A stretch of DNA of 64,000 bases from Deltaproteobacteria bacterium (GTDB taxonomy: Bacteria > Myxococcota_A > UBA9160 > PR03): contig JAPSFT010000003.1 in the NCBI GenBank assembly GCA_035063765.1, positions 62,001 to 126,000 of the forward strand, given 5' to 3'. Position 1 is the first letter of the stretch; each line of letters begins with the position of its first letter. The position numbers and the translations under genes are program-made. The notes below the pieces were generated by a model that had not been told where the DNA came from, did no database searches, and was given only the letters and a program-made list of their open reading frames with translations. Positions 1 through 64,000 of this stretch are shown here, piece after piece.

Positions 1-1556
1 ACCTTGCCGATCGTGATCGGGTTGTCCTCGACGGCCACGAGCTCCTTCGACCAGACCGAGGCGACCGCCTCGTAGGCGTCCGCGGCGCGGTCGGCGAGCG
101 TGGCACGCTGCTCGCGCAGGCCGAGCGCGCGGCCCAGGCGCCGGGTCAGGCGCTCGTTCTCGGCGAGCCCCGCGAGCTGCTCGCGTGCCTCCGCGAGCAC
201 CTGGTCGAGCTCGCGCGCCTGCTCGGCGAGCCAGCGCTGCTCCTCGCCGGGGGCCCCCTCGGCCGGCGCGGCGGCGCGGGCCGCCAGCGCGGTCCGCTCG
301 CGCTCGACGTCCGCGATCCGGGCTTCGACGAGGCGCCGGTCGCGCTCGTGGTCCGCCTCCAGGCCCGGCAGCTCGCGCGCCCAGGTGCGGAGCTCGTCGC
401 GCGCCGCCCCGCCCGAGAGCACGCGCCAGCGCTCCTGCCACAGCCGGCGCAGCTCGGCGAGCCGTTCGAGCTCGTCCGCGAGCCGCGCCTCGTGGCGCTT
501 GGCCACCACGAGTCCGATCCGGCGCGCGTCGAGCTCGGCGAGCAGCGCGGGGCCCGGCTGCGGCTCGGCGTCGGCGCGCTTCTGCACCGCGTCGAGCCGC
601 CGCTCGGCCGAGCGCACCGCCTGCGCGGCCGCCGGCTGCTCCTCGCGCAGCCGGAGCTCCTGCTGCTCGATCCCCGCGAGCTCCTTGGTGAGCTCGTCCT
701 CGCCGAGCGCGAGCCGCTCCTCCACGAACGCGATCCGGGCAGCCAGCGCCAGCCCGTTCTTGCGCTCGATCTCGACCTCCTGGCGCGCGGTCGCGAGCGC
801 GAGCTCCTCGGCCAGCACGCGCTGGCGGGCGATCTCGCTGGCCAGCTCGGTCCGGCGCAGCACGCGCTCGGCCTCGGCGCGGGCCGGGTCGTCGGCGCCG
901 CTGCCGGCGGCCTCCTTCGCGGCGCGGCGCTCCGCCTCGCGCTTCTCGAGCGTGCGCTTCGCGTCCTCGACGCTCTCCTCCGCGGCGGCCACCGCCGCTC
1001 CGAGCGCCGCCGTGCGCTCGGCCTTCTGGTCGTCGGAGTCGAGGAGCCGGTCGAGCAGGTCGATCGGGAAGGGCGGCTCGGAGCCGACCTCCGCCCCGGG
1101 CCCGTTCGCGAGCTGGCGGTCGAGCGTGGCCAGCACCTCGCCCTGGGTGGCGAGGCGGCGCAGCGCGTCGAGCTGGCGCCCGTAGCTGCGCTCGAGCCGC
1201 TCGAGGAGCATCACCCGCTCGGTGAGGCCGGGCTCCGCGCCGGCCTCGCCGCCCGCCGCGGCGATCCGGGCCGCGAGCGCCTCCCGCTCGGCGCTGACCT
1301 CGCGGCGGCGCGCCTCGATCGTGGCCGGATCGGGCGCCTGGTCCGCTGCCGCGGGCTGCCCTGGCGCCGGCGGTGTCGCCGGCGGCTCGGCCGTGACGAG
1401 CGTCTTCGGGAGCGGGAGCTGCGCCGCCGCGGGCCCGGCGCACACCCCGATCACGGCGCCCGCGGCGAGCAGGCCCGGCCCGGCCAGGCTGGTGAGCAGG
1501 CTGGCGAGCAGGCTGGAGAGCAGGCCGGGGAGCAGGCGGGGGAGCTGCCAGGCCAT
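1..1556 (-). CDS. MscS/KefA-like mechanosensitive channel, N-terminal part (truncated by window edge)
   Basis: About 518 N-terminal codons are visible and the gene runs on past base 1. The ATG at 1556 opens a signal peptide (MAWQLPRLLPGLL..., likely cleaved after AGPAAA). A Pro-rich linker follows, then some 400 residues of charged heptad-like helix typical of the periplasmic coiled-coil region of large MscS relatives. The last visible residues (VWSKELVAVEDNPITIGK) resemble the segment just before the channel helices of KefA/MscK-type proteins. These channels release solutes on hypo-osmotic shock. The pore domain is outside the window, so the family call rests on the coiled coil and this junction. 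The signal-peptide codons form a 12-bp tandem repeat. Confidence 0.6.
   Translation of the reverse strand, partial: MAWQLPRLLPGLLSSLLASLLTSLAGPGLLAAGAVIGVCAGPAAAQLPLPKTLVTAEPPATPPAPGQPAAADQAPDPATIEARRREVSAEREALAARIAAAGGEAGAEPGLTERVMLLERLERSYGRQLDALRRLATQGEVLATLDRQLANGPGAEVGSEPPFPIDLLDRLLDSDDQKAERTAALGAAVAAAEESVEDAKRTLEKREAERRAAKEAAGSGADDPARAEAERVLRRTELASEIARQRVLAEELALATARQEVEIERKNGLALAARIAFVEERLALGEDELTKELAGIEQQELRLREEQPAAAQAVRSAERRLDAVQKRADAEPQPGPALLAELDARRIGLVVAKRHEARLADELERLAELRRLWQERWRVLSGGAARDELRTWARELPGLEADHERDRRLVEARIADVERERTALAARAAAPAEGAPGEEQRWLAEQARELDQVLAEAREQLAGLAENERLTRRLGRALGLREQRATLADRAADAYEAVASVWSKELVAVEDNPITIGK
1484..1543. repeat. 12-bp tandem repeat, five units, inside a signal-peptide coding region
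   Basis: Five consecutive 12-bp units of the form gcaggctggcga differ by one to three bases each. Read on the minus strand they encode a four-residue period (LLPG, LLSS, LLAS, LLTS, then LAG) that forms the hydrophobic core of the signal peptide of the MscS-like protein. Length change by replication slippage would keep the frame. Confidence 0.8.
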
Positions 1557-1593
1557 TGCGCGCCGCGGAAACCGCACGCGCGACGGGGTAGCA

Positions 1594-2913
1594 CTAGGCC
1601 TCTTCGTCCGCCTGCGCGGTGGGCAGGATCGGCCCCTGCAAGGCGCCGGCGTTCGGGCGCACGGCCACCGTGCGCAGCTCGAGCGGCGCCTCGGGCACCG
1701 CGACGTCGCGCACGCCGGCGAGCAGCAGCAGCGCGCCCGCGCGCCCGGCGGTGGAGAGCGCGAAGAGCAGCGCGTAGCCCGCCCGGCCGCCGCCCATGGC
1801 GGCGAAGACCAGGCTGCCGAGCGCCGCGCCCCCGGCGATCGCGAGCGCGTTGGCGAGGTTGTAGATCGTGAGCACGCCGGTGCGTTCCGACGCATGGATG
1901 TGTTCGAAGAAGGAGAGCAGGATGGCGAGCTCGACGGCGCCCCACGCGATGCCGGCGGCGATCTGGATCGCCAGCAGGGCGGGAACCGCATCGCTCGCGA
2001 GCCACAGGACCGGGAGCGGGACGATCCCGAGCGCGCCCGCCCACAGGAGCCGGCGCGCGCCGCGGCGGTGCGCGAGCCGCCCGAGCAGCGGCAGCGCGAC
2101 GATGCGCGAGGCGAAGACCGCCCCGACGAGTCCCGTGAACGAGGCCCACGAGAGCGCCAGGTGCTCCAGCATGTAGGGGGTGAAGAACGGCGCCGCCACG
2201 TTCACGCCGACCTGCATCGCGAGCAGGTAGGCGAGCAACCGCGCGTCGTTGCCGGCCGCGCCGGGACGGAAGCGCCGGCCGAAGTCCAGGAAGGAGACGT
2301 GGCGGTGGTCCTCGGGCAGCGGCACCGGCTCGCTCTGGCTGGCCAGGAAGCCCGCCGACACGAGCCGCGCGAGGCCGGCCGCCGCGAACAGCGCCCCGAA
2401 GAGCCCGAGACGCTCGCCGCCCGCGTCGCCCCACTCGAGGAGCGTGCCGGCCCCGAGCAGGGCGGTGAGCACCGCCGCCTGGCACCAGCGCGAGCGCCGC
2501 GCGAAGAAGCGCGCGCGCTCCGCAGCCGGGATCAGCGTGCCCACCCAGGTGTTCCAGGCCGGCCCGGTCGCGAAGCCGAAGCCCCAGTAGGCCGCCGCGG
2601 CCAGGTAGACGAGCGCCAGCGAGGCCTCGCCGCGCCAGGCCTGGACGGCGAGCGGGAGGAAGCTCACCGCCTGGAGCAGCGCGCAGATCACCACCCAGCG
2701 CCGGTGCGAGCGCAGCCGGCGCACCGCGTAGGGCGACACGAGCTGGAGCACCGCGCCGCCCACCATCGGCACGGTCGCGATCAGGCCGGCGGCCACCTCG
2801 CCGAGCCCCGCTGCGAGCACGAAGGCGGCGAGATACGACTCGCCCATCCCGACCATCACGCTGAAGGCGACGCCGTCGCCGAGCATCGCGCGGCGATCGC
2901 GGGGCTGGGACAC
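1594..2913 (-). CDS. MFS transporter
   Basis: A 439-residue integral membrane protein with about 12 hydrophobic helices, rich in Gly, Ala and Leu, with basic loops typical of the major facilitator superfamily (for example YAVRRLRSHRRW after the second helix and GRLAHRRGARRLLW in the middle loop). The substrate cannot be told from sequence. The GTG at 2913 is preferred because it lies one base after the stop of the upstream gst gene and gives the N-terminus VSQPRDRRAMLGDG; an ATG at 2886 is the alternative. The two genes are probably co-transcribed. Confidence 0.8.
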   Translation of the reverse strand: MSQPRDRRAMLGDGVAFSVMVGMGESYLAAFVLAAGLGEVAAGLIATVPMVGGAVLQLVSPYAVRRLRSHRRWVVICALLQAVSFLPLAVQAWRGEASLALVYLAAAAYWGFGFATGPAWNTWVGTLIPAAERARFFARRSRWCQAAVLTALLGAGTLLEWGDAGGERLGLFGALFAAAGLARLVSAGFLASQSEPVPLPEDHRHVSFLDFGRRFRPGAAGNDARLLAYLLAMQVGVNVAAPFFTPYMLEHLALSWASFTGLVGAVFASRIVALPLLGRLAHRRGARRLLWAGALGIVPLPVLWLASDAVPALLAIQIAAGIAWGAVELAILLSFFEHIHASERTGVLTIYNLANALAIAGGAALGSLVFAAMGGGRAGYALLFALSTAGRAGALLLLAGVRDVAVPEAPLELRTVAVRPNAGALQGPILPTAQADEEA

Positions 2914-2914
2914 G

Positions 2915-3523
2915 CTACTCCGGGACGCGCATCCCGCGCTGGACGGCGGGCCGCTCGCCGATCCGCTCGAGCCAGGCGACCACGCGCGGGTGGTCGAGGA
3001 GCGGCGGCGCCCGGAGGGCGAGCAGCGGCTGCAGCCAGGGATAGTGCATGATGTCGCCGATCGAGTACTCGCCGGCAAGATACCCGCGGCCGTCCGAGAG
3101 GATCCGGTCGAGCACGGCCAGCAGCCGCGACACCTCGTCGCCGAACAGCTCCATGATCTCGCGGCTGCGCTCGGCCTGGGGCTTGCGGAGCTGCGCGCCG
3201 AGCCGGCCCAGGTTCGGGCCGATCCCGCCGGTCTGGAAGAAGGCGTACTGGATCGCGTGGATGCGCCCGGCCGGATCCCCGGGCAGGAGCTTGCCGTAGG
3301 TCTCGGCCAGGTGGAGCAGGATCGCCCCCGACTCCCAGACGACGAGCCCGTCGTCCTCGAGCACCGGGATCTTGTGGTTGGGGTTGAGCGCCAGGAACGA
3401 GGGCTCCATCTGCTCCTTGCGCTCGAGGTGGACCCAGTGCACCTCGTAGGGCACGCCGATCTCCTCGAGCGCGATCGAGGCCTTGCGGCCGTTCGGGGTG
3501 GTGGCGGTGTACAGGCGGATCAC
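2915..3523 (-). CDS. Glutathione S-transferase family protein
   Basis: A 202-residue soluble protein. Residues 1-80 form the thioredoxin-like GST N domain (IRLYTATTPNGRKASIALEE, then NPNHKIPVLEDDGLVVWES with the cis-Pro and glutathione-binding Glu-Ser). Residues 90-200 form the helical C domain. Start and end of the protein resemble YghU/Ure2-like GSTs that use Asn or Thr rather than Tyr or Ser near the thiol. It starts at GTG 3523, six bases after GGGAGG. The stop lies just before the MFS gene. The likely role is conjugation or reduction of electrophiles; the substrate is unknown. Confidence 0.88.
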   Translation of the reverse strand: MIRLYTATTPNGRKASIALEEIGVPYEVHWVHLERKEQMEPSFLALNPNHKIPVLEDDGLVVWESGAILLHLAETYGKLLPGDPAGRIHAIQYAFFQTGGIGPNLGRLGAQLRKPQAERSREIMELFGDEVSRLLAVLDRILSDGRGYLAGEYSIGDIMHYPWLQPLLALRAPPLLDHPRVVAWLERIGERPAVQRGMRVPE

Positions 3524-3599
3524 GGCGGCCTCCCGTGGGCACGCTACCACAGGCGCTTTTCTGCTCCGCAGCCGACGCGGCGGCGCGTAGGATGGAACG

Positions 3600-4772
3600 A
3601 TGAAGGCCGCCGCCCTGCTGCTTGCCCTCCTGCTCTCCGCCGCGCCCGCCCGCGCGGACGACGTGCCGCCCGACGCCGTCGTCGCCGTCTTGCCGTTCGG
3701 GAAGGCGGAGGAGCCGAACCGGATCCTCCTCGACCTGGCGCCCGACGGCGCGCCGCCCTTCCCGCTGCTGCTCGACACGGGTGCCAGCATCAGCGTGCTG
3801 ACACCCCTGGCCGCACGCGCGGCCGGCGTCTCGGTCCGGCGCCACAAGAGCGAACCGTACCGGCGCAGGACGCGCCTCGGCCGGGACCTGCTCTTCCAGG
3901 TGGACACGAGCTCGAGCGACACCGGCTCGAAGACGGGCTGGGAGTATGGCGTGGTCGGCGGCGACTTCCTGGAGGCCTACGTGGTCGAGATCGACTTCAC
4001 GATGCGCGTGGTCCGGTTCCTGGATCCCGACCGCTTCCGCGTGCCCGAGGGTGCCACGGAGCCCGAGGAGGCGGTGGTGCCCTTCACCTTGACCGCCCAC
4101 AGGCCCTCGCTCGAGGTCGCGATCGACGGGCGTCCCCTGCGCCTGCTCCTCGAAACCGGCGTGCAGCCCGCCCTGGTCCTCTCCGGGGACGCGGCCCGCT
4201 CGGTCGGCATCGACCCCGACGCGCTCCCGGACACGGGGACCCTCGGTACGACGCTCGGGCCGATGCAGGTGCGCTTCCACGAGGTCCGCTCGCTGTCGAT
4301 CGGGGGGCTCGCCGTCGGGCCGGTGCCGGCCCTGGTGTCGCCGCGCGGCTGGTACAACCTGGCGGGCCGAAGCGACTCGGTGGTCGCCTACGACGTGCTG
4401 TCGCGCTTCCTGGTCCGGATCGACTACCCGCGCCGGCGCCTGTGGCTGCGCCGCGAGTCCGAGGCGGTGCCGTTCTTCGGGTCCGATTACGGAGCGATGA
4501 GCGCGGCGGGTGCGGTCGTCTACGAGGATCCGATCGGCGAGATCGCCGTGCTCGTGGTGCGCCCGGGTACACCCGCCGAGCGGCGCGGCCTGCGGCGCGG
4601 CGACCAGATCCTGCGCGACGGCCCGGGCGGGCGCCGCCTCTCGGTGCCCGAGGTGCTCGATGCGCTGCAGGGGGAGGCGCCGCTGCGCGTGGTCCGCGAC
4701 GAGGGCGGCGTCCCGCGCGAGCACACGCTCGCGGCGCCCGCCGCCGCGGAGGACGCCAGCGCCGCGAACTGA
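3600..4772 (+). CDS. Exported retropepsin-like aspartic protease with C-terminal PDZ domain
   Basis: A 390-residue protein with a signal peptide (MKAAALLLALLLSAAPARA). Two retropepsin-like lobes follow. The first carries FPLLLDTGASISVLT with the catalytic DTG at 59-61. The second has LLLETGVQPALVLS at the equivalent place, with Glu 185 instead of Asp. Residues 300-378 form a PDZ domain (VLVVRPGTPAERRGLRRGDQ). It is probably periplasmic and may bind or cleave protein C-termini. Whether the second lobe is only structural is open. It is transcribed divergently from gst across a 76-bp gap. Confidence 0.75.
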   Translation: MKAAALLLALLLSAAPARADDVPPDAVVAVLPFGKAEEPNRILLDLAPDGAPPFPLLLDTGASISVLTPLAARAAGVSVRRHKSEPYRRRTRLGRDLLFQVDTSSSDTGSKTGWEYGVVGGDFLEAYVVEIDFTMRVVRFLDPDRFRVPEGATEPEEAVVPFTLTAHRPSLEVAIDGRPLRLLLETGVQPALVLSGDAARSVGIDPDALPDTGTLGTTLGPMQVRFHEVRSLSIGGLAVGPVPALVSPRGWYNLAGRSDSVVAYDVLSRFLVRIDYPRRRLWLRRESEAVPFFGSDYGAMSAAGAVVYEDPIGEIAVLVVRPGTPAERRGLRRGDQILRDGPGGRRLSVPEVLDALQGEAPLRVVRDEGGVPREHTLAAPAAAEDASAAN

Positions 4773-4800
4773 GGCCGGCTTCGCTGCTATCCGTCTCCGG

Positions 4801-5649
4801 ATGCCGGAGGGCGATCCGCTCGCGCGCCTGCTCGCGCGCCTCGAGCTCGAGCCCGGGGGCGCGGGCGCCTTCGCGGCGGCGCCCGTGCAGGCGGGGCGGC
4901 GCCTGTTCGGGGGCCTGCTCGCGGCGCAGGCGGCGGTGGCCGCCGCGCGCACCGTCGCGGGCGCGCGGCTCCACTCGCTCCACGGCTACTTCCTGCGCCC
5001 CGGGCGCCCGGGCGCGGCGCTCCGCTTCGAGGTGACGCGCGTGCGCGACGGGCGGCGCTTCGCGACCCGGCGCGTGCTCGTCCTCCAGCTCGGCGAGCCG
5101 GTCTTCGAGCTGGCCTGCGGCTTCACGGGCGACGAGCAGGGCGTGGCCCACGCGCACGAGCCGCCGCTCGCCCCGGCGCCCCCGCCCGAGGGCCTGCCCG
5201 ACTGGGAGAGCCTGCGCGCCGCCGAGACCGGCGAGCCGGCCCGGCCCCCCGACGCGATCGAGGTGCGCGTGTGCCAGCCCGCCGACGATCGCCCGGGCGC
5301 TCCCGCTCCGCCCCACCGCCTGGTGTGGATGCGCCCGCGCGGGCGGCTGCCCGAGGATCCCGTGCTGCACGCCGCCGCGCTCGTCTACGCGAGCGATCGC
5401 ACGCTCCTGCGCACGGCGGCGCGCCTGCATGGCGGCCTGCGGGAGCGGCTGCCCGCGAGCCTCGATCACGCGGTCTGGCTGCACCGGCCGCCGCGCTGGG
5501 ACGACTGGATCCTCTACGCGAGCGAGACCCCGATCGCGCACGGCGGCCGCGCCTGGGTCGCGGGCCGGATCCTCGACCGCAGCGGCGCGCGCCTCGCCAG
5601 CGTCGTCCAGGAAGGGCTCCTGCGGCGGCCGCGCCGGGCGGGCGGCTAG
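4801..5649 (+). CDS. tesB: TesB-type acyl-CoA thioesterase (double hotdog)
   Basis: A 282-residue protein matching acyl-CoA thioesterase II in length and motifs. The first hotdog has LHSLHGYFLRPG. The second has VYASDRTLL and SLDHAVWLHRPPRWDDW, which holds the catalytic-region Asp, followed by ASETPIAHGGRAWVAGRI. It hydrolyses acyl-CoA to free acid and CoA in the cytoplasm. The ATG at 4801 lies 28 bp after the protease gene, so co-transcription is possible. Its stop overlaps the stop of the converging kinase gene by four bases. Confidence 0.88.
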   Translation: MPEGDPLARLLARLELEPGGAGAFAAAPVQAGRRLFGGLLAAQAAVAAARTVAGARLHSLHGYFLRPGRPGAALRFEVTRVRDGRRFATRRVLVLQLGEPVFELACGFTGDEQGVAHAHEPPLAPAPPPEGLPDWESLRAAETGEPARPPDAIEVRVCQPADDRPGAPAPPHRLVWMRPRGRLPEDPVLHAAALVYASDRTLLRTAARLHGGLRERLPASLDHAVWLHRPPRWDDWILYASETPIAHGGRAWVAGRILDRSGARLASVVQEGLLRRPRRAGG

Positions 5650-7307
5650 GGCTCCGCGCGCCTGCGCAGGGTCGCCTGCTCGATCCCGCGCAGCCGCTCG
5701 GCCACCTCGGCGGCCGAGCCGGGACGCTCGTCGGGCTTCTTGGCGAGGAGCTGGAGCACGAGGTCGGCGAGCGCGTCCGGCAGCTCGTGGGCGCGCTCGC
5801 GCGGATCCGGCGGCTGCGTCTCGCGATGGTGTCGGGCAGGATCCCCTTCGTCGAACGGGACCGTCCCGGTGAGCAGCTCGAAGAGCGTGACCCCGAGCGC
5901 GTAGAGGTCGGCGCGCTCGTCCGCGTCCACGCCCGACGCCTGCTCGGGCGCCATGTAGTCGGGGGTGCCGCCGATGCGCGTCGAGCGCCGGCGCACGGCC
6001 TCCAGCATCTTGGCGAGCCCGAAGTCCATGATCTTCACGATCCGGTCGCGGGTCAGGAACAGGTTCGCGGTCTTGACGTCGCGGTGGACGATGCGCCGCT
6101 CGTGGGCGTAGGCGAGGCCGGCCGCGGCCTGGCGGCCGAGCCAGGCCACCTCGGAGGCGGCCATCCGCCTGCGCCGGTGGAGCAGGCTCGAGAGCGGCTG
6201 GCCCTCGAGGTACTCCATGGTCAGGAAGTAGGCGCCGTCCTCGTGATCGACGTCGTAGAGGGTCACGATGTGGGGGTGGTTGAGCTGGGCGGCGCTGCGT
6301 GCCTCGCGCAGCAGGAGCTGCACGGCGCGCGGGTGCGTCTGGAGGTCCTCCGGGAGCCGCTTGAGCGCGACGATGCGGTCGAGCCGCTTGTCGCGGGCCT
6401 GGTAGACGACGCCCATCCCGCCGCGCCCGATCTCGGCGAGCAGCTCGTAGCGGCCGCCGCCGGGGAACGGCGTCGCAGACGCGGCGTCGCTCGCCAGCGC
6501 CTCGGCCAGGGCCGCCTCGGTGCGGGCGTCGAGGGCGGCGGCGTCGAAGGCGGTCGCGGTGTGCCGGACGGTCGTCTTCTGCCCGCCCGGAGGGACGCGC
6601 ACGGTGTCGCGCGGGAAGGCCTTCGTCGGCGGAGGCTCGGGCACGGGCGCGAGCGGCAGCGGGATCGTCGGCGCGAACGAGGCGGAGGGGAGCGACGCCG
6701 GCTCCGGCGCCGCGGGCCCGGGAGCGCCGGCTGCCGGCGTCGCCGCGCTCGCTGGCGAGGATGGCTGGCGCCGGCGGGCGAAGGCGAGGCCGACGCCCGC
6801 GAGGGCCGCCGCGAAGAACCCGAGCAGCGCCAGGCGGCGCAGGCCCAGGTGGGCGAGCCCGTCCCGGAGCAGCTCGGGCTCGGCCGCGAGCGCCGCGGGC
6901 GGCCGCTCGGGCCGGGGCGGAGGAAGCGGCAGGGGAGCGAGGGGCTCCTGCGCGAGCGGGACCGGCGCGGGGGCGGGCGGCCGCCGCGGTGCCGCTCGCG
7001 GAGACGGGCGCCCGACGGGCTTCGGCGCGGGCTTCGCGACCGTCTCCTGTTCGGCGGGCTGCGCCTCCTCGCTGCGGTCGAAGCCGTCGCCGATCCCGCG
7101 CGCCGCCTTCTTCGTCGCGGCCCCGATCTGGCCCGGGACGCGCTTGATCGCCCGCCAGACCCGGGCCGCGCCGCTCGGCTCCTCGGCCGCCGGGGCCGGC
7201 GTGCCGAGCAGGGCGAGCCCCAGCACCGCGAGGACGCACGCCACCCGGCGTACGGGGGCGCTCCCGCACCGATTCCGGCGCGCGGGGCTTTCGGAAGCTC
7301 CAAGCAC
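5646..7307 (-). CDS. Ser/Thr protein kinase with periplasmic N-terminal region
   Basis: A protein of about 553 residues. It has a signal-like hydrophobic segment near residue 22-40 (ending PAPAA), a Pro/Ala-rich presumably periplasmic stretch and one membrane helix (LALLGFFAAALAGVGLAFARRR). A complete Hanks-type kinase domain is at the C-terminus: GRGGMGVVYQA loop, VALKRL lysine, IVHRDVKTANLFL catalytic loop, IMDFGLAK metal site and GGTPDYMAPEQ. The active site looks intact. The kinase lies after the membrane helix, the reverse of PknB. ATG 7307 is the longest start; GTG at 7244 would begin nearer the hydrophobic segment. It is a tandem paralogue of the next gene. Confidence 0.88.
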   Translation of the reverse strand: MLGASESPARRNRCGSAPVRRVACVLAVLGLALLGTPAPAAEEPSGAARVWRAIKRVPGQIGAATKKAARGIGDGFDRSEEAQPAEQETVAKPAPKPVGRPSPRAAPRRPPAPAPVPLAQEPLAPLPLPPPRPERPPAALAAEPELLRDGLAHLGLRRLALLGFFAAALAGVGLAFARRRQPSSPASAATPAAGAPGPAAPEPASLPSASFAPTIPLPLAPVPEPPPTKAFPRDTVRVPPGGQKTTVRHTATAFDAAALDARTEAALAEALASDAASATPFPGGGRYELLAEIGRGGMGVVYQARDKRLDRIVALKRLPEDLQTHPRAVQLLLREARSAAQLNHPHIVTLYDVDHEDGAYFLTMEYLEGQPLSSLLHRRRRMAASEVAWLGRQAAAGLAYAHERRIVHRDVKTANLFLTRDRIVKIMDFGLAKMLEAVRRRSTRIGGTPDYMAPEQASGVDADERADLYALGVTLFELLTGTVPFDEGDPARHHRETQPPDPRERAHELPDALADLVLQLLAKKPDERPGSAAEVAERLRGIEQATLRRRAEP

Positions 7308-7349
7308 CTGCCCCGGATCGGGTTTCTGGACCCCGAGCTGAAGCCCGGG

Positions 7350-8870
7350 CTAGCCCACCCGGCGGGGCGCCGCCGCGAGCTCGATCGCGCGCAGCCGCTC
7401 CGCCACCTCCGCGGCCGAGCCCGGACGCCCGCGCGGCTCCTTGGCGAGGAGCTCGAGCACCAGCTCGGCGAGCGCGGCGGGCGTCCCGGGCGCCCGCTCC
7501 CGCGGATCGGGGGGCGGCGTCTCGCGGTGGTGGCGCATCGCGTCGCCCTCCTCGAAGAGCACCCGCCCGGTGAGCAGCTCGTGGAGCGTCGCGCCGAGCG
7601 CGTAGAGGTCCGCCCGCCCGTCCACCTCGAGGCCCAGCGTCTGCTCGGGCGCCATGTAGTCGGGAGTGCCACCGATGCGTGTCGCTCGCCGGCGCACGGC
7701 GTCGATCACCTTGGCGAGCCCGAAATCCATGACCTTCACGATCCGCCCGCGGGTGAGGAACAGGTTCGCGGTCTTGACGTCGCGGTGGACGATGCCCCGC
7801 TCGTGCGCGTAGCCGAGGCCCGCGGCGGCCTGCCGTCCGAGCCAGGCCACCTCGGCCGCCGGGAAGCGGCCGCGCCGCGCGAGCAGGCTCGAGAGCGGCT
7901 GGCCCTCGAGGTACTCCATGGTCAGGAAGTAGGCGCCGTCCTCGTGGTCGACGTCGTAGACGGTCACGATGTGGGGATGGTTGAGCCGGGCGGCGCTGCG
8001 CGCCTCGCGCAGCAGGAGCTGCACCGCGCGGGGGCGGGTCTCCATGCTCTCGGGCAGGCGCTTGAGCGCGACGATGCGGTCGAGCCGCCGGTCGCGCGCC
8101 CGGTAGACGACGCCCATCCCGCCGCGCCCGATCTCGGCGAGGAGCTCGTAGCGGCCGGTGACGGGGAACGGGGTGGGGCGCTCGGCGGCGGCCGCCGCCG
8201 TGGCGGGCCGGGCCGGCACGGGAGCGGGGTCGCGCGGGCGCGTGGTGCGCTCGCGGGCCGGCGGAGGGCCAGGGTCACGCGGGTGCGTGGTCCGCTCGTG
8301 GGCCGGCGGGGGCGGCGGTGCGGCCTCCGGCGGTGCGGGCGCCGCTGCGAGTGCGCCGGCGCTCGGGCGGCGCCGCCGCGTGAGCCAGGCGCCGGCGAGG
8401 GCGGTCGCGAGCAGCGCGGCGAGCCCGGCCGCCCAGCCGTTCGTACCGCTCGCGTGCGGCGCGGGGGGCAGGGCGGCGGGGGCAGCGCGGGCAGCGGCCG
8501 GCTCCGGCGCCGGCGCGCCGTCGAAGAGCGGGTCGAGCGCCGGATCCCAGGCTCCTGGATCGGGCGGGAGCGCCGCCCCGAGCGGGTCGTTGCCGGCGCG
8601 CTCGGGATCGGGGGGCAGCGCGGGCGGCCGCGCGGGGGGGTCCAAACGGTCGAGCTCGCGCCGGCCCTGCTCGACGCCGGCCTCGAGCTCGCGCAGCGCA
8701 CGTCCGGTCGCGACCCCGAGCTGGCGGGGGACCCGCCGCAGGGTCCTCCAGGTGCGCGCCGGGATGTCGTCGTGGCGGCGCTCGGCCCCGGCGGCCGCGG
8801 GGAGCGCCGCGAGCAGCCAGGCGAGCCCGGCAGCGACCCACGGGCGGAGCCTTTGCGCAGCGCGAGCCAT
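7350..8870 (-). CDS. Ser/Thr protein kinase with periplasmic N-terminal region (tandem paralogue)
   Basis: A 506-residue protein with the same layout as the next kinase downstream: signal peptide (VAAGLAWLLAALPAAAGA), a segment TWRTLRRVPRQLGVATGRA matching VWRAIKRVPGQIGAATKKA in the paralogue, a Pro-rich linker, one membrane helix (AGLAALLATALAGAWLTRRRR) and a C-terminal kinase domain. The kinase has GRGGMGVVYRA, VALKRL, IVHRDVKTANLFL, MDFGLAK and GGTPDYMAPEQ. The two kinase domains are close to identical over long stretches, so this is a recent duplication. The ATG at 8870 sits just before the hydrophobic signal. Substrates and the signal sensed are unknown. Confidence 0.9.
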   Translation of the reverse strand: MARAAQRLRPWVAAGLAWLLAALPAAAGAERRHDDIPARTWRTLRRVPRQLGVATGRALRELEAGVEQGRRELDRLDPPARPPALPPDPERAGNDPLGAALPPDPGAWDPALDPLFDGAPAPEPAAARAAPAALPPAPHASGTNGWAAGLAALLATALAGAWLTRRRRPSAGALAAAPAPPEAAPPPPPAHERTTHPRDPGPPPARERTTRPRDPAPVPARPATAAAAAERPTPFPVTGRYELLAEIGRGGMGVVYRARDRRLDRIVALKRLPESMETRPRAVQLLLREARSAARLNHPHIVTVYDVDHEDGAYFLTMEYLEGQPLSSLLARRGRFPAAEVAWLGRQAAAGLGYAHERGIVHRDVKTANLFLTRGRIVKVMDFGLAKVIDAVRRRATRIGGTPDYMAPEQTLGLEVDGRADLYALGATLHELLTGRVLFEEGDAMRHHRETPPPDPRERAPGTPAALAELVLELLAKEPRGRPGSAAEVAERLRAIELAAAPRRVG

Positions 8871-8960
8871 CCGTCCTGGATCGGGTCGCCCGGAGCGCGG
8901 CTGAAGCGCCGCGCCGGGGCGGGGCCCTGCCTCGCGGCGGGGGGTAGAGTGGGTCCGCCC

Positions 8961-9728
8961 ATGCGCGTCGGCCTCTTCGTGCCCTGCTACGTGGACCAGC
9001 TCGCGCCGCGGGTGGCGGAGGCCACCGTCGCGGTCCTCGAGCGGGTCGGCTGCGAGGTCGCCTACGACCCCGACCAGACCTGCTGCGGCCAGCCCTTCCT
9101 GAACCTGGGCCTCGCGCCCGAGGCCGCGCGCCTGGCCCGCGCCCACCTCGAGCGCTTCGCGGCCTACGACACGATCGTGTGTCCATCGGCGAGCTGTGTC
9201 GCCACCCTGCGGCGCCACTACGCCGGGATCGGGGTCGGCCTCGACCCGGCCGGGCGGCGCGTCTGCGAGCGCACCTTCGAGCTCGGCGAGTTCCTGGTCG
9301 GCGAGCGCGGCGTGGTCGACGTCGGGGCGCGCTTCCCGCACCGGGTGGCGCTGCTCGCGAGCTGCCACGGGCTGCGCGAGCTCGGGCTCGGCCGGCCGAG
9401 CGAGAGGGTGGGGGAGGGAGCCCGGCCGGAGGGCACGACGGAGGTGGGATCCACCGAGCGGCTGCTGCGTGCCGTCGCCGGCCTCGAGCTCGTGCTACCG
9501 GCGCGCGACGAGTGCTGCGGCTTCGGCGGCGTCTTCGCGGTCGAGGCGCCCGAGCTCTCGGAGCGGATCGGCCGCGCCCGGCTCGCCGACCTCGCCGCCA
9601 CCGGCGCCGGGTGGATCGTCGGGACCGATACGAGCTGTCTCCTGCACCTCGACGGGATCCGGCGCGCGACCCCAGGCGCGCGGGGGCCGGGGACGATCCA
9701 CCTGGCGGAGGTGCTTGCGGCGACCTGA
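8961..9728 (+). CDS. lutA: LutA-type (Fe-S)-binding lactate oxidation protein
   Basis: A 255-residue protein with two CCG domains: DQTCCGQPFLNLG in the first and RDECCGFGGVFAV in the second, plus VALLASCHGLRELGL. This matches LutA/YkgE, one of three proteins that oxidise L-lactate to pyruvate. The ATG at 8961 is divergent from the kinase pair. The partner genes lutB and lutC lie 3-5 kb downstream on the same strand, separated by unrelated genes, which is an unusual arrangement. A 25-residue polar stretch (around residues 145-170) sits between the two conserved halves. Confidence 0.9.
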   Translation: MRVGLFVPCYVDQLAPRVAEATVAVLERVGCEVAYDPDQTCCGQPFLNLGLAPEAARLARAHLERFAAYDTIVCPSASCVATLRRHYAGIGVGLDPAGRRVCERTFELGEFLVGERGVVDVGARFPHRVALLASCHGLRELGLGRPSERVGEGARPEGTTEVGSTERLLRAVAGLELVLPARDECCGFGGVFAVEAPELSERIGRARLADLAATGAGWIVGTDTSCLLHLDGIRRATPGARGPGTIHLAEVLAAT

Positions 9729-9771
9729 TCCCCGCCGCCTCCCGGACCGGCCCCGCGCCGGTGCCAGGGAA

Positions 9772-9785
9772 TGAAACATGTTCTA
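9772..9785. promoter_or_regulatory. KstR/TetR-like palindromic operator candidate upstream of nitronate monooxygenase
   Basis: The 14-mer TGAAACATGTTCTA fits the pattern T-NN-AAC-NN-GTT-NN-A, the core of operators bound by KstR-type TetR regulators of lipid and sterol genes in actinobacteria. It lies in the only AT-rich patch (9770-9791) of the spacer, about 31 bp before the GTG start of the next gene. Recognition by such a regulator here is an inference; the match itself is seen in the sequence. Confidence 0.4.
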
Positions 9786-9816
9786 GTTTTAGTGGCCCTG
9801 CTGCGAAGGAGCCTTC

Positions 9817-10941
9817 GTGCGCACCCCGCTTTGCGAACGCCTCGGCATCGAGTTCCCGATCTTCGCCTTCACCCACTGCCGCGACGTCGTGGTGGCCGTC
9901 TCGAAGGCCGGCGGGCTCGGCGTGCTCGGGGCGGTCGGCTTCAGCGCCGAGCAGCTCGAGATCGAGATGAAGTGGATCGACGACCACATCGGGGACAAGC
10001 CCTACGGCGTCGACGTGGTGATCCCCCAGAAGTACGCGGGCAAGGGCGAGGCGCTCGACGCGGGCGCGCTCGAGCACAAGCTCGCCGAGATGATCCCGGC
10101 CGGGCACCGGGCCTTCGCGAAGCGCCTGCTCGCCGAGCACGGCGTGCCCGAGCTGCCCGAGGGCGAGCACGCGCGCGAGCTGCTCGGCTGGACGGCGGCG
10201 ACGGCGGGCCCGCAGGTCGAGGCGATCCTGAAGCACCCGAAGGTGAAGCTCGTCGCGAACGCGCTCGGGACGCCGCCGGCCGACGTGATCCGGGAGATCC
10301 AGGCGAGCGGGCGCCTGGTCGGCGCACTGTGCGGGAGCGTCAAGCACGCGCTCCAGCACAAGGAGGCCGGGGTCGACTTCGTGATCGCGCAGGGCACCGA
10401 GGGGGGCGGCCACACCGGCGAGATCGGGAGCCTCGTCCTGTGGCCGCAGGTGATCGACGCGGTGGCGCCGGTGCCGGTGCTCGCGGCGGGCGGGATCGGC
10501 GACGGGCGCCAGATGGCGGCGGCGCTGATGCTGGGCGCCCAGGGGGTCTGGACCGGCTCGCTCTGGCTCACCGTCGAAGAGGCCGAGGTGCCGCTCCCGC
10601 AGCAGGAGTCGCTGCTGCGGGCGACGAGCCACGACACCGTGCGCTCGCGCGCCTGGACCGGGAAGCCCTGCCGGATGCTCCGCAACGACTGGACCGAGGC
10701 CTGGGACCAGCCCGAGAACCCGAAGCCGCTCGGGATGCCGCTCCAGTTCATGGTCACGGCCGACGCCGTCTCGCGCACGACGCGGTACGCCGCCAAGGCC
10801 CAGCCGGTCGCCTTCAATCCCGTCGGCCAGGTGGTCGGGATGATGAACGAGCGGCGCTCCACCCGCGACGTGATCGTGAAGCTCGTCGAGGAGTACCTCG
10901 ACGCGAGCGAGCGCTTCGCGGCGATCCAGCCGAAGGAGTGA
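9817..10941 (+). CDS. Nitronate monooxygenase family flavoprotein
   Basis: A 374-residue FMN TIM-barrel protein of the nitronate monooxygenase (2-nitropropane dioxygenase) family. Diagnostic stretches are GIEFPIFAFTHCRDVV at the N-terminus, VIAQGTEGGGHTGEIGSLVL at the FMN site and AAGGIGDGRQMAAALMLGAQ at the phosphate-binding loop. Members oxidise alkyl nitronates or act as enoyl-reductase-like flavoproteins in lipid pathways; the true substrate here is unknown. The GTG at 9817 is chosen because AAGGAG lies five bases upstream and the protein starts exactly at the conserved strand. A palindromic operator candidate precedes it. Confidence 0.9.
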   Translation: MRTPLCERLGIEFPIFAFTHCRDVVVAVSKAGGLGVLGAVGFSAEQLEIEMKWIDDHIGDKPYGVDVVIPQKYAGKGEALDAGALEHKLAEMIPAGHRAFAKRLLAEHGVPELPEGEHARELLGWTAATAGPQVEAILKHPKVKLVANALGTPPADVIREIQASGRLVGALCGSVKHALQHKEAGVDFVIAQGTEGGGHTGEIGSLVLWPQVIDAVAPVPVLAAGGIGDGRQMAAALMLGAQGVWTGSLWLTVEEAEVPLPQQESLLRATSHDTVRSRAWTGKPCRMLRNDWTEAWDQPENPKPLGMPLQFMVTADAVSRTTRYAAKAQPVAFNPVGQVVGMMNERRSTRDVIVKLVEEYLDASERFAAIQPKE

Positions 10942-10950
10942 GGGCGCGGC

Positions 10951-11994
10951 TCAGGGCGGGGCGCGCAGCTTCTCGAGCGACTCGCGGTACTTCTCGCAGG
11001 GGTCGGCGAGGTCGGCGCGCGGGGTGAGCCAGACGTAGTCGAAGGGTGCGCCCGCGCTGGGATCGGCCGCCGGGTCGTCCGGGTCGATCTCGAGCAGGCC
11101 GACGCTCGCGACGTGCGCTCGGGGGGCGAAGCGCGCGAGCCAGCGCGGGGCACCGCGGTCTCGTCGCACGTGCTCGTTGCCGGCCACGAGCAGCGCGCTC
11201 CCGTCCGGTGTCGCGGCGGCGGCGCTGGCGACGAGCAGCGCGGCCTCGTCCGGTGTCGCGGCGGCGGCGCTGGCGAGGGCGCGGGCGAGCTGTGCGTTCC
11301 AGGCACGCTGCACGTCCACCATGCGCTCGAGCATCGCAGGGGGCGCGTGGCCGCAGTGGGCCTCGCGGATCTGCTCGGCGAGGGCGCGGCGCTCTCCGGG
11401 ATCGGCGGGCGCGTCGAGGCCGAGCGCGGCGCGCCGCGCGGGCGGGAGCGCTGCGATGCCGCCGTGGCCGATCGCGTGCCGCTCGCTGCGCGGCAGGTTG
11501 GCCGCGACGATCGGGAGCCGGGCCCGGAGGACGGCCTCGAAGAGCGGCGCGTAGAGGGCGAAGGGCGGCCAGCCGCTCGCGTCCCAGGCGACCGCTTCGC
11601 GCAGCGCGGCGGCGCGGGCGGCGGCGTCGCCCGGCGCCGCGAGGGCCCCTGCGATCGCGGGAGCGTCGCCGGCGTCGAGCATCTCGAAGGCGACGGCGGG
11701 GCGGCGGCCGCGGGCGACGAGGCCTGCGACGATGCGCGCCTGGAGCGCGTGGTGGTCGGGGTTGTCGTGGCGCTCGCCCACCAGCACGAGGTCGGCCACG
11801 GCGAGCGCGTCGAGCAGCGCGTCCTCGTCGATCCAGCGGCCGGCGGCGACCTCGCGGATCCGGCCGGCGAGCGGGTGGTCGCGGCCATGGGCGGCCTGCC
11901 ACACGAGGGGTGCGGGAGCGCGAACCGCGTCCCGCCCGGCTCCGGCGCAGGCGGCCGCGAGCAGCAGCAGGACGGTGCTGGCCGTGCGGCGCAT
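10951..11994 (-). CDS. ChaN-like lipoprotein (haem-binding uptake / Tiki superfamily)
   Basis: A 347-residue exported protein starting MRRTASTVLLLLAAACAGAG, with a probable lipobox Cys at residue 16. Characteristic motifs are VLVGERHDNPDHH near residue 69, AVAFEMLD, and near the C-terminus ALLVAGNEHVRRDRGAP. ChaN of Campylobacter binds stacked haems at the outer membrane; relatives may be metal-dependent hydrolases. It converges with the nitronate monooxygenase gene (10-bp gap) and diverges from the AsmA-like gene. A 45-bp in-frame tandem duplication lies just before the GNEH motif. Confidence 0.82.
   Translation of the reverse strand: MRRTASTVLLLLAAACAGAGRDAVRAPAPLVWQAAHGRDHPLAGRIREVAAGRWIDEDALLDALAVADLVLVGERHDNPDHHALQARIVAGLVARGRRPAVAFEMLDAGDAPAIAGALAAPGDAAARAAALREAVAWDASGWPPFALYAPLFEAVLRARLPIVAANLPRSERHAIGHGGIAALPPARRAALGLDAPADPGERRALAEQIREAHCGHAPPAMLERMVDVQRAWNAQLARALASAAAATPDEAALLVASAAAATPDGSALLVAGNEHVRRDRGAPRWLARFAPRAHVASVGLLEIDPDDPAADPSAGAPFDYVWLTPRADLADPCEKYRESLEKLRAPP
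11186..11275. repeat. 45-bp in-frame tandem duplication within the ChaN-like gene
   Basis: Units 11186-11230 and 11231-11275 match except for a few bases in the middle; both share acgagcagcgcg at the start and the same 28 bases at the end. Translated on the minus strand they give ASAAAATPDEAALLV followed by ASAAAATPDGSALLV. The second copy runs into the conserved AGNEHVRRDRG segment, so the first copy is the likely extra one. Confidence 0.9.
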
Positions 11995-12067
11995 CGCGCA
12001 GGGGTAGCCCGCGGCGCGCGTGCCTGTCGAGGCGCGTCGCCTACCATCGCCAGCCACGGGAGGGTCG

Positions 12068-12853
12068 ATGAGGCGCGTGCTCCTGGTCGTTGCCATCGGG
12101 CTCGCCGTCGTCGCGGGCGCGCTGTTCTGGTTCCTGCGCTTCTCGCTCGACGGGCGCGTCCGGGCTGCGATCGAGGAGCAGGGCTCCGCGATGGCGCTGG
12201 CACCGGTGCGCGTGGAGGGTGTCCATCTCGACCTGCGCGGAGGGCGCGGGACGATCCGCGGCATCACGGTCGGCAACCCCGAGGGCTTCCCGCCGGGCAC
12301 CGCCGTCTCGCTGGCCGGGATCGAGGTGGCGATCGAGCCGGCCTCGCTGCGCGGGAGCCCGCTGGTCGTACCCGAGATCCGGGTCGGCGAGCCGCGCGTC
12401 ACGGTCGTGCTGAGCGCCGACGGCCGGATGAACGTGGACGCGCTGCGCCGCAACGTCGGCGACTACTCCGATCGCGTCGAGGCAGCGGAGCGGAGCGCGG
12501 CGCGGGCGGAGGGCACGCCCCCCGCGCGGCGCGAAGCGCCCGGCACCGAGCCCGAGGGAGCGACGCGGGTTCGCGTCGAGCAGCTGACGATCGCCGAGGG
12601 CACGCTCGTCGTCGACGCCTCTGCGCTCGGCCGCGAGCCCGAGGAGCTGCGGCTCGGCTCCGTCGAGCTCCGCGATCTCGGCGGCGAGCGCGGCGCGACC
12701 CCCGAGCAGATCGGCCGCCGTGTCGCCGACGCGCTGATCGCCCGGACGGCGCGGGCGGTGGCCGCCGCCGAGCTGAAGCGCACCCTGCGCGACAAGGGCG
12801 GCGAGCTCGGTGAGAAGCTCGGCGAGCTGCTCCGGAAGGGCCTCGACCGATGA
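12068..12853 (+). CDS. AsmA/DUF748-like single-pass membrane protein
   Basis: A 261-residue protein with an N-terminal membrane anchor (VLLVVAIGLAVVAGALFWFL). The following region resembles the N-terminal repeat of AsmA/DUF748 proteins: VEGVHLDLRGGRGTIRG, NPEGFPPGTAVSLAGIEVAI and PEIRVGEPRVTVVL. The C-terminal half is polar and helical. AsmA-like proteins are linked to outer-membrane assembly and lipid transport, but this one is short and its job is not known. The ATG at 12068 follows GAGGGTCG. Its last codons overlap the lutB start (ATGA), which suggests translational coupling with lutBC. Confidence 0.7.
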   Translation: MRRVLLVVAIGLAVVAGALFWFLRFSLDGRVRAAIEEQGSAMALAPVRVEGVHLDLRGGRGTIRGITVGNPEGFPPGTAVSLAGIEVAIEPASLRGSPLVVPEIRVGEPRVTVVLSADGRMNVDALRRNVGDYSDRVEAAERSAARAEGTPPARREAPGTEPEGATRVRVEQLTIAEGTLVVDASALGREPEELRLGSVELRDLGGERGATPEQIGRRVADALIARTARAVAAAELKRTLRDKGGELGEKLGELLRKGLDR

Positions 12854-14181
12854 GGGCGCTGCCACTGCGGTCCCGCGGGCTCGAGCTGCCGATCGACCGG
12901 CGCGCGGCGGCGGTGCTGCCGGAGGCGGCGCTCGCGCGCCACGACGCGGCGGTGTGGCAGCTGCGGGTGAAGCGCGATGCGGCGGTGGCGGCGGTGCCGG
13001 ACTTCGAGGCGCTGCGCACCCGCGCGGCGGCGCTGAAGGACCACGCCCTCGACCACCTCGACCTGCTGCTCGAGCGCTTCGAGGCGCAGGCGCGCGCGGC
13101 GGGCGCCGTCGTCCACTGGGCGAGCGACGCGCGCGGCCTGTGCGAGACGGTCGAGGCGCTGCTGCGCGCGCACGGCGCCACACTCGTCGTGAAGAGCAAG
13201 TCGATGCTCACGGAGGAGTGCGGTCTCAACCCGTGGCTCGAGGCGCGCGGGTTCGAGGTGGTCGACACCGACCTCGGCGAGCGCATCGTGCAGCTCGGGC
13301 ACGAGCCGCCCTCACACCTGATCGTTCCGGCCATCCACCGCACGCGGGGCGAGATCGGCGCGCTCTTCGAGCGCACGATGGGAAGCCCCGCCGGCGAGAC
13401 GGATCCCGCGCGGCTGATGGCCGTGGCGCGCGAGGCCCTGCGTGCCCGCTTCCTGGTGGCGCAGGCGGGGATCAGCGGTGCGAACTTCGCGATCGCCGAG
13501 ACGGGCTCGCTCGTGCTCGTGACCAACGAGGGCAACGCGGATCTCGGAACCGCCCTACCCCCGCTGCACGTGGCCTGCGTCGGGATCGAGAAGCTGGTAC
13601 CGACCCTCGACGACGCAGCGGTGTTGCTGCGCCTGCTGGCACGCAGCGCGACCGGCCAGCCGATCAGTGCCTACACGACCGTGCTGACGGGGCCGCGGCC
13701 AGGGGGTGAGCTGCACGTCGTGCTCGTCGACAACGGCCGCAGCCGCCTGCTCGCCCACCCCGGGCGGCGCCGCCTGCTGCGCTGCATCCGCTGCGGCGCC
13801 TGCCTCAACACCTGCCCGGTGTACCGGCGCGCCGGTGGCCATGCCTACGGCACCGCCGTGGGCGGTCCGATCGGTGCGGCGCTCGCGCCCGCGCTCGCGC
13901 CGCAAGAAGGGGGGTCGCTGCCCTGGGCCTCGTCGCTGTGCGGGAGCTGCACGGCGGTGTGCCCCGTCCGCATCGACCTGCACGAGCAGCTCCTCGCCTG
14001 GCGGCTCGACGCGCCGCAGCCCTCACCCGCAATCGTGCGCTACGCGCGGCTCGCGGCGTACCTGCTGGCGCACCCGCGCCTGTGGCGGGCCGCGACCCGC
14101 CTCGCCCGCCTCGCCTGGCCCCTCCTGGGGACAGTCCCGGCGATTCGGCGATTCTCGGAGCGGTTCGGAGTCCGGCAATGA
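12850..14181 (+). CDS. lutB: LutB-type iron-sulfur lactate oxidation protein
   Basis: A 443-residue protein with the LutB domain (KSKSMLTEECGLNPWLE, AETGSLVLVTNEGNADL, HVACVGIEKLVPT) and two 4Fe-4S-type clusters: Cys 312, 315, 318 and 322 (CIRCGACLNTC) and Cys 364, 367 and 371 (CGSCTAVC). With LutA and LutC it oxidises L-lactate to pyruvate and feeds electrons to the chain. The start overlaps the AsmA-like gene by ATGA, and the stop overlaps lutC by ATGA. The last 19 or so codons are encoded by the left arm and loop of a 30-bp inverted repeat, so the natural C-terminus may have been replaced. Confidence 0.93.
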   Translation: MRALPLRSRGLELPIDRRAAAVLPEAALARHDAAVWQLRVKRDAAVAAVPDFEALRTRAAALKDHALDHLDLLLERFEAQARAAGAVVHWASDARGLCETVEALLRAHGATLVVKSKSMLTEECGLNPWLEARGFEVVDTDLGERIVQLGHEPPSHLIVPAIHRTRGEIGALFERTMGSPAGETDPARLMAVAREALRARFLVAQAGISGANFAIAETGSLVLVTNEGNADLGTALPPLHVACVGIEKLVPTLDDAAVLLRLLARSATGQPISAYTTVLTGPRPGGELHVVLVDNGRSRLLAHPGRRRLLRCIRCGACLNTCPVYRRAGGHAYGTAVGGPIGAALAPALAPQEGGSLPWASSLCGSCTAVCPVRIDLHEQLLAWRLDAPQPSPAIVRYARLAAYLLAHPRLWRAATRLARLAWPLLGTVPAIRRFSERFGVRQ

Positions 14182-14212
14182 GGAGAATCGCCGAATCGCC
14201 GGGACTGTCCCC
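14127..14212. repeat. Perfect 30-bp inverted repeat across the lutB/lutC junction (REP/MITE-like)
   Basis: The left arm 14127-14156 begins GGGGACAGTCCCGGCG and the right arm 14183-14212 is its exact reverse complement, ending CGCCGGGACTGTCCCC. The 26-nt loop (14157-14182) contains the lutC Shine-Dalgarno GGAG (14167-14170), the lutC ATG (14178) and the lutB TGA (14179-14181). The outer GGGAC-N-GTCCC ends are themselves palindromic. The arrangement looks like an inserted palindromic element that was absorbed into both coding sequences, or a regulatory hairpin. Confidence 0.92.
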
Positions 14213-14858
14213 GCCCTTTGCCGCGCGGGAGCGGGTTCTCGGGGCGGTCCGGAGAGGGGTGAGGCACGCGGTGGCGCATCCGGGTGCGCACCCCGCACCG
14301 GCGATGGACGCGAGCTGGCATGCGTTCGCGGCGGGGCTCGCGAGCGTGGGTGGCGCCGCCTACGGCCCGGTGGCGCGCACGGCGCTCGCCGGCGAGGCGC
14401 TCGGGATCGCGCGCGAGTGGGCGGCGGGCGGCCGGGTCGTGGCCGAGCCGTCGGCGGCCGCGCTGCTCGCCGATCCGGCGTCCCCCGTGCCTCCCGGCCT
14501 CGAGCTCGCGAGCGCGCAGGCCGCGCCGCACGCGTTCGCCGACGTGGCCGTGGCGATCGTGCGGGGCGAGGTCGCTGCCGGCGAGTGCGGCGCCGTGGCG
14601 GTGCTCGGCCGCGACGCGCCCCAGCGCGCGCTGCTCTTCCTTGCCGAGCGCGTCCTGATCCTGCTCGACGCCACGCGGGTCGCCGGCGACCTGCACACGG
14701 CCTTCCGGCTGCTACCACCCGACGCGCTCGCTGCCCACCACCTGACCTGGATCAGCGGGCCCTCGAAGACCGCCGACATCGAGCAGACCCTGGTGTTCGG
14801 CGCGCACGGGCCGCGCGGGCTCGCGGTCCTCGGGTACGGCGACCACGCCCGGCCGTGA
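14178..14858 (+). CDS. lutC: LutC-type lactate utilization protein
   Basis: A 226-residue protein of the LutC/YkgG family. The C-terminal signature LTWISGPSKTADIEQTLVFG and ARGPRGL-like ending (GAHGPRGLAVLGYG) are clear. It completes the LutABC lactate-oxidising set. The ATG at 14178 is seven bases after GGAG and overlaps the lutB stop. The first 12 residues (MRRIAESPGLSP) come from the right arm of the inverted repeat; recognisable family similarity starts at about residue 16 (ARERVLGAVR). A GTG at 14259 is in frame but would remove that helix. Confidence 0.88.
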   Translation: MRRIAESPGLSPPFAARERVLGAVRRGVRHAVAHPGAHPAPAMDASWHAFAAGLASVGGAAYGPVARTALAGEALGIAREWAAGGRVVAEPSAAALLADPASPVPPGLELASAQAAPHAFADVAVAIVRGEVAAGECGAVAVLGRDAPQRALLFLAERVLILLDATRVAGDLHTAFRLLPPDALAAHHLTWISGPSKTADIEQTLVFGAHGPRGLAVLGYGDHARP

Positions 14859-14906
14859 AGCCGGGGTCCGGGCGACGGCGATCGGGTCCGCTCCCGACAG
14901 CGCCCC

Positions 14907-15628
<722 letters not shown>

Positions 15629-15632
<4 letters not shown>

Positions 15633-16423
15633 GCGGCTTCCCCGGTTCCCAGGTACGCCTCGATCACCTTGGGGTCGCGCCGCACGGCCTCGGGCGTGCC
15701 CTCGGCGATCTTCTCGCCGTGGTCCAGCACCGCGACACGGTCGCAGAGGTTCATCACGAAGGGGATGTCGTGGTCGATCAGCACGATCGCGATGCCGAAC
15801 TCACGGCGCACGTGCGCCACGAACTCGCGCAGCGCCTCCTTCTCGGACGGGTTCATGCCGGCGGCCGGCTCGTCGAGGAGCAGGAGCCTCGGGCCCGTGG
15901 CGAGCGCACGGGCGATCTCGAGGCGGCGCTGCTCGCCATAGGGCAGCGAGTCCGCGCGTCCTTCGGCGAAGCGCTCGAGCCCGACGCGCGCGAGCAGCTC
16001 GCGCGCGCGCGCGGCGTGGGCGGCCTCGGTGCGGCGCCAGGCCGGACCGCGCACGACGTCGCGCAGGCCCGAACGATGCGCGCCGGAGAGCGCCGCCTGC
16101 ACGTTCTCGAGCGCGCTGAGGCCGCGGAAGAGGCGGATGTTCTGGAAGGTGCGCGCGATGCCGCGCCGGCAGATCCGGCTCGGCCGCCAGCCGCCGATCT
16201 CGACCCCGTCGAAGGCGACACGCCCCGCGGCCGGCGCGTAGACGCCGGTGATCACGTTGAAGGCCGTGGTCTTGCCGGCGCCGTTCGGCCCGATCAGCGC
16301 CACGAGCTCGTGGGCGCCGACCCGCAGGTCGAGCCCCGACACCGCGGTGAGGCCGCCGAAGCGGACCGTCACGCCGTCGAGCGCCAGCAGCTCGCTCGTG
16401 GGGTGCGGCTCGGGCGAGGTCAC
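15629..16423 (-). CDS. livG: Branched-chain amino-acid ABC transporter ATP-binding protein LivG
   Basis: A 264-residue ABC ATPase with Walker A GPNGAGKTT, the LivG-type phrase GIARTFQNIRLFRGLSALEN, a Q-loop and LPYGEQRRLEIARAL in the signature position, Walker B LLLLDEPAAGMNP, and a C-terminus VIEAYLG. The GTG at 16423 overlaps the livM stop (GTGA) and gives the N-terminus VTSPEPHPTSELLALDGV. It pairs with LivF under the LivHM permease. Confidence 0.92.
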
Positions 16424-17433
16424 CCGGGCCTCCCCGCGACGGCCGTGCTCCGCGGGCGCAGCCAGCGCAACGACAGCTCGCGCGAGCCCAGGAGCCCCTG
16501 CGGGCGCAGGATCATCGTCACGATGATGAGGAGCGAGTAGAGGATCATCCGCCACTCCCCGAGCCCGCGCAGCAGCTCGGGAGCGGCGGTCAGGACGGCG
16601 GCGGCGAGCGCCGCGCCGGTCAGCGAGCCGAGCCCGCCGAGCACCACGAAGGCCACGATCTCGAAGGAGCGCACGAAGGTGAAGCTGTTGGTGTGGACGT
16701 AGCCCTCGGCGTGCGCGAAGAGCGCTCCCGCCACGCCCGCGAAGAAGCTCGCGACCACGAAGGCCTCGACCTTCACGCGCGTCGTGGGAATCCCCATCGC
16801 CTCGGCCGCCGTCTCGTCCTCGCGCACGGCGCGGAAGGCGAGCCCGCCCGCGGAATAGACGAGCCTGGCCATCACGAACACCGAGAGCGCCACCACCGCG
16901 CCGATCACGCCGATCCCCTCGTAGCGCAGGTCCACGCCCGCCGGCGCCGAGAGCGAGAAGCCGCGCGCGCCGCCCACCGTGTCGACGTTCAGGATCGCGA
17001 TCCGGATGATCTCGCCGAAGCCGAGCGTCGCGATCGCGAGGTAGTCGCCGCGCAGGCGCAGCGACGGCACCCCGACCACCAGCCCCGCGAGCGACGCCGC
17101 GAGCCCGCCCGCCAGCAGGGGCAGCGGGAAGTAGGCGAGCCGCGCGATCCCGGCGGGCAGGACGGCCGCCAGGCTCGCGAGCCAGCCCGCACCCAGGTAC
17201 ACGCTGAAGGCCGCCGACACGTAGGCGCCGACCGCCATGAAGCCCGCATGCCCGATCGAGAACTGGCCGGTGAAGCCGTTCACGAGCTGGAGACTCGTGG
17301 CCGCGAGCACCGCGACCAGGATCCGGACCAGGATCGTCAGGTAGTAGCGGTTCAGGATCTGGGGAAGCGCCCAGTCCGCGAGCGCGAGCAGCACGATCGC
17401 CGCCGCCACGCCGAGCAGGCCCCGCGCCCGCAC
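16420..17433 (-). CDS. livM: Branched-chain amino-acid ABC transporter permease LivM
   Basis: A 337-residue polytopic inner-membrane protein with the LivM signature LVNGFTGQFSIGHAGFMAVG and the cytoplasmic coupling-loop region RAVREDETAAEAMGIPTTRVK. It forms the permease with LivH. The start is GTG 17433, sharing one base with the livH stop. The stop overlaps livG. Length matches the family. Confidence 0.92.
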   Translation of the reverse strand: MRARGLLGVAAAIVLLALADWALPQILNRYYLTILVRILVAVLAATSLQLVNGFTGQFSIGHAGFMAVGAYVSAAFSVYLGAGWLASLAAVLPAGIARLAYFPLPLLAGGLAASLAGLVVGVPSLRLRGDYLAIATLGFGEIIRIAILNVDTVGGARGFSLSAPAGVDLRYEGIGVIGAVVALSVFVMARLVYSAGGLAFRAVREDETAAEAMGIPTTRVKVEAFVVASFFAGVAGALFAHAEGYVHTNSFTFVRSFEIVAFVVLGGLGSLTGAALAAAVLTAAPELLRGLGEWRMILYSLLIIVTMILRPQGLLGSRELSLRWLRPRSTAVAGRPG

Positions 17434-18335
17434 TAGACCTTCTCCGCCGGCTCGCTGCCGAACAGGCCCGTCGGCCGGTAGAGCAGGATCGCGATCAGGA
17501 TCACGAAGGCGATCGCGTCGCGATAGGTGCTCGACAGGTAGCCGGCGACCAGCGTCTCGACGATCCCGAGCAGCAGCCCGCCGACCATCGCGCCGGGGAT
17601 GCTGCCGATCCCGCCGAGCACGGCCGCGACGAAGGCCTTGAGGCCGGGGAGCAGGCCCATCAGCGGGTCGATCTTCGGGTTCGAGAGCCCGACCAGGATG
17701 CCCGCCGCGGCCGCGAGCGCCGAGCCGAGCACGAAGGTGCCGGTGATCACGCGGTCCACCGGGACGCCCATCAGCGCCGCGGCCGGCGCGTCGACGGAGA
17801 CCGCGCGCATCGCCCGCCCGAAGCGGGTGCGCATCACGACGAGCTGCAGGGCCGCCATCAGCACGAGCGCCGTCGCCACCACGGTGAGCTGGATGTTCGA
17901 GACCGCGAGCGCGCCGACCCGGAGCACCTCGCGCGCCTGCAGGAGCGGCGGGAAGAACTTGGGGTCGGCGCCGAAGACGAGCTGCCCGGCGTTCTGGAGC
18001 AGCAGCGAGACGCCGATCGCGGTGATCAGCGGCGCGAGCCGCGGCGCAGAGCGCAGCGGCCGGTACGCGACGCGCTCGATCGTGGCCCCGAGCAGCGCGC
18101 AGACGGCCATGGCGGCCGCCAGCACGACGAGCAGGCCGGCGAGCGAGGACTGGCGAGCGAGCCCGAGCGCGTGCGCCACGTAGTAGCCGGTCATCGCGCC
18201 CACCATGTACACCTCGCCGTGGGCGAAGTTGATGAGGCGCAACACGCCGTACACCATCGTGTAGCCGAGCGCGATCAGCGCGTAGATGCCGCCCCAGGCG
18301 ATCCCGTTCAGGAGCTGCTGGAGGAACTGCTCCAC
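17433..18335 (-). CDS. livH: Branched-chain amino-acid ABC transporter permease LivH
   Basis: A 300-residue polytopic permease with the LivH N-terminus NGIAWGGIYALIALGYTMVY and GVLRLINFAHGEVYMVGA, and the coupling-loop region MRAVSVDAPAAALMGVPVDR. It heterodimerises with LivM in the inner membrane. It starts at GTG 18335, 12 bp after the livK stop. It is part of the same operon. Confidence 0.92.
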   Translation of the reverse strand: MEQFLQQLLNGIAWGGIYALIALGYTMVYGVLRLINFAHGEVYMVGAMTGYYVAHALGLARQSSLAGLLVVLAAAMAVCALLGATIERVAYRPLRSAPRLAPLITAIGVSLLLQNAGQLVFGADPKFFPPLLQAREVLRVGALAVSNIQLTVVATALVLMAALQLVVMRTRFGRAMRAVSVDAPAAALMGVPVDRVITGTFVLGSALAAAAGILVGLSNPKIDPLMGLLPGLKAFVAAVLGGIGSIPGAMVGGLLLGIVETLVAGYLSSTYRDAIAFVILIAILLYRPTGLFGSEPAEKV

Positions 18336-18347
18336 CGGGGACGGGAA

Positions 18348-19535
18348 TCAGCTCGCGGGCACGGAGCGGAAGAAGCGGAAGCGCCCGTCCTCGATCTTCA
18401 ACACCACGGCGTCCTTGCGCGCGTTGCGCTCGCGGTCGATCGTGATCCGGCCCGTGACCCCGTCGTAGTCCCGGGTGGCGGCGATGGCGTCACGCAGCGC
18501 TGGCCCGTCGGTGGTGCCCGCGCGCCGGATCGCGTCGGCCAGGATCCCGGCAGCGTCGTAGCCGAGCGCCGCCATCGCGTCGGGCTTGCTCCCGACCTTC
18601 GCTTCGAAGCGCCGGACGAAGTCCTGCACCTTCGGGCTGTCGGAGTCCGCCGCGTAGTGGTTCGAGAAGTAGTAGCCCTCGACGGCCTTGCCGCCGATCT
18701 CGAGCGTCTTCGTCGAGTCCCAGCCGTCACCGCCGAGCAGCGGCACGTCGAGGCCGAGCTCGCGGGCCTGCTTGGCGATCAACCCGACCTCGGTGTAGTA
18801 GCCGGGCACGAAGACGGCGTCGGGCTCGGCAGCGCGGATCGTCGTGAGCTGCGCGCGGAACTCGATGTCGCCGCTCGTGTAGCGCTCGTCGGCCACGATC
18901 GTGCCGCCGAGCTCACGGAACTTCTTGCGGAAGAAGTCGGCGAGCCCGACCGAGTAGTCCTGCTTGAAGTCGGAGAGGATCGCGACCTTGCGCGCGCCCA
19001 GGTCCTCGAAGGCGAAGCGCGCCATGACGGCGCCCTGGAAGGGATCGATGAAGCAGGTGCGGAAGACGTAGTCGCCGACCTCGGTCACCTTCGGGTTCGT
19101 GGAGGCGGGCGAGATCATCGGGACCCCGGCGCGCTGTGCCTCCGGCGCCGCCGCCATCGAGCGCGAGCTCGCGACCTCGCCGAGCAGCGCCACCACCTCG
19201 TCGCGCTGGATCAGCTTCTGGGCGGCGGTGCGGGCCTCCTCGGTGACGGAGCGGTCGTCCTCGGAGATCACCTCGATCGGACGCCCGAGCACGCCCCCCG
19301 CGGCGTTGATCTCCTCGACCGCGAGCCGGATGCCGGCGTCGGTGCTCTGCCCGAAGGTGGCCGTGTCGCCGGTGAGCGACGCGAAGTGGCCGACCGCGAT
19401 CGGCCCGACGCCGCCGCCCGCCGCCGCGCCCGAGGAGGTGCTCTCGCCGCCCCGGCCGCAGGCGAGTGCCGCGGCGAGCGCGCCCGCGAGCACGAGCGCC
19501 GCCAGGCGGCGCAGCCCGATCGACGGTGCCTTCAT
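18348..19535 (-). CDS. livK: Branched-chain amino-acid ABC transporter substrate-binding lipoprotein LivK
   Basis: A 395-residue periplasmic-binding protein (type 1 fold). The N-terminus MKAPSIGLRRLAALVLAGAL ends in a lipobox-like ALAC, so it is probably a membrane-anchored lipoprotein. The fold signatures are IAVGHFASLTGDTATFGQST, INAAGGVLGRPIEVISEDD and PMISPASTNPKVTEVGDYVF. It captures the substrate for LivHMGF. The ATG at 19535 follows a G-rich Shine-Dalgarno (GGGGGATGG). A sigma-70-like promoter candidate lies about 55-80 bp upstream. Confidence 0.92.
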   Translation of the reverse strand: MKAPSIGLRRLAALVLAGALAAALACGRGGESTSSGAAAGGGVGPIAVGHFASLTGDTATFGQSTDAGIRLAVEEINAAGGVLGRPIEVISEDDRSVTEEARTAAQKLIQRDEVVALLGEVASSRSMAAAPEAQRAGVPMISPASTNPKVTEVGDYVFRTCFIDPFQGAVMARFAFEDLGARKVAILSDFKQDYSVGLADFFRKKFRELGGTIVADERYTSGDIEFRAQLTTIRAAEPDAVFVPGYYTEVGLIAKQARELGLDVPLLGGDGWDSTKTLEIGGKAVEGYYFSNHYAADSDSPKVQDFVRRFEAKVGSKPDAMAALGYDAAGILADAIRRAGTTDGPALRDAIAATRDYDGVTGRITIDRERNARKDAVVLKIEDGRFRFFRSVPAS

Positions 19536-19587
19536 CCATCCCCCCCGCCGGACTCCTGGCCCTGCCAGGTCTTCTCGGCTGGAGGGC

Positions 19588-19616
19588 TTGGTAACTGCAC
19601 CGTCAGGGGATTTCAA
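19588..19616 (-). promoter_or_regulatory. Sigma-70-like promoter candidate for the liv operon
   Basis: On the minus strand, TTGAAA (19616-19611) and TACCAA (19593-19588) are separated by exactly 17 bp. Transcription would begin near 19580, giving a 5' leader of roughly 45 nt before livK. The -35 box is good and the -10 box is weak. The 19536-19798 spacer otherwise holds no recognised gene. Confidence 0.4.
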
Positions 19617-19798
19617 CCGGGATCGCCCCGGAAGCTCTCCGGCCGCACCCCGGGCGAGCTGGCCGGCTCCGTGCTGGACGGATCCGGGGCGCTGGCGGCG
19701 TCGCCGGCCGGAAGATTCCGACGAGACGGCCCGGCGGGACCTGGCATGCTCGAGGCGCGGGGCCCGGATGCCCCGCCGCCACGAAGAAGGGAGTCCCC

Positions 19799-20233
19799 AT
19801 GTCCCTCGCGAAGCAGACCACGGCGACCGTGATCCCCTGCCTGCGCTACCGGGACGCGCCCAAGGCCATCGACTGGCTGTGTCGCGCGTTCGGCTTCGAG
19901 AAGCAGCTCGTGGTCCCCGACGAACAGGGCGGCATCGCGCACGCCCAGCTCTCGTTCGGCCACGGCATGATCATGCTCGGCTCCGCCAGCCGGCACGCGG
20001 GCGACGCCTACGGCGCGCTGGTACGGACCGCCGCGGAGGTGGGCGGCGTCTCGACCCAGACCGTCTACGCGATCGTCGGCGACGTCGACGCCCACTGCGC
20101 GCGCGCCCGCGCGGCGGGCGCCGAGATCGTGCTGCCCCTCGAGGACAAGGACTACGGCGGCCGTGACTACACCTGCCGCGACCTCGAGGGCAACGTGTGG
20201 AGCTTCGGCAGCTACGACCCGTGGGCGGGGTGA
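19799..20233 (+). CDS. VOC-family (glyoxalase/PhnB-like) protein
   Basis: A 144-residue single-domain protein with VOC-fold hallmarks: VIPCLRYRDAPKAIDWLCRA at the N-terminus, AQLSFGHGMIMLGSA in the middle, and the C-terminal DYTCRDLEGNVWSFGSYDPW, with a Glu or Asp in the usual metal-binding zone. PhnB-like VOC proteins include demethylmenaquinone methyltransferase-like and resistance proteins, so the reaction is unknown. The ATG at 19799 follows AAGGGAG. It is divergent from livK. Confidence 0.85.
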   Translation: MSLAKQTTATVIPCLRYRDAPKAIDWLCRAFGFEKQLVVPDEQGGIAHAQLSFGHGMIMLGSASRHAGDAYGALVRTAAEVGGVSTQTVYAIVGDVDAHCARARAAGAEIVLPLEDKDYGGRDYTCRDLEGNVWSFGSYDPWAG

Positions 20234-20271
20234 GCGCGCACGGGGCCGGAGCGCGCGGGCCCCGGGCGCCC

Positions 20272-21666
20272 TCAGAACTCCGCCGACCCCGGCGTGCGCG
20301 GAAACGGGATCACGTCGCGGATGTTGGCCATGCCGGTGACGAACTGGAGCAGGCGCTCGAAGCCGAGGCCGAAGCCGGCGTGCGGGACGCCGCCGTGGCG
20401 GCGGAGCTCCAGGTACCACCAGTAGGGCGCCGGGTCGAGGCCCGTCTCGCGCATGCGCCGCTCGAGGACGCCGGCGCGGTGCTCGCGCTGCGAGCCGCCG
20501 ACGATCTCGCCCACCCGCGGGACGAGCACGTCCATCGCGCGCACCGTGCGCTCGTCGTCGTTCAGGTACATGTAGAAGGCCTTCACCTGGCGCGGGTAGT
20601 CGGTCACGACGAGGGGCCTCCGGACGTGCTCCTCGCTGAGCCAGCGCTCGTGCTCGCTCTGGAGGTCGGCGCCCCACGACACCGGGTACTCGAAGGTCTT
20701 GCCGCTCCGCTCGAGCCGTGACACCGCTTCGGTGTAGGTCATGCGCTCGAAGGGCGTGTCGGCGACGTGGGCGAGGGCGTCGCGCAGGCCCCGTTCGATG
20801 CGCTCGTCGAAGAAGGCCAGGTCCTCGCCGCAGCGGTCGAGCAGCTCGCGCACCACCTGGCGCAGGAAGGCCTCGGCGAGCTCGACGTTGCCGTCGAGGT
20901 CGCAGAAGGCCAGCTCCGGCTCGATCATCCAGAACTCGGCGAGGTGGCGGCTCGTGTTGGAGGGCTCGGCCCGGAAGGTGGGACCGAAGGTGTAGACGCG
21001 CGAGAGCGCGAGCGCCGCGATCTCCGCCTCGAGCTGGCCCGACACGGTGAGGTAGGTGGGCCGCCCGAAGAAGTCCCGGCTCCAGTCGACCGCGCCGTCC
21101 GCGGTCCGCGGCGGCTCGCCGGGGTGGATCGTGGTGACCCGGAACTGCGCGCCGGCGCCCTCGGCGTCGGAGGCGGTCACGATCGGCGCCTGGAGCTCGA
21201 GGAAGCCGCGCTCGTCGAAGAAGCGCCGGATCGCGCGGGCGGCGGCGTGGCGCACGCGCAGCACCGCCCCCAGCGTGTTGGTGCGCAGGCGCAGGTGCCC
21301 GATCGTGCGCAGGTACTCGAAGGAGTGGCGCTTCTTCTGGAGCGGGTAGTCGTCGCCGACCGGGCCCACGAGGGCGACCCGCTCGGCGCGCAGCTCGAAG
21401 CGCTGGCCCGCGGCCGGTGACGCCACCAGCTCGCCCGCCGCCTCCACCGCGCAGCCGGTCACGAGCCCGCGCAGCTCGCTCTCGTAGTTCGCGAGCTCCG
21501 GCCCGGCGACGACCTGGAGGCCGGCCATGCACGAGCCGTCGCCGAGCTCGAGGAAGGAGACGCCCTTCGTGTGGCGCGCCGTGCGCAGCCAGCCCCGCAC
21601 GAGCACGCGCCCGCCGGCCGCTTCGCGCGCCAGCACTTCGGCGATGCGCTCCGAGGGCGGGATCAC
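20272..21666 (-). CDS. asnS: Asparaginyl-tRNA synthetase
   Basis: A 464-residue class IIb synthetase, the same length as E. coli AsnRS. An N-terminal OB-fold anticodon-binding domain (GGRVLVRGWLRTARHTKGVS) is followed by the catalytic core with motif 2 (TFGPTFRAEPSNTSRHLAEF) and motif 3 (GFGLGFERLLQFVTGMANIR). The ending DVIPFPRTPG separates it from AspRS. The GTG at 21666 lies 10 bp after the stop of the upstream aminotransferase gene, so the two are probably co-transcribed. Confidence 0.95.
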   Translation of the reverse strand: MIPPSERIAEVLAREAAGGRVLVRGWLRTARHTKGVSFLELGDGSCMAGLQVVAGPELANYESELRGLVTGCAVEAAGELVASPAAGQRFELRAERVALVGPVGDDYPLQKKRHSFEYLRTIGHLRLRTNTLGAVLRVRHAAARAIRRFFDERGFLELQAPIVTASDAEGAGAQFRVTTIHPGEPPRTADGAVDWSRDFFGRPTYLTVSGQLEAEIAALALSRVYTFGPTFRAEPSNTSRHLAEFWMIEPELAFCDLDGNVELAEAFLRQVVRELLDRCGEDLAFFDERIERGLRDALAHVADTPFERMTYTEAVSRLERSGKTFEYPVSWGADLQSEHERWLSEEHVRRPLVVTDYPRQVKAFYMYLNDDERTVRAMDVLVPRVGEIVGGSQREHRAGVLERRMRETGLDPAPYWWYLELRRHGGVPHAGFGLGFERLLQFVTGMANIRDVIPFPRTPGSAEF

Positions 21667-21676
21667 GTCGCTGGGC

Positions 21677-22861
21677 TCACGCGGGTGCCGCGCTCCCGGT
21701 CGCGGGCGCCGCGATCCCGAGCCGCTTCGCGAGCAGCCGCACGGCGGTGGCCACCTGCTCGGGCGGCGCCGCCGTGAAGCACAGCCGCACCCAGCCCGCG
21801 TAGTCACGGCCCGCCGAGGCGCCCGGCGCCAGCACGACCCCGTCCTCGAAGACGTCCTCGAGGAAGCCCAGCATGCCGCGCTCGTCGAGCCGGTCGGAGA
21901 CGTCGAGGAAGAGGAAGGTCGAGCCGTCCGGCGCCGCCACGCCCAGCACCCTCGCGGCGTCGTCCCCGGCGCGCTGGTAGAAGTGGCGCGTCTCGGCGAG
22001 CCAGGTGTCCCCGTCGCGCAGCGCGCGCAGGGCCGCGTGCTGCGAGGGCGTCGGCGCGCAGTAGGTCGAGTGGACGTGGAGCTTCTGGATCTCGTGCACC
22101 ACCGCAGGCGGGCCCACCACGTAGGCGACCCGGTAGCCGGCCATCCCGTACGACTTCGAGAACGAGAAGGCGGTCACGGTGCGCTCGGGCGCGAAGCGGC
22201 CGATCGAGACGTGCTCGCCGCGGTAGAGCAGGTCCTCGTAGACCTCGTCGGCGACGAGCCACAGGTTCTCGCGCTCGGCGAAGCGCGCGAGCGCCTCGAG
22301 CTGGTCGGCGGGCAGCACGCGCCCGGTCGGGTTCGAGGGGGTCGAGACGTAGAGCGCGACCGTGCGCTTCGTCGTGAGCGCCGCCACCGCGGCGACCGCC
22401 TCCGCGGCCGACCCGACGCGATCGTGGAAGGGCACCTCGACCGCGCGCGCGCGCCAGCCCTGCACGATGCCGCGGATCAAGGGCCAGAAGGGCGACAGGA
22501 TCAGCACCTCGTCGCCCGGCTCGGTGAGCGCGCCCACGACGTGGGAGAGCCCGGCCGTGGCGCCGCCCGTCACCAGGAGCCCGTCGCGCTCGCAGGCGAG
22601 CCCGTTGCGCAGGCGCACCTTCTCGACGAGCGCGTCCACCAGCTCCGGCACGCCGTGGGTCGCGCTGTAGCGGTTCATCCCGGGGTGGGCGGCCTGCGCC
22701 AGGTCCTCCATGCGCCCACCCTCGAAGGGATCGCGCCAGGTGTCGCCGACGTGGAGCGGGAAGACCGGCCCGACGCGGCTGCGCAGGCGCTCGCCGAGCG
22801 GCGAGTAGACGGCGCCGGGCAGCTCGGCGACGGCGGGAGCGACGCGGGGCGCGCGGGGCAT
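21677..22861 (-). CDS. Class I/II PLP-dependent aminotransferase
   Basis: A 394-residue fold-type I aminotransferase. It has the PLP Lys in FSFSKSYGMAGYRVAY, STPSNPTGRVLP, VADEVYEDLLY and the C-terminal Arg in WVRLCFTA. Members near this subgroup act on aspartate, aromatic or branched amino acids; the substrate cannot be assigned. The ATG at 22861 is chosen as the first codon before conserved sequence (MPRAPRVAPAVAEL). It lies head-to-head with the SMP-30 gene, with a 67-bp spacer. Confidence 0.9.
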   Translation of the reverse strand: MPRAPRVAPAVAELPGAVYSPLGERLRSRVGPVFPLHVGDTWRDPFEGGRMEDLAQAAHPGMNRYSATHGVPELVDALVEKVRLRNGLACERDGLLVTGGATAGLSHVVGALTEPGDEVLILSPFWPLIRGIVQGWRARAVEVPFHDRVGSAAEAVAAVAALTTKRTVALYVSTPSNPTGRVLPADQLEALARFAERENLWLVADEVYEDLLYRGEHVSIGRFAPERTVTAFSFSKSYGMAGYRVAYVVGPPAVVHEIQKLHVHSTYCAPTPSQHAALRALRDGDTWLAETRHFYQRAGDDAARVLGVAAPDGSTFLFLDVSDRLDERGMLGFLEDVFEDGVVLAPGASAGRDYAGWVRLCFTAAPPEQVATAVRLLAKRLGIAAPATGSAAPA

Positions 22862-22928
22862 GGACGGAGCGTAGGGCGCGCCCCGGGCCGGGGCGAGTAG
22901 AATCGGCGTCCCCGGGTCCGGAGGAGCC

Positions 22929-23852
22929 ATGGACGCCGCCCCGAAGCTCGACGAGATCGCCAGCGGTCTCGCCTTTCCCGAAGGCCCCGTCTGGCTGCCG
23001 GACGGGTCGATCGTGCTGGTCGAGATCCAGGCCGGGCGCGTGACGCGCCTCCGGCCCGGCGGCGGGCGCGAGACGATCGCCACCCCGGGCGGCGGTCCGA
23101 ACGGCGCCGCGATCGGCCCCGACGGCGCGCTCTACGTGTGCAACAACGGGGGCTTCGAGTGGTACAGCGTGGGCGGGCTCACGATCCCCGGCCACCAGGC
23201 GCACGACTACTCGGGCGGCCGCATCGAACGCATCGACCTCGCGACCGGCGCCGTGCGCGTGCTCTACGACCGCTGTGGCGCGCATCCCCTGCGCGGCCCG
23301 AACGACCTCGTCTTCGACGGTACGGGCGGCTTCTGGTTCACCGACCACGGCAAGATCCGCGAGCGCGAGCGCGACCGCGGCGGCCTCTACTGGGCGCGCG
23401 CGGACGGCAGCGAGATCCGCGAGGTGGTCTACCCGCTCGACGCCCCGAACGGCGTCGGCCTCTCGCCCGACGGCCGCCGCGTGTACGCGGCGGAGACCTT
23501 CACGGGCCGCGTCTGGTGGTGGGAGGTCGCGGCGCCGGGCGAGGTCCGGCCCGCCCTCGACCTCCTCGGCCACGGCGGGACGCTCCTCGCCGGCCTCCCC
23601 GGCCTCCAGCTCTTCGACTCGCTCGCCGTCGACGGGGAGGGCTGGGTCTGCGTCGCCACCATCGGCAACGGCGGCATCACGGCGATCGCGCCCGACGGCG
23701 CGCGCGTGGAGCACGTGCCCCTGCCCGACCCGCTCGTCACCAACCTGTGCTTCGGCGGGCCGGATCTGCGCACCGCCTACGCCACGCTCTCGGGCACCGG
23801 CCGCCTCGTGGCGCTCCCCTGGCCCCGGCCCGGCCTGCGGCTCGCGTACTGA
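22929..23852 (+). CDS. SMP-30/gluconolactonase-family protein
   Basis: A 307-residue six-bladed propeller lactonase. The expected metal ligands can be placed at Glu 18 (FPEGPVW), Asn 125 (RGPNDLVFD), Asn 174 (DAPNGVGLSPDG) and Asp 230 (LFDSLAVDGEGWV). It probably hydrolyses a sugar lactone or another ester. The ATG at 22929 follows GGAGGAG. Relatives often occur beside dehydrogenases that make lactones, but none is adjacent here. Confidence 0.9.
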   Translation: MDAAPKLDEIASGLAFPEGPVWLPDGSIVLVEIQAGRVTRLRPGGGRETIATPGGGPNGAAIGPDGALYVCNNGGFEWYSVGGLTIPGHQAHDYSGGRIERIDLATGAVRVLYDRCGAHPLRGPNDLVFDGTGGFWFTDHGKIRERERDRGGLYWARADGSEIREVVYPLDAPNGVGLSPDGRRVYAAETFTGRVWWWEVAAPGEVRPALDLLGHGGTLLAGLPGLQLFDSLAVDGEGWVCVATIGNGGITAIAPDGARVEHVPLPDPLVTNLCFGGPDLRTAYATLSGTGRLVALPWPRPGLRLAY

Positions 23853-23958
23853 ACGTGGCGCCGGCGCGCGACGAGATGCGCCGGCGGGCGGGGGAAGCTC
23901 TCGCCCCGGGCGCTCCGCGCGATGGCGAGGCGCTGCCGCGGCGGCGTGTCCGCGCGCT

Positions 23959-24849
23959 CTACCGGCGCAGCAGCTCGTGCTCGACGGGGGGCACCGAGTC
24001 GAGGGAGTCCGCGATCGCCTCGAGGTCGGCGCGCGGCACGTGCTGGAAGCCGTGCTCGATCAGCTCCGCCATGAGCCCCTCGGCGTGATCGCCGTCCGGC
24101 TGGAGCCCCGTCTGGAGGTACCAGACGAGGTCGGTGCGGGTCCAGCGGCCGATCCCGGTCGCGTCGTGCGGCGTGATGTTGGGGGCGAGCTCGCCGTCGG
24201 GACCCTCGGCGGTGCCGGCGAGCCAGCGCGTGCGGTCGAGCGCGCCGGTCGCGGTGCGCGGGGTGTGGCACTCGCCGCAGTGGGCCACGGCGGTCACGAG
24301 GTACGCACCGCGGTTCCAGGCCGGCGAGCGCGCGGGGTCCGGCGCGAAGCGCGCGGGCCGGAAGTGGAGCTCCTGCCAGGCGCGGGCGGCGATCCGCCAG
24401 CGGAAGGGCGGCCAGGCCTCGTGTGGCTGGTTCGCCCGCGAGACGGGGGGCAGCGAGAACAGGTAGGCCCGGAGCGCGACGAGGTCCTCGTCGCTCATGC
24501 CCGTGAACGAGGGGTAGGGGAAGACCGGGAAGTACGCCGAGCCGTCGGGTGCCCGGCCCTCGCGCATGGCGCGCTGGAAATCCGCGTCGCTCCAGCGGCC
24601 GATCCCGGTCTCCGCGTCGGGCGTGATGTTGGTCGAGCGGAAGACTCCGAACGGTGTCGAAAGGGCACGGCCGCCCGCGAGCGGCGGGCCACCGCCCTCG
24701 AGGTCGGTGTGGCAGGTGCAGCCGCCCGCCGCCTCGAAGACGGCGCGGCCGCGCGCCACGAGATCCTCCGGAGCAGCGGTGCCGGCCGGCGGCGCCGCCG
24801 TGAGCAGCACGAGGGCGGCGGCCGCCGCCCTCGTGCGGTGCCCGCGCAC
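23959..24849 (-). CDS. Periplasmic di-haem c-type cytochrome with atypical first haem motif
   Basis: A 296-residue protein with a signal peptide (AALVLLTAAPPAGTAA). The second haem site is standard (VAHCGECHTPR). The first reads GGCTCHTDLEGGG, that is CXCH with one residue instead of two between the cysteines. Repeated TNITPDAETGIGRWSDADF and PNITPHDATGIGRWTRTDL show the two homologous halves of alcohol- or aldehyde-dehydrogenase-type cytochrome subunits. It starts at GTG 24849 immediately after the TAG of the cytochrome c' gene, so translation is probably coupled. Confidence 0.85.
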   Translation of the reverse strand: MRGHRTRAAAAALVLLTAAPPAGTAAPEDLVARGRAVFEAAGGCTCHTDLEGGGPPLAGGRALSTPFGVFRSTNITPDAETGIGRWSDADFQRAMREGRAPDGSAYFPVFPYPSFTGMSDEDLVALRAYLFSLPPVSRANQPHEAWPPFRWRIAARAWQELHFRPARFAPDPARSPAWNRGAYLVTAVAHCGECHTPRTATGALDRTRWLAGTAEGPDGELAPNITPHDATGIGRWTRTDLVWYLQTGLQPDGDHAEGLMAELIEHGFQHVPRADLEAIADSLDSVPPVEHELLRR

Positions 24850-25347
24850 CTACGCCCCGGACGCGCGCTTGTAGGACTCCTCCTTGGGCTTGCGGAAGAC
24901 CTTGTGGCAGTCCCCGCACGAGTCGCCGAGGGCCTTCACGCGCGTGCCGATCGCGGCCGGCGTCGCCTCGCTGTCGGCGGCGATCTCGGCGAGCTCGTCG
25001 GCCGCGGCCTTCATCGCGCGCATCTTCTCGAGGAAGCGCTCGGGCTCCTCCCAGACCGCCGGCTTCGCGTCGGTGGGCCCCGCCACCACCTTGCGCTCGA
25101 AGGCCGCCGCCGCCAGGTCCGCGTGCTTCGACAGCGACTGCGCGTGGGCGACCAGCGCGCTCTGGAAGGGCAGGCCGTACTTCAGGATGTCGCCGATCGC
25201 GCCCATGTCGGCGCCGACCGCGCTCATCACCTTCTGGCGGTACTGGATGGTGCCCTCGTCGCTGGCGGCGGCGGGCTGGGCGCCGGCGACGGCGGGCGCC
25301 GCCAGGACGAGAACGAGGGCGATTCCTGCAGGTCGAACGTGCGGCAC
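24850..25347 (-). CDS. Cytochrome c' (four-helix, C-terminal haem)
   Basis: A 165-residue periplasmic protein with a signal peptide (GIALVLVLAAPAVAGAQ), a helical body beginning IQYRQKVMSAVGADMGAIGD and the C-terminal haem motif CGDCHKVFR, the layout of cytochrome c'. Family members bind NO or CO at a five-coordinate haem or carry electrons. The GTG at 25347 follows GAGGAG. It is first in an operon with the di-haem cytochrome. Confidence 0.9.
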   Translation of the reverse strand: MPHVRPAGIALVLVLAAPAVAGAQPAAASDEGTIQYRQKVMSAVGADMGAIGDILKYGLPFQSALVAHAQSLSKHADLAAAAFERKVVAGPTDAKPAVWEEPERFLEKMRAMKAAADELAEIAADSEATPAAIGTRVKALGDSCGDCHKVFRKPKEESYKRASGA

Positions 25348-25440
25348 GGGTTCCTCCTCGGGTGCAGCGGGTGGCGAGGCGCACGGATCCTAGCCCGGTC
25401 GGCTGGACGCTCGCCGGGCCCTCGGCGATGCTCCCGCGCC

Positions 25441-25833
25441 ATGGCCGACCTCGAGGCGATCGCCCGGGTGCTGGTGCGCGGCGGCGGCGCGCTCGCGGAG
25501 TCGGCGCGCGCCGAGGCCCGGCGCGTGCTCGAGGAGCTGGTCGCGCGCGGCGACCTCGGGCGCGCCGAGGCGGCGGAGATCGAGGAGGCCGTGGTCGCCG
25601 CGGCCGAGACGCACCGGCGCTGGCTCGACGAGCGCGTGGTGGCCCCCCTGCGCGGCGTCTGGCGCAGCACGGCGGAGGCCGTGGGGCGGGCCGCGCGCGA
25701 GGCCGGGCGCGACGCGGCGGCGCCGGCCGACGAGGGGCTCCGCGCGCGGCTCGCTGCGATCGAGGAGCGCCTGGCGCGCATCGAGCGCGCGCTCGCCGGC
25801 CGCGACCGGGGCGCGTCCGGCGGCGGCGGCTAG
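25441..25833 (+). CDS. Small coiled-coil (phasin/UbiK-like) protein preceding ubiB
   Basis: A 130-residue, almost fully helical, charged protein (MADLEAIARVLVRGGGALAE...) with a C-terminal heptad stretch RLAAIEERLARIERALAG. The layout is like phasin/PhaI or UbiK (YqiC) proteins, which have an amphipathic helical body and a C-terminal coiled coil. It ends six bases before the ubiB start, so it is almost certainly co-expressed; UbiK supports ubiquinone synthesis, which makes that option attractive. The similarity is structural only and no exact family is claimed. Confidence 0.6.
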   Translation: MADLEAIARVLVRGGGALAESARAEARRVLEELVARGDLGRAEAAEIEEAVVAAAETHRRWLDERVVAPLRGVWRSTAEAVGRAAREAGRDAAAPADEGLRARLAAIEERLARIERALAGRDRGASGGGG

Positions 25834-25838
25834 CCGCC

Positions 25839-27548
25839 ATGCAGCTCGGCACCCTCGTCCGGCTCCCCCGGACGGTCAAGAACCTCCAGCGCCTGCGCGA
25901 GATCCTGGGGGTCGTCGCGAAGTGGGGTTTCGGCGACCTGCTGGCGCGGCTCGACCTCGAGAGCGTGGTCGAGCGGGGCCGCAATCTCCTGCTCTGGCGG
26001 CGCAACCGCGAGGCCGCCGTCCGCTACACCACCGAGGAGCGGATCCGGCTCGCCCTCGAGGAGCTCGGCCCCACCTTCATCAAGCTGGGGCAGATCCTCG
26101 CCACCCGACCCGACCTGATCCCGATGAGCCTCGTGCACGAGCTGCGCAAGCTCCAGGACGACGTGCCGCCCTTCGACGGCGCGCTGGCGCGCCGCCAGGT
26201 GGAGGCGTCGCTCGGGCGCCCGGTCGAGCAGCTCTTCGCGCGCTTCGACGAGCACCCGCTCGCGGCCGCCTCGATCGCCCAGGTGCACCGCGCGCGCCTG
26301 CACGGCGGAGACGAGGTGGTGGTGAAGGTACGCCGGCCGCACCTCGAGGCGATCGTGCGCACGGACCTCGAGATCATGCGCGCGCTCGCCGCGCTGCTCG
26401 AGCAGAACGCGCCCGAGCTCGAGCAGTGGCAGCCGCGCGCGATCGTCGAGGAGTTCCAGCGCGCGCTCTCGCGCGAGGTGGACCTCACGAACGAGGCCTT
26501 CCACCTGCTGCGCTTCGCCGCGAACTTCGCCGGCGACCCGCAGGTGCACGTGCCGAAGGTGTACCTCGAGCTCTCGCGCGAAGCGGTGCTGGTGGTCGAG
26601 TACATCGACGGGGTCAAGTTCTCGGACCTGGCCGGGCTCGATCGGGCCGGGATCGACCGCCAGCGGCTCGCGCGGGTCGGGGTCACCTTCTGCCTGGAGC
26701 AGGTCTTCGAGCACGGCTTCTTCCACGCCGACCCGCATCCCGGCAACCTCTTCGCGCTGCCCGGCGAGGTGATCGCGCCGATCGACATGGGCATGATGGG
26801 CTCGCTCGAGCCCGAGACCGTCGACGCGCTGCTCGAGCTGCTGGTGGGCCTCCTGCTCCGCGACGCCGACAAGATCGTGAAGCTGCTCTTCCGGCTGGGC
26901 CTGATCGACGACCGCGTCGACGTGCCCGCCATGCGCCACGACGTGAAGGAGCTGATCGACCGCTACTGGGCGGTGCCGATCGGCCAGATCGACGTGGCGG
27001 ACCTGATCGGCCGGCTCTTCGAGATGCTGCAACGACACCACGTGGTGATGCCGTCGGAGCTGCTCCTGATCGGGAAGGCGCTGGCCACGGTCGAGGGCAT
27101 GGCGCGCGAGCTCGATCCCGAGCTCGACCCGCTGCGGGCGATCCGGCCCTACATCCTGCGCCAGTACCTGAAGCGGCTCTCGGATCCGCGCTGGCTCGCA
27201 CGCGACGTGCTCGACACCGGCCGGAGCTGGCTCGAGGCCGTGCGCACCGTGCCCGCCGACCTGCGCTCGATCACGAGCGACCTGCGGCGCGGCGACCTCC
27301 AGCTCAAGACGCGCATCGAGGGCGTCGAGACGCTCGTGCGCGAGCAGGGCCGCAGCGCCAACCGGAGCGCGCTCGCCACGGTCGTGGCCGCGACCCTGCT
27401 CGGCTCCGCCTGGCTGCTCACGAGCGAGGTCGGCCCGCGCGTCCTCGGCCTCGCGCTCACGAGCTGGCTCGGCGTCGCCGGCCTGCTCCTCGCGGGTGGC
27501 GGCTGGTCGCTGCTGGTGCTCGGCTTCCTGCGCTCGGGGCGCTTCTAG
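25839..27548 (+). CDS. ubiB: UbiB/ABC1-family atypical kinase
   Basis: A 569-residue protein of the UbiB/COQ8 family. It carries the KxGQ motif in PTFIKLGQILATRPDLIP, the Ala-rich loop AAASIAQVHRA, the catalytic Lys region EVVVKVRRP, the EVDLTNEAFHL motif, HADPHPGNLF and the metal site DMGMMG. Two hydrophobic helices at the C-terminus anchor it to the inner membrane. UbiB ATPases promote ubiquinone biosynthesis by extracting or organising lipid precursors. The ATG at 25839 follows the stop of the coiled-coil gene by five bases. Confidence 0.93.
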   Translation: MQLGTLVRLPRTVKNLQRLREILGVVAKWGFGDLLARLDLESVVERGRNLLLWRRNREAAVRYTTEERIRLALEELGPTFIKLGQILATRPDLIPMSLVHELRKLQDDVPPFDGALARRQVEASLGRPVEQLFARFDEHPLAAASIAQVHRARLHGGDEVVVKVRRPHLEAIVRTDLEIMRALAALLEQNAPELEQWQPRAIVEEFQRALSREVDLTNEAFHLLRFAANFAGDPQVHVPKVYLELSREAVLVVEYIDGVKFSDLAGLDRAGIDRQRLARVGVTFCLEQVFEHGFFHADPHPGNLFALPGEVIAPIDMGMMGSLEPETVDALLELLVGLLLRDADKIVKLLFRLGLIDDRVDVPAMRHDVKELIDRYWAVPIGQIDVADLIGRLFEMLQRHHVVMPSELLLIGKALATVEGMARELDPELDPLRAIRPYILRQYLKRLSDPRWLARDVLDTGRSWLEAVRTVPADLRSITSDLRRGDLQLKTRIEGVETLVREQGRSANRSALATVVAATLLGSAWLLTSEVGPRVLGLALTSWLGVAGLLLAGGGWSLLVLGFLRSGRF

Positions 27549-27701
27549 CCGCCGCCTCGCGTTTGTAGAAAGGGCGGCCCTCGATCGACGGCGCCCGCGG
27601 GCAGACCCGCCGGATCCGGGGGCACGTCCGTTGCAGGCGCTCCGGGCATGGCGAGCGCCGCATGGGCGGTGGCTGGCCGGCTTCGCGGAGGAGGTCTCGC
27701 A

Positions 27702-27851
27702 ATGGATCACGGATCGAGCGACGAGCGGAAGGATCCGGGGGGCTGGGAGACCGTGCGGCGCACCTTCGACCTCACGGTCGCGACGCTCGTGGTGAGCGCC
27801 TTCGTCTACGGCGTCTGGATCCTCACCTCGTGGTGGATCCACCCGGGCTAG
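27702..27851 (+). CDS. Small single-pass membrane protein, unknown function
   Basis: A 49-residue protein with a polar N-terminus (MDHGSSDERKDPGGW) and one membrane helix (LTVATLVVSAFVYGVWILTSWW). A GGAGG Shine-Dalgarno (27688-27692) precedes the ATG at 27702, which favours this start over an upstream ATG at 27648. It has no recognised family. It follows ubiB on the same strand after about 150 bp in which no other gene was seen. Confidence 0.6.
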   Translation: MDHGSSDERKDPGGWETVRRTFDLTVATLVVSAFVYGVWILTSWWIHPG

Positions 27852-27935
27852 TCGCTCGCGAGCAGGGGCCACGGATCCGACCGGCCCGCGCAGCCCTGGA
27901 TTCCCGCGCGCGGGGCCACGTGCTACCGGGGTCGC

Positions 27936-29144
27936 GTGCCGCCCGAGCCGCCCGCGATCGCGCCCTGTCCGCACCGCCCGCCCTGCCCGGGCTGCCCGCG
28001 CTACGGCGAGCCCGGCGTGGATCCGGAGGCGCTCGCGCGCCTGGCCCGGATCGCGGCGGAGGCGGGCGCGCCCGCGCCCGGCGTCCTCACCGGGGCCGCG
28101 CTCGGGTACCGGGTGCGGGCGCGTCTCATGGTTCGCGGCCGCGCCGGCTCGCCGAAGCTCGGGATCTTCCAGGCGGGCTCGCACCGGATCACCGACATCC
28201 CGCGCTGCGGCGTGCACCACCCGCTCGTGAACCGGGTGGCCGCGGCGGCGCGCGCGGCGATCCGCGCGACCGGCACCCCGCCCTACGCCGATCGCGCCCA
28301 CCGCGGCGCGCTGCGCGCGCTCCAGGTGGTGGTCGAGCGCGCGAGCGGGCGCGCGCAGGTGGTGCTGGTCGGCAACGCGGACGAGCCCGCGCCGCTCCTG
28401 CCGCTCGCGCGCGCGCTCGAGGCCTCGCTCGGCGGGACGCTCCACAGCCTCTGGTGGAACGGCCAGCCCGAGCGTACGAACGTGGTGCTCGGGCCGTCCT
28501 GGTATCGTCTGACACCGGATGATGTCGTAGGCGGTCCTCCCGATCGCTCGGCGGGCTGCGTCCGGGAGACGATCGGCGGCGCCACGGTCTTCTTTCCTCC
28601 CGGCGCCTTCGGGCAGAGCCACCTCGACCTCGCCGACCGGCTCGTGGCGACCGTCCACGGCTGGACGCCTCCCGGGGTGCGCGTGGCCGAGCTCTACGCC
28701 GGCTGCGGCGCGATCGGGCTCGGGCTGCTCGGGCGCAGCGCGGCCCTGACCTTCGTCGAGAGCGCGCCCCACGCGGTGCTGGGGCTCGCGCTCGGCCTCG
28801 CCGCCCGGCCCGCTGCCCACCGCGCGCGGGCGCGCGTGATCGCGGCGCCCGCCGGCGACGCCCTCGGCGCGCTGGCCGGCGCCGAGCTCGTGATCGCCGA
28901 CCCGCCCCGCAAGGGGCTCGATCCCGGCGTGCTCGCGGCGCTCGCCGCCGCGCCGCCGGCGCGGCTCGTCTACCTGAGCTGCGACCTCGACTCGTTCGCG
29001 CGCGACGCGGCCCGCCTCCAGGCGGCGGGCGGCCTGCGCCTCGCCGAGCTCGTGGCCTGCGACCTGTTTCCGAACACCCGCCACGTCGAGACGCTGGCGC
29101 GCTTCGAGCGGGCCAGCGAGCGAAGCGAGAGCGCAGCGCGTTGA
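27936..29144 (+). CDS. TrmA/RlmC/RlmD-family RNA (uracil-5-)-methyltransferase
   Basis: A 402-residue class I SAM methyltransferase. N-terminal cysteines in CPHRPPCPGCPR suggest the 4Fe-4S site of RlmD/RumA-type enzymes. The catalytic domain has AELYAGCGAIGLGLLG for SAM binding, ADPPRKGLDPGV and the nucleophile motif YLSCDLDSFARD. The C-terminal NTRHVETLARFER is typical. It methylates U to m5U in rRNA or tRNA; which site is not evident. It starts at GTG 27936. Confidence 0.88.
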   Translation: MPPEPPAIAPCPHRPPCPGCPRYGEPGVDPEALARLARIAAEAGAPAPGVLTGAALGYRVRARLMVRGRAGSPKLGIFQAGSHRITDIPRCGVHHPLVNRVAAAARAAIRATGTPPYADRAHRGALRALQVVVERASGRAQVVLVGNADEPAPLLPLARALEASLGGTLHSLWWNGQPERTNVVLGPSWYRLTPDDVVGGPPDRSAGCVRETIGGATVFFPPGAFGQSHLDLADRLVATVHGWTPPGVRVAELYAGCGAIGLGLLGRSAALTFVESAPHAVLGLALGLAARPAAHRARARVIAAPAGDALGALAGAELVIADPPRKGLDPGVLAALAAAPPARLVYLSCDLDSFARDAARLQAAGGLRLAELVACDLFPNTRHVETLARFERASERSESAAR

Positions 29145-29229
29145 AGCCGAAAGAGGGCCGCGCGCGCCGCGGTACCCTCCCGGGCGGTGAGATCGCCCCT
29201 TCGTAGAGGGGCTGCCGCGGAGACGGAGG

Positions 29230-30267
29230 ATGTACGGGTCAGCCCTCGCCCTGCTCGCGGCGCTGCTCTTCGCCGCCTCGATCCCGGCCAGCAAGATCCT
29301 GCTCGAGTCGCTCCGGCCGTTCCAGCTGGCCGGGCTCCTCTATCTGGGGGCAGCCATCGGGATGGCTCCCCTGCTCGTGCTCGAGCGCCGGCGGCACACG
29401 CGGATCGCGCTCGACCGCAGCAACGCCGCGCGCCTGGCCGGTGCCGTCCTCCTCGGCGGTCTGCTCGGGCCGGTGCTCCTCCTCCTGGCGCTGCGGCTCA
29501 CGCTCGCGAGCTCGGTCTCCCTGCTCTCGAACCTCGAGATGGGGGCGACCGCGGTGCTCGGCGTCGCCCTCTTCCGCGAGCACCTGGGTCGCACCGGGTG
29601 GCTCGGGGTGGCGGGCATCGTGCTCGCGGGCGCGATCCTCGCGGGCGGCGGCTGGCCGGACGCCCTGGCGGCGCTGCTCGTTGCCGCGGCCTGCGCATGC
29701 TGGGGGCTCGACAATCACCTGACCGCGCTGATCGACGGGATCACTCCTGCGCGCAGCACGCTCGTGAAGGGCACCGTGGCCGGCGTCACCAACCTCGCGA
29801 TCGGGGTTGCGACGGATCCGCTGAGCGCCTCGGCGCCGCTCCTGCTGGCGGCTCTCCTGGTCGGGGCCGCCTCGTACGGCGCGAGCATCGCGCTCTACAT
29901 CCTCTCGGCCCACGAGCTCGGCGCCACGCGCGCCCAGGCCATCTTCGCGGCGGCGCCCTTCGCCGGTGCCGCGCTCTCGTTCGCCCTCCTCGGCGAGCCC
30001 TTCGCGCTCACCCAGGGAGCGGCCTTCCTGCTCCTCCTCGTCTCGGTCGGGGCCCTCTTCCGGAGTCAGCACGCGCACCCGCACGTCCACGAGGCGCTCG
30101 AGCACATCCACAGCCATCGCCACGACGACGGCCATCACCTCCACGAGCACCCCGGCCTCGAGCGCACCCTCCGGCACAGCCATGCCCACCGGCACGAGCG
30201 CTTCCGGCACAGCCATCCGCACTGGCCCGACATCCATCACCGGCACGGGCACCGGCACGCGACGTAG
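29230..30267 (+). CDS. EamA/DMT-family transporter with histidine-rich C-terminal tail
   Basis: A 345-residue protein with two EamA repeats and about ten membrane helices (MYGSALALLAALLFAASIPA at the start, AGAALSFALLGEPF near the end). The last 67 residues or so form a His-rich tail with many HxH pairs (HAHPHVHEALEHIHSHRH, then HHRHGHRHAT). The tail suggests a metal-binding or metal-sensing cytoplasmic domain; the transported substrate could be a metal ion or a metabolite. The ATG at 29230 follows GGAGG. Confidence 0.88.
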   Translation: MYGSALALLAALLFAASIPASKILLESLRPFQLAGLLYLGAAIGMAPLLVLERRRHTRIALDRSNAARLAGAVLLGGLLGPVLLLLALRLTLASSVSLLSNLEMGATAVLGVALFREHLGRTGWLGVAGIVLAGAILAGGGWPDALAALLVAAACACWGLDNHLTALIDGITPARSTLVKGTVAGVTNLAIGVATDPLSASAPLLLAALLVGAASYGASIALYILSAHELGATRAQAIFAAAPFAGAALSFALLGEPFALTQGAAFLLLLVSVGALFRSQHAHPHVHEALEHIHSHRHDDGHHLHEHPGLERTLRHSHAHRHERFRHSHPHWPDIHHRHGHRHAT

Positions 30268-30330
30268 GCCGCGGGCCGCGACGCGCACGTGCGCCCGGGC
30301 GCGCGCCGGCCCGCCGCCGCTCCCGTGGCC

Positions 30331-30357
30331 CCGGGGTCGCGGATCGCGGCCCCCGGG
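30331..30357 (+). terminator. GC-rich stem-loop after the His-rich transporter (weak terminator candidate)
   Basis: GGGGTCGCG (30333-30341) and CGCGGCCCC (30345-30353) pair with one G-U wobble around a GAT loop. It lies 65 bp after the transporter stop. There is no T-run, so an intrinsic terminator is not proven. The rest of the 30268-30541 spacer shows nothing recognisable except the macA Shine-Dalgarno. Confidence 0.3.
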
Positions 30358-30541
30358 TTGGAAGCCCGTCCTTCCCATCCGGGTCACCCCACGAGGCGGG
30401 TCCGCGGACGGTGGTTGCGGGATTGCGGAGCGGGCGTCCGGATCCGGGTCGGGCCGCTCTCCCCCGCGGGCCGTAGAGCGAAGCGCCGCGCCGTGCGTCC
30501 AACCTCGCTATCTGATGGGCGCACATCCGCCAGGAGCCACC

Positions 30542-31729
30542 ATGCCCCGACCCCGCCTCGCTGCCGCCCTCGCGGCCGCCGTCCTGCTGGCCGGCGGGCT
30601 GGCTGCCTGCGGCGGCTCCGGCGAGCGGGGAGCCGTGGCCGGCTTCGAGACGGCCGAGGCCGCCCGCGGCCCGATCGCCGCGCGCGTCACCGCGACCGGC
30701 ACGCTCTCGCCGCTCGTCGAGGTGCAGGTCGGGAGCCAGGTGTCGGGCCGGATCCAGGAGCTGCTCGCCGACTTCAACACGCCCGTCACGCGCGGCCAGG
30801 TGATCGCGCGCATCGACCCGCGGCTGTTCGAGAGCGAGGTGGCACGCGCGCGCGCCAACGTGGCCGCGGCCGATGCCGCCGTGGCCCGCGCCCGGGCCGA
30901 CCTCGGCGACGCACGGCTCAAGCACGAGCGCGCTGCCGGCCTCCACGCACGGGACCTCGGCGCCAAGGCCGACGCCGACAGCGCGCTCGCCGCGCGCGAG
31001 GCGGCCGAGGCGGCGCTCGCATCGGCGCGTGCGGCCCGCGAGCAGGCGCGCGCCGCACTCGCGCAGGCCGAGACCAACCTCGGCTACACCACGATCCACT
31101 CACCGATCGACGGGGTCGTGATCTCACGCGACGTCGACGTCGGGCAGACCGTCGCGGCTTCGCTCCAGGCGCCCACGCTCTTCACGATCGCCGAGGACCT
31201 GCGCAAGATGGAGGTGCACACCCACGTGGCCGAGGCCGACGTGGGGCGGCTCGCGCCCGGGATGGCGGTCGAGTTCAGCGTCGACGCCTGGCCGGGCGAG
31301 CGCTTCCACGGCGTGGCCAAGGAGGTGCGCTACGCGCCGGAGACCGTGCAGAACGTGGTCACCTACGACACCGTCGTGTCGGTGGACAACGCGGAGCTGA
31401 AGCTGCGCCCGGGCATGACGGCGGAGGTGGTGTTCCTGGTCGAGTCGCGGGACGACGCGCTGGTCGTGCCGAACGCGGCGCTGCGCTTCGTGCCGGACGC
31501 GGAGCTGCTGGCCGCCGCCGAGCCGCCGCCCGCCGACGGCTCGGCCGCCTCGCGCGTGCTCTGGGTGCTCGCCGACGGCGCCCCGAAGCCGGTGCGCGTC
31601 GAGGTGGGCATCACCGACGGGCGCCTCACCGAGGTGTCGGGCGGCCCGCTCGCCGCCGGGGACCGCGTGATCACCGGCACGGCCGGCCCCGCCGCCGAGC
31701 GCCGGCCGAGCTTCGGTCGCTTCCTGTGA
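30542..31729 (+). CDS. macA: MacA-type periplasmic adaptor lipoprotein (RND/MFP family)
   Basis: A 395-residue membrane-fusion protein. The signal peptide ends in lipobox LAAC (AVLLAGGLAAC). A lipoyl-type half motif (VQVGSQVSGRIQELLADFNT) comes first, then a long Ala/Arg-rich hairpin coiled coil, the second half (LGYTTIHSPIDGVVISRDVD) and a beta-barrel/MP domain. It links an inner-membrane MacB transporter to an outer-membrane channel. ATG 30542 follows CAGGAG. It is the first gene of a three-gene efflux operon, but no TolC-like gene is present here. Confidence 0.9.
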   Translation: MPRPRLAAALAAAVLLAGGLAACGGSGERGAVAGFETAEAARGPIAARVTATGTLSPLVEVQVGSQVSGRIQELLADFNTPVTRGQVIARIDPRLFESEVARARANVAAADAAVARARADLGDARLKHERAAGLHARDLGAKADADSALAAREAAEAALASARAAREQARAALAQAETNLGYTTIHSPIDGVVISRDVDVGQTVAASLQAPTLFTIAEDLRKMEVHTHVAEADVGRLAPGMAVEFSVDAWPGERFHGVAKEVRYAPETVQNVVTYDTVVSVDNAELKLRPGMTAEVVFLVESRDDALVVPNAALRFVPDAELLAAAEPPPADGSAASRVLWVLADGAPKPVRVEVGITDGRLTEVSGGPLAAGDRVITGTAGPAAERRPSFGRFL

Positions 31730-31737
31730 CGGAGGGC

Positions 31738-32519
31738 ATGGCGCAGGCGGGCCCGGCGAGCGCGCCGCGAGCCGCAGCCGACCAGGGGCCCTCGGGAGCG
31801 CTGGTGGACGCCCGCGATCTCGAGAAGGTCTACGAGGCCGGTGAGGCCGCCGTCCGCGCCCTCGACGGCGTGTCGCTGCGGGTCGAGACGGGCGAGTCGC
31901 TCGCGATCATGGGCAGCTCGGGCTCGGGCAAGTCGACGCTCCTGCACGTGCTCGGCTGCCTCGACCGCCCGACCCGCGGCAGCTATCGCCTGGCCGGGCA
32001 GGAGGTGGCGCGGCTCGACCGCGACGCGCTCGCCGGGATCCGCAACCGCACGCTCGGCTTCGTCTTCCAGTCCTTCCAGCTCCTGCCGCGCACGAGCGCG
32101 CTCGAGAACGTCGAGCTGCCGCTCCTCTACGCGGGCCTCCCGGCTCGTGAGCGGCGCACGCGGGCGGCGCACGCGCTCGCGCGCGTCGGGCTCGGCGCCC
32201 GGCTCGACGCGCTGCCCAACCAGCTCTCGGGCGGCCAGCAGCAGCGCGTCGCGATCGCGCGCGCGCTCGTGAACGAGCCGCGCCTGATCCTCGCCGACGA
32301 GCCGACCGGCAACCTCGACACGCGCACGAGCTTCGAGATCCTGGCGCTCTTCCAGGAGCTGGTGGCGGCGGGCATCACGCTGGTGCTCGTGACCCACGAG
32401 CCCGACATCGCCGCGTGCCTGGCGCGTCAGGTCGAGATGCGCGACGGCCGGATCGTACGGGATCTGCGGCAGGCGCCGGCGCCCGCGCTCCCCCCGCCGC
32501 CCGTGCGGAGCGCGCAGGC

Positions 32520-32523
<4 letters not shown>
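31738..32523 (+). CDS. MacB/LolD-type ABC transporter ATP-binding protein
   Basis: A 261-residue ATPase with Walker [31 protein letters not shown] at the Q loop, signature [15 protein letters not shown], Walker [13 protein letters not shown] and the H loop LVTHEP. This set is typical of MacB, LolD and FtsE-like systems with FtsX-type permeases. The ATG at 31738 is chosen for a nearby GGAGGG. A GTG at 31726 overlapping the macA stop is also in frame. Its stop overlaps the permease start (GTGA). Confidence 0.92.
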
Positions 32524-33743
<1,220 letters not shown>

Positions 33744-33774
33744 GCGGCGGCAGAGCGGCGGGGGCGGAGGCCGG

Positions 33775-34533
33775 TCAACGAAGGAAGCCGGCGACGGCTT
33801 CGAGGAGCAGCTCCAGCGCGAGCAGGGTGAGGATCCCCTTCACGGCACCGCGGAAGAGACGCTCGGGCAGGTGATCGAGCAGGCGCGTGCCGATCGCGGA
33901 GCCGAGGATCGCCGCCGTGCAGAGCGCGAGGGCCGGCAGCGCGAAGGCCCGGAAGTCGAAGCCGGCCGCGCCGAAGAGCGCGAGCTTCGCGCCGTGCTGG
34001 AAGACCTGGCAGGCGGCGAGCGTGCCGACCGTCGCCGGCGGCGCGAGCCCGAGCGCCAGCACGAAGGGGGCGAGCAGTGGGCCGGTCGCGCCGATCGTGG
34101 TGCCGAGGAAGCCGACCAGCGCGCCGCCGGCCGGGAGCGCGCGGCGCGGGTCGGAGCCCGGGCGCGGCCCGAGCCGGAGCGCGCCCGGCGCCCAGGTGGC
34201 GAGCAGCACGAAGGCGCCGATCGCGGCGCGCCCGCCCTCGGGTGGAGCGGCGCGCAGGAGCCAGAGGCCGGCGGCGCCCGCCGGGAGCAGGGGCCACGCG
34301 AAACGCCACACCGCATCCCAGCGCACGTGCGCGCGCTGGAACCACGCGCGCGACGCGTTCGAAGCGAGCTGCACGACGCCGTGCACCGGGATCGCCACCA
34401 GCGGGTCCATCCAGTGCAGCATCGTCGCGAGCAGCATCATGCCCCCCGCCATCCCCATCACACCCGACACGATCGAGGTGCCGAGCGCAATCGTGCTCAG
34501 GAGCAGCCAGGCGCTGGTCGCGGGCTCCGACAC
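33775..34533 (-). CDS. TauE/SafE-family sulfite/anion exporter-like permease
   Basis: A 252-residue polytopic protein with the TauE/SafE N-terminal pattern GTSIVSGVMGMAGGMML and the repeat-half pattern GFLGTTIGATGPLLAPF. Family members export sulfite, sulfoacetate or other small anions. The GTG at 34533 lies 10 bp after the pqqE stop on the same strand, so it is probably the last gene of the pqq operon. A role in PQQ-linked metabolism is a guess from position only. Confidence 0.82.
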   Translation of the reverse strand: MSEPATSAWLLLSTIALGTSIVSGVMGMAGGMMLLATMLHWMDPLVAIPVHGVVQLASNASRAWFQRAHVRWDAVWRFAWPLLPAGAAGLWLLRAAPPEGGRAAIGAFVLLATWAPGALRLGPRPGSDPRRALPAGGALVGFLGTTIGATGPLLAPFVLALGLAPPATVGTLAACQVFQHGAKLALFGAAGFDFRAFALPALALCTAAILGSAIGTRLLDHLPERLFRGAVKGILTLLALELLLEAVAGFLR

Positions 34534-34543
34534 GTCGCTGCGA

Positions 34544-35605
34544 TCAGCCGCGGAACACGAGGGTGTCGCTGCCGGGCGCTGCGCGAGCCGCCCGCAGCGC
34601 GTCGTGACGCGGCGCCCGGGCGCAGGCCGGATCGGCGGCGGCGGCGTCGCCCGTGAGCCGGAACGCCTGGCAGCGACAGCCGCCGAAGTCGCGCGCGCGC
34701 TCGGGGCAGGAGCGACACGGCTCGCGCATCCAGTCCTCACCGCGGAAGGCGTTCATGCCGGGTGCGTCCTCCCAGCAGGCGCGCAGGCCGCGCTCGGCGG
34801 CGCTCCAGAACACGAGGCCGGGCAGGTCGCGGGCGGCGTGGCAGGGGAGCACGAGCCCGTCGGGCGCCACGACGAGGAGGCGCCGTCCCCAGCCGCCCAT
34901 GCAGGGCTTGGGGCGATCGGCGAACCAGTCGGGCAGGACGAGCAGGATCTCGGGGCGGGCCGCGCGCCCGCGCTCGGCCCGGACGGCGGCGGCCGCCGCC
35001 GCCACCTGCTCGCGGGTCGGCAGGAGCGCCGCGCGGTTGCGCAGCGCCCAGCCGTCGTACTGGGCGTGCGCGAGCTCGAGGCGATCCGCGTCGAGCTCGC
35101 GCGCGAGCGCCACGAGCGCGGCGACGCGGCCCAGGTTGTGCCGGTGCAGGACGACGTTGATCGTGAGCGCGAGGCCGGCCGCGCGCACGGCGCGCGCCAC
35201 CGCGAGCTTGCGCGCGAAGCTCTCGGTCCCCGCGATCGCGTCGGAGGCGGCGGCTTCCGCGTCCTGGATCGAGAGCTGCACGCTGCGCAATCCGGCGTCG
35301 CGCAGCGCCGGCAGCGCCGCGGGCGAGAGCGGAAGCCCGGCGGTCACGAGGTGCACGTAGAGGCCGGCCGCGGCCGCGTGCCCGACGATCGTCTCGAGGT
35401 CGCGCCGCGTGCTCGGCTCGCCGCCGGTGAGCCCGACGTGCACGCAGCCGAGCGCCGCCGCCTCCGCGAAGACGCGGCCCCAGGCGCCCGCGTCGAGGCC
35501 GTCGCGGATCGCCCGGTGGCCGGTCGGGTTCGAGCAGTAGGGGCAGCGCAGGGGGCAGCGGTAGCTGAGCTCGGCGATCAGGTTCCAGGGCCGCGGCGCC
35601 GGCAT
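34544..35605 (-). CDS. pqqE: PQQ biosynthesis radical SAM enzyme PqqE
   Basis: A 353-residue radical SAM/SPASM protein. The SAM-cluster Cys 17, 21 and 24 lie in YRCPLRCPYCSNP, followed by GLTGGEPSTRRDL. C-terminal SPASM cysteines are seen in PCMGGWGRRLLVVAPDG, LPCHAA and CRSCPERARDFGGCRCQAF. PqqE joins Glu and Tyr side chains of the PqqA precursor peptide with help from PqqD. The ATG at 35605 is three bases after the pqqCD stop. It is somewhat shorter than the usual ~380 residues. Confidence 0.93.
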   Translation of the reverse strand: MPAPRPWNLIAELSYRCPLRCPYCSNPTGHRAIRDGLDAGAWGRVFAEAAALGCVHVGLTGGEPSTRRDLETIVGHAAAAGLYVHLVTAGLPLSPAALPALRDAGLRSVQLSIQDAEAAASDAIAGTESFARKLAVARAVRAAGLALTINVVLHRHNLGRVAALVALARELDADRLELAHAQYDGWALRNRAALLPTREQVAAAAAAVRAERGRAARPEILLVLPDWFADRPKPCMGGWGRRLLVVAPDGLVLPCHAARDLPGLVFWSAAERGLRACWEDAPGMNAFRGEDWMREPCRSCPERARDFGGCRCQAFRLTGDAAAADPACARAPRHDALRAARAAPGSDTLVFRG

Positions 35606-35608
35606 CGC

Positions 35609-36565
35609 TCAACCCCCCGGTGCCACGACGCCGAGCCGCGTCATCTCGCCCAGGAAGGCGTGCACGTCCTCGAAGACCTGCGGCTCCTCGTGATGACGGG
35701 CGGCGAGCGTGCGCGCGATGGCGTCTGCGCTCTGCCCGCCGTCGCAGAGCGCGAGGATCTCGCGGCCGGCGGCGTTCAGGCGCACCGCACGCTCGGGCAG
35801 CACGGCCACGAGCCGCGCGGGATCCTCCTCGTCCTCGCGCACGAGCGCGTGCGGCGAGAGCCGCGGCCGGCGGTGGGCGGCCTCGACGGCGTCGAGCAGG
35901 GCCCAGAGGATCTCGCACTTGCGTTCGACCGCCGCCACGCAGCGCTCCTGGTCGGCGCGCGTGCGCGCGCGCTCCTGCACGAAGCGCAGCCCGAAGGCGG
36001 CGTCGCGTGGCGCCTGGCGGGTGCGCGAGCGGAAGTAGGCGAGGCCCGCGGGATCGACCCACGGGTAGTGCCGTTCGAAGGCGGCGATGCGCACCGTCAT
36101 GATGTCGCCCGCGAAGAGCTCGGTCAGCGAGGAGGCCACCGCGACCAGGAGATCGGCGCCCTCGACGAGCTCGACGTAGGCGTCGCAGGCACGGCGCACG
36201 CCCGGGAGCACCTCGCGCAGGCCGGCGACCTCGTCCCGCGCGAGCCCCACCGTCTCCGCAAGCCGCAGCCACAGCTCGAGCCCGCCTTCGCCGGGCGCGC
36301 GGCCGTCGTGGTCGTGGAGGCGCTGCACCCACTCGCGGCGGAAGGCCGGCGCGTCGGCCTTGGCGAGGATGGCCGAGTCCTTCACCGGGATCCGGGTCTG
36401 GTAGTAGTAGCGGTTGCGCACCCAGGTCTGGATCTCCTCGCGCGAGAGGCCGCCCTCGTGCATGCGCAGGTGGAAGGGGTGCTTGTCGTGGTAGCGCGCG
36501 GCGCCGACGGCGCGCAGGCGCGCCTCGAAGGCGGCGGCGTCCCAGGGCGGTGCGGGGGAGCTCAC
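35609..36565 (-). CDS. pqqCD: Fused PqqC-PqqD: PQQ synthase plus peptide chaperone
   Basis: A 318-residue protein. Residues 1 to about 235 are PqqC (YHDKHPFHLRMHEGGLSREE, WVRNRYYYQTRIPVKDSAIL), which performs the last oxidation and ring closure of PQQ. Residues from about 240 on are PqqD (LSPHALVREDEEDPARLVAV, then LNAAGREILALCDGG), which presents PqqA to PqqE. The same fusion is known in Methylobacterium. The GTG at 36565 opens it, 57 bp after pqqB. No frame break is seen between the domains. Confidence 0.93.
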   Translation of the reverse strand: MSSPAPPWDAAAFEARLRAVGAARYHDKHPFHLRMHEGGLSREEIQTWVRNRYYYQTRIPVKDSAILAKADAPAFRREWVQRLHDHDGRAPGEGGLELWLRLAETVGLARDEVAGLREVLPGVRRACDAYVELVEGADLLVAVASSLTELFAGDIMTVRIAAFERHYPWVDPAGLAYFRSRTRQAPRDAAFGLRFVQERARTRADQERCVAAVERKCEILWALLDAVEAAHRRPRLSPHALVREDEEDPARLVAVLPERAVRLNAAGREILALCDGGQSADAIARTLAARHHEEPQVFEDVHAFLGEMTRLGVVAPGG

Positions 36566-36622
36566 GGTGCGGGCAGGATACCCCGTGCGCGGGGGCTCGG
36601 GGGTGCCCCACGCGGGCTGGAG

Positions 36623-37546
36623 CTAGAGCTCGAGCTCGAGCCCGTCGGTCGCGATCCCGACGCCCGCGCGGCGGATCGCGGCCGCCGCCTCGGAGCCGGC
36701 GTCGTGGGCCGGGTTCGTGTTGTTGAGGTGCGTGTAGAAGACGCGGGCGCGCAGCCCCGCGAGGTGCTGGAGCGTGCCGCGCGCGCCCGTGATCGGCGCG
36801 TGGCCCATTGCGTGGGCGTCGGGCGCGCCCGGGCGGAGCTGCGAGAGCTCGTCGGCGCGGAAGAAGGTGCCGTCGGCGAAGGCCACGTCGGCCGCCTCCA
36901 GCTCGGCGAGCGTGCCCGGGTCCAGCCCCTGGATCCCCGGTGCATACACCAGGCGGCGTCCGGTGCGCAGGTCCGTCACGCGCACGCCGGCCGTGGCCTC
37001 GGCGTGGTTCGCGGCGAGCTTCGCGGCCCACGCGGGCGGCTTCCCCGGCACCGGGAAGAGCCGCGCCTCGAGCTGCCCCTCGCGATCGAGCGCGATCGGC
37101 TGGTCGAGCTTCACGATGCCCCAGGCCGGCTCCAGCAGGCGGAACACCGCGTTGTGCTCGAGGACCACGTCGCGCACCCAGGGCGTCGAGACGATCCGGT
37201 GGGGCAGGGCCTCGCGCAGCACCAGGAGGCCCATCACGTGGTCGAGGTCGGGGTTGGTGACGACGACGGTGTCGAGCGGCACGTCGCGCGTGCCCGGGCG
37301 GGGGTGGAGGGCCGGGAAGCGGGCGAGCTGGTCGCGTACGTCGGGGCTCGCGTTGAGCAGCGACCAGCGCGCGCCGTCGGCGGAGAGCGCCAGCGAAGGC
37401 TGGCTGCGCGCGGGCACGTCGGGGTCGCCGGCCCGCGCGCGCACGCACTGGGGGCAGCCGCAGTTCCACTGCGGCAGCCCGCCGCCGGCGGCGGAGCCGA
37501 GCACGCGCGCGCGGAGCCTGGCTCCCGAGTCCACCCGGTCCGACAT
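36623..37546 (-). CDS. pqqB: PQQ biosynthesis protein PqqB
   Basis: A 307-residue metallo-beta-lactamase-fold protein of standard PqqB length. It has VLGSAAGGGLPQWNCGCPQC with the zinc-site Cys 29, 31 and 34, then LLNASPDVRDQL, VTNPDLDHVMGLL and HLNNTNP near the end. PqqB is thought to hydroxylate the Glu-Tyr intermediate. It is the first gene of the visible pqqB-CD-E run. No pqqA peptide gene was found upstream or between the genes. Confidence 0.93.
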   Translation of the reverse strand: MSDRVDSGARLRARVLGSAAGGGLPQWNCGCPQCVRARAGDPDVPARSQPSLALSADGARWSLLNASPDVRDQLARFPALHPRPGTRDVPLDTVVVTNPDLDHVMGLLVLREALPHRIVSTPWVRDVVLEHNAVFRLLEPAWGIVKLDQPIALDREGQLEARLFPVPGKPPAWAAKLAANHAEATAGVRVTDLRTGRRLVYAPGIQGLDPGTLAELEAADVAFADGTFFRADELSQLRPGAPDAHAMGHAPITGARGTLQHLAGLRARVFYTHLNNTNPAHDAGSEAAAAIRRAGVGIATDGLELEL

Positions 37547-37639
37547 CGGAGCGCGAGGATACCCCGGACGGGAAGCCGCCGGCGCCTCGCTCAAGTCGCA
37601 GCGCGGGACGTTCGAAGCGGGGACGGGGAGGCCTGCCCC

Positions 37640-38266
37640 GTGCGCTCCGCGAACGCCCTTGCCTGCCTCGTCCTGCTCGTGGCCGTGCGCGCCGGCGCCG
37701 ACGAGCCGCTGCGGATCGCCGGCGCCGCGCTCGGCCCCGACGGGGTGCTGACCCGTCGCACGGCCGACGTGATGGGCCACGACGGGCCCTCGCACACGGT
37801 CCTGCTCGTCGTGGAGGCGCCCGCGCTCCACGGTGCGAGCCGGATCAGCGGCCGCGTCGAGGCCTTCGAGATCGACCCGGAAGCGTGGCTCGAGCTGGCC
37901 GCGGTCTTCCCCGACGGCCACCGCGAGGTGGCGCGCACCCTCGACGCGAGCGACCCCGCGGCGCCCCTGCACGGCACGGCCGCGCCGCGGCGCTTCGCGC
38001 TCGCGGTGCCGGCGGGCCGCGACGGCGCGCAGCCGGTGCGGCTCGAGCTCGGCGTCGGCATGCTCGGCCCCGGCGTCGTCAGCGTGTCGGAGCTGCGGCT
38101 CGAGACCGGGCCGGCGCCGGCCGCCGCGACCGGGCGGCGCCCGTGGCTCGCGCTGGCGGTCCTCGTCCCGATCGTGCTCGGTGCCGGCGCGCTCCTGCGC
38201 CGAGTCCGCGGATCCGGCTCCCGGGGTGATCCCTCCGGGGTCCTTCAGCCTCCGGCGGCTCCGTAG
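37640..38266 (+). CDS. Exported, C-terminally membrane-anchored protein of unknown function
   Basis: A 208-residue protein with a signal peptide (NALACLVLLVAVRAGA), a beta-rich extracytoplasmic body and a C-terminal helix (WLALAVLVPIVLGAGALLRRVRG). No family was recognised. The GTG at 37640 has GGGGAGG eight bases upstream. It diverges from pqqB, so it may share a promoter region with the pqq genes. Its 3' end overlaps the converging acyl-CoA dehydrogenase gene by 22 bp. Confidence 0.65.
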   Translation: MRSANALACLVLLVAVRAGADEPLRIAGAALGPDGVLTRRTADVMGHDGPSHTVLLVVEAPALHGASRISGRVEAFEIDPEAWLELAAVFPDGHREVARTLDASDPAAPLHGTAAPRRFALAVPAGRDGAQPVRLELGVGMLGPGVVSVSELRLETGPAPAAATGRRPWLALAVLVPIVLGAGALLRRVRGSGSRGDPSGVLQPPAAP

Positions 38267-39990
38267 GCCGCCAGGATCCGCTCGTCGCGCTCGAGGCGGC
38301 CCGCCTGGTTCTCGCGGATGCGCCGCGCCATCGCCTCGGTCTCGAGCATGCGCCGGCGCACGAAGGCCTCCGCGAGGTCGAGGCGCCCGGGGTCGGCGCC
38401 GACCTGGCGCAGGAGCTCGGTCGCGGCGATCACGTTGATCACCATCTCGGCGATCATCTTGGCGCGCAACAGCGCGTAGCCGAGGTCCGAGAAGAGCACC
38501 GCCGCGCACTCCTCGATCCGGCCGACGGTGCCGTCCACCTGCTTGGCCAGCTCGGCCCGCTGGGCGTCGCTCTTCATCGCGCCGAGCTGGTGGCGCAGCT
38601 CGGCCACCATGGTGCCGAGCGCGCCCTTGCCCATCTCGCGCAGGGCGAAGCTGGCCTGGATCTCGCTGGTGCCCTCGTAGACGGTCATGATCAGGCTGTC
38701 GGCGTGGAGCTTCGCGACGTCGGCGTCCATCGTGTAGCCGATCCCGCCGAAGACCTGCATCGCGTCGCGCGTGACGTCGTGGCAGATCTCGGTCGCGTAG
38801 TACTTGCAGAGGGGGGTGAGGAGCCGGATCCGCACCACGTCGCGTTCCACGGCCTCGCGGATCCGGCTCGCGGCGTCGGCGGCCAGGTCGCCGCGCGCGA
38901 GCGCCCGCTCGCGGGCGGCGTTCGTGTCGATCAGCTCGAAGGTGTGGTAGAGGAGCGCACGCGCTGCCTCGATGTTGACCTGCATCTTGGCCAGCATGGC
39001 GAGCACCAGCGGCTGCTTCGCGATCGGCTGGCCGAACTGCTGGCGCTCGTGGGCGTAGCGGTGGGCGTCGTGCAGCGCCGCCGCTGCCACGCCGATCGCC
39101 TGGGCGGCCACGCCGAGGCGCGCGTTGTTCATCAGGTCGAGCATCGCCCGGAAGCCCTGGCCCTTCTGGCCGAGCCGCCAGCCGACGGCGTCCTCGAACA
39201 CCACCTCGCAGGTGGGCGAGCCGTGGATGCCGAGCTTCTTCTCGAGCCGCGCGACGCGCACGCCGTTGCGCGAGCCGTCCGGCAGGCGCCGCGGCACCAG
39301 CACCAGCGAGAGGCCGTTGGTGGTGCCCTTCGACTCCTCGAAGTGATCGGCGTCGCGAGCCAGCACCAGGTGCACCTCGGCGCCGCCGTTGGTGATGAAG
39401 ATCTTGACCCCGTCGACGCGCACCGTGCCGTCCGGCCGATCGGCCGCCCGCGTGGTGATCCCGCCCAGGTCGCTGCCGGCCTTCGGCTCGGTCAGGTCCA
39501 TGGCCCCCTGGACCTCGCCGCTCGCGAAGCGCGGCAGCCAGGCCTGCCGGAGCTCCTCCGAGCCGTACTTCTCGATGTCGCCGGCGACGCCCGTCTGGAG
39601 CCCGACCACCGTCATCAGGCTGGTGTCGGCGCGCGAGACCATCTCGAGGTAGAAGCCGTTCAGCATCCCGGGAAGGGCGGCGCCGCCGTAGGTGTCCGAC
39701 ACCATGAGCGAGACCAGGCCGGCCTCGCGCAGCCGATCGTAGGCGGCGCGGATGTGCGCGGGCGGGCGCGCGCCGCCGTCCTCGCTGAGCTCGGCCTCCA
39801 CCTCCCAGTGCTCGCGGGCGGGGCGCTCGAAGCTCTCGGCGAGCTGCGCCGTCGTCTCGAGCACGCTGCGGAAGGCGCCGAGCTCGCCCGCGACGTCGGG
39901 GGCGCCGCCGTCGCGCAGCCGCAGGAGCGTCTCCCAGTCGACGAGCCGGTCCAGGTAGAGGCGCATGCTCGCTGCGTAGTAGCTGCTCAT
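38245..39990 (-). CDS. Acyl-CoA dehydrogenase (long, FadE/DmdC-like)
   Basis: A 581-residue flavoprotein, longer than classical 380-residue ACADs because of N- and C-terminal extensions. FAD/substrate motifs are GAMDLTEPKAGSDLGG, VKIFITNGGAEVHLVLARD and GSPTCEVVFEDA. The catalytic-region TVYEGTSEIQ and CHDVTRDAMQVFGGIGYTMD are present. It oxidises acyl-CoA to enoyl-CoA; this subgroup (with an N-terminal YYAASMRLYLDRL segment) includes DmdC-like enzymes. The ATG at 39990 lies 28 bp after the ileS stop on the same strand. Confidence 0.92.
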   Translation of the reverse strand: MSSYYAASMRLYLDRLVDWETLLRLRDGGAPDVAGELGAFRSVLETTAQLAESFERPAREHWEVEAELSEDGGARPPAHIRAAYDRLREAGLVSLMVSDTYGGAALPGMLNGFYLEMVSRADTSLMTVVGLQTGVAGDIEKYGSEELRQAWLPRFASGEVQGAMDLTEPKAGSDLGGITTRAADRPDGTVRVDGVKIFITNGGAEVHLVLARDADHFEESKGTTNGLSLVLVPRRLPDGSRNGVRVARLEKKLGIHGSPTCEVVFEDAVGWRLGQKGQGFRAMLDLMNNARLGVAAQAIGVAAAALHDAHRYAHERQQFGQPIAKQPLVLAMLAKMQVNIEAARALLYHTFELIDTNAARERALARGDLAADAASRIREAVERDVVRIRLLTPLCKYYATEICHDVTRDAMQVFGGIGYTMDADVAKLHADSLIMTVYEGTSEIQASFALREMGKGALGTMVAELRHQLGAMKSDAQRAELAKQVDGTVGRIEECAAVLFSDLGYALLRAKMIAEMVINVIAATELLRQVGADPGRLDLAEAFVRRRMLETEAMARRIRENQAGRLERDERILAAYGAAGG

Positions 39991-40018
39991 GGGGGCTCCT
40001 CCAGCGGGAGACGGGGGC

Positions 40019-43000
40019 TCAGGGGACGCGGGCCAGGCCGATCGCCAGGGAGTGCTCGCCGAAGCGGGCCTCGTGTCGCGAGAGGGCGTCGTCGGGGAGC
40101 GCCGCCGGCAGCTCGAGGCCGCGGGCGAGCGTCTGCTCGGCGATCCAGTCGCGGTGCCGCTCGATGGCGGGACGCCAGTCCTCCGGCGCCACCAGCACGA
40201 GCCGGATCCGGTCGGAGACGTGCAGGCCGGCCTCCTTGCGCGCCTGCTGCACGCCCCGGACGACGTCGCGGGCGACGCCCTCGTCGAGCAGCTCCGGGGT
40301 CAGCACGAGGTCGAGCACGGCGATCGCGTCGTTGCTCGCCAGCGGCTCGCAGGCGACCCCCGGCTTCGGGAGCAGGCGGAGCTGGAACTCCCCGGGCTCG
40401 AGGGTCTGGCCGGCGACCTCCGCGCGCCCGTCGGGCAGCGTCCGCCAGCTGCCGCGCTTCGCCGCCGCGAGCACCGTCTTCATCTCCGTGCCGAGCCGCG
40501 GTCCGAGCGCGCGCGCGTTCACCTGGAGCTGGACGCTCGCCCACTCCTCGATCGAGCCGGCGAGGCGCACGGCCTTCACGTTGACCTCGTCCCGCAGCAG
40601 GTCCTCGTAGGGCGCGAGGTCCGCGACGCCCGGGCCCGCGAGCGTGAGCGACGCCAGCGGCTGGCGCACGCGCACGTTCTCGCGCTCGCGGAGCGTGCGC
40701 GCCGCGGAGGCGGCGTCGCGCACGCGGTCCATCTCGGCGACGAGCTTCGGGTCCGCGGGCAGCGCCTCGGCGTCGGGCCAGTCGGCGAGGTGCACGGAGA
40801 GCTCGCCGGTCAGGCCCCGGTAGATCTCCTCGGCCACGAAGGGCAGGAGCGGCGCCACGGTCTTCGCCACCGTGACGAGCACGGTGTAGAGCGTGTCGAA
40901 GGCGTCGCGCTTGTCGTCGTCCAGGCCGGCGCGCCAGAAGCGCTCGCGGCTGCGCCGGACGTACCAGTTGGTGAGCGCGTCGAGGAAGCCGGTCACGGCC
41001 TGGCAGGCGCCGCCGAGGTCGTAGGCGTCCATGCGCTCGCGCACCGTGTCGACCAGCTCGCGGGTCTTCGCGAGCGCGTAGCGGTCGAGCCGCCCCGTCT
41101 GGTCGCTGCGGACGCGCGCCGTGAACGCGGGGCCCTCGGTGTTCGCGTACAGGCAGAAGAACGAGTAGACGTTCCACAGCGGCAGGAGCACGCTGCGCAC
41201 CACCTCGGCGATGCCCTTGCCCTCGCGGTCGATGCGCAGCTCGAGGCCGCGCAGGACCGGCGAGGAGACCAGGTACCAGCGCATCGCGTCGGAGCCCTGG
41301 CTCTCGAAGACCTCGAGGGGGTCGGGGTAGTTGCGCAGGCGCTTGCTGAGCTTGCGGCCGCTCTCGTCGAGGACGGTGCCGTGGCAGATGCAGTTCTGGA
41401 AGGGCGGGCGGTCGAAGATCGCCGTCGAGAGCACCATCATCGTGTAGAACCAGCCCCGGGTCTGGGCCACGTACTCGACGATGAAGTCGGCCGGGAAGTG
41501 GGTCTCGAACCACTCGCGGTGCTCGAAGGGGTAGTGCACCTGCGCGTAGGGCATCGAGCCCGAGTCGAACCAGACGTCGAGCACCTCGGGCACCCGGCGC
41601 ATGGTGCTGCGCCCGCTCGGGTCGTCGGGATTCGGCCGTACGAGCGCATCGATCGTGGGGCGGTGCAGGTCCTTCGGCCGCACGCCGAAGTCGCGCTCCA
41701 GCTCGTCGAGGCTGCCGTAGACGTCGATGCGCGGGTGGGCGGGGTCGTCGCTGCGCCAGACCGGGAGCGGCGAGCCCCAGAAGCGGTTGCGGCTGATCGA
41801 CCAGTCCCGGGCGCCCTCGAGCCACTTGCCGAAGCGCCCGTCGCGCACGTGCTCGGGGATCCAGCGGATCTGCTGGTTCAGCTCGAGCATGCGCCCGGCG
41901 AAGGCCGACACGCGCACGTACCAGGACGTCATCGCCCGGTAGATCAGGGGCTGGTCGGTGCGCCAGCAGTGGGGGTAGTTGTGCACGATCGTGTCGTGGC
42001 GCACGAGCGCGCCGCGCTGCTTGAGCGTGCGGATGATCTCCGGGTTCGCGTCGAAGACGTTGGTACCGGCCCAGGGCTCGACGGCGGCGGTGAAGCGGCC
42101 GGTGTCGTCGACGGGCACGACGGTCGGGATCCCGGCCGCCTGGCCGGCCGCCAGGTCGTCCTCCCCGAAGCCCGGCGCCACGTGGACGACGCCGGTGCCC
42201 TCCTCGGTGGCGACGAAGTCCGCGGCCAGCACGACGAAGGCGCTCGGCGTGTCGGCGAAGAACGGGAAGAGGGGGCGGTAGCGCAGGCCCGCGAAGGCTT
42301 CGCCGCGGCGGATCGCGATCGGCTCGGCGCCCTCGAGCTCCCGCGCGAAGCGCTCGCGCGCGGCCTCGGCGACCAGGATGCGCCGGTCCCCGAGCCGCAG
42401 GATCGTGTAGTCGATCGCGGGCCCCACCGCGAGCGCGAGGTTCGAGGGCAGCGTCCAGGGCGTCGTCGTCCAGGCCCAGATCTCGGTCGGCCCGTCCGCG
42501 GCCGGCTCCCGGACCTCGAAGCGCACCGTGAGCGCCGGGTCCTGGCGCTCGCGGGTGGCGTCGTCGAGGCGCGTCTCGAAGTTCGAGAGGGGCGTCTCCG
42601 CCGCCCAGGAGTAGGGCAGGACCCGCTCCCCCTCGTAGACGAGCCCCTTGTCCCAGAGCTGCTTGAAGGCCCAGATCACGCTCTCCATGTAGGAGAGGTC
42701 CATGGTCTTGTAGTCGTTCTGGAAGTCGACCCAGCGGCCGGCGCGGGTGACGTAGCGCTCCCACTCCTGCGTGTAGCGCATCACCGAAGTGCGACAGTGC
42801 TCGTTGAAGTTCGCGATGCCGAACTCGAGGATCGCAGCGCGGCCCGAGACGCCGAGCTCCTTCTCGGCCTCCATCTCGGCCGGGAGCCCGTGGCAGTCCC
42901 AGCCGAAGCGGCGCTCCACGCGGCGGCCGCGCATGGTCTGGTAGCGCGGGACGATGTCCTTCACGTAGCCGGTCAGCAGGTGGCCGTAGTGGGGCAGGCC

Positions 43001-43213
43001 GTTGGCGAAGGGCGGCCCGTCGTAGAAGACGTACTCGTTCGCCCCGCGTGGCCCCGCCGGCCGCCGCTCGACCGACTCGCGGAAGATCCCCTCCCGCTCC
43101 CAGTACGCGAGCACGCGGCGCTCGATCTCCGGGAAGCGCGGGCTCGGGTCGGGGCTCGGGTAGCGGGGGGGGTGGCCCGGGGCCCCGGGCCGGGTTGCGG
43201 ACTCGTCGGGCAT
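40019..43213 (-). CDS. ileS: Isoleucyl-tRNA synthetase, type II (IleRS2)
   Basis: A 1064-residue class I synthetase. It has [20 protein letters not shown] (HIGH-type motif as HYGH), an editing domain ([16 protein letters not shown]), [17 protein letters not shown] as KMSKS-type motif and a long C-terminal region with Zn-free architecture. WDCHGLPAE and the KLSKRLRNY form are typical of the eukaryote-like type II enzymes, which are usually resistant to mupirocin. It starts at ATG 43213. A sigma-70-like promoter candidate lies about 25-50 bp upstream. Confidence 0.95.
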
Positions 43214-43237
43214 CGGCTCCGCCTCGGGGGAGATCGC

Positions 43238-43266
43238 AAGCTAACCCCCGGCCAGGGCGCGCACAA
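43238..43266 (-). promoter_or_regulatory. Sigma-70-like promoter candidate for ileS
   Basis: On the minus strand, TTGTGC (43266-43261) and TAGCTT (43243-43238) are separated by 17 bp. The predicted start site is about 43230, leaving a short leader before the ileS ATG at 43213. There is no room for a T-box. The match is partial, so confidence is limited. Confidence 0.38.
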
Positions 43267-43341
43267 TCGGACCGGGAGTCAGTCCGGGCGGAACCTCGCT
43301 CGAGCCGCCGCCGGCGGGCGCCCGGCGCGGAGCGCGTGTGT

Positions 43342-43914
43342 TCAGGGCATGGTGGCTGCCGGCGCCGGCGCTCCGCCCACCGCCATCACGCTCGTCATGA
43401 CGAGGCCGGCCAGCAGCAGGCTGATCAGCAGGTAGACGACGAAGCCGATCACGCAGACTCCCACCGCTCGACCCGTGCTGGTGTAGTCGAGGGCCTGGCG
43501 CACGGCGATCACCATCGACGCGAGCTGCCAGAGCCGCAGCACGAGCAGCACGAGGCCGCCCAGGATCGGCACGGCACCGACGATGCCGAGGATGCCGGGG
43601 GCCGCGGAGAAGCCGGTCGTGCGCAGCATCTGGCCGAGGTCGGCCTGGGTCTCCGGGGTCGGCAGGATGCGCGTTCCCACCAGGTACGCGACGAGGGCCC
43701 ACGCGAACCAGCCGACGAAGTTGAGGAGCACGCCGAACACCAGGTTCACGCCTTCCCCGCCCGAGGCCAGGGAGGCGCCGATCCCGGTCGAGACCGAGGC
43801 GAGCGCCACCACGGCCATCGCCTGCCCGAGCGCGCTCGGGTCGGCCTCGACCTCCTCGTAGGTGGCAGCGTCGAGGCGCGCCGCGCCGATCGCCCGTTCC
43901 ATCAGGCTCGCCAT
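43342..43914 (-). CDS. Yip1-domain integral membrane protein
   Basis: A 190-residue protein with about five hydrophobic helices and the Yip1-type N-terminus (MASLMERAIGAARLDAATYEEVEAD). Other features are GTRILPTPETQADLGQMLRT and RLWQLASMVIAVRQALDYTS in the middle. The ATG at 43914 has AGAAGGAGG upstream. Bacterial Yip1-family proteins have no assigned role. It diverges from yhbY. Confidence 0.8.
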   Translation of the reverse strand: MASLMERAIGAARLDAATYEEVEADPSALGQAMAVVALASVSTGIGASLASGGEGVNLVFGVLLNFVGWFAWALVAYLVGTRILPTPETQADLGQMLRTTGFSAAPGILGIVGAVPILGGLVLLVLRLWQLASMVIAVRQALDYTSTGRAVGVCVIGFVVYLLISLLLAGLVMTSVMAVGGAPAPAATMP

Positions 43915-43990
43915 GGGTCCTCCTTCTGGTGGCTCGCACCGCGGGCAGTCTACACCCGACACCGGTGGCTGCGCGCTACCGTCGCACACG

Positions 43991-44290
43991 ATGGACGCCC
44001 CGCCCCTCAGCGCCCGCCAGCGCCGCTACCTGAAGGGCCTGGCCCAACGCCTCGAGCCGGCCGTGCGGGTCGGCGACGCCGGGATCACGGAGGCGGTGCT
44101 GCGCGCCCTCGACGAGGCGCTCCTCCATCACGAGCTGGTGAAGGTCCGGATGCGGCAGCCGCGGGAGAAGACGGCGATGGCCAGCCGCCTCGCCGAGGCC
44201 AGCGGCGCCACGCTCCTGGGGCTCGTAGGACACACCGTCGTGCTGTACCGCCGCCATCCCGAGGAGCCCGTGATCGAGCTGCCGGCGTGA
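43991..44290 (+). CDS. yhbY: YhbY-family CRM-domain RNA-binding protein
   Basis: A 99-residue single CRM-domain protein: LSARQRRYLKGLAQRLEPAV, VGDAGITEAVLRALDEALLH, then LLGLVGHTVVLYRRHP at the C-terminus. YhbY associates with pre-50S ribosomal particles in E. coli. ATG 43991. The stop overlaps the next gene's GTG (GTGA), which suggests coupling with the aldolase gene. Confidence 0.92.
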   Translation: MDAPPLSARQRRYLKGLAQRLEPAVRVGDAGITEAVLRALDEALLHHELVKVRMRQPREKTAMASRLAEASGATLLGLVGHTVVLYRRHPEEPVIELPA

Positions 44291-45312
44291 AGCCGATCGA
44301 CCTGCGCAGCGACACCGTGACCCGGCCCACGGCCGCGATGCGCGAGGCGATGGCGCGCGCGCCGCTCGGCGACGACGTCTACGGCGAGGACCCGAGCGTC
44401 AACGCGCTCGAGGCGGCCGCGGCGGCGCGGGTCGGAAAGGAGGCGGCGGTCTTCGTGCCCTCGGGCACGATGGCGAACCAGATCGCGATCCAGCTCCACA
44501 CGCGCCCCGCCGAGGTCGTGCTGGCGCCCGCCGGCGCGCACGTGCTGCGCTACGAGGGCGGCGCCGCCTCGGCGCTGGCCGGCGTGCAGATCGCGACGAT
44601 CGGCGCGGCGGGCCGCTACACGGCTGCCGACCTGCGCGCGGCGGTCGTGCCGGCGGCCGACCCGCACCTCGCCCCCACCACGCTGCTGGTGGCCGAGGAC
44701 ACCCACAACGCCTCGGGCGGGCGCGTCTTCCCGCTCGCGGCGCTGCACGAGGCGGTCGCGGCCGCGCACGAGCTCGGCCTGCGCGCGCATCTCGACGGCG
44801 CCCGCCTCTTCGACGCCGAGGTGGCGAGCGGCGTCCCGGCGGCGCGCATCGCCGCGCCCTTCGACACCCTCGCGTTCTGCTTCTCGAAGGGGCTCGGGGC
44901 GCCCGTCGGCTCGGTGCTGTGCGGGACGCGAGAGGCGATCCTGCGCGCGCGACGCGTACGCAAACGGCTCGGGGGCGGCATGCGCCAGGCCGGCATGCTC
45001 GCCGCGGCGGCGCTCCACGCGCTCGAGCACCACGTCGAGCGGCTCGCGCAGGACCACGCGCACGCGCGCCGGCTCGCCCGGGGAATCGCGGAGCTCGGCC
45101 TGCGCGTCGCCCCGGAGCCCGAGACCAACATGGTGCTCTTCGAGGTGCCCGACACGATGGCCTTCCTGCGCGCCACCCGCGCCCGCGACCTGCTCGTGAA
45201 CCCGATCGAGCCCGGCCGCTTCCGGGCGGTGACGCACCTCGACGTCTCGTCCGACGACGTCGAGGACGCGCTCGGCCGGCTCGCGGAGGCGCTCGCGGAG
45301 CTGCGGGCTTGA
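44287..45312 (+). CDS. ltaE: Low-specificity L-threonine aldolase (beta-eliminating lyase family)
   Basis: A 341-residue PLP enzyme. The N-terminus IDLRSDTVTRPTAAMREAMA and DDVYGEDPSVNALE are diagnostic. FVPSGTMANQIAI, the Asp region HLDGARLFDAE and the PLP Lys in FCFSKGLGAPVGSVL are all present. It cleaves threonine or allo-threonine to glycine and acetaldehyde. It starts at GTG 44287, overlapping the yhbY stop. It ends 32 bp before the trp leader peptide. Confidence 0.92.
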   Translation: MKPIDLRSDTVTRPTAAMREAMARAPLGDDVYGEDPSVNALEAAAAARVGKEAAVFVPSGTMANQIAIQLHTRPAEVVLAPAGAHVLRYEGGAASALAGVQIATIGAAGRYTAADLRAAVVPAADPHLAPTTLLVAEDTHNASGGRVFPLAALHEAVAAAHELGLRAHLDGARLFDAEVASGVPAARIAAPFDTLAFCFSKGLGAPVGSVLCGTREAILRARRVRKRLGGGMRQAGMLAAAALHALEHHVERLAQDHAHARRLARGIAELGLRVAPEPETNMVLFEVPDTMAFLRATRARDLLVNPIEPGRFRAVTHLDVSSDDVEDALGRLAEALAELRA

Positions 45313-45344
45313 CGCGCTCCCGCCCGTGTGGGACCGTCCCCGCC

Positions 45345-45410
45345 ATGTCTCCGCGCGCGCTGCTCGTCGGCATGCCCTCCTTCGGCTGGTGGTGGCTCCC
45401 TCGCTCCTGA
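45345..45410 (+). CDS. trpL: trp operon leader peptide with three consecutive Trp codons
   Basis: A 21-codon reading frame: MSPRALLVGMPSFGWWWLPRS then TGA. Three tandem TGG codons (45385-45393 region) in such a short frame, followed at once by an antiterminator/terminator pair and by an anthranilate synthase gene, are the classic layout of ribosome-mediated transcription attenuation. When Trp-tRNA is scarce the ribosome stalls on the TGG run and the downstream terminator does not form. Sinorhizobium trpE(G) uses a similar leader with three Trp codons. A clear Shine-Dalgarno was not seen. Confidence 0.85.
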   Translation: MSPRALLVGMPSFGWWWLPRS

Positions 45411-45467
45411 GGCGGCCCTCGTTCGCGCGCGCATGGACCCAGGCCGCCTCCCGAGGCGGCCTTTTTC
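45409..45467 (+). promoter_or_regulatory. trp attenuator: competing antiterminator and terminator helices
   Basis: GAGGCGGCC occurs at 45409-45417 (just after the Trp codons, overlapping the leader stop) and again at 45453-45461. Both can pair with GGCCGCCTC at 45442-45450. Pairing of the first with the middle segment is the antiterminator. Pairing of the middle with the second is the terminator. Stalling at the Trp codons, about 20 nt upstream, would favour the antiterminator. A clear 1:2 helix was not identified. Confidence 0.82.
45441..45467 (+). terminator. Intrinsic terminator of the trp attenuator
   Basis: AGGCCGCCTC (45441-45450) and GAGGCGGCCT (45453-45462) are perfect reverse complements, forming an 8-10 bp GC stem with a tiny CC-centred loop. 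They are followed by a T-run (five Ts ending at 45466). In this very GC-rich window such a T-run after a perfect stem is rare. Confidence 0.85.
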
Positions 45468-45494
45468 GTTTCCCCCTCCGCTGGAGAGCCCGTG

Positions 45495-47648
45495 ATGAGT
45501 GAAGCCCAGAGCTACCGGACCCGCGGTGGGCTGCGCGTCGAGCGCACGGTCGAGGCGATCGACGGCGCGGCCGCGATCGAGGTGCTGACCGCCGCGCTCG
45601 ACGAGCGGCGCGGCGTGCTCTTCGCGTCGAGCTACGAGTACCCGGGCCGCTACACGCGCTGGGACCTGGGCTTCGCGGATCCGCCGCTCACCGTCGTCGC
45701 GCGCGGCCGCGAGCTGCGCGTCGAGGCCGCGGGCGAGCGCGGCCGCGTGCTGCTCGCCCCGATCGCGCGCGCCCTCGAAGCGCTGCCTTCACTCGAAGCC
45801 TTCGAGGCCAGCGCCGGTTCGCTCCGCGCCCGGCTCGCCACGCCCGAAGGGCGTTTCCCCGAGGAGGAGCGCAGCAAGCAGCCCTCGGTGTTCTCGGTGC
45901 TGCGCGCGCTCGTCGAGCTCTTCGGCTCGCCCGAGGACCCGCACCTCGGGCTCTACGGCGCGTTCGGCTACGACCTGGCCTTCCAGTTCGAGCCGCTGCG
46001 CCTGTGCCTCGAGCGCCCGGCGCGGCAGCGCGACGTCGTGCTCTTCCTGCCCGACGAGATCGTGGTCGTCGACCACCGCCGCGAGCTGGCGACCCGGCGG
46101 CGCTACGAGTTCGAGGCCGACGGGCGTTCCACCGCCGGCCTCGCCCGAACCGGCACCGTGACGCCCTTCACGCCCGCGGCGCCCGGGGCCGTGGCCCGCC
46201 CGAGCGACCACGGCCCGGGCGAGTATGCCGCCGCGGTGCGCACCGCGCGCGAGGCCTTCCGGCGCGGGGACCTCTTCGAGGTGGTGCTGTCCCAGACCTT
46301 CGCCGAGCCGGCCGCCGCTTCGCCCGCCGAGATCTTCCGGCGCCTGCGCGTGCGCAACCCCTCTCCCTACGGGTTCCTGATGAACCTGGGCGACGGCGAG
46401 TACCTGGTCGGCGCCTCGCCCGAGATGTTCGTGCGCGTCGAGGGCCGCCGCGTCGAGACCTGCCCGATCGCGGGCACGATCCGGCGCGGCCGGGACGCCC
46501 TCGAGGACGCCGAGCAGATCCAGACGCTGCTCTCCTCGCCCAAGGAGGAGAGCGAGCTCACGATGTGCACCGACGTCGACCGCAACGACAAGTCGCGGAT
46601 CTGCGAGCCGGGCTCGGTGCGCGTGATCGGCCGGCGCCAGATCGAGCTCTACTCGCGCCTGATCCACACCGTCGACCACGTCGAGGGCACGCTGCGCCCC
46701 GGCTTCGACGCGCTCGACGCCTTCCTGTGCCACACCTGGGCCGTCACCGTGACGGGCGCGCCGAAGGCCTGGGCGATGCAGTTCGTCGAGGACCACGAGC
46801 GCTCCGCCCGGGCCTGGTACGGCGGGGCCGTCGGCCTGGTCGGCTTCGACGGCAGCCTCAACACCGGGCTCACCCTGCGCACGATCCGGGTGCTCGACGG
46901 TGTCGCCGAGGTGCGCGCCGGGGCGACGCTCCTCTACGACTCCGATCCCGAGGCCGAGGAGGAGGAGACGCACGTGAAGGCCTCGGCGCTGCTCGACGCG
47001 ATCCGCAGGCCCGCGGGCGTCGAGGCCGAGGCGCCGCGCGTCTACCAGACCCGGGTCGGCGCGGGGCTGCGCATCCTGCTCGTCGACCACCAGGACTCGT
47101 TCGTGCACACGCTCGCCAACTACCTGCGCCAGACCGGCGCCGAGGTGGTGACCTGGCGGGCCGGCTTCCCGCACGCCGAGCTCGACCGGCTGCGGCCGGA
47201 CCTCGTCGTGCTCTCGCCCGGCCCGGGCTCGCCCTCCGACTTCGACGTCCCCGGCACGCTCGGGGCGCTGCGCGAGCGGCGGCTGCCGGCCTTCGGCGTG
47301 TGCCTCGGCCTCCAGGGCCTGGTCGAGCACCTCGGCGGCAAGCTCGACGTGCTGGGCTATCCGGTGCACGGCAAGGCCTCGACGATCGAGGTGCGCGGCG
47401 GCGGGCTCTTCGAAGGCCTGCCGCGGCGCTTCCGCGCCGGCCGCTACCACTCCCTCCATGCTCGCTCCGACGCGCTCCCGCTCGAGCTGCGCGTCACCGC
47501 CGAGAGCGAGGACGGGGTCGTCATGGCCGTCGAGCACGAGCGCGAGCCGCTGGCGGCCGTGCAGTTCCACCCGGAGTCGATCCTGACCCCCGGAGAGATC
47601 GGGCTGCGGATCCTCGCCAACGCGGTGGCGAAGCTGGTGCGGCACTGA
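45495..47648 (+). CDS. trpE(G): Fused anthranilate synthase TrpE-TrpG
   Basis: A 717-residue protein. Residues 1 to about 510 are the chorismate-binding TrpE domain (IAGTIRRGRDALEDAEQIQT, ELTMCTDVDRNDKSRICEPG, VTGAPKAWAMQF). From about residue 517 a glutamine amidotransferase domain follows (LVDHQDSFVHTLANYLRQTG), with the nucleophile in GVCLGLQGL and the His/Glu in VQFHPES. It makes anthranilate from chorismate and glutamine, the first step of tryptophan synthesis. The ATG at 45495 is six bases after GGAGAG; a GTG at 45492 is adjacent. Its regulation is by the upstream attenuator. trpD and trpC are not adjacent. Confidence 0.95.
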   Translation: MSEAQSYRTRGGLRVERTVEAIDGAAAIEVLTAALDERRGVLFASSYEYPGRYTRWDLGFADPPLTVVARGRELRVEAAGERGRVLLAPIARALEALPSLEAFEASAGSLRARLATPEGRFPEEERSKQPSVFSVLRALVELFGSPEDPHLGLYGAFGYDLAFQFEPLRLCLERPARQRDVVLFLPDEIVVVDHRRELATRRRYEFEADGRSTAGLARTGTVTPFTPAAPGAVARPSDHGPGEYAAAVRTAREAFRRGDLFEVVLSQTFAEPAAASPAEIFRRLRVRNPSPYGFLMNLGDGEYLVGASPEMFVRVEGRRVETCPIAGTIRRGRDALEDAEQIQTLLSSPKEESELTMCTDVDRNDKSRICEPGSVRVIGRRQIELYSRLIHTVDHVEGTLRPGFDALDAFLCHTWAVTVTGAPKAWAMQFVEDHERSARAWYGGAVGLVGFDGSLNTGLTLRTIRVLDGVAEVRAGATLLYDSDPEAEEEETHVKASALLDAIRRPAGVEAEAPRVYQTRVGAGLRILLVDHQDSFVHTLANYLRQTGAEVVTWRAGFPHAELDRLRPDLVVLSPGPGSPSDFDVPGTLGALRERRLPAFGVCLGLQGLVEHLGGKLDVLGYPVHGKASTIEVRGGGLFEGLPRRFRAGRYHSLHARSDALPLELRVTAESEDGVVMAVEHEREPLAAVQFHPESILTPGEIGLRILANAVAKLVRH

Positions 47649-47657
47649 GAGCGCCGG

Positions 47658-48587
47658 CTACGCGAGTGCGCCGAGCAGCGCCGCGCCGATCTCGTCCGCC
47701 GCGCGGCGGCCGGCCTCGAGCAGGTCGAGCATCGACGCGAAGCCGTGGATCTGGCCCTCGTAGCGCGAGAGCGAGGTCGGGACGCCGGCCTCGCGCAGGC
47801 GCGCGGCGTAGGCCTCGCCCTCGTCCCGCAGCGGATCGTACTCGGCGGTGATCACGGTGGCGGGCGGCAAGCCCGCGAGCTTCTCGGCGCGCAGCGGGGC
47901 GGCGCTCGGGTCGTCGCGGCGGGTGGGGTCGGGGACGTAGTGGCCCCAGAACCAGCGCATCGCCTCGGTGGTGAGGAAGTAGTCGCTGCCGTTCTCGCGG
48001 TAGGACGCGCGCTCGAAGTCGTGGTCGGTGACCGGGTAGATCAGGACCTGGTGGCGGAGGCGCGGGCCGCCACGCTCGCGCGCCAGCAGCGCCACCACGG
48101 CCGCCAGGTTGCCGCCGGCGCTGTCGCCCCCCACGGCGAGCCGCGTGCCGTCGATCCCGAGCGCGCCGCCGTGCTCGCCCAGGTGACACGTGGCCGCGTA
48201 GCAGTCCTCCGCGGCCGCCGGCCAGCGATGCTCCGGTGCCAGCCGGTAGTCGACCGACACCACCCGTGCGCCCGCGCGGTTCGCGAGCGCCCTGCACAGG
48301 TGTTCGTGGGTCTCGAGGCTGCCGATCACCCAGCCGCCGCCGTGGAAGTAGACGAGCGCGCCCGAGCGTGCCGCCGCACCTGCCGGCACGTAGAGCCGCA
48401 CCGGGATCTCGCCGGCCGGCCCCGGCACGCGCAGGTTCTCGATCGCGGCCACCGGCTCACCCGGCACCGGCAGGCGCATCGACTCGAAGGCCTGGCGCGC
48501 CTGCACGGGTGTCATCTCGTGCAGCGCGGGAGCGCCGGCGGCCGCGAGCTGGTCGAGCAGGAACCGGGCCTGGGGATCGAGCGGCAT
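47658..48587 (-). CDS. HSL-family alpha/beta hydrolase (esterase/lipase)
   Basis: A 309-residue hormone-sensitive-lipase-type hydrolase with the oxyanion motif YFHGGGWVIGS, the nucleophile in VGGDSAGGNLAA, the Asp in TAEYDPLRDEG and His in GQIHGFASM. It probably cleaves short- or medium-chain esters. The ATG at 48587 follows GGAGGG. It converges with trpE(G), with a 9-bp gap. The spacer upstream (48588-48831) is filled with repeats. Confidence 0.92.
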   Translation of the reverse strand: MPLDPQARFLLDQLAAAGAPALHEMTPVQARQAFESMRLPVPGEPVAAIENLRVPGPAGEIPVRLYVPAGAAARSGALVYFHGGGWVIGSLETHEHLCRALANRAGARVVSVDYRLAPEHRWPAAAEDCYAATCHLGEHGGALGIDGTRLAVGGDSAGGNLAAVVALLARERGGPRLRHQVLIYPVTDHDFERASYRENGSDYFLTTEAMRWFWGHYVPDPTRRDDPSAAPLRAEKLAGLPPATVITAEYDPLRDEGEAYAARLREAGVPTSLSRYEGQIHGFASMLDLLEAGRRAADEIGAALLGALA

Positions 48588-48633
48588 GGGAGCCCTCCGG
48601 CGGAGCGCCACCTTACCGCAGCGCGGCGGCCCG

Positions 48634-48777
48634 GGCGCAGGCGGTCGCGTGCGAGTCTCGCCGGGCGGTTCGTCGCGTCGGCAGGGAGGGGCCTCGGAGC
48701 GGGCCGGTTTCCGCGCGCAGAGCGCAGCGCCGTTGGCGGTCACGGGTCCAGGCGCAGGCGGTCGCGTGCGAGTCTCG
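48634..48777. repeat. 27-bp direct repeat pair in a repeat-rich spacer
   Basis: The 27-mer starting GGCGCAGGCGGTCGCGTG occurs identically at 48634-48660 and 48751-48777, 117 bp apart. The second copy lies inside the loop of the inverted repeat described separately. Neither copy is in a recognised gene, so exact conservation suggests a recent duplication or a functional sequence. Confidence 0.88.
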
Positions 48778-48807
48778 AGCACGGAAACCGGCCCGCTCCG
48801 AGGCCCC
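48688..48807. repeat. 26-bp perfect inverted repeat with 68-nt loop
   Basis: The left arm 48688-48713 begins GGGGCCTCGGAGCGGGCC. The right arm 48782-48807 is its exact reverse complement, ending CGCTCCGAGGCCCC. The loop carries one copy of the 27-bp direct repeat. The element lies between the divergent or tandem minus-strand genes for the esterase and the FHA-GGDEF protein. It could be a MITE/REP-like element or encode a structured RNA. Confidence 0.88.
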
Positions 48808-48831
48808 GGCGTCCCTTACGAAGCGCGCTAG

Positions 48832-49752
<921 letters not shown>

Positions 49753-49829
49753 GATCGGTCCTTTCGGACGGTCACGGACGCGCCTGAACGGGGGTGTGGC
49801 CGCCCTGCCCGTGCGCTGCGGGCGAGCTG

Positions 49830-50633
49830 CTAGCCGATGACGGCGAGCTGCCGCGACTGGGCCAGCAGGAGCCCGTCCCGGCTCCAGATCTCGCCGTCCT
49901 CCTCGAGGAAGCCGCCGGCCGCGAGCCGCGAGCGGAAGACCGCGAGGCACCAGTCGTCGGACCGGGCGCCAGGCAACGGGAGCTCGCGGCGGAAGTGGAC
50001 CGTGAGGTCGACGGTCGGCACCGGCCCCATCGCCTCGCGCGAGGGCGCCCTCGAGAAGACGGCCGGCGGCCACGCGTCGGTGTAGGCGGCGACCAGCAGC
50101 GCGTCGGCGGAGCGCGGCTCGGCGAGCCGGATCCAGCCGCCGCTCGAGGCCTCCTCCGCGCCGCCGCCCGGCAGCCCGCCCACCGCCCAGCGCGACTCGT
50201 AGCGCTCGTGCAGCGGAATCGTGCCCGAGGACGGGGGGCAGGCCTCGGGCGGCGCCACCTCGGGCATCCGCGCGTGGTCGAAGCCCGGCCCCGGCCGCGG
50301 GAGCGAGAAGGCGGCGAGCGCGAGCGCCAGCAGCCGGTCGCCCTGCACGAGGCGGCCCGACACCGTCGAGAGCGAACGGCCGACGCGTTCGACGCGCGTC
50401 TCGATCCGCACGGGCCCCTCGCCGGGCGGAGCCGTGTAGTGCACGGTGAGCGAGCGCGCCGCGCGCTCCGCCGGCACCTCGGCCGACAGCGCGCGCAGCA
50501 GCAGCGCGGCGACGTAGCCGCCGTTCGGGCCGCGCACCACCCACCAGCCGCGGTCGATGCGCCCCTCGTAGGTGCCGGGGCCGGCGGCGCCGGCCGGACG
50601 GACGGCGGTGTCGCGATCGAAGCGATTCGTCAC
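49830..50633 (-). CDS. Thioesterase-family (TesB-like double hotdog) protein
   Basis: A 267-residue protein with two hotdog halves: GWWVVRGPNGGYVAALLLRA and SLTVHYTAPPGEGPVRIETR in the first, VDLTVHFRRELPLPGARSDD and EDGEIWSRDGLLLAQSRQLA in the second. The last phrase is typical of acyl-CoA thioesterase-like proteins of this subfamily. The substrate is likely an acyl-CoA. It starts at GTG 50633. It is distinct from the TesB-type enzyme at 4.8 kb. Confidence 0.88.
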   Translation of the reverse strand: MTNRFDRDTAVRPAGAAGPGTYEGRIDRGWWVVRGPNGGYVAALLLRALSAEVPAERAARSLTVHYTAPPGEGPVRIETRVERVGRSLSTVSGRLVQGDRLLALALAAFSLPRPGPGFDHARMPEVAPPEACPPSSGTIPLHERYESRWAVGGLPGGGAEEASSGGWIRLAEPRSADALLVAAYTDAWPPAVFSRAPSREAMGPVPTVDLTVHFRRELPLPGARSDDWCLAVFRSRLAAGGFLEEDGEIWSRDGLLLAQSRQLAVIG

Positions 50634-50735
50634 GGGCGCGCGAGGATGGCATGGGCCGATGCCCGGCGCACCCGCGGGCGGGCGGCCGTCGGGTCCCCGG
50701 GCGGCTTCGCCGCTCCGCGGCCCACCCGCGCCTCG

Positions 50736-51371
50736 TCAGAGGAGCTCTTCGAGGGTCCCCGGATCGAAGCCGCGCACGAGCCGGCCGCCGACGTCGACGA
50801 CCGGGATCGACTGGCCTCCCGTCTTGCGCTCGAGCTCCGCTGCCCACTCCGGGTTGCGCTCGATGTCGCGGTTCTCGTAGTCGACCCCGCGTTCGTCGAG
50901 CCACGCGAGGGTCTTGCGGCACCAGCCGCACCACGACGTGGTGTAGACGACGACCGCGGCGTCCGCGTGGCGGGCAGGCTCCTCCGGGGCCGGGCGCCGC
51001 GGGCGCAGCGAACGCGCGGGCGCCGCGGCGGTGCGCCGCGCCGCGGCCGGCCGCGGGGCTCCGGTGGCGATGTGCTCGGCGCCCGCGCGTGCCGAGGCCG
51101 GCACCTCGGCGAGGCTCTGGACGAAGCGAACCGACCCGCTCGGCTCCGTGTAGCGCCAGTAGCCGGGGCCCGCGTCGGGCGGATCCGCCTGCTCCACACC
51201 GACGGCCCGCGAGACCGCCCCGAGCACCTCGCCGACGGCATCCCCGCCGGCGCCCTCCTCCGCGCGGCCGGGCTCGCGGATCGCGTGATCCCCACCCGCT
51301 CCGCAGCCAGCGAAGGGGAGAGCGAGCGCGAGGGCTGCCAGCAGGGCCGCCGGGCGGGGATGGCGCGACAC
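50736..51371 (-). CDS. Lipoprotein with DUF4124-like region and C-terminal glutaredoxin domain
   Basis: A 211-residue protein. The signal peptide ends in lipobox FAGC (Cys 23). A DUF4124-like stretch (YWRYTEPSGSVRFVQSLAEV) is followed by a Pro/Ala/Arg linker and a glutaredoxin/thioredoxin domain with VVYTTSWCGWCRKTLAWLDE (redox Cys 148 and 151) and the cis-Pro in QSIPVVDVGG. It probably acts as an envelope thiol-disulfide oxidoreductase. GTG 51371 has GGAGA upstream. Confidence 0.85.
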   Translation of the reverse strand: MSRHPRPAALLAALALALPFAGCGAGGDHAIREPGRAEEGAGGDAVGEVLGAVSRAVGVEQADPPDAGPGYWRYTEPSGSVRFVQSLAEVPASARAGAEHIATGAPRPAAARRTAAAPARSLRPRRPAPEEPARHADAAVVVYTTSWCGWCRKTLAWLDERGVDYENRDIERNPEWAAELERKTGGQSIPVVDVGGRLVRGFDPGTLEELL

Positions 51372-51538
51372 GGGATCTCCGTCGGAGGCGTGACGGGGAC
51401 CTCATCGGCGCGCGGCTCCACGGATCTGAACCCCGAGGGGCCGCGACCGTAGCCCCGGATCCGCGAAGCCGGACCGGCGTCCTACAGCTGCCTCCGACAC
51501 TTGCCGATCGCGGAGGGGGTCCTTCCGCGAGGTCGTCG

Positions 51539-52765
51539 GTGGCGATCGACGTGTCCAGCCGCAACGTGCTGCTGCTCCACGATGGGGAGCTCGCGGAGGT
51601 GCGCGCGCTGGTGGAGGCGGTCGGGGCGCGGGCGATCGAGGCGCGCGAGCCGCCGGGTGACGAGGTCGAGATCGCGGTCGTGCTCGCCACCGCGCGGCAC
51701 CTGCGCGACGTGCACCGGGCCGGAAGCGGAGCGCGCGTGGTGCGCATCGCGGTCCTCGACCACGACGCGCGCACGCTGCGCGCGCTGTGCCGCCGGGCTG
51801 GCGTCGACCTCGTGCTCCGGCGCCCGGTGCACCCGGTCGCCGTGCGCCTGCTCCTGCTCCACGCGCTCTACCGCGGGCCCGACCGCCGCGCGCGGCGCGT
51901 CCCGGTCGGCGTGCCGGTGCGCTTCCGCGTGACCCTTCGCTCCCACCCTGCGCTGCTCGCCGATCTCTCGACACGCGGCTGCCAGCTCGTCGGTTGCCAG
52001 CCGCTGGCTCCCGGCCGTCGTGTCACGGTGTACCTCCCCGATCCGGTGACGCCGAGCCGGAGCTTCACGGTCGCCGGCCGGGTGGTACGCGCGGTGCGGG
52101 ACGGGGACCCGGGCTTCGCGGTCGAGTTCCAGGGCGTCTCCGAGCGCGTGCGCGAGCGGCTGCGCGAGTCGGTCGGCGCCTACAGCGATGGGCCTGCGGC
52201 CTGCGACAGCCGCGAGGTCGCGGCGGCCTGGCGGCGCTTTGCGCCGCCCCCGACCCCGGTCGATCCGCCCGAGGACGAGCCGGGCATCTCCTCCGTCGCA
52301 CCCGCCGGCTGGCCCGTACCGGACGCCGCGCTGGCCGGCTCCGCGGGCGCCGGCAGCGCGCCCGCCGCGCCCGCTCCTGCCGGCGCCGACGAGCGCCGCC
52401 GCGAGCCGCGTCGCACCTACGAGGGCCGCCGGGTGGTCGCGCTCGACGACGAGGCCGCCCGCGTGCTGGTGGGCCACGACCTCTCGCCGGGTGGCATGCG
52501 CGTCGCCCCGAACCCGGCGCTCTTCGTCGGCCAGCGGCTGCGCGTTGCCCTCTACGGAAGCCCGGGCGAGACGCCGTTGGTGCTCGACGTGGAGGTGGCG
52601 CGCGACGACGGCGAGCGCGGACTCGTGCTGGGCTTCGGGGCGGTCGCGGACGCGACCCACCGCCATCTCGCAAAGCTGCTCGACGCGCTGCCGATCCTCG
52701 ACACCGGCAGGCCGTCGGCACCCGGCCTCGTAGTCTCCGAGATCCTCGACGCGGAGCCGTGCTAG
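51539..52765 (+). CDS. Receiver-like protein with two PilZ domains
   Basis: A 408-residue protein. Residues 1-115 look like a degenerate response-regulator receiver (NVLLLHDGELAEVRALVEAV) with no clear phospho-acceptor. A first PilZ domain follows (DRRARRVPVGVPVRFRV, then DLSTRGCQLVG). After an Ala/Pro linker comes a second PilZ domain (RRREPRRTYEGRRVV, then DLSPGGMRVAP). Both have the RxxxR and DxSxxG cyclic-di-GMP-binding motifs. It is probably a c-di-GMP effector. The GTG at 51539 follows GAGG. It diverges from the glutaredoxin lipoprotein gene. Confidence 0.82.
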   Translation: MAIDVSSRNVLLLHDGELAEVRALVEAVGARAIEAREPPGDEVEIAVVLATARHLRDVHRAGSGARVVRIAVLDHDARTLRALCRRAGVDLVLRRPVHPVAVRLLLLHALYRGPDRRARRVPVGVPVRFRVTLRSHPALLADLSTRGCQLVGCQPLAPGRRVTVYLPDPVTPSRSFTVAGRVVRAVRDGDPGFAVEFQGVSERVRERLRESVGAYSDGPAACDSREVAAAWRRFAPPPTPVDPPEDEPGISSVAPAGWPVPDAALAGSAGAGSAPAAPAPAGADERRREPRRTYEGRRVVALDDEAARVLVGHDLSPGGMRVAPNPALFVGQRLRVALYGSPGETPLVLDVEVARDDGERGLVLGFGAVADATHRHLAKLLDALPILDTGRPSAPGLVVSEILDAEPC

Positions 52766-52825
52766 CCGGCGCCGGCAGCGCGCGCGCAGCCAGGCCGCGC
52801 TCAACCCGGTCCCCCCGTCGCGCCG

Positions 52826-53581
52826 ATGAGCAGGGGCGAGGTCCGGATCGCGATGCCCCTCGAACGAAGCGTCCTCGTGATGGACGGCGGCGGTGCGCCG
52901 CGGGCGGCGCTCGCCCATCGGCTGCGCCGGCTGGGCTACCGCACGCTGCGCGCGAAGAGCCCGGAGGACGCCTTCCGGCTCGTCGAGGAGCACCGTCACC
53001 TGATCGGCGTTGCGCTGATCCCCCCCGACCTGGCGGTGATCGACCTGCCGGCTGCGCTCGCCGCGCTCGCCACCGGCGCGCCGGGCGGGCAGCTCGCCTA
53101 CATCGTGACCGGACCGACACCGTCCGGAGACATCCTCGGGGAGCTGCGCGCCTCCGGGGTCCGGCTCGCGCTCTGGGAGCCCTTCGACGACGCGCGCCTG
53201 CGCTTCCAGGTGAACCGCGCGCTCGCCGAGGACGGCGGCGGGCTCGTGCGGCGCGAGACGCGCGCCCCCGTCGACCTTCCCGCGCAGGTCTTCCAGTCGG
53301 GGCGCCAGAAATCCGCGCGGGTCTACACGCTCGCGGCGGGCGGCACCTACCTCGAGACCCCGCGGCCCGCGATGCGTGGCGCGCGGGTCGAGATCGAGAT
53401 GCCGGTCGGCGCCGGCCCCGTGCGCGCCCCGGGCGTCGTGGTCTACACGAACGTCCCGGGCAACCTGCACCGCGACAACCTCCCGGTCGGCATGGGCGTG
53501 CGCTTTGCGGATCTTCCCGATCCCGCCGGCGCCGCGATCCGGCGCCTGGTCGCGGAGGCGGCGCTCGCACTCACGCTCTAG
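52826..53581 (+). CDS. Receiver-like protein with one PilZ domain
   Basis: A 251-residue protein. Residues 12-130 resemble a degenerate receiver (SVLVMDGGGAPRAALAHRLR). The C-terminal PilZ domain has RRETRAPVDLPAQV with the RxxxR motif. The expected DxSxxG is replaced by TLAAGGTYLET, so c-di-GMP binding may be weak or altered. The layout is that of the PilZ response-regulator proteins of myxobacteria-like genomes. ATG 52826. It lies 60 bp after the double-PilZ gene and shares its architecture. Confidence 0.8.
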   Translation: MSRGEVRIAMPLERSVLVMDGGGAPRAALAHRLRRLGYRTLRAKSPEDAFRLVEEHRHLIGVALIPPDLAVIDLPAALAALATGAPGGQLAYIVTGPTPSGDILGELRASGVRLALWEPFDDARLRFQVNRALAEDGGGLVRRETRAPVDLPAQVFQSGRQKSARVYTLAAGGTYLETPRPAMRGARVEIEMPVGAGPVRAPGVVVYTNVPGNLHRDNLPVGMGVRFADLPDPAGAAIRRLVAEAALALTL

Positions 53582-53890
53582 CTAGCCACTCGGCTCGGGC
53601 GCCGGCTCCGGGAACACCTGCCGGGTCGCCAGCACCTCCCAGCTCCCGAAGACACCCTCGACCACGTAGGGATCGCTGGCTGCGAAGCGGCGCGCGCTCG
53701 CGAGGTCGGGGGCGTCGAAGACGACCACGCTGCCGCACGGTGCGCCCGTGTCGTCGAGCAGGGGGCCGGCGTGGACGACGCGGCCCGCCTCGGCCAGCGG
53801 GCGCAGGTTGCGCAGGTGCGCCTCGCGATGGCGCGGGCGCAGCTCGGGGCCGCGCGCACCGTCACGGCCGATCAGGACGAAGCGGGCCAC
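53582..53890 (-). CDS. YciI-family protein
   Basis: A 102-residue ferredoxin-like-fold protein: VARFVLIGRDGARGPELRPR at the start, LRPLAEAGRVVHAGPLLDDT, then GSVVVFDAPDLASARRFAAS and DPYVVEGVFGSWEVL. The role of YciI proteins is not settled; they look like small enzymes with a conserved His/Asp pair. The GTG at 53890 overlaps the 3' end of the upstream alpha/beta hydrolase gene by 19 bp, so translation is coupled. Confidence 0.88.
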   Translation of the reverse strand: MARFVLIGRDGARGPELRPRHREAHLRNLRPLAEAGRVVHAGPLLDDTGAPCGSVVVFDAPDLASARRFAASDPYVVEGVFGSWEVLATRQVFPEPAPEPSG

Positions 53891-54666
53891 GGGGCGACTC
53901 CTTCGAGGAAGCGGAGGATCTCGGCGTCGAAGGCCGCCGGGATCTCCCAGTACGGCGAGTGTCCGGCGCCGGGGAAGATCGTGATCCGCGCGCCCGGAAT
54001 CGCGGCGGCGACCTCCGCGAGGGCCGGCGGCGAGAAGAAGGCGTCCTGCTCGCCCGCGACCAGCAGCGTCGGCACCGCGAAGCCGGCGAGCCGGGCCGGC
54101 GGGATCACCACCTCGGCGAGCCCAGCGCCGTAGGCGGCGATCACGTCGGGCGGGTTGCGCGCGCCGATCTGCTCGTAGAGGAAGGTGAGCGCGGGCTCGC
54201 GCGCGGGGTAGTCCTCGGCGAGCGCCATGCCGGCGAGGCCCGGTCGCCGCGCCATGCGCTCGGGGAGGCCCGCGAGATCCCGCGCGATGGCGGGCGTCAC
54301 GAGCCCGCCCGGGGACCCGGAAAGCACGAGGGCTGCCGTGCGCTCGGGGTGGGCGAGCGCGAAGGGGAGCCCGGTCCAGCCGCCGAGCGACTGGCAGACG
54401 AGCGCGGCGCGCGCGACCCCGGCCGCGTCGAGCACCGCCGCCAGGTCGCCCGCGAGCCGCCGGGGATGGCGCGCCGCCGGATCGCCCGCCGAGCGGCCGA
54501 AGCCGAAGACGTCGTAGGTGATCACCCGGTGGTGGCGGGCGTAGCGCGGGACCTGCTGCCACCAGGACAGCGCGCTCCCCCCCGAGCCGTGGACCAGCAC
54601 CAGCGGCGGGCCCGCGCCGTGCGCCTCCCAGTGCAGCGTTCCGCCCGCGACGTCGAGCCCCGGCAC
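53872..54666 (-). CDS. Alpha/beta-fold hydrolase
   Basis: A 264-residue hydrolase. LVLVHGSGGSALSWWQQVPR holds the oxyanion motif, the nucleophile is in LVCQSLGGWTGLPFA, the Asp is near AGEQDAFFSP and the His is in GAGHSPYWEIP. It resembles ring-cleavage or ester hydrolases; the substrate is unknown. The GTG at 54666 (VPGLDVAGGTLHWEAHG) follows the quinone-oxidoreductase stop by 25 bp. It forms a run with YciI and the oxidoreductase. Confidence 0.88.
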   Translation of the reverse strand: MPGLDVAGGTLHWEAHGAGPPLVLVHGSGGSALSWWQQVPRYARHHRVITYDVFGFGRSAGDPAARHPRRLAGDLAAVLDAAGVARAALVCQSLGGWTGLPFALAHPERTAALVLSGSPGGLVTPAIARDLAGLPERMARRPGLAGMALAEDYPAREPALTFLYEQIGARNPPDVIAAYGAGLAEVVIPPARLAGFAVPTLLVAGEQDAFFSPPALAEVAAAIPGARITIFPGAGHSPYWEIPAAFDAEILRFLEGVAPWPASS

Positions 54667-54691
54667 GGGGCGCAGGATAGGGCAGGCCGGC

Positions 54692-55663
54692 TCAGGTCGT
54701 GAGCAGCACCTTGCCGGTGGTGGTCCGGCCCTCGAGCGCGCGATGCGCGTCGGCGGCGCGCGCGAGCGGGAAGCGCGCGCCGATCCGGACGGCGAGCCCA
54801 CCGGCGGCGATCGCGCCGAGCACCTCGCCGGCGCGCAGCTCGAGCTCGGCGCGCGTCGCCGTGAAGTGGGCGAGGGAGGGGCGCGTCACCACGAGCGAGC
54901 CGCCCGCGTTGAGGCGCTGGAGGTCGAAGGGCGGGACCGGTCCGCTCGCCTGCCCGAAGAGCGCGAGGAGCCCGCGCGGCCGCAGCGCGGCGAGGCTCCC
55001 GTCGAAGGTGGCGCGGCCCACGCCGTCGTAGACGACGTCGACGCCGCGGCCGCCGCTCGCTTCGCGCGCGGCGGCGACGAAGTCCTCCTGCGTGTAGAGG
55101 ACCACGCGGTCGGCGCCGGCCTCGCTCGCGAGCGCGGCCTTCTGTGCGGTCGAGCAGGTGGCGACGACGTGCAGGCCGGCGCGCTTCAGCATCTGCACGA
55201 GGAGCCGCCCGGTGCCCCCTGCGGCCGCGTGCACGAGCGCCCACGCGCCGGGTCGCGGCTCGCGCAGGGCGTGGACCAGGTAGTGCGCGGTCATGCCCTG
55301 GAGCAGCGCGGCGGCGGCGACGTCGTCGGCGACGCCGTCCGGGATCCGCACCAGCGAAGCGACCGGCGCCACCAGGACCTCTGCGTAGGAGCCCGGGACG
55401 GAGGCCCACGCGACGCGGTCGCCGGGCGCGAGCGCGTGGACGCCGGGCCCGACGGCCTCGATGCGGCCGGCGCCTTCGAGCCCCGCGACGAAGGGCAGCG
55501 GGCGCGGGTAGACGCCGGTGCGGAGGTAGACGTCGACGAAGTTCACGCCCGCGGCGGCAACCCGGATCCGCGCCTGCCCGGGCCCGGGCGGGCCCGGGTC
55601 GCGGTCGACCCGCACGAGGACCTCCGGCCCGCCCGTCTTCTCGATCTCGATGGCCTTCGGCAT
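54692..55663 (-). CDS. Zinc-free quinone oxidoreductase (MDR family)
   Basis: A 323-residue NAD(P)H:quinone oxidoreductase-like MDR protein. It has AAAGVNFVDVYLRTGVYPRP, EGAGRIEAVGPGVHALAPGD, the nucleotide-binding ALVHAAAGGTGRLLVQMLKR and the C-terminal ALEGRTTTGKVLLTT. It lacks the catalytic Zn ligands of alcohol dehydrogenases. ATG 55663. It is the first gene of a likely operon with the hydrolase and YciI genes. Confidence 0.92.
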   Translation of the reverse strand: MPKAIEIEKTGGPEVLVRVDRDPGPPGPGQARIRVAAAGVNFVDVYLRTGVYPRPLPFVAGLEGAGRIEAVGPGVHALAPGDRVAWASVPGSYAEVLVAPVASLVRIPDGVADDVAAAALLQGMTAHYLVHALREPRPGAWALVHAAAGGTGRLLVQMLKRAGLHVVATCSTAQKAALASEAGADRVVLYTQEDFVAAAREASGGRGVDVVYDGVGRATFDGSLAALRPRGLLALFGQASGPVPPFDLQRLNAGGSLVVTRPSLAHFTATRAELELRAGEVLGAIAAGGLAVRIGARFPLARAADAHRALEGRTTTGKVLLTT

Positions 55664-55790
55664 CGCGGCAGTATCACCCGGAGCCGTCCGGGATGCGCTC
55701 GGGCCCCTCGGGGTCGAGTCGTATCCCCCCGGTTCTCAACGCCGCCCCCGGATCGGCCGATCCGCTCGGGACGATGGACCGGGACCAGGG

Positions 55791-57062
55791 ATGAGCGACG
55801 CGGGTCCGCAGCGGCGCGGGCCGTGGCCCGTCGCGCCGGCGCTGGCGCCGATCGCGGCGGCGGCGGACGAGGTGGCCGGCGCGTTCTCGCGGGCGGGCGC
55901 GCTGGGGGTCGTGCTCGTCGACGCCGCCCGCCTCGACGTGCTCGAGCGCCGCCACGGCCACGAAGCGCACGGCCGCGCGCTCGTCGCGATCGGCGAGGAG
56001 ATCGGTGCCGCCTGCCGCGAGCTCTGGGGCCTCTCCGTGACGCTCGCGCGCGGTGAGCTCGGGCGCGGCGAGGTGATCGCGCTGATGCCGGCCGAAGGCG
56101 CGCGCGGCGAGCTCTTCGGGCAGGCGCTGCCGGCGCTCGAACGAGCCATCGCCGAGCGGCTCGCGCGACTCGGAGCCCGGATCGGGTATCCCTACCTGCG
56201 CCGGCTCCCGCCGCTCGCGGTGGGACAGGCCTATACGCTGCGCAATCCGCTGCTGGCCGAACGCACCCAGCTCCGCGACGCTGTCGAGGCCGCGCGCGCC
56301 GACGCCGAGCTGAACCAGCGCCTGCTCGCCCGCAGCCGGCGCCGCGAGCTGATGGAGATCCTCGTGCACGGGACGGTGCACTCGGTCTACGAGCCGATCG
56401 TCGACGCCCACGCGCTCACCGTGTTCGGCTACGAGGCGCTCGTGCGGGGCCCGGCCGGCTCGCACCTCGCGGCGCCGCTCGAGCTCTTCGAGGTCGCCGC
56501 CGACGAGGACCTGCTCTTCGCGCTCGACTGCCTGTGCCGCACGGCGGCGCTGGCCGGCGCGGTGGGCTTTCCGCAGGGTGCGAAGCTGTTCCTGAACATC
56601 CGCCCCTCGTCGTTCCACGACCCGAGCTTCCAGCCCGACGCGCTGATCCGCACGCTCGAGCGCTGCGCGCTCGGGCCCCGCGACGTGGTCTTCGAGATCT
56701 CCGAGCAGGAGTCGATCGACAACTACGAGATCTTCCGCGAGGTGCGCGACGGCTACGGCAAGCTCGGCTTCCAGTTCGCGCTCGACGACACCGGGGCCGG
56801 CTACGCGAGCCTGGAGGCGGTGGCGGAGCTGGCGCCCGAGTTCATCAAGGTGGATCGCGGGTTCGTGCGCGGGATCGACGAGGACCCCGTGCGCCAGACG
56901 ATCCTGCGCGCCCTCCAGACGCTCGCGAGCGACCTCGGTGCGCGGATCGTCGGCGAGGGCCTCGACACGCTCGAGGAGCTGCGCACGCTCGGCAGCCTCG
57001 GCATCCCGTTCGGGCAGGGCTGGCTCTTCGGCAAGCCCTCGCCCCTCTGCGGCGACCCGTAG
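55791..57062 (+). CDS. EAL-domain cyclic-di-GMP phosphodiesterase with degenerate GGDEF-like N-terminus
   Basis: A 423-residue protein. Residues 35-145 look like a degenerate GGDEF domain (GRGEVIALMP in place of the GGDEF loop). Residues 185-420 form an EAL domain with the expected metal/catalytic residues: EAL at 215-217, Asn 269, Glu 302, Asp 332 and 333 (DDTGAGYASL), Lys 353, Glu 389 and Gln 409 (GIPFGQGWLFGKP). It is probably an active phosphodiesterase that linearises c-di-GMP. ATG 55791, 127 bp from the divergent oxidoreductase gene. Confidence 0.88.
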   Translation: MSDAGPQRRGPWPVAPALAPIAAAADEVAGAFSRAGALGVVLVDAARLDVLERRHGHEAHGRALVAIGEEIGAACRELWGLSVTLARGELGRGEVIALMPAEGARGELFGQALPALERAIAERLARLGARIGYPYLRRLPPLAVGQAYTLRNPLLAERTQLRDAVEAARADAELNQRLLARSRRRELMEILVHGTVHSVYEPIVDAHALTVFGYEALVRGPAGSHLAAPLELFEVAADEDLLFALDCLCRTAALAGAVGFPQGAKLFLNIRPSSFHDPSFQPDALIRTLERCALGPRDVVFEISEQESIDNYEIFREVRDGYGKLGFQFALDDTGAGYASLEAVAELAPEFIKVDRGFVRGIDEDPVRQTILRALQTLASDLGARIVGEGLDTLEELRTLGSLGIPFGQGWLFGKPSPLCGDP

Positions 57063-57137
57063 CGCCGCGGCCGCGCCGAACGGAGCCGACCGGCCCGGAG
57101 GCCGCTGCCCCTGGATCCGGCCGGTCGGCCTTACATG

Positions 57138-57170
57138 CAGTCTTGACTGTTTGTTCGATCCCGCTAGCGT
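57138..57170 (+). promoter_or_regulatory. Promoter with overlapping palindrome upstream of the TetR gene
   Basis: TTGACT (57143-57148) and TAGCGT (57165-57170) are 16 bp apart, a good sigma-70-like pair. The palindrome CAGTC-TT-GACTG (57138-57149) overlaps the -35 box, as an autoregulatory TetR operator would. Transcription would begin near 57177, almost at the start of the coding region, so the mRNA may be nearly leaderless. Confidence 0.5.
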
Positions 57171-57177
57171 CCGGGCC

Positions 57178-57825
57178 TTGGCGCGCGCCGTTCCCCCCGC
57201 CCCGGTCTCCGACCCCCGCCCGCGCCGCTCCCAGGAGGAGCGGAGCGCGGGGACGCGCACCCGCCTGCTCGACGCGACGCTCGAGTCGCTCCAGGCGCTC
57301 GGCTACGCGCAGACCACGACCACCGCCGTCTGCGAGCGAGCCGGCCTCTCGCGCGGCGCCCAGGTCCACCACTTCCCGAAGAAGCAGGACCTCGTGGTCT
57401 CGGCCGTCGCGCACCTGGCCGCGCGCCGCGCCGCCGAGCTGCGCCGGCGGGCGGCCTCGCTCCCGCCGGCCGCCGATCCCGACGAGCGCCTGCGGGCGCT
57501 CCTGGTCCTCGTCGAGGAGGCCTTCTCGGGCCCGCTCTTCCTGGCCGCGCTCGAGCTCTGGGTGGCGGCGCGCACCGACCCGGAGCTGCACCGCTCGCTG
57601 GTCGGCTTCGAGCGCGCCGCGGGCCGCGCGCTCGCCGGCCTGTGGCGCGAGATCGCGGGCCCGCTCGCCCGCGCCGAGCGCTTCGACGCGGTCCTCGAGC
57701 TCACCATGCATCTGGCGCGCGGCATGGCGCTCCAGAAGCTCCTTCGCAGCGACGACAGCGAGCGCCGCCGGCTGTTCGCGCTCTGGCGCGAGCTGGCGGC
57801 CGCGGCGCTGCGAAGCGATTCGTGA
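57178..57825 (+). CDS. TetR/AcrR-family transcriptional regulator
   Basis: A 215-residue protein. The N-terminal helix-turn-helix shows [40 protein letters not shown] and [16 protein letters not shown]. The C-terminal ligand domain contains [16 protein letters not shown]. There is no ATG or GTG before the conserved helix; the TTG at 57178 is the best start, with TTG 57151 as an alternative. It lies 36 bp before the SCP-x thiolase gene, so it probably regulates it and itself in response to an acyl-CoA or lipid. Confidence 0.88.
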
Positions 57826-57860
57826 ACCGGTTCGAGAAACCCCCAGGAGGATCCGAAGCG

Positions 57861-59051
57861 ATGTCTCGCAAGGTGTACGTGATCGGTGTCGGGATGACGA
57901 AGTTCGAGAAGCCCGGGTCGAAGCAGTGGGACTACCCGGACATGGCGCGCGAGGCCGGCCAGAAGGCCCTGGCCGACGCGAAGGTCTCCTACGACCAGGT
58001 GGAGCAGGTGGCGGTCGGCTACTGCTACGGGGATTCGACCTGTGGCGAGCGCGCCGTCTACGAGATCGGCCTGTCGGGCGTGCCGATCTACAACGTCAAC
58101 AACAACTGCTCGACCGGCTCGACGGCGCTCTTCATGGCCAAGCAGCTCGTCGAGGGCGGGCTCGTCGACTGCGCGATGGCGCTGGGCTTCGAGAAGATGG
58201 AGAAGGGTTCGCTCGGCATCAAGTACACCGACCGCACGGTGCCGATGGACAAGCACATGAAGGCGATGGTCGAGAAGCGCGGCTTCGCCAAGGCGCCGGC
58301 GGCGCCGCAGATGTTCGGCAACGCCGGCCGCGAGCACATGGAGAAGTACGGCACCAAGCCCGAGGTGTTCGCGAAGATCGGCTGGAAGAACCACAAGCAC
58401 TCGGTGAACAACCCCTACTCGCAGTTCCAGGACGAGTACACGCTCGAGGACATCCTGAACGCGCCGATGGTCTACGACCCGCTCACCAAGCTGCAGTGCT
58501 GCCCGACCTCCGACGGCTCGGGCGCGGCGATCCTGGCCAGCGAGGACTTCGTGAAGAAGCACGGCCTCGGGGCCCAGGCGATCGAGATCGCCGGCATGGC
58601 GATGGCGACCGACACGCCGAGCAGCTTCGACGAGAAGAGCGACATCAAGCTGGTCGGCTGGGACATGTCGCGCAAGGCGGCGCAGAAGGCCTACGAGCAG
58701 TCCGGCCTCGGGCCCGAGAACGCGCAGGTCGTGGAGCTCCACGACTGCTTCAGCGCGAACGAGCTGATCACCTACGAGGCGCTGGGCCTGTGCCCGGTCG
58801 GCAAGGGCGGTGAGCTCGTGAACGAGGGCGCCACGACCTACGGCGGGCGCTGGGTCGTGAACCCGTCGGGAGGCCTGATCTCGAAGGGCCACCCGCTCGG
58901 CGCGACGGGCCTCGCGCAGTGCTCCGAGCTCACCTGGCAGCTGCGCGGCCAGGCGGACAGGCGCCAGGTCCCCGGCGCGAAGGTCGCCATCCAGCACAAC
59001 ATCGGCCTCGGCGGCGCGGCCGTCGTGGCGGTGTACCGGAAGCCCGAGTAG
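57861..59051 (+). CDS. SCP-x-type thiolase / lipid-transfer thiolase
   Basis: A 396-residue thiolase-fold protein of the SCP-x/acetyl-CoA acetyltransferase group. It has [15 protein letters not shown] at the start, the nucleophile Cys 83 in [33 protein letters not shown], and the C-terminal [16 protein letters not shown] with the catalytic His. These enzymes cleave 3-ketoacyl-CoA in sterol, branched-chain or fatty-acid side-chain degradation. The ATG at 57861 follows AGGAGG. It sits downstream of the TetR regulator. Confidence 0.92.
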
Positions 59052-59076
59052 CCGGGCTCCCCGGCCGGGCGATGGC

Positions 59077-59106
59077 GGGGCCCGGAGGCGGAAGCCTCCG
59101 GGCCCC
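59077..59106. terminator. Very stable hairpin between convergent genes
   Basis: GGGGCCCGGAGGC (59077-59089) and GCCTCCGGGCCCC (59094-59106) form a perfect 13-bp stem with a GGAA tetraloop-like turn. It lies 25 bp after the thiolase stop and before the converging lipoprotein gene. No T-run follows, so it may end transcription with help from Rho or simply stabilise the mRNA. Confidence 0.55.
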
Positions 59107-59148
59107 GGAATCCGCCGGCGCGCTGCGGGCGGCCCCGGGCCCGGTGCC

Positions 59149-59580
59149 TCAGAGGCTCAGCGACGCCGACGACAGCGCCGACTCGCCGTGCTGGTTGAAG
59201 GCGCTGGCGCGGTGCGCGGCGAGCGTCCCGGCGCGCCGGTAGGTGAGCCGCAGCTCCACGGTCTGCGAGCCCACGCGCTCGACGGCCGCCTGCCACGGCG
59301 CGCTGCTCGAGCGCCCGTCGAGACAGGTCTGCCGGTAGTCGACGACCTCGGCGCCCCCGGAGACGTAGGGATCCGACAGATCGATCCGACACACCCGCTG
59401 GTACGTCCCGCCCTGCAGCCGCCAGAACCAGAGCCCGTCGACGTTCCCGCTGCCGAAGTGGGTCAGGCGCACGCGCACCGGCGCGGTATCGCAGCCGCTG
59501 AGCGGAGCGGCGAGCAAGGCGGCGGCGAAGACGAACACCCCTCCACGAGATCCAAGCCTCACGATCCTCCCCCCTCCCAT
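59149..59580 (-). CDS. Lipoprotein of unknown function
   Basis: A 143-residue protein with signal peptide and lipobox LSGC (VFVFAAALLAAPLSGC). The mature part is beta-rich with two further Cys (YQRVCRIDL, YRQTCLDGR) that could pair. No family was recognised. ATG 59580 is used; a GTG seven codons in is also possible. It is downstream of the large CocE-type gene on the same strand, with 121 bp between that show nothing recognisable. Confidence 0.7.
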   Translation of the reverse strand: MGGGRIVRLGSRGGVFVFAAALLAAPLSGCDTAPVRVRLTHFGSGNVDGLWFWRLQGGTYQRVCRIDLSDPYVSGGAEVVDYRQTCLDGRSSSAPWQAAVERVGSQTVELRLTYRRAGTLAAHRASAFNQHGESALSSASLSL

Positions 59581-59701
59581 CGAGGAGGGCGCACGATACG
59601 GAGGCGTCGTGACGCAGGGCTGGCGGCCGGCTGAACGTTCCCGTCACATGGCGTGCGGATGGCGCGCGCGTGAAGGAACGCAAGACGTGCGCGGTGGGGT
59701 G

Positions 59702-62266
59702 CTACTCGAGCAGCAGGTTCGCGTGCGGCACGTACTCGCGGCAGGGCTGCGAGCGCAGGCTCGGGCACGGCGGCAGCGGCGTCGGCACTACGACACCCGG
59801 GATCACCGGCAGCAGGAGGCTCGACGGATGCGCTGCGGAGTGCGAGACGGCGTGGAGCACGCCCTCCCCGAGTTGCAGCACGTCGAACTGCCAGCGGCCC
59901 TTGTTGCCGCCGGGCGTGGAGATCTCGACGCGAAGCCGCGAGCCCGCACGGAAGGCGTGCGCGAACGGATAGACCTCGACGCGCGCCAGCGCCCACTCGC
60001 CGGGCTCGAGCGGCTGGAGGTCGGCTTCGAGGCGCGTCGGCACGGGCCGCAGCGCCGTCGACTCGGGCGCGAGCGCGCGCATGCTGGCGCGCAGCCAGCC
60101 GCTCGAGATGTACATCTCCTGGCCGTCGGGACGCACCTCGGAGAGCGAGACCTCGAGGTCCGCGTCGCTGGCCGTCGACTGGATCCACAGGTCGGCGCTG
60201 GCGCTGCCCGCCATGACGACGTCGTTCGCGAAGGGCTCGGAGACGAACACGGCCTGGCGGTCCGGCTGCCAGGGGCTCCAGACGATCTCCTGCGGCACCT
60301 GCTCGAACGAGCGCACGCTCGCGTAGGTCTCCTGGCCCTTCGCGTCGTCGTGCCGGAAGCCCGACGAGGAGGCGGGCTCGCCCGGCTCGAAGTCGCGCAG
60401 CGAGCCGTCGGTGTGCAGGTAGAGGCGCTGCGGGGTGGTGTCCGGCGGCGGCCACGAGTCGAAGAAGAGCTCGAAGCCGGGGATCGGTGCGCCCGCCACC
60501 TCGCCCGGCGCGCCGCCCATCTCCATCAGGAGTCGGATCGCGGGCTCGGCCTCGTAGGCAGCCTTGGCGCTCGCCAGATCGGGATGGATCCCGTAGAAGC
60601 GCTCCGGCGGAAGCTCGACCCCCGCGCCGAACACCGCCTCGAAGAGCAGCGGCGCCACGAGACGGATCGTTTCCGGGACGGGCCGCAACTCCTCCGCCAC
60701 GTAGAAGTCGAGGAAGGTCTTCCACTCGGCGAGCACGTAGGGCGAGAAGCCGTCGGCGTGGGCGCCGTCGTAGCCCGTGTAGCGGACCAGCGGGGAGCCG
60801 GTGAAGAGGTTCCACAGCTCCGGGAAGTGGTTGCCGGTCTGCTCGTCCTGCCAGGCGCCCGAGGTGAACACGGGGATGTCGATCTGGTCCACGAAGGTGC
60901 GCGGGCTCAACGGATCGTAGATCGCCGGGTCGTAGTACGGGTTCGCGTAGGCCTTGGCGATGATGTCGACCTTCTGCGAGTGGAGGAGCTGGTTCTCCTC
61001 GCAGACCGTGTCGCCGGCGTCCACGCGGCCCTGCTCCCACCCCTGGCCGTACGGGTCCGCGCCGTCGAGCACGTTGGTGGCCCACTGGACCGCGAAGCCG
61101 TCGTTGAGGATCCCGCCGGGCGCCAGCGTGGTGTCGACGCCCGAGATCACCGCGAGCGGCGTGATCGCCGCGAGGTGCGGAGGATGCGTCGAGGCGACGA
61201 AGAGCTGGCTGATGCCGGGGTACGAGATCCCGACCATGCCGACCTTGCCCGCCCACTCCTGGGCGGCCACGATCTCGATGGCGTCGTAGCCGTCGGTGAG
61301 CTGGAGCGGCTCGAAGAAGTCGTAGGCGCCGCCCGAGCAGCCGGTGCCGCGCATGTTCACACCGACCGTCGCGTAGCCGAGCACGCCGGCGAGCAGCGCT
61401 TCGGGCGCGTTCGGGCCGTCGCAGAGCACCGGGTAGTCGGGACACAGGAGCGCCACGACCTGCGGGTCGATGCCGCCGACCGAGATCTGGCCCACCGGCT
61501 GCGACGGTGTGTAGCCCGAGTAGTTGACGAGGACCGGATACGGCCCCTCCTCCGGCGGACCCGGCAGCGCGACGAACACCGAGAGCCTCGTGCCGTCGCG
61601 GGTCGTGATGTAGCCGAAGCCGGGCGCGAGGACCTGGTCGTCGTAGAACGCCTGCGGCGGCGTGCTGCTCTCGAAGGCGAGGACCGTGAGGGGATCCGAG
61701 AGGGCAGCCGGACCTTCGGCGGAGAGCACGCGGTAGCCCGAGCCCGGTTCGACCTCGCGGAAGATGAGACTGCCCAGCTCGTCGGTCTCGCCCTCGGCGA
61801 CCACCTGCGAGCCCGCGTCGAGGAGCTGGACCTCGGCCCCCGGCGTCGCGTGGGTGACGTGCACCTGGCCGATGCTGCCGCGCACCTGGAAGCTCGCCGG
61901 CCCGGCCACCTCGATCACCCTCCACGCGAAGAGCGGGAAGCTGGCGAAGGGGCCCGCGAGCCGGAGCTTCGCGAGCAGGAGGTGGTAGCCGGGCTCGACG
62001 TCGTGGAGGGCGCCCTGCACGCCGTTCCCGCCGTACACGTACTGGCCCGGGTCCACGAGCTGGCCGTCGAGCCAGATCTCGAGGCTCGAGCTCAGCTCGG
62101 GCGCGGGCGCGTCGAGCGCGAACCCGAAGTCGTCCGCGACGAAGATCTCGAAGACGGCGGGCGAGGTGAACTGGAACCACGGGGTCCCGAAGCTCGCGGG
62201 GATGCAGGAGGTGAGAAGGGGGGCGAGGCCGGTCGTGAGGAGGAGGGCGGCCAGGCGGGTGCGCAT
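59702..62266 (-). CDS. Large CocE/NonD-family hydrolase, lipoprotein
   Basis: An 854-residue exported protein with signal peptide and lipobox LLTSC (Cys 21). Residues 22 to about 215 are an added beta-rich domain. From about residue 220 an X-Pro dipeptidyl-peptidase/cocaine-esterase-type alpha/beta hydrolase follows: TTRDGTRLSVFVALPGP, NMRGTGCSGGAYDFF, the nucleophile Ser 348 in GMVGISYPGISQ and FTSGAWQDEQTGNHF. The C-terminal jelly-roll domain (ADLWIQSTASDADLEVSLSE, SGWLRASMR) completes the family layout. It probably cleaves esters or acyl-peptides outside the cytoplasm. Confidence 0.9.
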   Translation of the reverse strand: MRTRLAALLLTTGLAPLLTSCIPASFGTPWFQFTSPAVFEIFVADDFGFALDAPAPELSSSLEIWLDGQLVDPGQYVYGGNGVQGALHDVEPGYHLLLAKLRLAGPFASFPLFAWRVIEVAGPASFQVRGSIGQVHVTHATPGAEVQLLDAGSQVVAEGETDELGSLIFREVEPGSGYRVLSAEGPAALSDPLTVLAFESSTPPQAFYDDQVLAPGFGYITTRDGTRLSVFVALPGPPEEGPYPVLVNYSGYTPSQPVGQISVGGIDPQVVALLCPDYPVLCDGPNAPEALLAGVLGYATVGVNMRGTGCSGGAYDFFEPLQLTDGYDAIEIVAAQEWAGKVGMVGISYPGISQLFVASTHPPHLAAITPLAVISGVDTTLAPGGILNDGFAVQWATNVLDGADPYGQGWEQGRVDAGDTVCEENQLLHSQKVDIIAKAYANPYYDPAIYDPLSPRTFVDQIDIPVFTSGAWQDEQTGNHFPELWNLFTGSPLVRYTGYDGAHADGFSPYVLAEWKTFLDFYVAEELRPVPETIRLVAPLLFEAVFGAGVELPPERFYGIHPDLASAKAAYEAEPAIRLLMEMGGAPGEVAGAPIPGFELFFDSWPPPDTTPQRLYLHTDGSLRDFEPGEPASSSGFRHDDAKGQETYASVRSFEQVPQEIVWSPWQPDRQAVFVSEPFANDVVMAGSASADLWIQSTASDADLEVSLSEVRPDGQEMYISSGWLRASMRALAPESTALRPVPTRLEADLQPLEPGEWALARVEVYPFAHAFRAGSRLRVEISTPGGNKGRWQFDVLQLGEGVLHAVSHSAAHPSSLLLPVIPGVVVPTPLPPCPSLRSQPCREYVPHANLLLE

Positions 62267-62419
62267 CGAGGGTTCTCCCGGTAGGCCGGAACGGGACGTT
62301 CGCTGCTTACCTGGTGTTCAATCGGGCCCTACCCTAGAGGGGCGCCGATCCCCCCGCAACACCCTCGAGAGCGGGGGAGCCGTCCTCCGGAGCAGGTACG
62401 AGGCTCCGCTGCGGGGGGA

Positions 62420-63514
62420 TCAGGCCCCGACCCGGAAGTGCACGACGTCGCCGTCGCGGACCTCGTACTCCTTGCCCTCGACGCGCAGGAGCCCGCGGGC
62501 GCGCGCGCCCGCCTCGCCACCACCCGCCACGTAGTCCTCGAAGGCGATCACCTCGGCGCGGATGAAGGTGCGCTCGAAGTCGCTGTGGATCTCGCCGGCC
62601 GCCTGCGGGGCGAGCGTGCCGCGCCGGATCGTCCAGGCGCGCACCTCCTTCTCGCCGGCCGTGAAGTAGGTGACGAGCTCGAGCAGCTCGTAGGCGGCGT
62701 GGATCAGCCGGTGCAGGCCCGGTTCGGCGAGGCCGAGCGTGGCCAGGTACTCGCGCCGCTCCTCCTCGGCGAGCTCGGCGAGCTCCGCCTCGACCTGCGC
62801 GCAGACGCGGACCACGCCGGCACCCTCGGCGGCGGCGCGCTCTTCCAGCACCTTGACGTGCGGGTTGCCGTCGGCGAGCGCGGTCTCGTCGACGTTGGCG
62901 ACGTAGAGGACGGGCTTCGCCGTGAGCAGGAAGAGCGCGCGGAAGAGCGGCCGCTGCTCGTCCGGCACGGGGAAGGAGCGGGCCGGATGGCCCTCGGAGA
63001 CGTGCGCGAGGAGCGGCTCGAGCAGCGCCAGCTCCTCCCGCGCCTCCTTGGCCCCGCTCTTCGCCTGGCGCTGCACCCGCTCGAGGCGCCGCTGGAGCGT
63101 GTCGAGGTCGGCGAGCCCGAGCTCGGTGTCGATGGTCTCGACGTCGCGGGCCGGGTCCGGCGCGCCGTCGACGTGCACCACGTTCTCGTCCTCGAAGCAG
63201 CGCACGACGTGGGCGATCGCGGCGGTCTCGCGGATGTGGGCGAGGAACTGGTTGCCGAGCCCCTCGCCGCGCGAGGCGCCGCGCACGAGCCCGGCGATGT
63301 CGGTGAACTCGACGGTGGCCGGCACCACGCGGGCGCTGTGCACGATCGCGTCGAGCGCGGCGAGGCGCGCATCGGGCACCGCCACCACGCCCGCGTTCGG
63401 CTCGATCGTGCAGAAGGGGTAGTTCTCGGCCGCGATCCCCGACGCCGTGAGGGCGTTGAAGAGCGTGCTCTTGCCCACGTTGGGCAGGCCGACGATGCCG
63501 ACGCGCAGGGCCAT
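62420..63514 (-). CDS. ychF: Universal Obg-family ATPase YchF
   Basis: A 364-residue protein with Walker A GLPNVGKST, switch region NYPFCTIEPNAGVVAVPD, DIAGLVRGASRGEGLGNQFL and the NVDE motif that replaces NKxD and explains ATP preference. A coiled coil and the TGS domain (AWTIRRGTLAPQAAGEIHSD, YEVRDGDVVHFR) follow. It is implicated in ribosome binding and stress responses. ATG 63514. The 153-bp spacer to the CocE-type gene shows no gene. Confidence 0.96.
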   Translation of the reverse strand: MALRVGIVGLPNVGKSTLFNALTASGIAAENYPFCTIEPNAGVVAVPDARLAALDAIVHSARVVPATVEFTDIAGLVRGASRGEGLGNQFLAHIRETAAIAHVVRCFEDENVVHVDGAPDPARDVETIDTELGLADLDTLQRRLERVQRQAKSGAKEAREELALLEPLLAHVSEGHPARSFPVPDEQRPLFRALFLLTAKPVLYVANVDETALADGNPHVKVLEERAAAEGAGVVRVCAQVEAELAELAEEERREYLATLGLAEPGLHRLIHAAYELLELVTYFTAGEKEVRAWTIRRGTLAPQAAGEIHSDFERTFIRAEVIAFEDYVAGGGEAGARARGLLRVEGKEYEVRDGDVVHFRVGA

Positions 63515-63556
63515 GGGCGCAGGAGCTTCCCGAATTTCCCGGGAAAGGCCACGCCC

Positions 63557-64000
63557 TCAGGGCCCGGCCAGGAGCGCGCGCAGCCGCCCGAGCGCTCCGG
63601 TGTCGCCGACGGCGAGCAGCTCGTCGCCGGCGTCGAGGCGGCGTTCGGCCGGCGGGTTCGCCTCCAGCGCGGCGCCGCTCCGGATCGCCACGATGCTGGC
63701 GCCGGTGCGCGCGCGCACGCCGAGCTCGGCGAGCGAGCGGCCCTGCGCCGGGCCGCTCGGAACCTCCACCCACTCGGTGCCCACCTGGTCGAGCGCCTCG
63801 GCGAGCAGCGGGTCGAGCAGCAGGGCCGGCGGCGTCCGCAGCGCCTCGTAGCCCTGGTCGCGCAGCTCGTCGGTGAAGCCCTGCACCGCGTTCGGTGGCA
63901 CGCCCAGGCTGCGCAGCACCGCTCCGAGCAGGTCGATGGTGGCTTCGAACTCCTCCGCCACCACCAGCGACGCGCCGAGCGCGTAGAGCGCGTCCATCTC
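63557..64000 (-). CDS. C-terminal part of a TrkA-domain (Kef/CPA2-type) transporter, truncated by window edge
   Basis: The visible 147 residues are the end of a Rossmann-like TrkA-N/RCK_N domain (YALGASLVVAEEFEATIDLL) and a complete TrkA-C/RCK_C domain (VEVPSGPAQGRSLAELGVRA, GASIVAIRSGAALEANPPAE, LDAGDELLAVGDTGALGRLR). Kef-type K+/H+ antiporters and Ca/Na or anion carriers end this way. The membrane part lies beyond base 64000, so the transporter type is inferred. It is upstream of ychF on the same strand. Confidence 0.8.
   Translation of the reverse strand, partial: EMDALYALGASLVVAEEFEATIDLLGAVLRSLGVPPNAVQGFTDELRDQGYEALRTPPALLLDPLLAEALDQVGTEWVEVPSGPAQGRSLAELGVRARTGASIVAIRSGAALEANPPAERRLDAGDELLAVGDTGALGRLRALLAGP

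Follow-up and report, generated by a model that had tools for sequence, protein, structure and literature searches.

A predicted ribosome-mediated tryptophan attenuator upstream of fused trpE(G) in a deltaproteobacterial genome and in lineages beyond the rhizobia

Introduction

In the leader of the Escherichia coli trp operon (Rfam RF00513, Trp_leader), competing RNA segments are governed by the position of the ribosome. Alphaproteobacteria, including Sinorhizobium meliloti, have a trpL-trpE(G) attenuator (Bae and Crawford 1990, in the account given by PMC7298713). The trpL of S. meliloti has been shown experimentally to be leaderless and translated, and both its RNA, rnTrpL, and its peptide, peTrpL, act in trans (PMC7298713, PMC10117765). 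Outside the Proteobacteria, classical trp attenuators with double or triple Trp codons have been described in Corynebacterium and Streptomyces (PMC1262725). A survey from 2010 listed such systems as known from Proteobacteria and Actinobacteria only and then added the Firmicutes (PMC2965389).

Here we analyse a trpL-trpE(G) locus in a 64,000-nt stretch (hereafter the window) of a genome deposited as Deltaproteobacteria bacterium. As in the E. coli trp leader, ribosome position would decide between competing segments, but the locus has a single fused gene instead of trpEDCBA and no clear Shine-Dalgarno sequence before the leader ORF. With S. meliloti it shares consecutive Trp codons, competing antiterminator and terminator hairpins and a fused trpE(G) downstream; a leaderless trpL, shown in S. 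meliloti, is predicted in the window. The two differ in lineage and in their peptides, which comprise 21 aa in the window vs. 14 aa and bear no resemblance outside the Trp run. The Corynebacterium and Streptomyces attenuators precede other trp arrangements, e.g., trpB1EDGC, in contrast to the fused trpE(G) of the window. In all tested features save a match to an Rfam model, the attenuator belongs with the ribosome-mediated trp attenuators, and its closest counterpart is the trpL-trpE(G) type of Alphaproteobacteria.

Results

The original prediction described a 21-codon frame with three consecutive TGG codons, two copies of GAGGCGGCC against a single GGCCGCCTC, a T-run and the ATG of trpE(G), and all of these were confirmed to the base (Table 1). 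The leader ORF, trpL, which carries TGGTGGTGG, extends from the ATG at 45345 through 21 sense codons to the TGA at 45408–45410, and the gene order in the window is yhbY, a threonine-aldolase-like gene, trpL and trpE(G). The antiterminator formed by segments 2 and 3 comprises 9 bp, the terminator hairpin (45441–45462) was also picked up by an independent scan with 0.2 expected, and the terminated RNA is predicted to span approximately 45345–45466, i.e., 122 nt. In 20,000 dinucleotide-preserving shuffles of 45313–45494, a WW-containing ORF appeared in 8, a terminator of that quality in 97, the three-segment set in one and the complete arrangement in none. Scanning both strands of the window in 60-base steps, we found the full set to be unique to the trpE(G) leader.

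Table 1 Features of the trpL-trpE(G) locus, numbered from the first base of the window
Feature	Position	Strand	Remarks
Predicted -35 element, TTGACG	45309..45314	+	Shares bases with the stop codon of the preceding gene
Predicted weak -10 element, GACCGT	45332..45337	+	17 nt past the -35 element, 7 nt before the ATG
trpL leader ORF	45345..45410	+	MSPRALLVGMPSFGWWWLPRS, then stop; Trp-run ORFs in the same place in relatives
Sensing codons, TGG TGG TGG (three consecutive Trp)	45387..45395	+	Kept in relatives
Segment 2, GAGGCGGCC	45409..45417	+	Overlaps the trpL stop codon; antiterminator with segment 3
Segment 3, GGCCGCCTC	45442..45450	+	Common to antiterminator and terminator
Segment 4, second GAGGCGGCC	45453..45461	+	3' arm of the terminator
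T tract (TTTTT, T5) of the intrinsic terminator	45462..45466	+	
Shine-Dalgarno-like GGAGAG of trpE(G)	45483..45488	+	The trpL ATG has a weak one only
trpE(G), fused anthranilate synthase (components I and II)	45495..47648	+	ATG at 45495; 717 aa

The downstream protein carries the Pfam domains Anth_synt_I_N, Chorismate_bind and GATase, and its score of 1104.3 bits against NCBIfam TIGR01815 (TrpE-clade3), far above the cut-off of 739.15, bears out the call of a fused trpE(G). As in the rnTrpL type, the leader stands before a single-gene unit with a TrpE-clade3 enzyme directly downstream; trpE(G) is apparently monocistronic, the next likely gene lying on the opposite strand. A TrpG-like amidotransferase gene adjoins trpD on contig C4 of the same genome (G000:C4:168772-170354), and at least part of the remaining Trp pathway is encoded away from the trpE(G) locus.

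Folding of the leader, which had been proposed as a check of the original prediction, was simulated with the ribosome footprint masked at chosen codon positions. The antiterminator formed with a probability of 0.97 for a ribosome whose A site was on the first Trp codon and of 0.82 for one on the second, and with the A site at the stop codon, where segment 2 is covered, the antiterminator fell to 0.00 and the terminator formed at 0.87. At the third Trp codon the full-length leader favoured the terminator (0.65 vs. 0.22 for pairing of segments 2 and 3), and 2:3 pairing reached 0.99 with polymerase advanced only as far as segment 3. Because a pause at codon 3 favours the terminator in the full fold, the switch must use codons 1 and 2 or the order of folding. 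The ribosome-free leader also formed the terminator (0.87), and the stability of the unmasked leader RNA was modestly above that of shuffles (z of -2.1).

In the mechanism that we propose, transcription would begin at the trpL ATG or close to it, with a ribosome following the polymerase and translating trpL. A shortage of charged tRNA-Trp would make the ribosome pause on the TGG run, leaving segment 2 free to pair with segment 3, and the resulting antiterminator would block the terminator and permit transcription of trpE(G). When Trp is plentiful, the ribosome would reach the stop codon and cover segment 2, so that segments 3 and 4 would pair beside the T tract and transcription would end after approximately 122 nt. 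This is the response to Trp that we infer for the cell.

The stretch 45309–45347 reads TTGACG-N17-GACCGT-N7-ATG, and the geometry of this predicted promoter would place the transcript start at or next to the trpL ATG. A TTGAC lies 34–38 nt 5' of an in-frame start codon in 15 of the 32 non-redundant leaders, compared with 0.34 expected and a maximum of 2 at such spacing in 200 shuffles. At the same loci, the median anti-SD energy is -2.55 kcal/mol before trpL vs. -7.0 kcal/mol before trpE(G). The promoter spacing and the want of a strong Shine-Dalgarno sequence fit the prediction that trpL is leaderless, with the 5' end of the RNA at or near the ATG; the experimentally leaderless trpL of S. meliloti makes this likely in the window too, and we infer both the start site and leaderless translation.

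More than half of the 80 fused-trpE(G) loci surveyed on genome contigs have a short Trp-run ORF approximately 100–290 nt upstream, and a script recovered the full set of Trp-run leader and segments 2, 3 and 4 at about 40 loci; the same attenuator parts were found before fused trpE(G) at about 50 of 87 loci. Carriers occur in the window's own order (Deltaproteobacteria/Myxococcota-labelled MAGs), among MAGs labelled Binatia, Rokubacteria, Chloroflexi and Acidimicrobiia, these labels being taken as deposited and some possibly wrong, and among Alphaproteobacteria such as Azospirillum, Skermanella, Stappia, Bartonella and others. Two leaders (L019, L022) have WEW or WCW where others have the Trp run. 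In alignment A1, comprising 35 leaders, the terminator shows 14 double-change cells vs. 3.5 in shuffles and the antiterminator 5 vs. 1.4, counts that lean towards the model because these leaders were selected for a Trp run and a hairpin. Pairing is 96% in register for the terminator (31–69% in slid registers) and 88% for the antiterminator (25–54% when slid), and segments 2 and 3 covary as GCGACC/GGTCGC in Bartonella (L042) and as GACGGC/GCCGTC in L029. A failure of relatives to keep the Trp run and the two helices had been named beforehand as grounds for refutation; these features are conserved, with covariation, and together with the masked folding this supports the ribosome-mediated attenuation that had been predicted. 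The attenuator had also been singled out as worth recording in a lineage with no close rhizobial content, and although it does lie outside rhizobia it is no isolated oddity, being widespread beyond them.

A covariance model, R1, was run on the window's genome and on 80 genomes of its order. The window's genome yielded a single match, and 6 of the 80 genomes gave strong ones (39–61 bits), each directly before a fused trpE(G). Fused trpE(G) itself is patchy in the order, being found in 10 of 41 genomes, most others carrying split trpE and trpG. Among 20 split trpE loci of the order, no convincing leader with a Trp run was seen; the sole WW-containing frame, at L110, was judged not leader-like. 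Of the weak R1 matches at approximately 28–35 bits, those inspected one by one proved to be bare terminators (L124, L127–L131) or, at L123, the end of a Gly-rich gene followed by an ordinary terminator, and were discarded, the exceptions among the weaker matches being L126 (37 bits) and the loci of genus g63.

Fused trpE(G) genes without such a leader occur at two loci of the window's order, L092 (G003, of the window's family) and L093, and also in Sorangium; as the leader is absent from some fused genes, the switch is dispensable. At L092, trpE(G) directly follows a yhbY-like gene, its start falling at the extreme end of that gene, and gives the impression of having moved into the yhbY-like transcript. 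Fused trpE(G) genes of some Rhodobacteraceae (L048, L076, L077, L079) have no Trp run, and the short frames upstream contain spaced single Trp codons (for example, one ending in KRWQSWPFSRRW), perhaps a different leader design. At a Rokubacteria locus (L008), a GGAGCCGCCC...GGGCGGCTCTCGTTGTTT terminator precedes trpE(G) and no Trp-run ORF was found upstream, perhaps the trace of a decayed attenuator.

The Rfam model RF00513 (Trp_leader) gave no match in the window at the gathering threshold or at E values up to 10 and matched none of 16 related loci at gathering. Neither a T-box nor any other Rfam cis-regulator was matched in the window, where hits up to an E value of 10 were chance hairpins alone. 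As no Rfam family covers the leader, alignment A1 could serve as the basis of a new one.

R1 also matches 16 genomes of genus g63, which belongs to another family of the window's phylum; three g63 genomes have no match. At these loci (L148–L153, L175–L184; e.g., L149, with the leader upstream of 1501–2139), the leader encodes a Tyr-Phe-Phe-Trp-Phe run, as in MKTHCDIRYFFWFTD, and segments 2–4 read GAGGTGGCC/GGCCGCC/GGCGGCC. A TTGAC usually lies 37–39 nt before the ATG, matching the spacing of the predicted leaderless promoter. The leader precedes a 213-aa protein that has lost the catalytic Cys in 16 of 16 cases and is TrpG/PabA-like both by profile comparison with the window's amidotransferase domain and by predicted fold (Foldseek E value of 4.5e-11 to aminodeoxychorismate synthase), one of the five fold models being confident (pLDDT of 80) and the other four not. 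The arrangement suggests an aromatic-amino-acid attenuator that may have been re-targeted to a pseudo-amidotransferase. At L126 (G361, family f21), a leader encoding MSTRRTGLYFWWFAS with GGCGGCC/GGCCGCC/GGCGGCC hairpins stands before a 71-aa ORF that has no Pfam match.

Discussion

The hairpin could do no more than serve the threonine-aldolase-like gene upstream (stop at 45312) as its intrinsic terminator, the Trp-run ORF being incidental. From the end of that gene to the terminator is 130 nt, and the scan shows no other terminator for it. However, loci with different upstream sequence keep the Trp run, the promoter spacing and a segment 2 placed at the stop codon, and the joint arrangement was absent from all shuffles, which together leave this explanation extremely improbable. 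That RNA and peptide may act in trans as in Sinorhizobium had been put forward with the original prediction. The main role of the leader might even be to supply a small RNA and a peptide that act in trans, cis attenuation being the means of producing them. An architecture and a predicted leaderless start as in S. meliloti would fit such a role, and the separate trpG-like gene with trpD on contig C4 could be a target. We consider it unlikely as the main role. The peptide beyond the Trp run is not conserved among leaders; in a crude duplex test, the complementarity of the leader to the trpG and trpD starts did not rise above a background too broad to be informative.

A recent transfer in which a rhizobium or some other alphaproteobacterium supplied both leader and trpE(G) would agree with the patchy occurrence of the fused gene in the order and, in a quick maximum-likelihood tree, with the large distance of the fused proteins from the order's split TrpE. 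In the same tree, members of its family and order are the window's neighbours, and it falls outside the Alphaproteobacteria; its TrpE(G) has approximately 65% identity or less to any alphaproteobacterial one; several non-alphaproteobacterial clades share the leader. These observations render a recent transfer very unlikely. Leaders are present in most major subclades of the tree, and parsimony requires 10 changes of leader state among the 87 fused proteins. As AU tests rejected neither a forced grouping of the window with Alphaproteobacteria (p of 0.26) nor one with Rhizobiales/Rhodobacterales (p of 0.25), our claim is limited to there being no sign of recent rhizobial transfer.

The leader upstream of trpE(G) is almost certainly a ribosome-mediated trp transcription attenuator. 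Its anatomy, conservation, covariation and simulated folding switch are demonstrated here, and this reading is further supported by the restriction to trpE(G) and by the logic of the pathway. Whether the leaderless Trp-run attenuator with trpE(G) constitutes an old cross-phylum chassis outside the Alphaproteobacteria, recoded in g63 for a Cys-less TrpG-like protein, we regard as an evenly balanced question.

As far as the accessible literature goes, novelty lies in the broader range and in a leaderless start predicted for the unit in general. Rhizobia, in which the trpL-trpE(G) switch has been studied, are not its only carriers, and it is present in MAG lineages for which the accessible literature has no leader-peptide attenuation on record. 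The conserved spacing from promoter to ATG predicts that leaderless translation of the leader would be a general property of the trpL-trpE(G) unit.
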